From the IMG/VR virus record IMGVR_UViG_3300042375_000481, positions 1 through 24,323 of that record: a stretch of 24,323 nt of DNA, one strand, 5' to 3'. Source of the stretch: a virus. Made by a program: the position numbers and the translations under genes. Shown here in pieces: positions 1 through 24,323 of the stretch (its first letter is position 1; the number at the start of each line of letters is the position of its first letter). A model generated the notes under the pieces. That model was not told where the DNA came from, made no database searches, and saw only the letters and a list, made by a program, of their open reading frames with translations.

Positions 1-152
1 GGTGTATATTTTATCTTTGAATTTTTATTTTTTTGCTTACGTTTTGCATAGTCAATCCCATAAGGTGGGTCTACTATTGCTAAATCAAAATAGTTATCAG
101 GGTATCTCGCCATTAAAAGCATATTATCTTCGTTTGTTATTGTTAGGCTCAT
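1..152 (-). CDS. DNA methyltransferase, N-terminal part (cut by window edge)
   Basis: Only the first 50 codons are inside the window. The translation begins MSLTITNEDNMLLMARYPDN and continues to a clear DPPYG motif (about residues 28-32), the catalytic motif IV of N6-adenine and N4-cytosine DNA methyltransferases. The N-terminal position of DPPY, before any visible AdoMet-binding FxGxG motif, fits the beta-class order, but the rest is missing. The start codon overlaps the stop of a 29-codon ORF by one base (TAATG), so it is part of the leftward early operon. In phages such enzymes usually protect the genome against host restriction. The family call is confident; base specificity cannot be read. 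Confidence 0.85.
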   Translation of the reverse strand, partial: MSLTITNEDNMLLMARYPDNYFDLAIVDPPYGIDYAKRKQKNKNSKIKYT

Positions 153-241
153 TACTTAAAGATTAATATTAATACAACCATAACCGCTAATGCAGCGCAA
201 CAAGTCAATACATAACCGGCACGACTTAATATAATATCCAT
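152..241 (-). CDS. Small single-span membrane peptide (29 aa)
   Basis: A 29-codon ORF beginning MDIILSRAGYVLTCC. After a short N-terminus with one arginine it is an almost unbroken hydrophobic stretch rich in V, L, I and A, ending in FK, so one membrane helix is predicted. A purine-rich AGAAGAA lies just before the ATG. Its stop overlaps the methyltransferase start by one base (TAATG) and it starts 17 bases after the upstream HTH gene, as expected for a coupled operon gene. No family is recognised. It could be only a coupling leader, but the clean hydrophobic composition favours a real peptide. Confidence 0.5.
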   Translation of the reverse strand: MDIILSRAGYVLTCCAALAVMVVLILIFK

Positions 242-258
242 TTCTTCTTTTTCGCTTC

Positions 259-456
259 TTAACATTCGATTTCGGTTTTAGTTAGTTTTAATTCTTGCTC
301 AATTAGTTGGATAAAATCATCTTTATACCAACTCGGAACGCTTTTTCTTTGCGCCCATCTTTCGACATTCACAATTCTTGTGTCTAATTCATCAGAAATT
401 ACTTTACGTAATTGGTAATTTCCTCTTAAAATGTTAAAAATTTGCTCTTTTATCAT
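259..456 (-). CDS. Small HTH protein, Cro-like position (65 aa)
   Basis: A 65-residue, charged, helical protein. The middle (about residues 17-38, LRKVISDELDTRIVNVERWA) reads like a helix-turn-helix with a recognition helix ending in the W-A-Q-R segment seen in many small Bacteroidota regulators. It is the first gene of the leftward operon, divergent from the repressor at 572-940, with a shared operator between them. That is the position of a Cro or early-lytic regulator. The DNA-binding role is inferred from a weak HTH pattern and position; no close family is recognised. It has no effector domain. Confidence 0.55.
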   Translation of the reverse strand: MIKEQIFNILRGNYQLRKVISDELDTRIVNVERWAQRKSVPSWYKDDFIQLIEQELKLTKTEIEC

Positions 457-487
457 AATTTATTTTATTTATTAAAAGATTATAGTT

Positions 488-549
488 TAATTTTGTTATA
501 ACTTTTATAACGAGTACAAATATAACAAACTTTTTTCCAATTAACCAAA
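488..549. promoter_or_regulatory. Overlapping divergent promoters with a central operator dyad
   Basis: On the minus strand, TTTG (549-546), a 21-bp spacer and TATATTTG (524-517) match the Bacteroidota sigma consensus TTTG / TAnnTTTG and point at the gene at 259-456. On the plus strand TAATTTTG (488-495) also matches the -7 box and points at the repressor at 572, but no good -33 box is visible. Between the two -7 boxes lies a perfect 17-bp dyad, GTTATAA-CTT-TTATAAC (495-511), where both transcripts would begin. A repressor bound there would block both promoters. Confidence 0.6.
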
Positions 550-571
550 CTTTATTCTAACTATTTTTTAA

Positions 572-940
572 ATGACTGATTTTAAAACAGATATAAACAA
601 CCAAATATTAAAAGATGCTGTTAAATCCTTGCATTTAAGGTTCCCTGTTGCGGAAATTGAACGAGCAACAAAGTATGGCAAAGGGGATATTAGCAACTTT
701 TTAAACGATAAGAAGCCCGTTTCAGATGCTTTCCTGCAAACTTTTAGCGAATCGTTTAAAATCGATTTAAAACAGTTTGGATATACTAAAGGATTAGAAA
801 GAATAGAAATAAAAAACCCCCAACAAAATGATGACAGTTTAAAGGATAAATTAATTGAGGTTTTAGAAAATCAACTCCGTAGATTAGAAAATGCTTTAGA
901 TCGAGCCAATGAAGAAATAGACCGAATAAAAAATAAATGA
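572..940 (+). CDS. XRE-type phage repressor with C-terminal coiled coil (122 aa)
   Basis: The N-terminal half is a helix-turn-helix domain: around residues 25-60 the pattern EIERATKYGKGDISNFLN followed by KKPVSDAFLQTFSESFKID matches the usual XRE layout (recognition helix ending in a fLN.KkpvS turn). Residues 88-120 form a charged heptad-like coiled coil (leucines spaced through LIEVLENQLRRLENAL), a likely dimerisation arm. There is no LexA/S24 peptidase domain, so classic RecA-stimulated self-cleavage is not expected. It sits opposite the early lytic operon and next to the shared operator, so it is the best candidate for the lysogeny repressor. The DNA target is inferred. Confidence 0.75.
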   Translation: MTDFKTDINNQILKDAVKSLHLRFPVAEIERATKYGKGDISNFLNDKKPVSDAFLQTFSESFKIDLKQFGYTKGLERIEIKNPQQNDDSLKDKLIEVLENQLRRLENALDRANEEIDRIKNK

Positions 941-1242
941 ATACTTGCTTTAAATAATAAAAATAATGTTTTTGTGATTTTTAAAAATAATATAGGGATT
1001 AACATATTTTTATATTTTAAATTATGAGTAATTTTTTTTAATTTATAAGTAATTATTTTTCAAAAATAGCAAAAAAATCCGTTTAACGGTATGACAATTA
1101 TCATATGAAAAAAAATAAAAACCATTTATCCTATTTTTGTGCATTTCATCGGGTTTTTAACTCATTATGACGAATTAAAAAAAATAAAAAATAAAACTAT
1201 TTCTAAATTTTACGGGAAACCTCATTTTAACAAAATAAATAA
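941..1242. other. AT-rich intergenic region before second regulator
   Basis: About 300 bases of very AT-rich DNA with no convincing gene on either strand. It contains a -7-like TATTTTTG (1132-1139) pointing toward the gene at 1243, without a clear -33 partner, and a short dyad TATGA-CAATTA-TCATA (1090-1105) that could be an operator. No strong hairpin with a T-tract follows the repressor gene. A promoter for the second regulator and integrase is likely here but is not well defined. Confidence 0.35.
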
Positions 1243-1536
1243 ATGACTACGATAGAACGATTAGACGAAAGAATGTTTGAGTTATTCGAGGAACTTAAAC
1301 TAAGAGGGGTAATTAAATATAAAAGGGATTTCGCTAACGCTTGTGGATTGCCTGAGCAAAACTTTTATAACATATCCCAGAAAAGAAACCACTTCAACTT
1401 GATACACGTTGCAAAGATTTGCGAGTTCTACTCTATCAATGCAAATTGGATATTAGAAACTGAAAGTAATCTATTCATTCAAAAAAAAAGTAGTACACAA
1501 ACAGTACACAAAAACACGTTAAAAGAGGCTATTTAA
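1243..1536 (+). CDS. Second HTH regulator next to integrase (97 aa)
   Basis: The protein has the pattern of Bacteroidota phage-type HTH proteins: a helical start (IERLDERMFELFEELK), a helix-turn-helix around residues 26-50 (YKRDFANACGLPEQNFYNIS), and the signature near residues 66-78 (FYSINANWILETESNLF) that resembles the 'Y.iN..Wll.GeG.mf' end of such domains. The last codons (TQTVHKN) are encoded by AGTACACAAA repeats that recur before the integrase, so the C-terminus runs into the putative attP. Likely roles are regulator of integrase or an excision-type factor; which one cannot be told. Confidence 0.65.
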   Translation: MTTIERLDERMFELFEELKLRGVIKYKRDFANACGLPEQNFYNISQKRNHFNLIHVAKICEFYSINANWILETESNLFIQKKSSTQTVHKNTLKEAI

Positions 1537-1683
1537 AAAATGCCACCCCCCGAAAACACTGGGATTAATTTTCAAAAAAAGGCTATCCCCGTTTCCCTCT
1601 TTCTCCGCTTGAATTGGGAAACGCTAATAAACAAAGGCTTTCCCAATTTTTTTTTACCTTTCAATACACAAATAGTACACAAA
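1492..1683. other. Candidate attP with arm-type repeats around a core
   Basis: Four copies of AGTACACAAA (one with A for G) occur as two tandem pairs: 1492-1501 and 1503-1512 on one side, 1663-1672 and 1674-1683 on the other. Each pair is spaced exactly 11 bp, one helical turn. Between them lie inverted repeats built from TTTCCC and GGGAAA (1590-1648). Direct repeats flanking a core next to the integrase gene is the known arrangement of tyrosine-integrase attachment sites. The crossover sequence itself cannot be identified without the host attB. The repeats could alternatively be regulator sites. Confidence 0.5.
1590..1655 (+). terminator. Terminator-like hairpin with an alternative competing stem
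   Basis: AATTGGGAAA (1612-1621) pairs perfectly with TTTCCCAATT (1639-1648), loop 17, and the 3' arm runs into nine Ts (1647-1655), as in an intrinsic terminator. The same GGGAAA segment can instead pair upstream: CGTTTCCC (1590-1597) with GGGAAACG (1616-1623), loop 18. The two stems exclude each other, like a terminator and antiterminator. They lie between the second regulator and the ATG proposed for integrase. They may equally be part of the attP core; both roles can coexist. Confidence 0.5.
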
Positions 1684-2835
1684 ATGAAAGTTAAATACAC
1701 ACTCCCTAAAATATCTAAAACTACTTCTTTATGGTACGTTCATTTTCGATATGAGGGTAAACAGTTTAGATATAAACTCCACTACAATAAGATTGAGGAC
1801 TTAAAAGAAAGACAAAATTACTTCGAGGATTTTTGTAGAGAAATATTGACCGATTTAAAAACTGGTTGGAATCCAAATATAAAAGGAATATCTACACCTA
1901 AATCAGAATTGACTTTAATAGAAGCGTTGAAATTTGCACTTGAAAAAAAGAAACCTAATATATCGCCTAAAACCTATTCCGGGTATAACGGTTCATTAAA
2001 CTTTTTAGAAACTGCTATTAATAAAATAGGGTTAACCAATCTTTGCATAGTAGACTGTAAAAGAATCCACGTTAAACTCATAATGGAAAAGGCAAAGGAG
2101 TTAAACACTTGGAGCAACAAAGCGCACAATAAACATTTAAACCATTTTAAGGCTATTTTAAGCGAGTTATTACAGTTTGATATAATAGAAGTTAGTCCAG
2201 CTTATAACGTTAAAAATTTAAAGGTTTCCGCTCCCGATGCAAACCACCCGGCAAGTAAAACCGATATGCAAAGAATCAGGACAGAACTTGAAACCAATCA
2301 TTATAATTTTTACATATTTTGTATAACGATATTCTTTACAGGAATAAGACCAGAAGAAATATTAAAGATAAAATTATCGATGGTAAACTTAAAAGATAGT
2401 GAGATAATCTTGCCCCCCGAAATAACAAAAACCAATAAAAAAAGGATTGTACCTATATCGCATTTTTTACTACCGTATTACGAGAGTATGCAATTCGGAA
2501 ACTTACCGAAAAGTTATTATTTATTTGGCAGCTTTAGAGAACCAGGCAAAGGGAATCTTGGAAAGTTTGAAGATTTCATTCCTGGACCTACTCACATCAA
2601 TAGAGATACAGCCACGAGACGATGGGAAGCGATAGTCAAGAAGAAACTAAAAATACCTATGTCAATGTACGCAATGAAAAAAGCGGGTGCAAATGCGTTA
2701 ATTTTAGCAGGTGTTTCTATCAATGCAATTAAAGATCTATTCGGGCATACAAGCGAAGTAACCACGCAAATTTATATCACGAATTTAAAAGAAGTAAACC
2801 GAAAAGAGATTTTAGAAAAGGGAACGGATTTTTAA
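1684..2835 (+). CDS. int: Tyrosine-family phage integrase (383 aa from the preferred start)
   Basis: Catalyses integration and excision of the phage. From the ATG at 1684 the N-terminus MKVKYTLPKISKTTSLWYVHFRY... is the usual arm-binding start, followed by a SAM-like core-binding domain (LTLIEALKFALEKKKPNISPKTY...) and the catalytic domain. Visible catalytic residues: Arg222 in FFTGIRPEEIL, the beta-hairpin lysine in TKTNKKRIVP, GH-T in LFGHTS, and nucleophile Tyr364 in TTQIYI. The usual H-x-x-R box reads Y-A-M-K here. The frame is open back to 1540, but those 48 codons cover the hairpins and repeats described above and look non-coding. It converges on the leftward genes across a terminator. 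Confidence 0.92.
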   Translation: MKVKYTLPKISKTTSLWYVHFRYEGKQFRYKLHYNKIEDLKERQNYFEDFCREILTDLKTGWNPNIKGISTPKSELTLIEALKFALEKKKPNISPKTYSGYNGSLNFLETAINKIGLTNLCIVDCKRIHVKLIMEKAKELNTWSNKAHNKHLNHFKAILSELLQFDIIEVSPAYNVKNLKVSAPDANHPASKTDMQRIRTELETNHYNFYIFCITIFFTGIRPEEILKIKLSMVNLKDSEIILPPEITKTNKKRIVPISHFLLPYYESMQFGNLPKSYYLFGSFREPGKGNLGKFEDFIPGPTHINRDTATRRWEAIVKKKLKIPMSMYAMKKAGANALILAGVSINAIKDLFGHTSEVTTQIYITNLKEVNRKEILEKGTDF

Positions 2836-2896
2836 ATAAACCGATAGGGTATAAAATAGAATTAATTATGTAGATTGTACCTTTTTGGGTATAAAA

Positions 2897-2920
2897 AAAC
2901 CCTCAAATTAATGAGGGTTT
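2897..2920. terminator. Bidirectional intrinsic terminator
   Basis: AAACCCTCA (2897-2905) and TGAGGGTTT (2912-2920) form a perfect 9-bp stem with a 6-base loop. Seven As precede the CCC (2893-2899), giving a strong U-tract for leftward transcripts; the rightward U-tract is shorter. It lies where the integrase gene and the long leftward operon converge, so it can end both. Confidence 0.85.
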
Positions 2921-2954
2921 AATCAGGGTAACCACTCCCGAACTAAAAAACCAA

Positions 2955-3179
2955 TTATGAAAAACTATCTATATCTACATCGCTTGTTATTTCTTCTAAT
3001 TCTTTGAAGATTAAATCTGCTGTATCCCAATCTATACTATCGTTATGCTTAAATTTACGCTTTAGATTGTGTTTAATATCAAATAGAGCGCAATACATAG
3101 CATCAACTTGACCGTGTAGATGAAACTTTTGCAAATCATCTATATCGTTTAAGTTAAATGTTATCTTAGCCTTTGCCAT
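2955..3179 (-). CDS. Small conserved-type phage protein, unknown function (74 aa)
   Basis: An acidic/basic mixed helical protein of 74 residues. After a short strand (KITFNLND) it is predicted mostly helical, with the pattern A-L-x(5)-L-K-R-K-F-K-H. This resembles a common family of small phage proteins of the form 'kitFefn..eD...h...vdaMy.AL.d....lr.k.Kh.', for which no function is established. It overlaps the end of the preceding cysteine-rich gene by 14 bases and is the last gene before the terminator at 2897-2920. No membrane segment or signal peptide. Confidence 0.65.
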   Translation of the reverse strand: MAKAKITFNLNDIDDLQKFHLHGQVDAMYCALFDIKHNLKRKFKHNDSIDWDTADLIFKELEEITSDVDIDSFS

Positions 3180-3438
3180 TTACTATATCTGTTAATTGAT
3201 TGAACACCCTTTCTGCATTTTCGCCCCAATACATATCACATTTACCCTCTTTTAAAGGACACTCACAAAACCAAGACTGACGAAAGTCGCTTACTGGTGC
3301 TGTGTATCTGTAACACTTTTCTTTATGAGGACAATCCGTACCTACACATTTTGTTATATCTGCCATAATGTTTGTTTTTTGAGTTAAGCAACTTAATTTA
3401 TGTACCCCGTTTAATTGACCGCAATATTTACATTTCAT
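3166..3438 (-). CDS. Cysteine-rich zinc-binding-like phage protein (90 aa)
   Basis: Two cysteine clusters. The first (residues 3-17, CKYCGQLNGVHKLSC) has the CxxC-x(7)-H-x(3)-C spacing of a small zinc-ribbon or knuckle. The second half (from Met25, MADITKCVGTDCPHKEKCYRYTAP...) matches by eye a widespread small phage protein of the form 'MaDItmC....CP.k..CyRyta....rQsyf...' ending C-D-x-Y-W. Translation might begin at Met25 (ATG at 3366) rather than at 3438; both starts give complete proteins. It overlaps the next gene by 14 bases. Zinc binding is inferred from spacing; function is unknown. Confidence 0.7.
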   Translation of the reverse strand: MKCKYCGQLNGVHKLSCLTQKTNIMADITKCVGTDCPHKEKCYRYTAPVSDFRQSWFCECPLKEGKCDMYWGENAERVFNQLTDIVNGKG

Positions 3439-3503
3439 TTTTTAAGTCTATACCTTTAAAATTTATTTTTATTTTAAACCTATAACCTTAAAAAATGTTT
3501 GTT

Positions 3504-3558
3504 ATTATATGCTTTTACTCGTTATTTGTACAAAATACTGTACATTATATGCTTTTAC
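3504..3558. repeat. 15-bp direct repeats flanking palindromes (possible regulatory site)
   Basis: ATTATATGCTTTTAC occurs at 3504-3518 and again at 3544-3558, 40 bp apart. Between them are the perfect palindrome TTTGTACAAA (3525-3534) and TGTACA (3539-3544). The stretch lies in the non-coding gap between the metallophosphoesterase gene and the two last leftward genes. It may be an operator or promoter region for those two genes; no good TAnnTTTG box is present. Confidence 0.5.
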
Positions 3559-3563
3559 GTATA

Positions 3564-4721
3564 TTAAAAAATATGTGTAATCCTTGCTATTTGTCCGTTG
3601 TCCTTGCTATGTAAAAATGCTTCTACTGCTTTCGGTGCGTGTTGGTAACCGTTACGATGATGCCAACTATCTGTACCGCTCGGACTTCTTAAACTTTCAA
3701 CCGTAATACCTGCATAATCTTTACTAGTTTTATGATGAACGTGATGAGTATAGATATATCTATGTGTAGTTTCTGCCCAGTACTTACTAAATTCAACCGC
3801 CATTAATAAAGGTAAATCTTGTTGTTTTGCCCCGTCTCCGTGTGTTGTTCCTATTAAATTGTTATGATATTTATATCCTTTTCTATGTGCTATACTACAA
3901 TCGAAAGTTATATTAGTACAGTTTTTAAAATACGTTTCAATTACCTGAGATAAAAAGAAACCGTTTGTGTAATCGTGGTTGCTTGGATTGAAAGTAAAAT
4001 GAACATCGGCAACCGTTAAAAGCATTTCTAATACATCAACATAAAGTTGTTTTGCGATTAAAAAATTAGAGTGCCACATTCCGTCAGTATCTTGTGGTGT
4101 TCCGCTTGTTGTTGTTCTGCTTGGATTGTCGATGTGTAAAATATCGTTTCCCCCGATGAATAATATCTTATCAATATGGAATGAACTAACTTTACTTAAT
4201 ATCCCTCTTACACCCTCTAATACTCTTTGTACTGCTATTTGATTGTTGTACGTTTCGCCACTTTCAAACGAACTGCATAATTTACCAATGTGAATGTCAG
4301 CAGGATCTAAAACAAGCAAATAAGAATCTTTATTTTCTACTCTTTTTAACTCAATAAATTTAGGAGCATAATCTTGTAAATCTGCTATTAAAGTTTCCGT
4401 TAAATCTGAAAATTGTTTTTCTTCTGGTTTGATGAATAACGGATTTGTAACTCTTATACTTTCGTTTTTAGATTTAAGCCATAACATCGGGGTTGTTGAA
4501 GCATCTACACCTAAATTACTACAAGCGTTTGCTACTCCTTGATTATTTCGTACATCACGAACATATTTTCTAAGGCTGTCTAATTCGTAAACATCGCCTT
4601 TAGGGAAAATCTTTCTTGCTACTGACGAATTATTTGAATCTATTAATAAGGATAAAATTTCATTTGTGTAATCACTCCATTTATTTAATTTCATATCAAT
4701 AGGTTTGGTTATATTTCCCAA
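3564..4721 (-). CDS. Metallophosphoesterase with N-terminal HTH-like region (385 aa)
   Basis: Calcineurin-like two-metal phosphoesterase. Motifs in order: D142-x-H144 in LDPADIHIGK, GGND (190-193), N248-H249-D250 in NPSNHD, H294 in TTHGDGAK, and the H-x-H pair 327/329 in YTHHVHH, i.e. all five metal-ligand motifs. The first 70 residues are helical and could be a small HTH-type domain (repeated in phage members of this group). The substrate cannot be read; nucleic-acid or nucleotide hydrolysis is usual for this superfamily. It overlaps the preceding DUF1599-like gene by 26 bases, suggesting coupled translation. Some relatives in Bacteroidota phages occupy the same kind of neighbourhood. Confidence 0.85.
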   Translation of the reverse strand: MGNITKPIDMKLNKWSDYTNEILSLLIDSNNSSVARKIFPKGDVYELDSLRKYVRDVRNNQGVANACSNLGVDASTTPMLWLKSKNESIRVTNPLFIKPEEKQFSDLTETLIADLQDYAPKFIELKRVENKDSYLLVLDPADIHIGKLCSSFESGETYNNQIAVQRVLEGVRGILSKVSSFHIDKILFIGGNDILHIDNPSRTTTSGTPQDTDGMWHSNFLIAKQLYVDVLEMLLTVADVHFTFNPSNHDYTNGFFLSQVIETYFKNCTNITFDCSIAHRKGYKYHNNLIGTTHGDGAKQQDLPLLMAVEFSKYWAETTHRYIYTHHVHHKTSKDYAGITVESLRSPSGTDSWHHRNGYQHAPKAVEAFLHSKDNGQIARITHIF

Positions 4722-5079
4722 TTATTGGGATATAGGGTTGGTTTTGTGTTTGTGGGTAATCTTTTAAAATGCCTTTACTCTCTTTGTCTTTTAATAACAT
4801 CGTAAGTAATACGGTGTAGTTTGCTAAGTCTAAGAGACTATCGTTAATACTTTCGTTGTTTGGTGTTTTATCGTTGTTTAAAAGCACTCCTAAACGTGCG
4901 ACCTTTGTAGCGATTAACGAAAGACAGTTTAACTCTGGGGTTAATCCTGATATATTACCAGCTAATTTAAAGTTTGAAAGTCTGTCTTTATTTGCGTAGT
5001 CGTTCCCTTTAGCAAACATTATAGATTTCATTTGCTCGGTTATTTCTGCGAAGTGTTTTTGTTGGGTTTCTAAATTCAT
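4696..5079 (-). CDS. DUF1599-type (nucleotide-modification-associated) protein (127 aa)
   Basis: All-helical protein with the features of the DUF1599 family: KGNDYANKDRLSNFKLAG (about 24-41), then KVARLGVLL, then NESINDSLLDLANYTVLL (about 73-93), whose E...D...DLANY run resembles the acidic helices of MazG-like folds. The family has been linked by genome context to modified-nucleotide metabolism, but no reaction is established. Its start is overlapped by the preceding lipoprotein gene (ATGA-type, 4 bases) and its end by the metallophosphoesterase. The two may act together on nucleotides; this is inference from adjacency. Confidence 0.65.
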   Translation of the reverse strand: MNLETQQKHFAEITEQMKSIMFAKGNDYANKDRLSNFKLAGNISGLTPELNCLSLIATKVARLGVLLNNDKTPNNESINDSLLDLANYTVLLTMLLKDKESKGILKDYPQTQNQPYIPIIGKYNQTY

Positions 5080-5540
5080 AACCCAATAATTTTATATTTA
5101 TACTTCCAAATTAAATAACCAATAGCAGGAATTAACAACCACAACAAAGGCAGGAAAGGATTAGATTTTCTTTCTACTGCAATTACTTTATTATCTTTTT
5201 TAGTTGTAGTAACTGCCTTAACCGTTTTTACGCTGTTATCCTTAACGATTTCTTTGTTTTCGATTACTGTGTTGACTTTCTTTTTACGAAGCGTTACAAT
5301 AGCGTTTTTATACTCTTTTCCGTTTACGATTATAGCTTTTGCAGTATCGATAGGTTTAACCTCTATTTCGTCTGCATCTTCATTGATAACTGTTTTAGTT
5401 TGGTTATCGATAACTAAATCTTTCTTTTCGGTTTCTGTTTTTTCAGTAGTCGTGTTTTCCTTGACAACTGATTTTTGAACTTTGCGACTGCCACAACTTG
5501 CAAAAATTACAAGTATTGATAATAAGATTATTTTTTTCAT
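5076..5540 (-). CDS. Candidate u-spanin: lipoprotein with C-terminal membrane segment (154 aa)
   Basis: Starts with a lipoprotein signal peptide (KKIILLSILVIFASC, lipidated Cys16). The middle (17-125) is hydrophilic, rich in K, T, E and V, and should span the periplasm. A single membrane helix follows at about 128-145 (FLPLLWLLIPAIGYLIW), then a basic tail KYKYK that would stay in the cytoplasm. One protein anchored by lipid in the outer membrane and by a C-terminal helix in the inner membrane is the known topology of unimolecular spanins (e.g. phage T1), which fuse the membranes at the last step of lysis. Size is also similar. It is separated from the lysozyme by fibre genes. Call rests on topology. 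Confidence 0.65.
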   Translation of the reverse strand: MKKIILLSILVIFASCGSRKVQKSVVKENTTTEKTETEKKDLVIDNQTKTVINEDADEIEVKPIDTAKAIIVNGKEYKNAIVTLRKKKVNTVIENKEIVKDNSVKTVKAVTTTKKDNKVIAVERKSNPFLPLLWLLIPAIGYLIWKYKYKIIGL

Positions 5541-5614
5541 AGATTGTTATTTTCGTCTGTGGCGTTTATTAATAAAAGCATTATAAGTCCTAATAAAAAA
5601 AGTGATTGTATCAT
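5537..5614 (-). CDS. 25-residue membrane peptide coupled to the spanin-like gene
   Basis: A 25-codon ORF, MIQSLFLLGLIMLLLINAT then an acidic/polar tail. Most of it is one hydrophobic helix. It starts 3 bases after the upstream stop at 5618 and its TGA overlaps the ATG of the spanin-like gene (ATGA), a tight coupling typical of real phage genes. It could be a holin-like or antiholin-like peptide, or merely a coupling ORF. No family is recognised. Confidence 0.45.
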   Translation of the reverse strand: MIQSLFLLGLIMLLLINATDENNNL

Positions 5615-5617
5615 AGT

Positions 5618-5833
5618 CTAATCATTACGGGTTACTATACAGTTAATTTTTTCAGTTAAAATATCTTTAATGATAACACAATCTTCGTAAAACTCGGCAT
5701 CTTCAAAGTTTAATAATAAGTGTCTTATTTCTAAAATAGAAAGGGTAAATAAGTGTTTTTTAAATGCGTCAATCGTAGTGAATTGTTGACGAATATTGTA
5801 AGGATTCTCTTTTGCTAAAAAATAGGTTCTCAT
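5618..5833 (-). CDS. Hypothetical phage protein (71 aa)
   Basis: A 71-residue soluble, mostly helical protein (MRTYFLAKENPYNIRQQF...). No signal peptide or membrane span, no recognisable motif apart from an acidic patch (FEDAEFYEDC). It follows a 78-base gap after the structural gene ending at 5912 and is followed after 3 bases by a 25-codon membrane ORF and the spanin-like gene, so it probably heads this small cluster. Function unknown. Confidence 0.55.
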   Translation of the reverse strand: MRTYFLAKENPYNIRQQFTTIDAFKKHLFTLSILEIRHLLLNFEDAEFYEDCVIIKDILTEKINCIVTRND

Positions 5834-5845
5834 TTTAAGCGTTTT

Positions 5846-5860
5846 AGTTTGTCAAACTTA
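5846..5860 (-). promoter_or_regulatory. Weak promoter candidate with overlapping dyad
   Basis: On the minus strand TAAGTTTG (5860-5853) matches the TAnnTTTG -7 box upstream of the gene starting at 5833. It overlaps a perfect dyad AGTTTG-T-CAAACT (5846-5858) that could be an operator. No -33 TTTG at the right distance is seen, so the promoter call is weak. Confidence 0.3.
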
Positions 5861-5911
5861 CAAATAAAAACTAATATAATAACGTAATAAATGATTTATT
5901 TTATAATTATT

Positions 5912-7339
5912 TTAAACATAAGATGTTAATACCTTAATTTCATTAGCTGCAACCGCCCCCGTGTCACTATCTGCTGCACCTGTTGTTATTGCTATTGCTA
6001 TACCTGTAGAAAATCGATGTCCTAAAACTCCCATATTAGCCTGAACTGTTCCATTTGTAGGCACTGCAATAGTTATGACAGGAACATCCGTTCCTAATGT
6101 TGGAGCAGAAGCTTTATTATAAAATTTTACATATCGAGTTGCTGCATTGGTATTACTTGCAACAATATTATAAACTGTTCCTGCCGCATTTTTTATAAAA
6201 GCCGCATTAGTAGAAGCAGCACTATTTATATTTGATGCTGTAGGTGTTGCAGGTGTGTTTGTTGTTGTTCCTGCGCTTGTTAAAGAACCAGAAACGGCTG
6301 TAGTAGGTGCGCTTAAAACCCTTACAGGCATTGAATTATTTAACGTTTGTTGTCTTGTTGAAGTAACCGAAATTTGAGTAGGGATATAATCTTCTACTCT
6401 AACCATTCCAACTGTCAACGTTGTGGTTGTTGCAGGTGCTGTAGTACCGTTTTTTGCTCTAATTTGAACGTATAAATCAATGTCGGGTTGTGGTATGTTT
6501 GCATCCCAAGAAGTTCTATCTGCTAAAGCGTTCCCTGCTGCTAAAGTTTTATCGGACAAAGAAGATACTCCATTTTCAGAATTTATTGAGGCTAAATGTC
6601 CTGATGCTGATGTATTTATTGTGGCTGTAACGGCTGTATTTTGCCAACCTTTTCTTCGTGTGTTGAATGTAGCATTTGTAGCTGTAGTACCTGTATAAAG
6701 CAACTCTATTTTATTATATCCTGTTAGCGATAATGTGCCTGAACCACTTGCAGGATAACCTGCCACAGTAAATCGTATAGTGTTTGCGTTTGGTATTGAA
6801 GCAATAACTCCTTCCATTGGAACACCTACACTTGACAAAGCACATAAATCTATTCTTTGCCCTACATTTTGAGCAGTAAATCCGTGTGCTACTTTTGTAA
6901 CATCTACTGTCGTTGTATTTACAATATTATAAGCTAATAAATCCCCTATAATATCAACTAATTCAACAAAGAAGTTGTTATTTACAATCCTTTGAGATAG
7001 TGTTATAATTGATTTTAAGGTTAATGCACCGTTTACGCTTGATATACTTCTAATAACAGATTCCGAATTTGTTGTAGTTCCTGTTGCGATTAGCAAGTTT
7101 CCTGCTGATTGTGAGATTGTCATCCCTGTACCCGTAGCTTTTAAATCAAAATCAGTAGTTAACAACCCAGAGCCAACATTAGCAAAAGAACAATCTATGT
7201 ATTTTTGTGGTGCTGTTCTAACAGGAATTGCAAGTGTATCACTCAAAGGCATATCTGCGTTTGGCGTTGGTAGTTTGCTTATTATTGAATCTTGTTTAGC
7301 TTCTGTTGCTAAATTTCCAAAAGCGTTTTGTAGTGCCAT
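5912..7339 (-). CDS. Virion/tail-fibre structural protein (475 aa)
   Basis: The start, MALQNAFGNLATEAKQDSII, is a pattern found at the head of many phage virion proteins ('LATEAKQDdII..L'). The rest is Thr/Ala/Asn/Ser/Gly-rich and predicted beta. The last ~95 residues (from about 380: AAFIKNAAGTVYNIV...RYVKFYNKASAPTLGTDVPV) form a domain that recurs in phage fibre and capsid-decoration proteins, with a V-Y-N-I-V / K-F-Y-N-K-A core. It lies one base downstream of the collagen-like fibre gene. A fibre or decoration role is inferred; the exact location on the particle is unknown. No enzymatic motif. Confidence 0.65.
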   Translation of the reverse strand: MALQNAFGNLATEAKQDSIISKLPTPNADMPLSDTLAIPVRTAPQKYIDCSFANVGSGLLTTDFDLKATGTGMTISQSAGNLLIATGTTTNSESVIRSISSVNGALTLKSIITLSQRIVNNNFFVELVDIIGDLLAYNIVNTTTVDVTKVAHGFTAQNVGQRIDLCALSSVGVPMEGVIASIPNANTIRFTVAGYPASGSGTLSLTGYNKIELLYTGTTATNATFNTRRKGWQNTAVTATINTSASGHLASINSENGVSSLSDKTLAAGNALADRTSWDANIPQPDIDLYVQIRAKNGTTAPATTTTLTVGMVRVEDYIPTQISVTSTRQQTLNNSMPVRVLSAPTTAVSGSLTSAGTTTNTPATPTASNINSAASTNAAFIKNAAGTVYNIVASNTNAATRYVKFYNKASAPTLGTDVPVITIAVPTNGTVQANMGVLGHRFSTGIAIAITTGAADSDTGAVAANEIKVLTSYV

Positions 7340-7340
7340 A

Positions 7341-7871
7341 TTATATTGTGTTAATCCAAGTTGTTGTTAAATTTCCTAAAGCATCGATTTGATGCCATAC
7401 ATAATTTTGAGATAATGCAGGATCGGTTTGCTGAATAAATACGTTTGTATTTCCATCATTTCCTGTATCGCCTTTTATCCCCTGTATGCCCTGTATTCCT
7501 TGCGCTCCTGTTGCTCCCGTTTCTCCTTGTATTCCTTGACTGCCATTTGTACCATTATCGCCTGTATCTCCTTTTATTCCTTGAATACCTTGTGCGCCCG
7601 TGTTTCCCGTATCGCCTTTAATACCTTGTATTCCTTGTATTCCTTGTTCTCCATCTGTTCCATTCGTTCCATTCGTTCCATTCGTTCCTGCTGCTCCTTG
7701 AATTCCTTGAATTCCTTGCGAACCCGTATCGCCTTTTTGTCCTTGTATTCCAAACTCCGCTATTGCAATCGTTACGGGTATTGTATTTTCGGTAATAGAT
7801 ACAGTAATATTTTCGGTAATTTCATCAACCGTTATATTTACATTTTCAACTATTTCGTTAATGGTTATCAT
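7341..7871 (-). CDS. Collagen-like tail-fibre protein (176 aa)
   Basis: Residues 41-142 are 34 uninterrupted Gly-X-Y triplets (e.g. GIQGIQGIKGDTG repeated, plus GTNGTNGTNGTDG), which should form a trimeric collagen-like rod of roughly 30 nm. There is no proline in the repeats. The N-terminal 40 residues are Val/Ile/Thr/Glu/Asn beta repeats (ENVNITVDEITENITVSI), probably a particle-anchoring region; the C-terminal 34 residues (QQTDPALSQNYVWHQID...) form a small cap. Phage fibres commonly use such rods. Its start overlaps the stop of the preceding gene by 4 bases. Receptor binding is inferred. Confidence 0.8.
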   Translation of the reverse strand: MITINEIVENVNITVDEITENITVSITENTIPVTIAIAEFGIQGQKGDTGSQGIQGIQGAAGTNGTNGTNGTDGEQGIQGIQGIKGDTGNTGAQGIQGIKGDTGDNGTNGSQGIQGETGATGAQGIQGIQGIKGDTGNDGNTNVFIQQTDPALSQNYVWHQIDALGNLTTTWINTI

Positions 7872-8191
7872 ACTGTTTTGTCTTGTTCTATTAAAATTGA
7901 ACCCTCAAAATAAGTCATTACATCTCCGTTGCTATCTGTTATCTGAAAATCATAAACATAAGTAGCAGGTTTAAAATCTAATATTCTTTTATTCATTGTG
8001 ATTGTTCCCGTTGCTGCATTTGTTACTACAAATGTGCTGCCAACCGTTGACCATTCAAAAGATACATTTGAAGCACCTGCCAATCTAAACTGCATTTTAA
8101 TAGTTGCGCCCGTAATATTGAATCCTAAAACTATTTGACGTGCTTTGAAAGTATCGCCTTTTCTATGGTTTGGAAAATTGTATGTTGTCAT
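7868..8191 (-). CDS. Tail/baseplate-associated beta protein, BppU-like (107 aa)
   Basis: An all-beta protein whose pattern, HRKGDTFKARQIVLGFNITGATIKMQFR then TNAATGTITMNKRILDFKPATYVYDFQITDSNGDVMTYFEGSILIEQD, matches the general form of phage baseplate upper-protein (BppU N-terminal-like) domains: 'kGdtf... tga.i.mqfR ... itd...fkpg.y.YDi.v...ng...y..G.i.i..d.t'. It is coupled to the lysozyme upstream (4-base overlap) and to the collagen-like fibre downstream, so it may help attach fibres. The family match is by eye only. Confidence 0.55.
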   Translation of the reverse strand: MTTYNFPNHRKGDTFKARQIVLGFNITGATIKMQFRLAGASNVSFEWSTVGSTFVVTNAATGTITMNKRILDFKPATYVYDFQITDSNGDVMTYFEGSILIEQDKTV

Positions 8192-8634
8192 AAATAATAA
8201 TTTATTTGTTCCTGATTTCTTCTTATTGTTAATCCGTTTACAATCTTGCCCCCTGCTTTATTCCATTTTAAAAACTCGGTTTTAATGCTCGGATCGTTTG
8301 GGTTACTATTGACTTTCTTTAATAAAGTACTACTTATAAATGCTCCCGTTCCTACATTGTAAGCGAAAGAAACCAAACTGTTAAATTGATTTTGTGTAAC
8401 GGTTTTTTTTAATTGTCGATTGACTGCTAAAGCGAAACGGTCTGCAATCTCTTTAAACATTTCAAAGGCTTGTACTTGTGTAATTGCTTCGTCTAATAAA
8501 GTTACGTGTTTCCCGTTGCTGTAATAGGTGTTACCGTACCCGATAGTAGGTATTCTTGCACTACACAAATAAGGTTTAAGTTTCAAACCCTCAAACCCTG
8601 TTATTAATTTATAACCGTTTTCGTCTAATTTCAT
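8188..8634 (-). CDS. Endolysin, GH24 lysozyme (148 aa)
   Basis: Muramidase that cuts the glycan chains of peptidoglycan. It has the GH24 catalytic triad with the expected spacing: Glu15 in GFEG, Cys24 in PYLCSAR, and Thr30 in IPTIGYGNT (E-x8-C-x5-T, as in the P1/P21-type enzymes where Cys or Asp occupies the middle site). The remaining family pattern, QNQFNSLVSFAYNVGTGAF and a final RR-x-E(Q)E segment, is present. Length equals the P22-type lysozymes. There is no signal or SAR sequence, so it needs a holin to cross the membrane. It overlaps both neighbours by 4 bases in a lysis cassette. Confidence 0.95.
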   Translation of the reverse strand: MKLDENGYKLITGFEGLKLKPYLCSARIPTIGYGNTYYSNGKHVTLLDEAITQVQAFEMFKEIADRFALAVNRQLKKTVTQNQFNSLVSFAYNVGTGAFISSTLLKKVNSNPNDPSIKTEFLKWNKAGGKIVNGLTIRRNQEQINYYL

Positions 8635-8924
8635 CCAAAAAGTAGTTTTAAAATTATACCTACAAATCCAACAAACACAACACCAACGCCATATTTCAAC
8701 TGCTCGAAAACTATTTCTTTTTTACCGTTGGCAAGTTTAATCGCTTCAATTTCTAATTTTATTAATTTGATTTCTGATTGAATTATGGCAACCTCTGGAA
8801 CGATTCCCTTTTTACCGTTTGCATCTGTACCTATCAAAGCCGCTAAAACATCGTTTACATCGCTTTTAATGAACTTTAAATGATTTTCTACACGGTCTAT
8901 TCTTTCGGATTCTAACTTGGTCAT
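8631..8924 (-). CDS. Coiled-coil protein with C-terminal membrane helix, possible holin partner (97 aa)
   Basis: Residues 1-75 are charged and helical with heptad-like spacing (ERIDRVENHLKFIKSDVNDV; IQSEIKLIKLEIEAIK). The C-terminus (about 76-96, QLKYGVGVVFVGFVGIILKLLFG) is one membrane helix. This resembles the XhlA/haemolysin-type small proteins that accompany holins. It overlaps the lysozyme gene by 4 bases and shares a TAATG junction with the two-span holin candidate upstream. It could itself be a class III holin, or a regulator of lysis timing. Confidence 0.6.
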   Translation of the reverse strand: MTKLESERIDRVENHLKFIKSDVNDVLAALIGTDANGKKGIVPEVAIIQSEIKLIKLEIEAIKLANGKKEIVFEQLKYGVGVVFVGFVGIILKLLFG

Positions 8925-9097
8925 TATTCAGTCGGTTTTTTATCTCCTACAAAATATCCAAAAGCCGCTGTTAGTGCTGCAAAAATTAAACTTTTCCAAT
9001 CTCTAGCAAAGTCAAAGTTTCCGTTTGTAATTATCGGCTGCGCTAAAAACCAAAACGCTCCTAAAAATCCTAATACTGTTGTTTTTAAATCTGTCAT
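8924..9097 (-). CDS. Two-span holin candidate (57 aa)
   Basis: A 57-residue ORF, MTDLKTTVLGFLGAFWFLAQ..., with a first membrane helix at about 7-24, a short polar loop (TNGNFDFARDWKS), a second helix at about 37-51 (LIFAALTAAFGYFVG), and a charged tail DKKPTE. Small size, two helices and a charged C-terminus are the hallmarks of a class II holin, and it sits two genes from the lysozyme. Its stop overlaps the next start (TAATG) and the upstream gene ends one base before its ATG. The Bacteroidota phage pattern 'G...aq.i...g...dw..l..a...a..Gyf..d' is recognisable. Confidence 0.7.
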   Translation of the reverse strand: MTDLKTTVLGFLGAFWFLAQPIITNGNFDFARDWKSLIFAALTAAFGYFVGDKKPTE

Positions 9098-9098
9098 T

Positions 9099-9377
9099 TT
9101 ATTTCTGTTTAAAAATTGTTTTTAAAAAATTAATTATACTTTGTAAAAAAGAAACTTTCTTTTTTGGTGTTGTTTTTATTTCTGTTGGCACTTCCCATTT
9201 TGGCACTCCTAAACTCACTTCTTCTACTATCGTATCAACACTTTGCATTATTGGGAATGTTTCCCCTATTGTGTAGGTTTCGTTTCCTGCTGCTACTATT
9301 GAACTTTGCCCCAATGCTATATTTACAAATAGTATAAAAACTATTAGGTGTTGACGGATAAGGATTGTTGATGACAT
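9099..9377 (-). CDS. Secreted protein with cationic amphipathic C-terminus (92 aa)
   Basis: The N-terminus is a signal peptide (about 1-23, ending NIALGQ). The next stretch, SSIVAAGNETYTIGETFPI, resembles the first strands of flavobacterial surface proteins ('..i.s.Gn...ytiGe..'). Residues 70-92 (KKKVSFLQSIINFLKTIFKQ) are basic and would form an amphipathic helix. It lies directly upstream of the holin-like gene, so a role in lysis, membrane disruption or surface change of the host is possible. No known family can be assigned with certainty. Confidence 0.55.
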   Translation of the reverse strand: MSSTILIRQHLIVFILFVNIALGQSSIVAAGNETYTIGETFPIMQSVDTIVEEVSLGVPKWEVPTEIKTTPKKKVSFLQSIINFLKTIFKQK

Positions 9378-9380
9378 AGG

Positions 9381-12300
9381 TTATTTAAATTTTAAAACAT
9401 TAGTTCTTACTGCTTTTAAAACTTTAGGAGTTGCCCCTAAATCAAATTTACCTGCTTCGGTTGTTGATATACCCAATTCGTGACCAACTTCTAATGTATA
9501 TGCCGTTGTTTCTTTTGTAGAGAATCGTTGACCAGAAAGCTCTGAATTGATTTCGCCTGCTGTAATAATTCTACATTCAGCACCTACAATTACATCATCA
9601 AGACAAATTCCATCTATTTTATAATCTGAATTTACTGCTTTTCTAAATGATTTTCTTTCAGTAAAAACAACTCCCATCCCTGATAAAACTTCTGTTGCAT
9701 CTGCATTTATCATTTGATAAACATTGTTGAATTGTGGGTAATAATCTTGACCCACTACATATTCATCTACATCTGCAACCGCACCAATAACGGCTGTTAT
9801 TTCAGCGATTATTGTAGCGTTAGAATAATTTGGAGCAACTGTGTTTGCTGTTCCGTTGTAATTTTTATCAAAAACAATGTTATAAGACGTTCCATCAACA
9901 ATAACAGTCAGAGTTTTATTTACAGCCGAACAATTCCCAAGTCTTTTTCCTAAAGCTCCAATGTATTTATCGCTTGAAATCCCAACTAAGTATTGTCCAA
10001 TATCCAATAAACCAATAGCATATCCTTTTAATGCTTGACCGCCGACTGCTCTTTGATAACCATAAATTTGTTTACGATTATATCTATTTACAATTTCAGT
10101 AGATTCGTTCGAATTTCCAATTATCAAATTAAAAGCCGTTGAATTTTGGTCGAATGTAACCGTTGAACTCGCTCCGGTAGATTTAGATTTAATTCTCAAA
10201 CCTTTTCCTGTCATTCCGGAATTATCAAAAGCAATTGGATTGTCATTTATCACCACTTCAATTTCTGCGTGGTCGGCTCTTTGATTAATTAATTCTTCGG
10301 GAATCCAAGGGGAATTATCGTAGTTGATTGAACCAAAATCAAAAACACAATCTTGTAAAATGAATTTATCTCTAACCCCAGAACCTAACGACTGAACTCT
10401 TAAAACTTTTTCGTTATGGTTTATTTTTGTTCTGATATATTTTAAAACAGAAGGCTTTGTAAAACTTTCGTTCGTGTGAACGTATCCAGCGTAAACTTTT
10501 CCTTTGATTTCGCAATCTTCCAATGTGATTTCCTGTCCGTCCGACATTCCCAAACCAAAAGGTGTTGTGGCTGCCCAAACAGTAAGTGCATCACCAGTGT
10601 TTCCTTTGTGCCAAATTTTGCAGCTTTTAAAGTTTTGAATATAATCTTTACAGCCAAAACGACCTCCATCAATATGCAGTGGATAACGTAAATTTTCGCC
10701 TGTAATAGTTAAATTTTCAATTCGTGAATTGTTAATGTCGTGCCTCACTGTTTGATACAATTGATAGGCAAATCCAGTCGTTAAATTGTTTGGTAAAAAT
10801 CCAATGATTTGAGAATCGTCTTTATTAATTCCAACCAAATGAATGTAAGGTTTCAATAAAACAAACGAAAGTTGACCGCCTGCTGATTTATCAAAATGGC
10901 TTGATTGTGTAGCTTCAAAAATCCCAATTACTTTGATAATATATTGCTTTGCTCCCGATGCATCGGTAATAGCATCGATACAATCTTGAACGGCTCGTCT
11001 GCCTGTATAATCACAATCTACACCTACGGTTCCAAATCTTCTTACGGTTTTAGTGACATAAGTATTTCCGTCAATAATAGACACTCTTTGATTTAGTAAA
11101 TCAATTTCATTCAAAACGCTGTTACTGCTTTGAATCGAATAACTTTCGGCTGTCACGTTTACAACGCTTGCAACTGCATTAGCATTTGAAAGTTGTAAAT
11201 AAGCAGAATAACCATAAGAGTTATCTAAATCTGATTGTGTAACTATCCATTCAAAATTGTACGTACGTGTTAAATTAGCACCTGCAATTACATCAGTAAA
11301 CGAAGTAAGTGTTGGCGAAATCCCTGCCGAAACAAAACCTCCATTTGCCCATCTTTGAAGTAAAAAAGATGTTGGAATACTTGATAATTGCAAGTAATTT
11401 GTAAACTTTACAACTACATTAAAATATAGTTTTTGATTTATAAATGCATTAGCATTCAATGATAAAACGGCTGGTAAAATGGTAAAATAAGAACCGCTTC
11501 CGTTACTTGCAATAGGAATGGAATAACCATCAGTTATTGCACTCGCTCCATTTGTGGCAGAGCCTAAAGCGTAATAATTAGGAATTGCATCGGTAGAAAT
11601 TAAAATTTCATTACTTAAATCGTCAATTCTTTGATTTGTAACAACTGAATTACTTTCAGATATTTCAATTCTTCCTTTTGTATCAAATGCTTCTAATACT
11701 TCTAAATCACCAATAGTTACGGTTACAGTTTCAGAAACAGCCGTATAACTCCCTAAGAAAATCAAACATCTGTAATAATTAGAATTATCAATATCAGACT
11801 GCGTTAAAATTCTTTTATAGGTATAAGTGAATTTTTTAGTTATTCCAATAATTTCTTCTGTAACACTGGTTGGTGTAACGCCAATATTTGATACATAATC
11901 AGCAGGATAAATCCATTTTTGAACTTGTAAACCTATTGCATTGGTATAGACTGAAAATTTGCTTACTGTAACAGAAAATTTAAATATAATTTCCTGACCT
12001 ACAAAATATTTTGAAACATCGATAGGTAATTTATTAAATGAAACATATGAGTTTTCGCCAGTTTGTCCTGTTGGAATTGTGAAAACTTTATCTAAATAAG
12101 TTGCTCCACTCGATGCGCCTCCACTATATTCAAAAGGAAATGATTGAAGTTTTAAATTTTCTATTTTTTCATTCAACAACCTGTCATTATTAGCGGAACC
12201 CGGCTTTTCCGTTTCACTAGAAGTAAAATCATCAATAACATCTGAAACATTGACTTTTGAAGTGACATCATAAGCAACTTGGCTAATACTAAAAACTCCT

Positions 12301-12563
12301 GATAGGTTTCTAAAGATTGTACCTCTGCTATTGGCACCTAAAACAACACCACCAAAATTAGTATAAGTTCCTGCCTCTATACATTCCCAATAGTTGATAC
12401 CTGTTCCTGCTGGTGTATCGGTTGGAACTACTACCCCTAAATTGGGAGCATAACGAGTGTAAATTTCGCTAAAGTTTTCGTTTGCTTTTCTTTGTGATTC
12501 TCTTAAAGTATCGCCCGTTCCATCGCCTGCTACTGTACCTATATTTATTACTTGTTGTGGCAT
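9381..12563 (-). CDS. Tail spike/fibre with duplicated beta-sandwich modules and beta-helix (1060 aa)
   Basis: The first 36 residues (NIGTVAGDGTGDTLRESQRKANENFSEIY) are the common virion-anchor motif of tail fibres. Residues about 143-292 and 328-478 are two copies of one ~150-residue beta domain: both contain SY-x-(F/I)...kW/RW...-V/I-TPT/SPTL, a RTYNF/FTYTY strand and LTQSDIDNS / VTQSDLDNS. Each is flanked by short heptad-like segments (NNDRLLNEKIENL, NQRIDDLSNEI, NEIDLLNQRV). Residues about 505-760 look like a right-handed beta-helix of the pectate-lyase fold (R.AVQDCIDAI..., IENLTITGEN..., LEDCEIKG). The C-terminal 200 residues may be a trimerisation or receptor domain. No catalytic residues are identified. 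Confidence 0.8.
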   Translation of the reverse strand: MPQQVINIGTVAGDGTGDTLRESQRKANENFSEIYTRYAPNLGVVVPTDTPAGTGINYWECIEAGTYTNFGGVVLGANSRGTIFRNLSGVFSISQVAYDVTSKVNVSDVIDDFTSSETEKPGSANNDRLLNEKIENLKLQSFPFEYSGGASSGATYLDKVFTIPTGQTGENSYVSFNKLPIDVSKYFVGQEIIFKFSVTVSKFSVYTNAIGLQVQKWIYPADYVSNIGVTPTSVTEEIIGITKKFTYTYKRILTQSDIDNSNYYRCLIFLGSYTAVSETVTVTIGDLEVLEAFDTKGRIEISESNSVVTNQRIDDLSNEILISTDAIPNYYALGSATNGASAITDGYSIPIASNGSGSYFTILPAVLSLNANAFINQKLYFNVVVKFTNYLQLSSIPTSFLLQRWANGGFVSAGISPTLTSFTDVIAGANLTRTYNFEWIVTQSDLDNSYGYSAYLQLSNANAVASVVNVTAESYSIQSSNSVLNEIDLLNQRVSIIDGNTYVTKTVRRFGTVGVDCDYTGRRAVQDCIDAITDASGAKQYIIKVIGIFEATQSSHFDKSAGGQLSFVLLKPYIHLVGINKDDSQIIGFLPNNLTTGFAYQLYQTVRHDINNSRIENLTITGENLRYPLHIDGGRFGCKDYIQNFKSCKIWHKGNTGDALTVWAATTPFGLGMSDGQEITLEDCEIKGKVYAGYVHTNESFTKPSVLKYIRTKINHNEKVLRVQSLGSGVRDKFILQDCVFDFGSINYDNSPWIPEELINQRADHAEIEVVINDNPIAFDNSGMTGKGLRIKSKSTGASSTVTFDQNSTAFNLIIGNSNESTEIVNRYNRKQIYGYQRAVGGQALKGYAIGLLDIGQYLVGISSDKYIGALGKRLGNCSAVNKTLTVIVDGTSYNIVFDKNYNGTANTVAPNYSNATIIAEITAVIGAVADVDEYVVGQDYYPQFNNVYQMINADATEVLSGMGVVFTERKSFRKAVNSDYKIDGICLDDVIVGAECRIITAGEINSELSGQRFSTKETTAYTLEVGHELGISTTEAGKFDLGATPKVLKAVRTNVLKFK
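11130..12137 (-). repeat. Tandem duplicated ~150-residue domain inside tail spike
   Basis: Codons 143-292 (12137-11688) and 328-478 (11582-11130) encode two diverged copies of the same domain. Anchors: LQVQKW versus LLQRW, GVTPTSVTE versus GISPTLTSF, KFTYTYKRILTQSDIDNS versus TRTYNFEWIVTQSDLDNS, and a final VTVTIGDL versus VNVTAESY. The likeness is seen at protein level; DNA identity is low, so the duplication is old. Confidence 0.7.
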
Positions 12564-12661
12564 TTATTTTCTTTTTGTTTTGATAAGTACAATTCTATTT
12601 TTTTAATCAATTTTGCTACTTTTACGTGATCTACTTTATCCGTTTGGGAAGTCTCTTTCAT
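12548..12661 (-). CDS. 37-residue basic ORF bridging connector and spike genes
   Basis: An ATG at 12661, 26 bases before the stop of the connector-like gene, opens a 37-codon frame (MKETSQTDKVDHVKVAKLIK...) that ends 16 bases inside the tail-spike gene. It fills exactly the 72-base gap between the two genes. The product is lysine-rich with an amphipathic helix (VKVAKLIKKIELYLSKQ). Overlaps at both ends fit a compact phage operon, but a chance frame cannot be excluded. Confidence 0.4.
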   Translation of the reverse strand: MKETSQTDKVDHVKVAKLIKKIELYLSKQKENKCHNK

Positions 12662-13196
12662 AGTCGTTATATGATTTATTAGGTGTGTTATCGTTTCCTG
12701 ATTGTCCGAAATACCAACCGCCATAACTTTGTCGTGATGCCGGTACGATGGTAGTGCTTAGATAGACTAAATACTCTGGCAAATTATTTCTAACTAACCA
12801 TTTTTCAAGTCGTGCCTGATACATTTCTGCTTTGCTTCTTTGATTCTGTACTAAGAAATCAACTTCGTTTTTCTCTACGGGTGTTCCGTTTTGTGGTGTG
12901 TTCTTAAATATCCCCCCATTAGAAACCATATACGCACCTACTAAAAGGTATTCTACCGCACTTTGATGGATTAAAAAAGGTTTGATATACTTGTCGTACA
13001 AAATAGCATAAAGACCGCTTAAAGTGTTTGCTGTGTAGTCTGTTTTAATCTTTTCGTATAATGTTTCCCCTAAGATTTCTTCAAGTTTAGATACTTGAGC
13101 ATCTGCGATACAAAATCTAAATTTATCTACATCAATATTCCCCCCTAAAGGAGTATTTTCGGTTATATCTATGTCGTTTAATAGTAGTGCTTCCAT
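12636..13196 (-). CDS. Head-tail connector-like protein, DUF6712-type (186 aa)
   Basis: A mostly helical protein of 186 residues directly downstream of the portal gene. Its N-terminal half (ITENTPLGGNIDVDKFRFCIADAQVSKLEEILGETLYEKIKTDY) has the shape of phage connector/adaptor subunits ('i...t.l..nid.dk....i..aq..~i..iLG..Ly..i'), and the following region (KYIKPFLIHQSAVEYLLVGAY) is similar to that group in Bacteroidota phages. Role and position are those of a gp6/gp15-like connector joining portal to tail. The last third is Gly/Asn/Tyr-rich. Family call by eye. Confidence 0.65.
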   Translation of the reverse strand: MEALLLNDIDITENTPLGGNIDVDKFRFCIADAQVSKLEEILGETLYEKIKTDYTANTLSGLYAILYDKYIKPFLIHQSAVEYLLVGAYMVSNGGIFKNTPQNGTPVEKNEVDFLVQNQRSKAEMYQARLEKWLVRNNLPEYLVYLSTTIVPASRQSYGGWYFGQSGNDNTPNKSYNDYERDFPNG

Positions 13197-13202
13197 AATA
13201 TA

Positions 13203-14894
13203 TTAGCTTAACGCTCCGTGATTAGGTAAATCATAAGTCCATTTTGCAACCTCTGGAGGGTTTTGCTCGAAGTTTGCTTCTTTTCTAAGGCTTGGGTCAA
13301 GGTCATTTAGCATTTTTCGTGCTTGTGCGCTTGTTAATCTGTCGTTATTTTTCTTCAAAAAGATACTACGTTGCCAAAAGTGTTTGCAATTAACCCCTCC
13401 TTTGTATAAAAATAGGTTGTAAGTGTCTGCTCCTTGTGGTCCAAAACCTTTATTAACCGCTTTTCGACTTGCATTTTCTATATCTTCCTTTCTAAAAAGT
13501 AGATTTGCGCCCATCATTTTACGACAAAAGGCTCTTTCGGGTGTCATACTTCCCTTGTATTCGTATCTAATTTTGAATAGTTTAGTATCTTGTTCGCTTG
13601 TACGTTCTGCAAAAGCACTAGGAGCATAAGCAAGTTGTAAAGAGGACATATTTAATGCTGTTTCTGTTACTTTAGAATCTGCGTTGTACTCGCTTTCGTC
13701 TATTGCTTCCCATTCGTTAAGGTCTATTTGTTCTCCTAACTCTAACAAAGCATCGGCAAACATATCGTCTGTATGGTCGTGATTGCATTGAACGTGTGCG
13801 CTTAATTGTGTTGCTTCTTGTGCTACCTTTCTAAGTGGTATAAAATCTAAATCAATAACAAGACCTGCATCGGTAAAGATTTCCATTAAAGCGTCTAAGA
13901 TTACCTCTTTCTTTGGAGTAATTACGTTAATCATCAATTCGTTAAATGCGCTTTCCATTTCGTTGGCATTGTTTCCCATTCCTGTATTGTCTTTAATACC
14001 AAAAAGTATTGGAGAAGTTACCCGGTGCGAGATCATAATCTTCTGTCCTGATTCGGCACTTAAAAATTCGTATTGTTTGTGTGCTTCGGAAACTTCTAAC
14101 GCTTCGACTGTGATAGCGTTTTCTTTGTTCTCGTTAAAGTTTAAAACAAATTTCCCTGCTCCTTGTGAACCTGTTAATTTGTCTTTAATGTCTTTTTGGA
14201 TTTCTCTTTTAACATCTTCGCTCTCTGGTGTACCGTTGTTCATATTTACGATGTGACCGAAAGACAAACCATTCTTAATATGATTGATACAGTAGTTGGC
14301 TATTTCTTCCTCTAACTCTGCATAAGGTAAACCTGCTAGATAAGTTGGATCTGTAAAATAAGTTTTCCCTACTTGATAATCGGATATAACATAAATAAAC
14401 GAACCCTCACTTTTTTTCTTAAAGTCAAACGATTCTATAAATAAAGGCTCGTATTTTCGGGTGTTGTTAAAATCCTGACTAAACCAATAGCCTGTAATAT
14501 CCCCGTTTTCATCCATTTTTTGAGGACAAACTTTATTTTTAGGTATGTGTTTCGCTTGTTTTAACTCGCCTTTTTTGTAGATTAATTCTATTGCAGCTTC
14601 GCCAAACAAAGCGTAGTCTTGACAAATTGACCGTAAATCATTCTTCCCTAAAATGGTTTTGATTGTGGCAAACTGTAAGGCTTTGCTATTTTGTTGCGTA
14701 GACATTAAACCCTTACCGTAAATAAACTGACTGTAAGAATCTATAATCGCTCTGTTAGTAGGGCTACCGTTGTAACGGTCTATAATGTATTGATAAAATG
14801 AATTTTTATCCCCATTTAATACCCACTCTTTAGACTGCACCTCTTTTACTTGTGGTCTAATATAATTTGATAATTGGATAACTTCTATACTCAT
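13203..14894 (-). CDS. Portal protein (563 aa from ATG)
   Basis: Forms the dodecameric DNA channel at the capsid vertex. The pattern is that of HK97/SPP1-type portals: NRAIIDSYSQFIYGKGL near residues 50-66, a GEAAIELIYKKGELKQAKHIPKNKVCPQ beta segment, GLSFGHIVNMNNGTPESEDVKREIQKDI (stem helices), and VTSPILFGIKDNTGMGNNANEMESAFNEL, the typical portal core. The C-terminal ~100 residues (GSMTPERAFCRKMMGANLLFRKEDIENAS...KHFWQRSIFLKK) extend beyond the core. A TTG at 14909 is in frame but the ATG at 14894 (MSIEVIQLSNYI) is preferred. The gene begins right after a terminator and has the shared upstream element. Confidence 0.85.
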   Translation of the reverse strand: MSIEVIQLSNYIRPQVKEVQSKEWVLNGDKNSFYQYIIDRYNGSPTNRAIIDSYSQFIYGKGLMSTQQNSKALQFATIKTILGKNDLRSICQDYALFGEAAIELIYKKGELKQAKHIPKNKVCPQKMDENGDITGYWFSQDFNNTRKYEPLFIESFDFKKKSEGSFIYVISDYQVGKTYFTDPTYLAGLPYAELEEEIANYCINHIKNGLSFGHIVNMNNGTPESEDVKREIQKDIKDKLTGSQGAGKFVLNFNENKENAITVEALEVSEAHKQYEFLSAESGQKIMISHRVTSPILFGIKDNTGMGNNANEMESAFNELMINVITPKKEVILDALMEIFTDAGLVIDLDFIPLRKVAQEATQLSAHVQCNHDHTDDMFADALLELGEQIDLNEWEAIDESEYNADSKVTETALNMSSLQLAYAPSAFAERTSEQDTKLFKIRYEYKGSMTPERAFCRKMMGANLLFRKEDIENASRKAVNKGFGPQGADTYNLFLYKGGVNCKHFWQRSIFLKKNNDRLTSAQARKMLNDLDPSLRKEANFEQNPPEVAKWTYDLPNHGALS

Positions 14895-14927
14895 ACTATT
14901 ATAATGCAAAAACTTTGTTTTGGCTCA
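14895..14927 (-). promoter_or_regulatory. Shared late element, copy A (upstream of portal)
   Basis: On the minus strand TGAGCCA (14927-14921), 11 bases, TTGCATTAT (14909-14901), 6 bases, then the portal ATG at 14894. The same two blocks with the same spacings precede the protease gene (copy B). It starts 3 bases after the U-tract of a terminator, so it must contain or overlap whatever starts new transcription or translation here. It does not match the Bacteroidota TTTG / TAnnTTTG promoter. Confidence 0.6.
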
Positions 14928-14930
14928 AAT

Positions 14931-14960
14931 AAAAAAGCCACTATACTTAAATAGTGGCTT
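14931..14960 (-). terminator. Intrinsic terminator before portal gene
   Basis: For leftward transcripts: AAGCCACTAT (14960-14951) pairs with ATAGTGGCTT (14944-14935), a perfect 10-bp stem with a 6-base loop, followed by a run of six Us (14936-14931). It follows the 172-residue structural gene and ends the capsid transcription unit. Confidence 0.85.
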
Positions 14961-14983
14961 GTTTAATAAAGTTATTGTTAAAA

Positions 14984-15502
14984 TTACGGTGCTACGTTAG
15001 TTACTGAAACTAATACTTCTAAGGCTGTTTTTGCACTTGATGACAAAGATGGAGAAACCACTTTATCTAACGCTTCTAATGTAATAGAATACCCTTGTGT
15101 ATCTGTAGATTTGTTTAGTACTGTTGCATCCATTCCAGAATCAATACCACAAACAATTACATTACCGTTGTAGTCTCTTACAAATGCGTAAACTCTACCA
15201 TACAATAAAGCAGAAAGTTCTACATCGCTTGTTACTCCTAATTTTGGAAGCACTAAAGACAACGATTTTTTAAACTCTACCGTTCTGTTTTCAGCGTTGA
15301 TAGTTCCTACATCTTCAAACTTATTTCCCGTTCCTTTTACTTGGTATCTAAACACCGCTGTAATTGAAGCAGGGATAGTTGTAACCTCTCCAGATGTAAC
15401 CGTAAATACTGCATCGTTATAGACTGCGAAGTCTACGCTTTTAATTCCTATTCTTGAATCCTTACAGGGTAACGCCCTGCCTTTTGTTATATCACAAGCC
15501 AT
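14984..15502 (-). CDS. Structural protein, possible tail tube (172 aa)
   Basis: The N-terminus MACDITKGRALPCKDSRIGIKSVDFA... matches by eye a well-represented group of Bacteroidota phage structural proteins ('MAC.lT.Gr.l.CkD..gGik.vyf..y'), often found in virions. The rest is beta-rich, with strands FRYQVKG, VEFKKSLSLVL and GYSITLEAL, consistent with a tail-tube or similar virion subunit. It follows the capsid gene after a hairpin and precedes the terminator. The role as tail tube is inferred from its size and beta pattern. Confidence 0.6.
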   Translation of the reverse strand: MACDITKGRALPCKDSRIGIKSVDFAVYNDAVFTVTSGEVTTIPASITAVFRYQVKGTGNKFEDVGTINAENRTVEFKKSLSLVLPKLGVTSDVELSALLYGRVYAFVRDYNGNVIVCGIDSGMDATVLNKSTDTQGYSITLEALDKVVSPSLSSSAKTALEVLVSVTNVAP

Positions 15503-15519
15503 TTATTTTAGTTTAAAAT

Positions 15520-15543
15520 AAGGGGAGAAACTAATCCCCCCTT
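15520..15543 (-). other. Hairpin between capsid and next structural gene
   Basis: AAGGGGGGA (15543-15535) pairs with TCTCCCCTT (15528-15520), 9 bp including one G-U, loop of 6. Only a weak U-tract follows (ATTTT). It could be a partial terminator or an RNA-stability element setting the ratio of capsid protein to the downstream protein. Confidence 0.55.
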
Positions 15544-15554
15544 GTTACTTGTTC

Positions 15555-16577
15555 TTATCCTGCGTACAATACGTTGAATTTTTGATTAACTACGTGAGCA
15601 GCGATTGTTACATTGTTTTTGATAAACATTTGTTCGCTGTTGTTAGCGATATAATCAACTTTCATTGTGTTTACATCAGAAAGTAAATCAGTACACCAAA
15701 TCAAATTAGATTTCAAAGCTGCGATAACTACTTTCTCAGGTAGTGGTACAAACTCTACTTTCAATCCGTTGAAGTAAATGTTTTGCGCACTTGCATCAAC
15801 ATCAAAAGGTTTAGTATAATCAGTAGTAACATTGTTAGCTGCGATTATAAATTGTCTGTGTGATCTTGGAGCGAATAAAGTAGGTTGTTCTGAACCTGAC
15901 AAAGCAGCGGCTGGAATAGCAGCGAAGATTTTGTCATACTCTGCTTTGATAGTAGAAGCTGAAATAGTAGTTCCTGCTACTTTGATACGAGTACCAACAC
16001 CTGCTGTAGCAGAAGCGTTAGAAGCGTTGTAAACCATTTTAGTTAATATACCATCAATTTGAGAAGCTGCTAAAGCGGCTACTTGTGTTTTTTCGGCTGC
16101 TCCAACTTCTGTGTTTAAAGTTCCTGCTGTAAGTGCTGCAACCGCTGTTTTAGTAGCTGAAGTTGCGCCATTCCAAAATTCATTCTCTAAAGCTAAAGAG
16201 ATTTGTTTAGCGTAAAGACCACCAATCAAAAGTCTTTCAAATTCAGTAGACATAATTTCCCAAGCACCTGGCTTGATGTCTTTTTTGAATCTTGAAAAAC
16301 GTAAGTTAGCAGGGTCAAATGTTTGGTAAAACTGACCTTTAACCGGTGTTACTGCTACATCAAAAGCAGTAAGAGAACCTGCTGTAGTAGGTACTCCACT
16401 TGTGTAGGCTTGTAGGGTTGCAGATGCTGTAGCTTCTGTAAAAATTGTTTCGGCTTTAACATCTTCTTCAAATGTTACAAGTCCTTTTCCTATGGTAGCA
16501 TTTTCGAATAAGATTTCTTCGATTATCGGTTCTGCTGCTACTCCTTTAATATCAATACTGTTATAAGTAATTGCCAT
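15555..16577 (-). CDS. Major capsid protein, HK97-like (340 aa)
   Basis: Main shell subunit. Features of Bacteroidota phage capsids of the HK97 fold: an N-terminal arm (AVEPIIEEILFENATIGKGLVTFEEDVKAETIF...), the pattern FDPANLRFSRFKKDIKPGAWE leading to LENEFWNG, and the A/P-domain core LFAPRSHRQFIIAANN ... NIYFNGLKVEFVPLPEKVVIAALKSNLIWCTDL ending MFIKNNVTIAAHVVNQKFNVLYAG. Ala/Thr/Ser content is high, as for an abundant structural protein. It directly follows the protease-scaffold gene (18-base gap) with which it assembles the prohead. Confidence 0.85.
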   Translation of the reverse strand: MAITYNSIDIKGVAAEPIIEEILFENATIGKGLVTFEEDVKAETIFTEATASATLQAYTSGVPTTAGSLTAFDVAVTPVKGQFYQTFDPANLRFSRFKKDIKPGAWEIMSTEFERLLIGGLYAKQISLALENEFWNGATSATKTAVAALTAGTLNTEVGAAEKTQVAALAASQIDGILTKMVYNASNASATAGVGTRIKVAGTTISASTIKAEYDKIFAAIPAAALSGSEQPTLFAPRSHRQFIIAANNVTTDYTKPFDVDASAQNIYFNGLKVEFVPLPEKVVIAALKSNLIWCTDLLSDVNTMKVDYIANNSEQMFIKNNVTIAAHVVNQKFNVLYAG

Positions 16578-16595
16578 TGTTTATTTTTTTTTAAA

Positions 16596-17699
16596 TTATT
16601 TTGTTGCTCTGCGTTTTTGTAATTCTGTCATTTCTTCCCAAGCCATTTCTTTAGCTGGTTTGTTTTTTGTCAAACTGATTGGTGCTTGTGCTTCCAATTC
16701 TGTTTTAAATTCGTTTCTCAATTCTGAAATTTTAGTTTCTAATTGACTTGCGAACTCTAAGGTCATTGCGTTTAAATCTTCTTTAGAAAGTTGATAAAAA
16801 ACTTCTTGAGTTGATTTCTCGCTTTTAACTACCGGTGAAGTTGTTGGTGCTGCTGCCATTGGTGCAGGTGCGTTTTCGTCTTTAACCTCTGCATCAGGCG
16901 AACCAATACTTGTTACTGCTGAACCAGCTACTGTGATAACCATACCATCTGCAAGAGTATATTCTCCATCAGGTACAGGTAATTCTCCATCTGTTCCTTT
17001 CATTGACATAATAGTACCCTCTGCGATTGTATCGCCCTCAAAGTTGAAAGTGATACTACCATCTTGATTGGCAATACTTCCAAGATTAACCTCTGTTTCT
17101 TTTTTCAAAGACAAAGAAGCAAACCCTTGTTTAATAGCATCTACGATTTCGTTTACATTCATTTCTTGTTTGTTTAAATTAATTTGCTCTAAGTCGAAAA
17201 ATCCATCTATTGAAAATCCCGTTACTTTTCCTGTTTTGATATAGTCATTCCATACTTGCTCGTTATCCACTTTCATAGAAGCAAACCACGTTCCTATTGG
17301 CTCATCGAATCCGTGTAGTACGGACTTGTCGTTTACCATATCTTCCTTAATCCAACTTTCAACAAATGTTACATCGGATAACTTCATATCTTCGTTATGC
17401 TCTAATGTCGAACTGCTTTGATAGTTTTGTTTTAAGAAATTTTGAGAAGCAAGTAATATTGTTTCGGCAGGAAATACGATGTTGAACTCCTTACCGTTTT
17501 GATTTCTGTATATTGGTTTTTCTGGAATAAGCACCGCCCCGAGTAGTATTCTTTTTTCGGTGTCGATTGCTTTTAATTGTAGTTTAGTATCTTCTTTGAG
17601 TGCAATAAACATAGAATCCATTGCAGGATTTTCGACAAGTGATATGCCATATACTCCTGTAGTCTCGCCCTCTTTGAATATTACTTTGTATGTTTCCAT
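16596..17699 (-). CDS. Prohead protease-scaffold fusion, XkdF-like (367 aa from ATG)
   Basis: Residues 1-170 match the XkdF-like serine protease: YGISLVENPAM, GAVLIPEKPIYR, catalytic His101 in STLEHNED, and Ser163 in GFSIDGFF; the third catalytic residue is not certain. After a linker, residues 223-267 hold a beta motif (PVPDGEYTLADGMVITVAGSAV) recurrent in Bacteroidota phage scaffolds, then a Pro/Ala-rich hinge and a coiled coil (about 305-340, LEFASQLETKISELRNEF) like a scaffold. An in-frame ATG at 17162 (Met180, MNVNEIVDAI) could give a separate scaffold. TTG at 17714 is in frame but ATG at 17699 is preferred. It precedes the capsid gene. Confidence 0.85.
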   Translation of the reverse strand: METYKVIFKEGETTGVYGISLVENPAMDSMFIALKEDTKLQLKAIDTEKRILLGAVLIPEKPIYRNQNGKEFNIVFPAETILLASQNFLKQNYQSSSTLEHNEDMKLSDVTFVESWIKEDMVNDKSVLHGFDEPIGTWFASMKVDNEQVWNDYIKTGKVTGFSIDGFFDLEQINLNKQEMNVNEIVDAIKQGFASLSLKKETEVNLGSIANQDGSITFNFEGDTIAEGTIMSMKGTDGELPVPDGEYTLADGMVITVAGSAVTSIGSPDAEVKDENAPAPMAAAPTTSPVVKSEKSTQEVFYQLSKEDLNAMTLEFASQLETKISELRNEFKTELEAQAPISLTKNKPAKEMAWEEMTELQKRRATK

Positions 17700-17732
17700 A
17701 TTTAGATAATGCAATAGTTGTAAAGTGGCTCA
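17700..17732 (-). promoter_or_regulatory. Shared late element, copy B (upstream of protease)
   Basis: On the minus strand TGAGCCA (17732-17726), 11 bases, TTGCATTAT (17714-17706), 6 bases, ATG at 17699. Block sequences and both spacings are identical to copy A at 14895-14927, while the 11-base spacers differ. It lies 18 bases past a terminator. Likely a phage-specific promoter or translation-start element. Confidence 0.6.
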
Positions 17733-17750
17733 TATTTATTTTAAAGGCAT

Positions 17751-17774
17751 AAAAAAACCACTCGTTAAAGTGGT
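17751..17774 (-). terminator. Intrinsic terminator after tail block
   Basis: For leftward transcripts: ACCACT (17774-17769), loop TTAACG, AGTGGT (17762-17757), then seven Us (17757-17751). The stem is only 6 bp, but the T-tract is strong. It follows the small acidic gene and separates the tail block from the protease-capsid unit. Confidence 0.7.
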
Positions 17775-17782
17775 CGTTTTAA

Positions 17783-18004
17783 TTAATCTTCAAAGTGTTC
17801 ATCATACATCATATTTATTTGATGTTCTATTAGTCGTAAAGCCTTTCGTTTTATCTCGTTTACCCTGATTTTATCCGATTCTAAATAAGAATCAAAACCA
17901 TCGACTGCGTTTAAAGCCTGATTGCAAATAGAAACTACTTCGTAACGGGTATCGCTTTGCTCGTATTCCATATCGTCATAGATAGGATCGTCTTGTTCTT
18001 CCAT
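17783..18004 (-). CDS. Small acidic helical protein (73 aa)
   Basis: The first 20 residues are highly acidic (MEEQDDPIYDDMEYEQSD), the rest forms two helices (VVSICNQALNAVDGFDSYL; VNEIKRKALRLIEHQINMMYDEHFED). It begins 3 bases after the tape-measure stop and is the last gene before the terminator at 17751-17774. A tail-assembly or regulatory role is possible; no family is recognised. Confidence 0.5.
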   Translation of the reverse strand: MEEQDDPIYDDMEYEQSDTRYEVVSICNQALNAVDGFDSYLESDKIRVNEIKRKALRLIEHQINMMYDEHFED

Positions 18005-18007
18005 AAT

Positions 18008-19636
18008 TTAACTATTAAAAGTGGCTGTTGCTATTCTATTACGGTCTAAACTTTGTGCTGTAGTCATATTGCCTGATACTACAAACGCTTCTACGGGTCT
18101 GTTTTGACTTTTACCAATACTTTGAGCAAGTTGATTGTTTGAGTTTTGCCCTACTATGTTAAATTGTGGGGGTGCGCTTTGTCTACCTCCATCGTTACCA
18201 CCTGCTGAACCTCCACCTGCTGCACCTCCTCCAGATAGTATGCTTTTTGCTCTTACTACGTTTGAGGTAATCATTGCAAGTGAACCTGCGTAAGAAGATG
18301 CCATTGCTATTGCCCCTAAAATTCCTGCCGCTGGTCCTCCAACACTTGCCGCCCCTTTTCCTGCATCTATCGCCATAGGTATTGCAGAAGATATTGCTTT
18401 CCCCGTATCGATTGCTATTTGAGCAAGTGCCATTCCTTTGCGTAATGTAGTGGCTGCTTTGGATTTTTTCATTCCTAACTGCTCCATATTTTCAATTAGC
18501 GTTGCTGTACTGTCTGCCATTGAAAATAAAGAATCGTGTAGTTGTTGCTCTACTTTTTTCTTGTAATCTCTTTGCTCATCTTCAAAGGCTTTCTTTTCGT
18601 CTGCATCGGCAACCATACGAGCGTATGCGTTTGCGCTCCTTTGATTTTCTTTATCATTTTTTTCCTCCCAATCCTTATCCCTTTGTATTTGCCTTTCTTT
18701 TTCTTCTTCTAATTCATCTTGAAGCGCATCGTGTCTTGTTTCGGCTTCTGTTTTAATTTTTTCTAATAATAATGCCTTAGCTTCTTCTTCTTTCTTCTTT
18801 TTATCTGCTGCTGATTTTTCGTTATCAGTTTTTATTTTATCCGCATCTTCTTTCGCTTTCTTTTCTTTTGCGGCTTGTCTATCTGCTTCCGATTTATCAA
18901 TTTCCCTATTGGCTGTTTCTCTAAGTATTTTTAATTTAGCAAGTTTTTGCTGTTCGCTTAGTGTTTCATCTTCATTAATATCTTTAACGTGTTGAGCATA
19001 TTTTGAGTTTGCTTCAATTTTTCTTTTTGTAAACTCATCATAAGTATCTCCGTAGGCTTCTAATGCAAATTTATTTTTCGATAATGTTTTATCTGCTTGT
19101 TCTCCTAATCTGTCTAATTCACGGGAAGCATCAGAAGTAACTCCTATAAAGTCTGTGACAGCTTCTACTAATGAATTAAATATAGCACCTATAACCGCAA
19201 GACCAGGAACAAGATTCATAACTGCTTTTTTAACCTTGTCAAAGTTTGCAATCAATAAACCCAATCCTACAACTATTGCACCTATCCCCGTTCCTACTAA
19301 TGCAAGTCTAAAGACTTTCATCGCACCCGTAGAAGCACCAACTACTGTAGCATAAGCCGCTTGTATCGCTGTAGATATTTTACTTTGTTTTGCAAATAAC
19401 GCTGTTGCTTCAACTGCATCTTTTACAGTCATAGCAAGTCCACCCGTTGCATCGTTAAGCAATCCCATTGCCCCTCCATTATCTAATACAGATAGAGAAG
19501 ATTCTTTCATTGAACCAGTCACTCCATTTGATGCGCCTTGTAAACTATTTAAAGATTTGTCTAAATCCTTAACGTGTTTATCTGTAACTGAAATATTATC
19601 TTTGATTACAATATTTACTACTTTCTCTATTGCCAT
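18008..19636 (-). CDS. Tape-measure-like protein (542 aa)
   Basis: Sets tail length. N-terminus (VVNIVIKDNISVTDKHVKDLDKSLNSL) and C-terminus (TTAQSLDRNRIATATF) match Bacteroidota tape measures. Hydrophobic helices at about 108-165 (FRLALVGTGIGAIVVGLGLLIANF...) and again at 440-470 are typical membrane-active parts. Between them is a long charged coiled coil (about 200-370: ...KEDADKIKTDNEKSAADKKKKEEEAKALL...). It is short for the family, suggesting a short to medium tail. A Gly/Ser-rich stretch (GGGAAGGGSAGGNDGG) precedes the C-terminal domain. The lysine-rich segment gives the DNA a purine-biased look. Confidence 0.8.
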   Translation of the reverse strand: MAIEKVVNIVIKDNISVTDKHVKDLDKSLNSLQGASNGVTGSMKESSLSVLDNGGAMGLLNDATGGLAMTVKDAVEATALFAKQSKISTAIQAAYATVVGASTGAMKVFRLALVGTGIGAIVVGLGLLIANFDKVKKAVMNLVPGLAVIGAIFNSLVEAVTDFIGVTSDASRELDRLGEQADKTLSKNKFALEAYGDTYDEFTKRKIEANSKYAQHVKDINEDETLSEQQKLAKLKILRETANREIDKSEADRQAAKEKKAKEDADKIKTDNEKSAADKKKKEEEAKALLLEKIKTEAETRHDALQDELEEEKERQIQRDKDWEEKNDKENQRSANAYARMVADADEKKAFEDEQRDYKKKVEQQLHDSLFSMADSTATLIENMEQLGMKKSKAATTLRKGMALAQIAIDTGKAISSAIPMAIDAGKGAASVGGPAAGILGAIAMASSYAGSLAMITSNVVRAKSILSGGGAAGGGSAGGNDGGRQSAPPQFNIVGQNSNNQLAQSIGKSQNRPVEAFVVSGNMTTAQSLDRNRIATATFNS

Positions 19637-19773
19637 AATATCCTTTTTATTTTTGTAACCGTTCCTTTAAAATTTGTTGGTAGTTCATACTTCCCTTTTG
19701 CTATCTCTATAACCTCGCTTTTCGTACCGTACCACTCGCTAGAAGTGAGCAGGTCAATGACTACCTTTATCAT
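19627..19773 (-). CDS. 48-residue ORF coupled to tape measure
   Basis: Begins with an ATGA overlap with the end of the large tail protein and ends 10 bases inside the tape-measure gene, filling the 133-base gap. The product MIKVVIDLLTSSEWYGTKSE... continues with basic residues and ends RILWQ. Overlaps on both sides point to a real coupled gene, perhaps a small tail-assembly factor. No family is recognised. Confidence 0.5.
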   Translation of the reverse strand: MIKVVIDLLTSSEWYGTKSEVIEIAKGKYELPTNFKGTVTKIKRILWQ

Positions 19774-22112
19774 AATAATTGTGTTACTGTTAGTGTGTAT
19801 GCTGTTACTCCGATTGTAAATACTACCGTTCCTGTTCTGTTTGCTCCTGTTACATTCTCGGCTGTTGATATTCTTACATAGTCGCTTTGTTTTCCTGCCA
19901 TTTTATTGATAGTAATCCAAGCAGAAGCTGTTGTAACTATCCATCCTGTATTGGCTTTTATTCCTATCTCAAAATGTTCTTTTGCTCTGGTGCTTAAATA
20001 TTCCGTTGCGCTTATTCCGTTTGTAATGTATGATGTTGTAGGTGCTGTAGAAATAACACCATCGACTGTCATAGGACTGTCTACGGTTACTACTCCGCTA
20101 TCTACCGTTACAAAGGAGATTACACTTGCACTGTCTACGGGTGCTGAAAAGTCTGTAAACACTTCTATCGTTGCATCGGCATTGATAAGGTTTACTTTGG
20201 CTGTAGATATTTTATATTTTTTATCTCCGATTATAAACCTATCGTTTAACCCTAAATTATACAATATACCTACAGGTATTTTACATTTAAAAGTTAGCAC
20301 TCTACACTTACGATTAAACAAATCCTCTATGTAGGTTTTCCAAAAGTTATAATACAACCCTTTTAATATTGGGGTGTAAAAATAAGTTGAGTTTTCGTCT
20401 CCAAAGTTTAACGAGTTTGTAACCTGATTAAAATCTAAATTATCCTCTGTTGCTGTATGCGTTAATTTAGGAACAGAAACCCCAGACACTTTTAAACTTG
20501 TGGCTAAATCTAACCGCCCGTTTTTATAAAAAATAAAAGGCTTTGATTTGTAGGGTGCTAATTCTTTGTCAACTGATAAACCACATTGAATGTTAGTAGG
20601 TGTTTTTGTAGTTGGGTTTACCAATAATTCAAACATCATATTTTCAAACTGACTTTCTATTTTTAAATCTGAACCGCTTACTTCATACTTTGCCTTTAAA
20701 TCTCCGTACCCTATTTGATAAGTGTCGAAATATTGTTTGCCAATAACTGCATCGGTTTTTTGATAGGCAAAATCTATTTGCTTTTTTATATCGGGTTTAG
20801 CGACTGTTATTTCTTTTATGTCAACTAATCCCGTTATGTCATAAGTCTTGCCTTTTGAATACCAATTATCTAATGTATCTACATAAAAAGAGGTTGCACT
20901 TGTAGGCTTGATGATTAAATTGAATTGAGCAATTAGACTATTAATAAAATCCTTAACTTTTATTTGTGGTAGGTTATCCGCTAAAACTAAATCCCCTAAT
21001 ACGGTTTGCTCTGCAAAAGTGGCTGTCTTGGTAACTTCGGGAAATCCAAAAAGGGTAAGCGTTTTAACTGTAAGAATTGTTGTGAACTTAAACTCCTCTG
21101 TACTTAAAATTTTCCAAGTGTGTTTCTTTTCGTCTTTGTCGGTTTTCCATTTCGTTGTAGTTGTTCCTATTAATCCTGTTCTAGTTCCCCAACTTTCGCC
21201 ATCTAAAAGCCTTTCAATACCATAAGGTACTGTCTCATAACCTGCGCTAGGTGTAATGGTCGTGTATATTGCGGAGTTTGTCGATGTGCCTTGTGTAAAT
21301 TGGTTTGTTGTTAAATTCATTAAGCACCCGGTTAAGTCTGTAATGTTTCCTGCGCTTGTAAAATCAATTAATAAACTTTGCCCTCCGTTATCTACATTGG
21401 CTGAATCTTTGTGCAACCACATAAACAAATTATAAAACAAAGCACGGTCAAAGAAATCACGGGAAAAGGTAATCCCATAAACAACCTCTAACGCTTCAAT
21501 GATTCTAATTAATCGTATGGCTGGTTTAAAGTCGGTAAACTTTAAAGTATTAGAAGCGTAGATTATATCCCGTGTCGAGTTATCGCCATAGTTTAAATCG
21601 CCCGTTGCTGAAATCAAAGGATAGTAAACATCGCCATCTGAAAGAGTGTCCTTGTGCATTGCATCGGTTACGGTTGCAGCATTGTAATTGTGATTGTAGT
21701 CTGTTAAATTCAAATTCATTAACGGATCTATATTTCCACTTAACATATTATCCGCAAACCTATCGGTTAAACTTACTGCATTGCTAAAAAAAGTAATTGA
21801 ATACGAATAAGGCAATCCTTTCTTTAACTTGCAATTATCTAATTGTATTACTCCCGATTTATAAGGTAGGCTGTTTACTTCGAGATAAGCATCTACTCTA
21901 AGGTTTCCGTTAAATGTACCATCTACATCAGCATCGAACCAATACGTTAATATTTGGTTATTCGTTGGGGAAGCTGGAATAGTAAACCCTTGTGTAAAGT
22001 CAGTTACTACCTTTGAAATATCGGATATGTTTTTAACTGAAAGATTAATCTCGATGTTCTCATCCTTGAATAAGTCAAGCTGTTTCCCTTGTATGTAAAT
22101 TGATACGTTCAT
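19770..22112 (-). CDS. Large tail/tip protein with C-terminal BACON-like domain (780 aa)
   Basis: The N-terminal part (MNVSIYIQGKQLDLFKDENIEINLSV..., then VVTDFTQGFTIPASPTNN, and VNSLPYKSGVIQL) is a pattern common to Bacteroidota phage tail-tip proteins. A long beta-rich middle follows. Residues 714-780 (FEIGIKANTGWIVTTASAWI..., then NRTGTVVFTIGV and LTVTQ) have the BACON layout: the conserved W, SAWI and N-RTGT strands. BACON domains are carbohydrate-associated in Bacteroidota and occur on some gut-phage tail proteins. It shares one-base junctions (TAATG) with the preceding gene and is coupled to the 48-residue ORF. Receptor binding is inferred. Confidence 0.75.
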   Translation of the reverse strand: MNVSIYIQGKQLDLFKDENIEINLSVKNISDISKVVTDFTQGFTIPASPTNNQILTYWFDADVDGTFNGNLRVDAYLEVNSLPYKSGVIQLDNCKLKKGLPYSYSITFFSNAVSLTDRFADNMLSGNIDPLMNLNLTDYNHNYNAATVTDAMHKDTLSDGDVYYPLISATGDLNYGDNSTRDIIYASNTLKFTDFKPAIRLIRIIEALEVVYGITFSRDFFDRALFYNLFMWLHKDSANVDNGGQSLLIDFTSAGNITDLTGCLMNLTTNQFTQGTSTNSAIYTTITPSAGYETVPYGIERLLDGESWGTRTGLIGTTTTKWKTDKDEKKHTWKILSTEEFKFTTILTVKTLTLFGFPEVTKTATFAEQTVLGDLVLADNLPQIKVKDFINSLIAQFNLIIKPTSATSFYVDTLDNWYSKGKTYDITGLVDIKEITVAKPDIKKQIDFAYQKTDAVIGKQYFDTYQIGYGDLKAKYEVSGSDLKIESQFENMMFELLVNPTTKTPTNIQCGLSVDKELAPYKSKPFIFYKNGRLDLATSLKVSGVSVPKLTHTATEDNLDFNQVTNSLNFGDENSTYFYTPILKGLYYNFWKTYIEDLFNRKCRVLTFKCKIPVGILYNLGLNDRFIIGDKKYKISTAKVNLINADATIEVFTDFSAPVDSASVISFVTVDSGVVTVDSPMTVDGVISTAPTTSYITNGISATEYLSTRAKEHFEIGIKANTGWIVTTASAWITINKMAGKQSDYVRISTAENVTGANRTGTVVFTIGVTAYTLTVTQLL

Positions 22113-23581
22113 TAAATTACAGTATTCATTAAGTCAAAACTATACTCAAAATCCATTGAGTACTGAATCAATTTATTAATTAGTTTAGTTTTCTTTTCAA
22201 ATGATTTTTTAACTAAGTTAACCGGGAGTACTTGTCCGTTTTCTTCCAGATAAACGAACTCCGATAGCATTAATTCCTTGAATAATTCATTGTAATGCTC
22301 CTCTATAAAGTCAGTATTAACTGTTACTTTCTCTTTTCCGTTGTTTAAAAAGGTCTTTTTGTTGTGGGAGTTAAGATTGTACGTTCCAAAACTTGAAACA
22401 ATAGGCATAAAATCCTGACTTTCGAAGTCGATAGTTTTCTTTGATAACTTATTGAATGGGATATTCTGCCAAAAACCAAACTTATTTTTAAAAATACAGT
22501 TAATAACTGGGTATTTGCACTCCTCTTTTACCTCGAAAGTGTGCGTTTCTGTACCTGTTGAGTACACAAAGACAGCGTTAAACGTGCCTGTAGTACTTGC
22601 ATACGCTCCGATATTAACCATTCCTATAATTTGATTGGAATAGTTTTGACTGTACGTAAAAGGAACGCTTACCCCATTGACTGTAATAGTCGTTAAGTTC
22701 TTTGTTTTAAAGTAAAGTGGATAAGCACTACCATTATAAAAAGTATGCTTTGTAATACTGCTTAAAACGTTTGTGTTAATGGTTGGGTTGGCTAATTCTG
22801 TATGATACCCGAACCCATCTAATGCGTGAAGTGTTTGATTGATATAATAAACGGGTTCGCCTAAATACTTCATTGTCATTTCTGCATAAATCCAAGTACT
22901 GTCTTTTGAAGATGTGGTATTGCTTCCCCCTCCTAATGTTGGGGTATAGTTATTTTTAATAAAATCGTTTACTATCTTAGATATTTCAATCGCTATTTTT
23001 GGCTGTCCTGCATACACTACAATTTTAGATAAAGTATAGTTTGGTAGTATAGGCTTGTCGGTTGTCTTGTGTCCTTTGTATAAATAAAGGTTCATTATAA
23101 TTTGGTCGAACAATACTGTAGGAGTTACTGCAACATTATAAGGAGACCTCGATAAGATTGTAGCATCAGGAAGCACTACAGGAATGATTGGGTCGGGAAT
23201 CGTAGGAGCAACGTAATGATTAGTAAAGGTTATCTCTGCATCGGTATTGTTTAGTGAAACCGCAAAGACAGCATTATCATAATTGGCTGTAATAGTAACC
23301 GAACCTAACCCCGAATATAATGTTCCATTAGTCGCTACAACTGTAAACAAACTCGATGCGTTATAATCTAAGTCAAAGGCTTGTTTATAGTACGTAGAGA
23401 TATAACCTATGTAACGATCTAATAAATCGTTATACTCTGGAATCTCTGTATTCCCTGCTCCATAACGTGCAACCTTAAATATTTGATTTAAGTTTAACCC
23501 GTTTGTAGATTCACTTATATTGATAACTTCATTCTCATTTGGAATAGAAGTAAAATTGATTGTTAGTGTTGAAAATGCCAT
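22112..23581 (-). CDS. Tail/baseplate structural protein (489 aa)
   Basis: A beta-rich protein with an N-terminal segment resembling phage tail subunits and a C-terminal part with the pattern VKEECKYPVINCIFKNKFGFWQNIPFNKLSKK, which recurs in Bacteroidota phage tail proteins (I..eCkY.p..i.F.NkfG.w..i.f). No enzymatic motif. It sits between the gp10-like protein and the large tail-tip protein, with one-base overlaps on both sides (TAATG). A distal-tail or baseplate role is inferred from place. Confidence 0.6.
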   Translation of the reverse strand: MAFSTLTINFTSIPNENEVINISESTNGLNLNQIFKVARYGAGNTEIPEYNDLLDRYIGYISTYYKQAFDLDYNASSLFTVVATNGTLYSGLGSVTITANYDNAVFAVSLNNTDAEITFTNHYVAPTIPDPIIPVVLPDATILSRSPYNVAVTPTVLFDQIIMNLYLYKGHKTTDKPILPNYTLSKIVVYAGQPKIAIEISKIVNDFIKNNYTPTLGGGSNTTSSKDSTWIYAEMTMKYLGEPVYYINQTLHALDGFGYHTELANPTINTNVLSSITKHTFYNGSAYPLYFKTKNLTTITVNGVSVPFTYSQNYSNQIIGMVNIGAYASTTGTFNAVFVYSTGTETHTFEVKEECKYPVINCIFKNKFGFWQNIPFNKLSKKTIDFESQDFMPIVSSFGTYNLNSHNKKTFLNNGKEKVTVNTDFIEEHYNELFKELMLSEFVYLEENGQVLPVNLVKKSFEKKTKLINKLIQYSMDFEYSFDLMNTVI

Positions 23582-24120
23582 TATTTTTTTATTAAATTAT
23601 AGTCTATCATTATATCCACATCCTGCGAAAAGGCTTTCATTAAATCCGTATCTACATATTTTTTGAATCCTAGTTCTAACGGTCTTGTGAAAAAGTTACT
23701 CGGTTTCATTCCTTTGTGATATATTGACCTACTAATTAAAAAAGCTGTACTTTGATAGGATAAAAACCTCCCGCTTTTCTTATCTTGAAATTGGAAACCT
23801 CTTGCCTTTACCCAATTTAAAATCCCTTTACTTAAACCGCCTTTTTTACCCGTGCCACTTCCAAACTTAAACGGACTGTTCGGTGCTTTACTGCTTGAAC
23901 TTTTACCCCTTACACCCTGGTCCACAAACTGACCGTACCCATCCATTGAAAACCCGATAATAGTATAGTTGTTGTCATTGTCACTAACTACCTCTTTTGT
24001 AATACTGTTGTATAAATCCTTTGAAACATTCTTCCCTCCTTTGGTTAAGTTAGTACGTGCCTGTTGTACTACATAATCTGCAAAGGCTTTCGTTACTACT
24101 TGGGTGTTTAGTAAGAACAT
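23581..24120 (-). CDS. HK97 gp10-like neck/tail-completion protein (179 aa)
   Basis: A basic protein with the pattern DGYGQFVDQGVRGK (about 61-74), similar to the 'ya.fvE.GT..' core of the gp10-like tail-completion family, followed by Lys/Ser-rich segments (KKGGLSKGILNWVKARGFQF) and RSIYHKGMKPSNFFTRPL. Such proteins sit near the head-tail joint and assist tail attachment. It overlaps the previous partial gene by 13 bases and the next by one. Family assignment by eye. Confidence 0.55.
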   Translation of the reverse strand: MFLLNTQVVTKAFADYVVQQARTNLTKGGKNVSKDLYNSITKEVVSDNDNNYTIIGFSMDGYGQFVDQGVRGKSSSSKAPNSPFKFGSGTGKKGGLSKGILNWVKARGFQFQDKKSGRFLSYQSTAFLISRSIYHKGMKPSNFFTRPLELGFKKYVDTDLMKAFSQDVDIMIDYNLIKK

Positions 24121-24323
24121 ACATCATCGTTATTAGTAACCGATAACTCAAACGTGCAGGAATACCCATCCAAAGTATTTAGAAAGTCAAACTTTATTGC
24201 TTCGAGTGTTGGCTCGTTGCTTAGTTCTATATCGCTTGTGTTGTTTTTTAACTTTAGATTTGTGATTGCCTTAATTAGAATGTCGCTTGTTAAATCTAAG
24301 TTTGTGAGTTTGTTGTCATTCTT
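24108..24323 (-). CDS. C-terminal part of an unknown structural-operon protein
   Basis: The frame runs in from the right window edge for 71 codons (KNDNKLTNLDLTSDILIKAI ... TNNDDVCSY) and stops at 24108, overlapping the gp10-like gene start by 13 bases. It has a helical-looking start and a FDFLNTLDGYSCTFELSV beta segment. No family is recognised; context points to a neck or tail protein. Confidence 0.55.
   Translation of the reverse strand, partial: KNDNKLTNLDLTSDILIKAITNLKLKNNTSDIELSNEPTLEAIKFDFLNTLDGYSCTFELSVTNNDDVCSY

Follow-up and report, generated by a model that had tools for sequence, protein, structure and literature searches.

What is the role of the repeat-rich segment between a small HTH-type regulator gene and a tyrosine integrase gene in this virus? 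We addressed this question in the window, i.e. the whole stretch of DNA that was analysed, which is a complete IMG/VR virus record of 24,323 bp. A preliminary description had proposed an attachment site with arm-type repeats flanking a core beside the integrase, and had named prophage junctions elsewhere in the phage genome as the observation that would speak against it. We consider it very probable (about 92%) that positions 1492-1683 are the attP of a temperate Flavobacterium-type phage with a tyrosine integrase. The elements of the site and its surroundings are listed in Table 1.

Table 1. Features of the attP region and of the adjoining genes in the window.
Feature	Position	Strand	Sequence and parts	Basis or remark
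Candidate Bacteroidetes -7 element	1132-1139	+	TATTTTTG	Consensus match only; before HTH gene
Small HTH-type regulator gene	1243-1536	+		phrog_9710; weak phrog_8 transcription regulator
P arm, two arm-type repeats	1492-1512	+	AGTACACAAA (1492-1501, 1503-1512)	11-bp phase; overlaps 3' end of HTH gene
attP core, 15 bp	1594-1608	+	TCCCTCTTTCTCCGC, = tRNA-Ser(UGA) 3' end	Junctions in four proviruses; 15-bp overlap of halves
Intrinsic terminator (predicted)	1612-1655	+	AATTGGGAAA (1612-1621) / TTTCCCAATT (1639-1648), T9 (1647-1655)	Fold, compensatory changes
P' arm, two arm-type repeats	1663-1683	+	AATACACAAA (1663-1672), AGTACACAAA (1674-1683)	11-bp phase; ends at integrase ATG
Tyrosine integrase, 383 aa	1684-2835	+		Pfam PF00589, E 5.5e-16; phrog_1 integrase

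Nine integrase relatives in viral contigs share a single invariant block between the arms wherever this region is present, which in the window is the core of Table 1. A scan of viral contigs with the last 14 bases of the core, combined with tRNA detection, revealed an intact tRNA-Ser(UGA) that ends in the core block and is followed by the hairpin, arm repeats and an integrase homologue (L056, L064, L069, L101 and L128). In genome contigs, a single integrase protein as query gave no match; an alignment query retrieved 18 loci, and this alignment-based scan showed the same order of tRNA-Ser, core, hairpin, arm and integrase in Flavobacterium sp. 1355, F. tiangeerense, F. lotistagni and a Flavobacterium MAG, as well as in Riemerella columbina, where the core carries CCCTCTCTCTCCGC. 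In every locus with an exact core and an integrase match, the core is invariant and lies 87-152 bp ahead of the integrase. The integrase family appears to be rare in sampled genomes, since a search of 397 Flavobacteriaceae genomes with a strict cut-off detected the integrase in the seed genome only.

Both ends of an integrated provirus were present in record G005 and in the genomes G016, G018 and G019 (provirus lengths ~53, 54, 27 and 31 kb, respectively). The left end is composed, in order, of tRNA-Ser, core, hairpin, P' arm and integrase, and the right end of P arm, ~100 bp, core and host DNA. When rejoined, the G016 flanks form a 220-nt empty site with uninterrupted matches (88-94%) in several other Flavobacterium genomes; G016 itself matches this sequence in two halves only, which overlap at query positions 114-128, exactly the 15-bp core. 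The comparison with integrated relatives suggested earlier has now yielded both junctions and their shared core, and these junctions fall on the core between the arm pairs rather than elsewhere in the phage genome, which speaks in favour of the preliminary proposal. The junction evidence comes from relatives with 41-57% identical integrases, in which core and layout are the same as in the window, and neither this phage nor its relatives with 75-98% identity were found in an integrated form. A tRNA search detected neither a tRNA gene nor a host junction in the window, and no tRNA in the attP loci of relatives, as expected for attP. The 15-bp core would recombine with the identical 3' end of the host tRNA-Ser(UGA), and integration would restore the tRNA gene at the integrase end while the host tRNA terminator would move to the far junction.

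The site combines the features of a tRNA-class attP: a core that is identical to a host tRNA 3' end, lysogen junctions on this core in the relatives G005, G016, G018 and G019, and arm-type repeats with one common motif on both sides of the core. The core had originally been associated with TTTCCC/GGGAAA inverted repeats. Such repeats are present (TTTCCC at 1592-1597 and 1639-1644, GGGAAA at 1616-1621), but the core is the tRNA-Ser 3' end, and the inverted repeat belongs to the predicted terminator hairpin. Host DNA does not share the inverted repeat, and the sequence of the repeat changes freely; we therefore rejected it as the core.

In a sister clade, the core GGGTTCGATTCCCGGCGACTCCAC, recognised by eye, reads like the 3' end of tmRNA (ssrA). 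This tmRNA-like core lies ahead of the integrase in L151-L155 and L198, again followed by a hairpin and then an arm pair, and sister clade proviruses are integrated at, or carry, this block. A further locus, L213, is located at tRNA-His.

The repeats on either side of the core, previously described as occurring twice per side, are indeed paired at an 11-bp phase on both sides, although the copy at 1663 deviates from the other three by one mismatch. When 300 genomes with the composition of this one were simulated, none contained four copies (at most one mismatch) on one strand within 190 bp. Chance can be dismissed as the origin of the pairs because relatives have such pairs too, again at an 11-bp phase but with other sequences, and the motifs found across phages include AGTACACAAA, TTACACAAA, TTTTTACACA, GTGAACAAA, GTGTACAAA and others. 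An 11-bp lag peak characterizes both arms and is absent from neighbouring controls, and relatives also carry the P-arm pair ~100 bp ahead of the core, as proviruses do at attR. P and P' are more similar within a phage (16.9/20) than across phages (14.1; permutation p<=1e-5), a p-value that is optimistic as related phages are not independent; still, several distinct motif classes have changed together on both sides. A clear P/P' match is lacking in L025, L148 and L156. Concerted change of this kind would be expected if one protein reads both arms, and the sequence comparisons suggest that this is most likely the integrase, which would bind the P and P' pairs via its N-terminal domain and the core via its other domains.

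The position of the repeats also invites a regulatory explanation, in which they serve as operators of the upstream HTH regulator or as sites of integrase autorepression, and not as arm-type recombination sites. The P' pair abuts the integrase start as previously noted (pair end 1683, ATG 1684), the P pair lies within the 3' end of the HTH gene, and a precedent exists in KplE1 intS, where attL overlaps the autoregulated integrase control region (PMC2951348). However, the distance of each pair from the core is fixed (~100 bp on the upstream side, 44-57 bp on the downstream side), the pairs are present also with a different upstream gene (e.g. in G019 and L014), and the integrase beside them is predicted to have an arm-binding domain; moreover, one pair lands at attR, far from the integrase. 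We therefore regard operators in place of arm sites as very unlikely, while both roles can coexist in the same repeats.

The HTH gene adjoins attP upstream, and the integrated state would put it at the far (attR) end. Immediately ahead of attP, many relatives retain a small HTH-type gene (~84-105 aa, NANWIF motif), the last codons of which contain the P arm; a similar gene also precedes the G016 attR. The gene product might act in repression or as a directionality factor. The sole DNA-level match to cultured phages lies elsewhere in the window, at positions 3564-4721 (- strand): over 750 bp, the sequence is ~77% identical to a gene that is present in Flavobacterium phages such as snusmum and lillamy and that some records annotate as DNA repair exonuclease.

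The hairpin between core and P' arm consists of a G+C-containing stem and a subsequent T-run, the form of an intrinsic terminator. A simple terminator scan missed the 1612-1655 site, the loop of which is longer than the scan permits. The window hairpin has a z of -3.9, and a hairpin was found in the 50 nt after the core in 28/28 non-redundant relatives, with a mean z of -5.0 against dinucleotide shuffles (hairpin controls: mean z -0.35 and -1.7). The hairpin sequences of relatives are of several unrelated kinds. Within the GGGA/TCCC kind, compensatory changes from T-A to C-G and from A-T to G-C have kept the pairing; pairs were counted by anchoring on GGGA/TCCC, as MAFFT offset some hairpins by one base. 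Most copies carry T5-T9, and several relatives have weak T-runs. Empty tRNA-Ser sites possess a hairpin and T-run of their own, e.g. AAAAGCCTTTAAACACTAGTGTTTAAAGGCTTTTT, and at attR a host terminator of this kind follows the right core, displaced by integration, so that in integrated relatives it lies 27-54 kb away. The most straightforward interpretation is a phage-borne replacement tRNA terminator, the activity of which is predicted: hairpin and T-run would substitute for the displaced host terminator, end the tRNA transcript and shield the integrase gene from it.

With a location inside attP and presence in all relatives, the GGGAAA/TTTCCC hairpin could alternatively be a recombination element, either as folded DNA or as core-type integrase sites, and one of its arms also matches the core flank GTTTCCC. 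This contrasts with the wholesale replacement of its sequence between phages (GGGAAG.., AAACCCCTG.., AACTAGC..), which keeps only a hairpin and A/T flanks, with the T5-T9 of most copies, with its location where the displaced host tRNA terminator was, and with attB, which has no such hairpin sequence in common. A recombination element in place of a terminator is thus highly improbable.

A replacement terminator could also be switched by the integration state, an idea that is an addition to the attP explanation and not an alternative to it. In the circle, GTTTCCC (1591-1597) would pair with GGGAAAC (1616-1622) and block the terminator, whereas the tRNA sequence of the lysogen cannot do so. The two elements form a perfect 7-bp complement in the window, with a predicted fold of -12.4 versus -13.1 kcal/mol for the terminator, and a 15-bp sequence at the left end of ICEKp1 relieves the hairpins of its integrase leader (PMC13023037). 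Nevertheless, the equilibrium favours the terminator in both states (probability >0.9 in 11/12 phages tested), and the complement is missing in L004, L039, L195 and G018, which makes such an antiterminator unlikely. It could form in the window, but the fold comparison does not support its conservation across relatives.

A terminator ahead of the integrase raises the question of how this gene is transcribed. TAnnTTTG is the -7 consensus of Bacteroidetes promoters, and its only + strand occurrence between 496 and 2835 is the candidate element before the HTH gene (Table 1). The motif precedes the tRNA gene in 12/12 tRNA-Ser loci examined, one of which (L235) is a tRNA-Ser copy that no phage follows and that has a TAnnTTTG match downstream. 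Between core and integrase, TAnnTTTG was absent in all phages examined, although matches are sparse and their lack within ~100 bp is weak evidence alone. The distance from the T-run to the integrase ATG is only 28 nt in the window. As there is little room and no promoter consensus between terminator and ATG, the integrase is probably read by leak-through transcription, driven by the tRNA promoter in the lysogen and by the upstream HTH operon in the circle. In a long-leader class (L056, L064, L069, L101, L128, L147 and L150), the integrase start codon lies within an inverted repeat, CATTTTAATT...AATTAAAATG; in read-through transcripts, this repeat could mask the start.

The start of the integrase at ATG 1684 is supported by in-frame stops 18-54 nt upstream in L003, L004, L005 and L010, with no alternative start in between; these stops rule out ATG 1540. 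An AlphaFold2 model (pLDDT 85.5) shows an N-terminal domain of three strands and a helix, predicted to be arm-binding, and the protein is accordingly predicted to comprise N-terminal arm-binding, core-binding and catalytic domains. The model aligns with lambda Int 1z1b over residues 7-378 (Z 17.4, rmsd 13.2, 317 aligned) and with the truncated lambda Int 1z19 (Z 17.3, rmsd 4.9, 264 aligned); identity to solved recombinases is low and the catalytic box is unusual. The tyrosine-recombinase residues R222 (ArgI), K249 (Lys), H355 (second His) and Y364 (nucleophilic Tyr) are invariant in set A2. In place of HxxR, which provides the His and ArgII of the catalytic pentad, box II reads YxxK (MYSMKKxG, residues 326-338) throughout the clade (window, L147-L215, L248 and the RAP44 integrase). 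KxxR and YxxR variants in archaea (PMC8371274) and bacterial variants with His replaced by Tyr or a shifted ArgI (PMC8138268) have been described, and a search of the literature, as far as its text was accessible, found no report of YxxK or of an ArgII-to-Lys change. All other features and the fold agree with the tyrosine recombinase superfamily, and we therefore read the YxxK integrase as a variant within it. In L023 (305-1429, - strand; tblastn coordinates), an integrase homologue beside an otherwise intact attP contains one in-frame stop and is possibly broken or mis-assembled.

A promoterless integrase; a portable attP terminator that evolves as an exchangeable module and throttles whichever promoter recombination has put ahead of it, that of tRNA-Ser in the lysogen or of the HTH operon in the circle; an integrase that closes the loop by binding the P' pair at its own start codon; and a clade that works with YxxK instead of HxxR might together form one system, a scheme that we put forward tentatively and hold to be somewhat doubtful.

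In the attP of phage lambda, the core is located between P and P' arm-type sites. The site described here shares this arrangement, and its integrase aligns with lambda Int over residues 7-378, but its core lies in a tRNA gene, each arm has two direct repeats at 11 bp, and a terminator is located inside attP. A close parallel in layout is Riemerella phage RAP44 / 50K genomic island, with a homologous integrase (34% identity) and the same tRNA-Ser core (TCCCTCTCTCTCCGC); the RAP44 integrase was shown experimentally to integrate at a 19-bp TCCCTCTCTCTCCGCAAAA in Riemerella (PMC9745183). The RAP44 record has the same layout, in which a hairpin follows the core and an GTGCACAAA repeat is present on either side, whereas its arm sequence is another one, lacks a clear 11-bp pair of full copies, and accompanies a much diverged integrase; the RAP44 paper does not mention a terminator (PMC9745183). 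Insertion into tRNA-Ser is a trait of RAP44-related prophages, and the proposed Ludisviridae, prophages of Porphyromonas gingivalis, share this insertion and the RAP44 relationship; their hosts are different, and their att anatomy is not described in the accessible text (PMC10367356). Porphyromonas records also match the window integrase. As the RAP44 integrase and att site and the tRNA-Ser insertion of RAP44-related prophages have already been reported, the attP is of a known type; its clear layout is absent from the papers found, and our literature search found no report of the arms or terminator of this att site.

Two further systems bear on integrase control. The work on ICEKp1 and ICEclc describes a tRNA terminator that integration displaces, an integrase that follows the tRNA, attenuating leader hairpins and another promoter after excision; the tRNA-driven integrase, the displaced terminator and the leader hairpins have been tested in ICEKp1 (PMC13023037). 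The present phages are alike in the displaced tRNA terminator, an integrase downstream of the tRNA and a leader hairpin, and of ICEKp1-like switching the terminator displacement is present in relatives. By contrast, those are unrelated elements of Proteobacteria, while the window hairpin has intrinsic-terminator form and occurs in all relatives, here at the level of sequence. KplE1 intS is similar as a tRNA-linked integrase whose start region overlaps integrase sites (PMC2951348), but its promoter overlaps attL, whereas no promoter consensus was found in the window.

For one family of Flavobacterium phages, our results define the exact sequences of attP, attB, attL and attR, which are a starting point for integration vectors in these hosts. 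The natural concerted changes of arm sites and integrase could help to decode arm recognition, and the YxxK variant raises the question of how strictly ArgII is needed. Finally, these phages offer many examples that invaders of tRNA genes can carry a replacement terminator.
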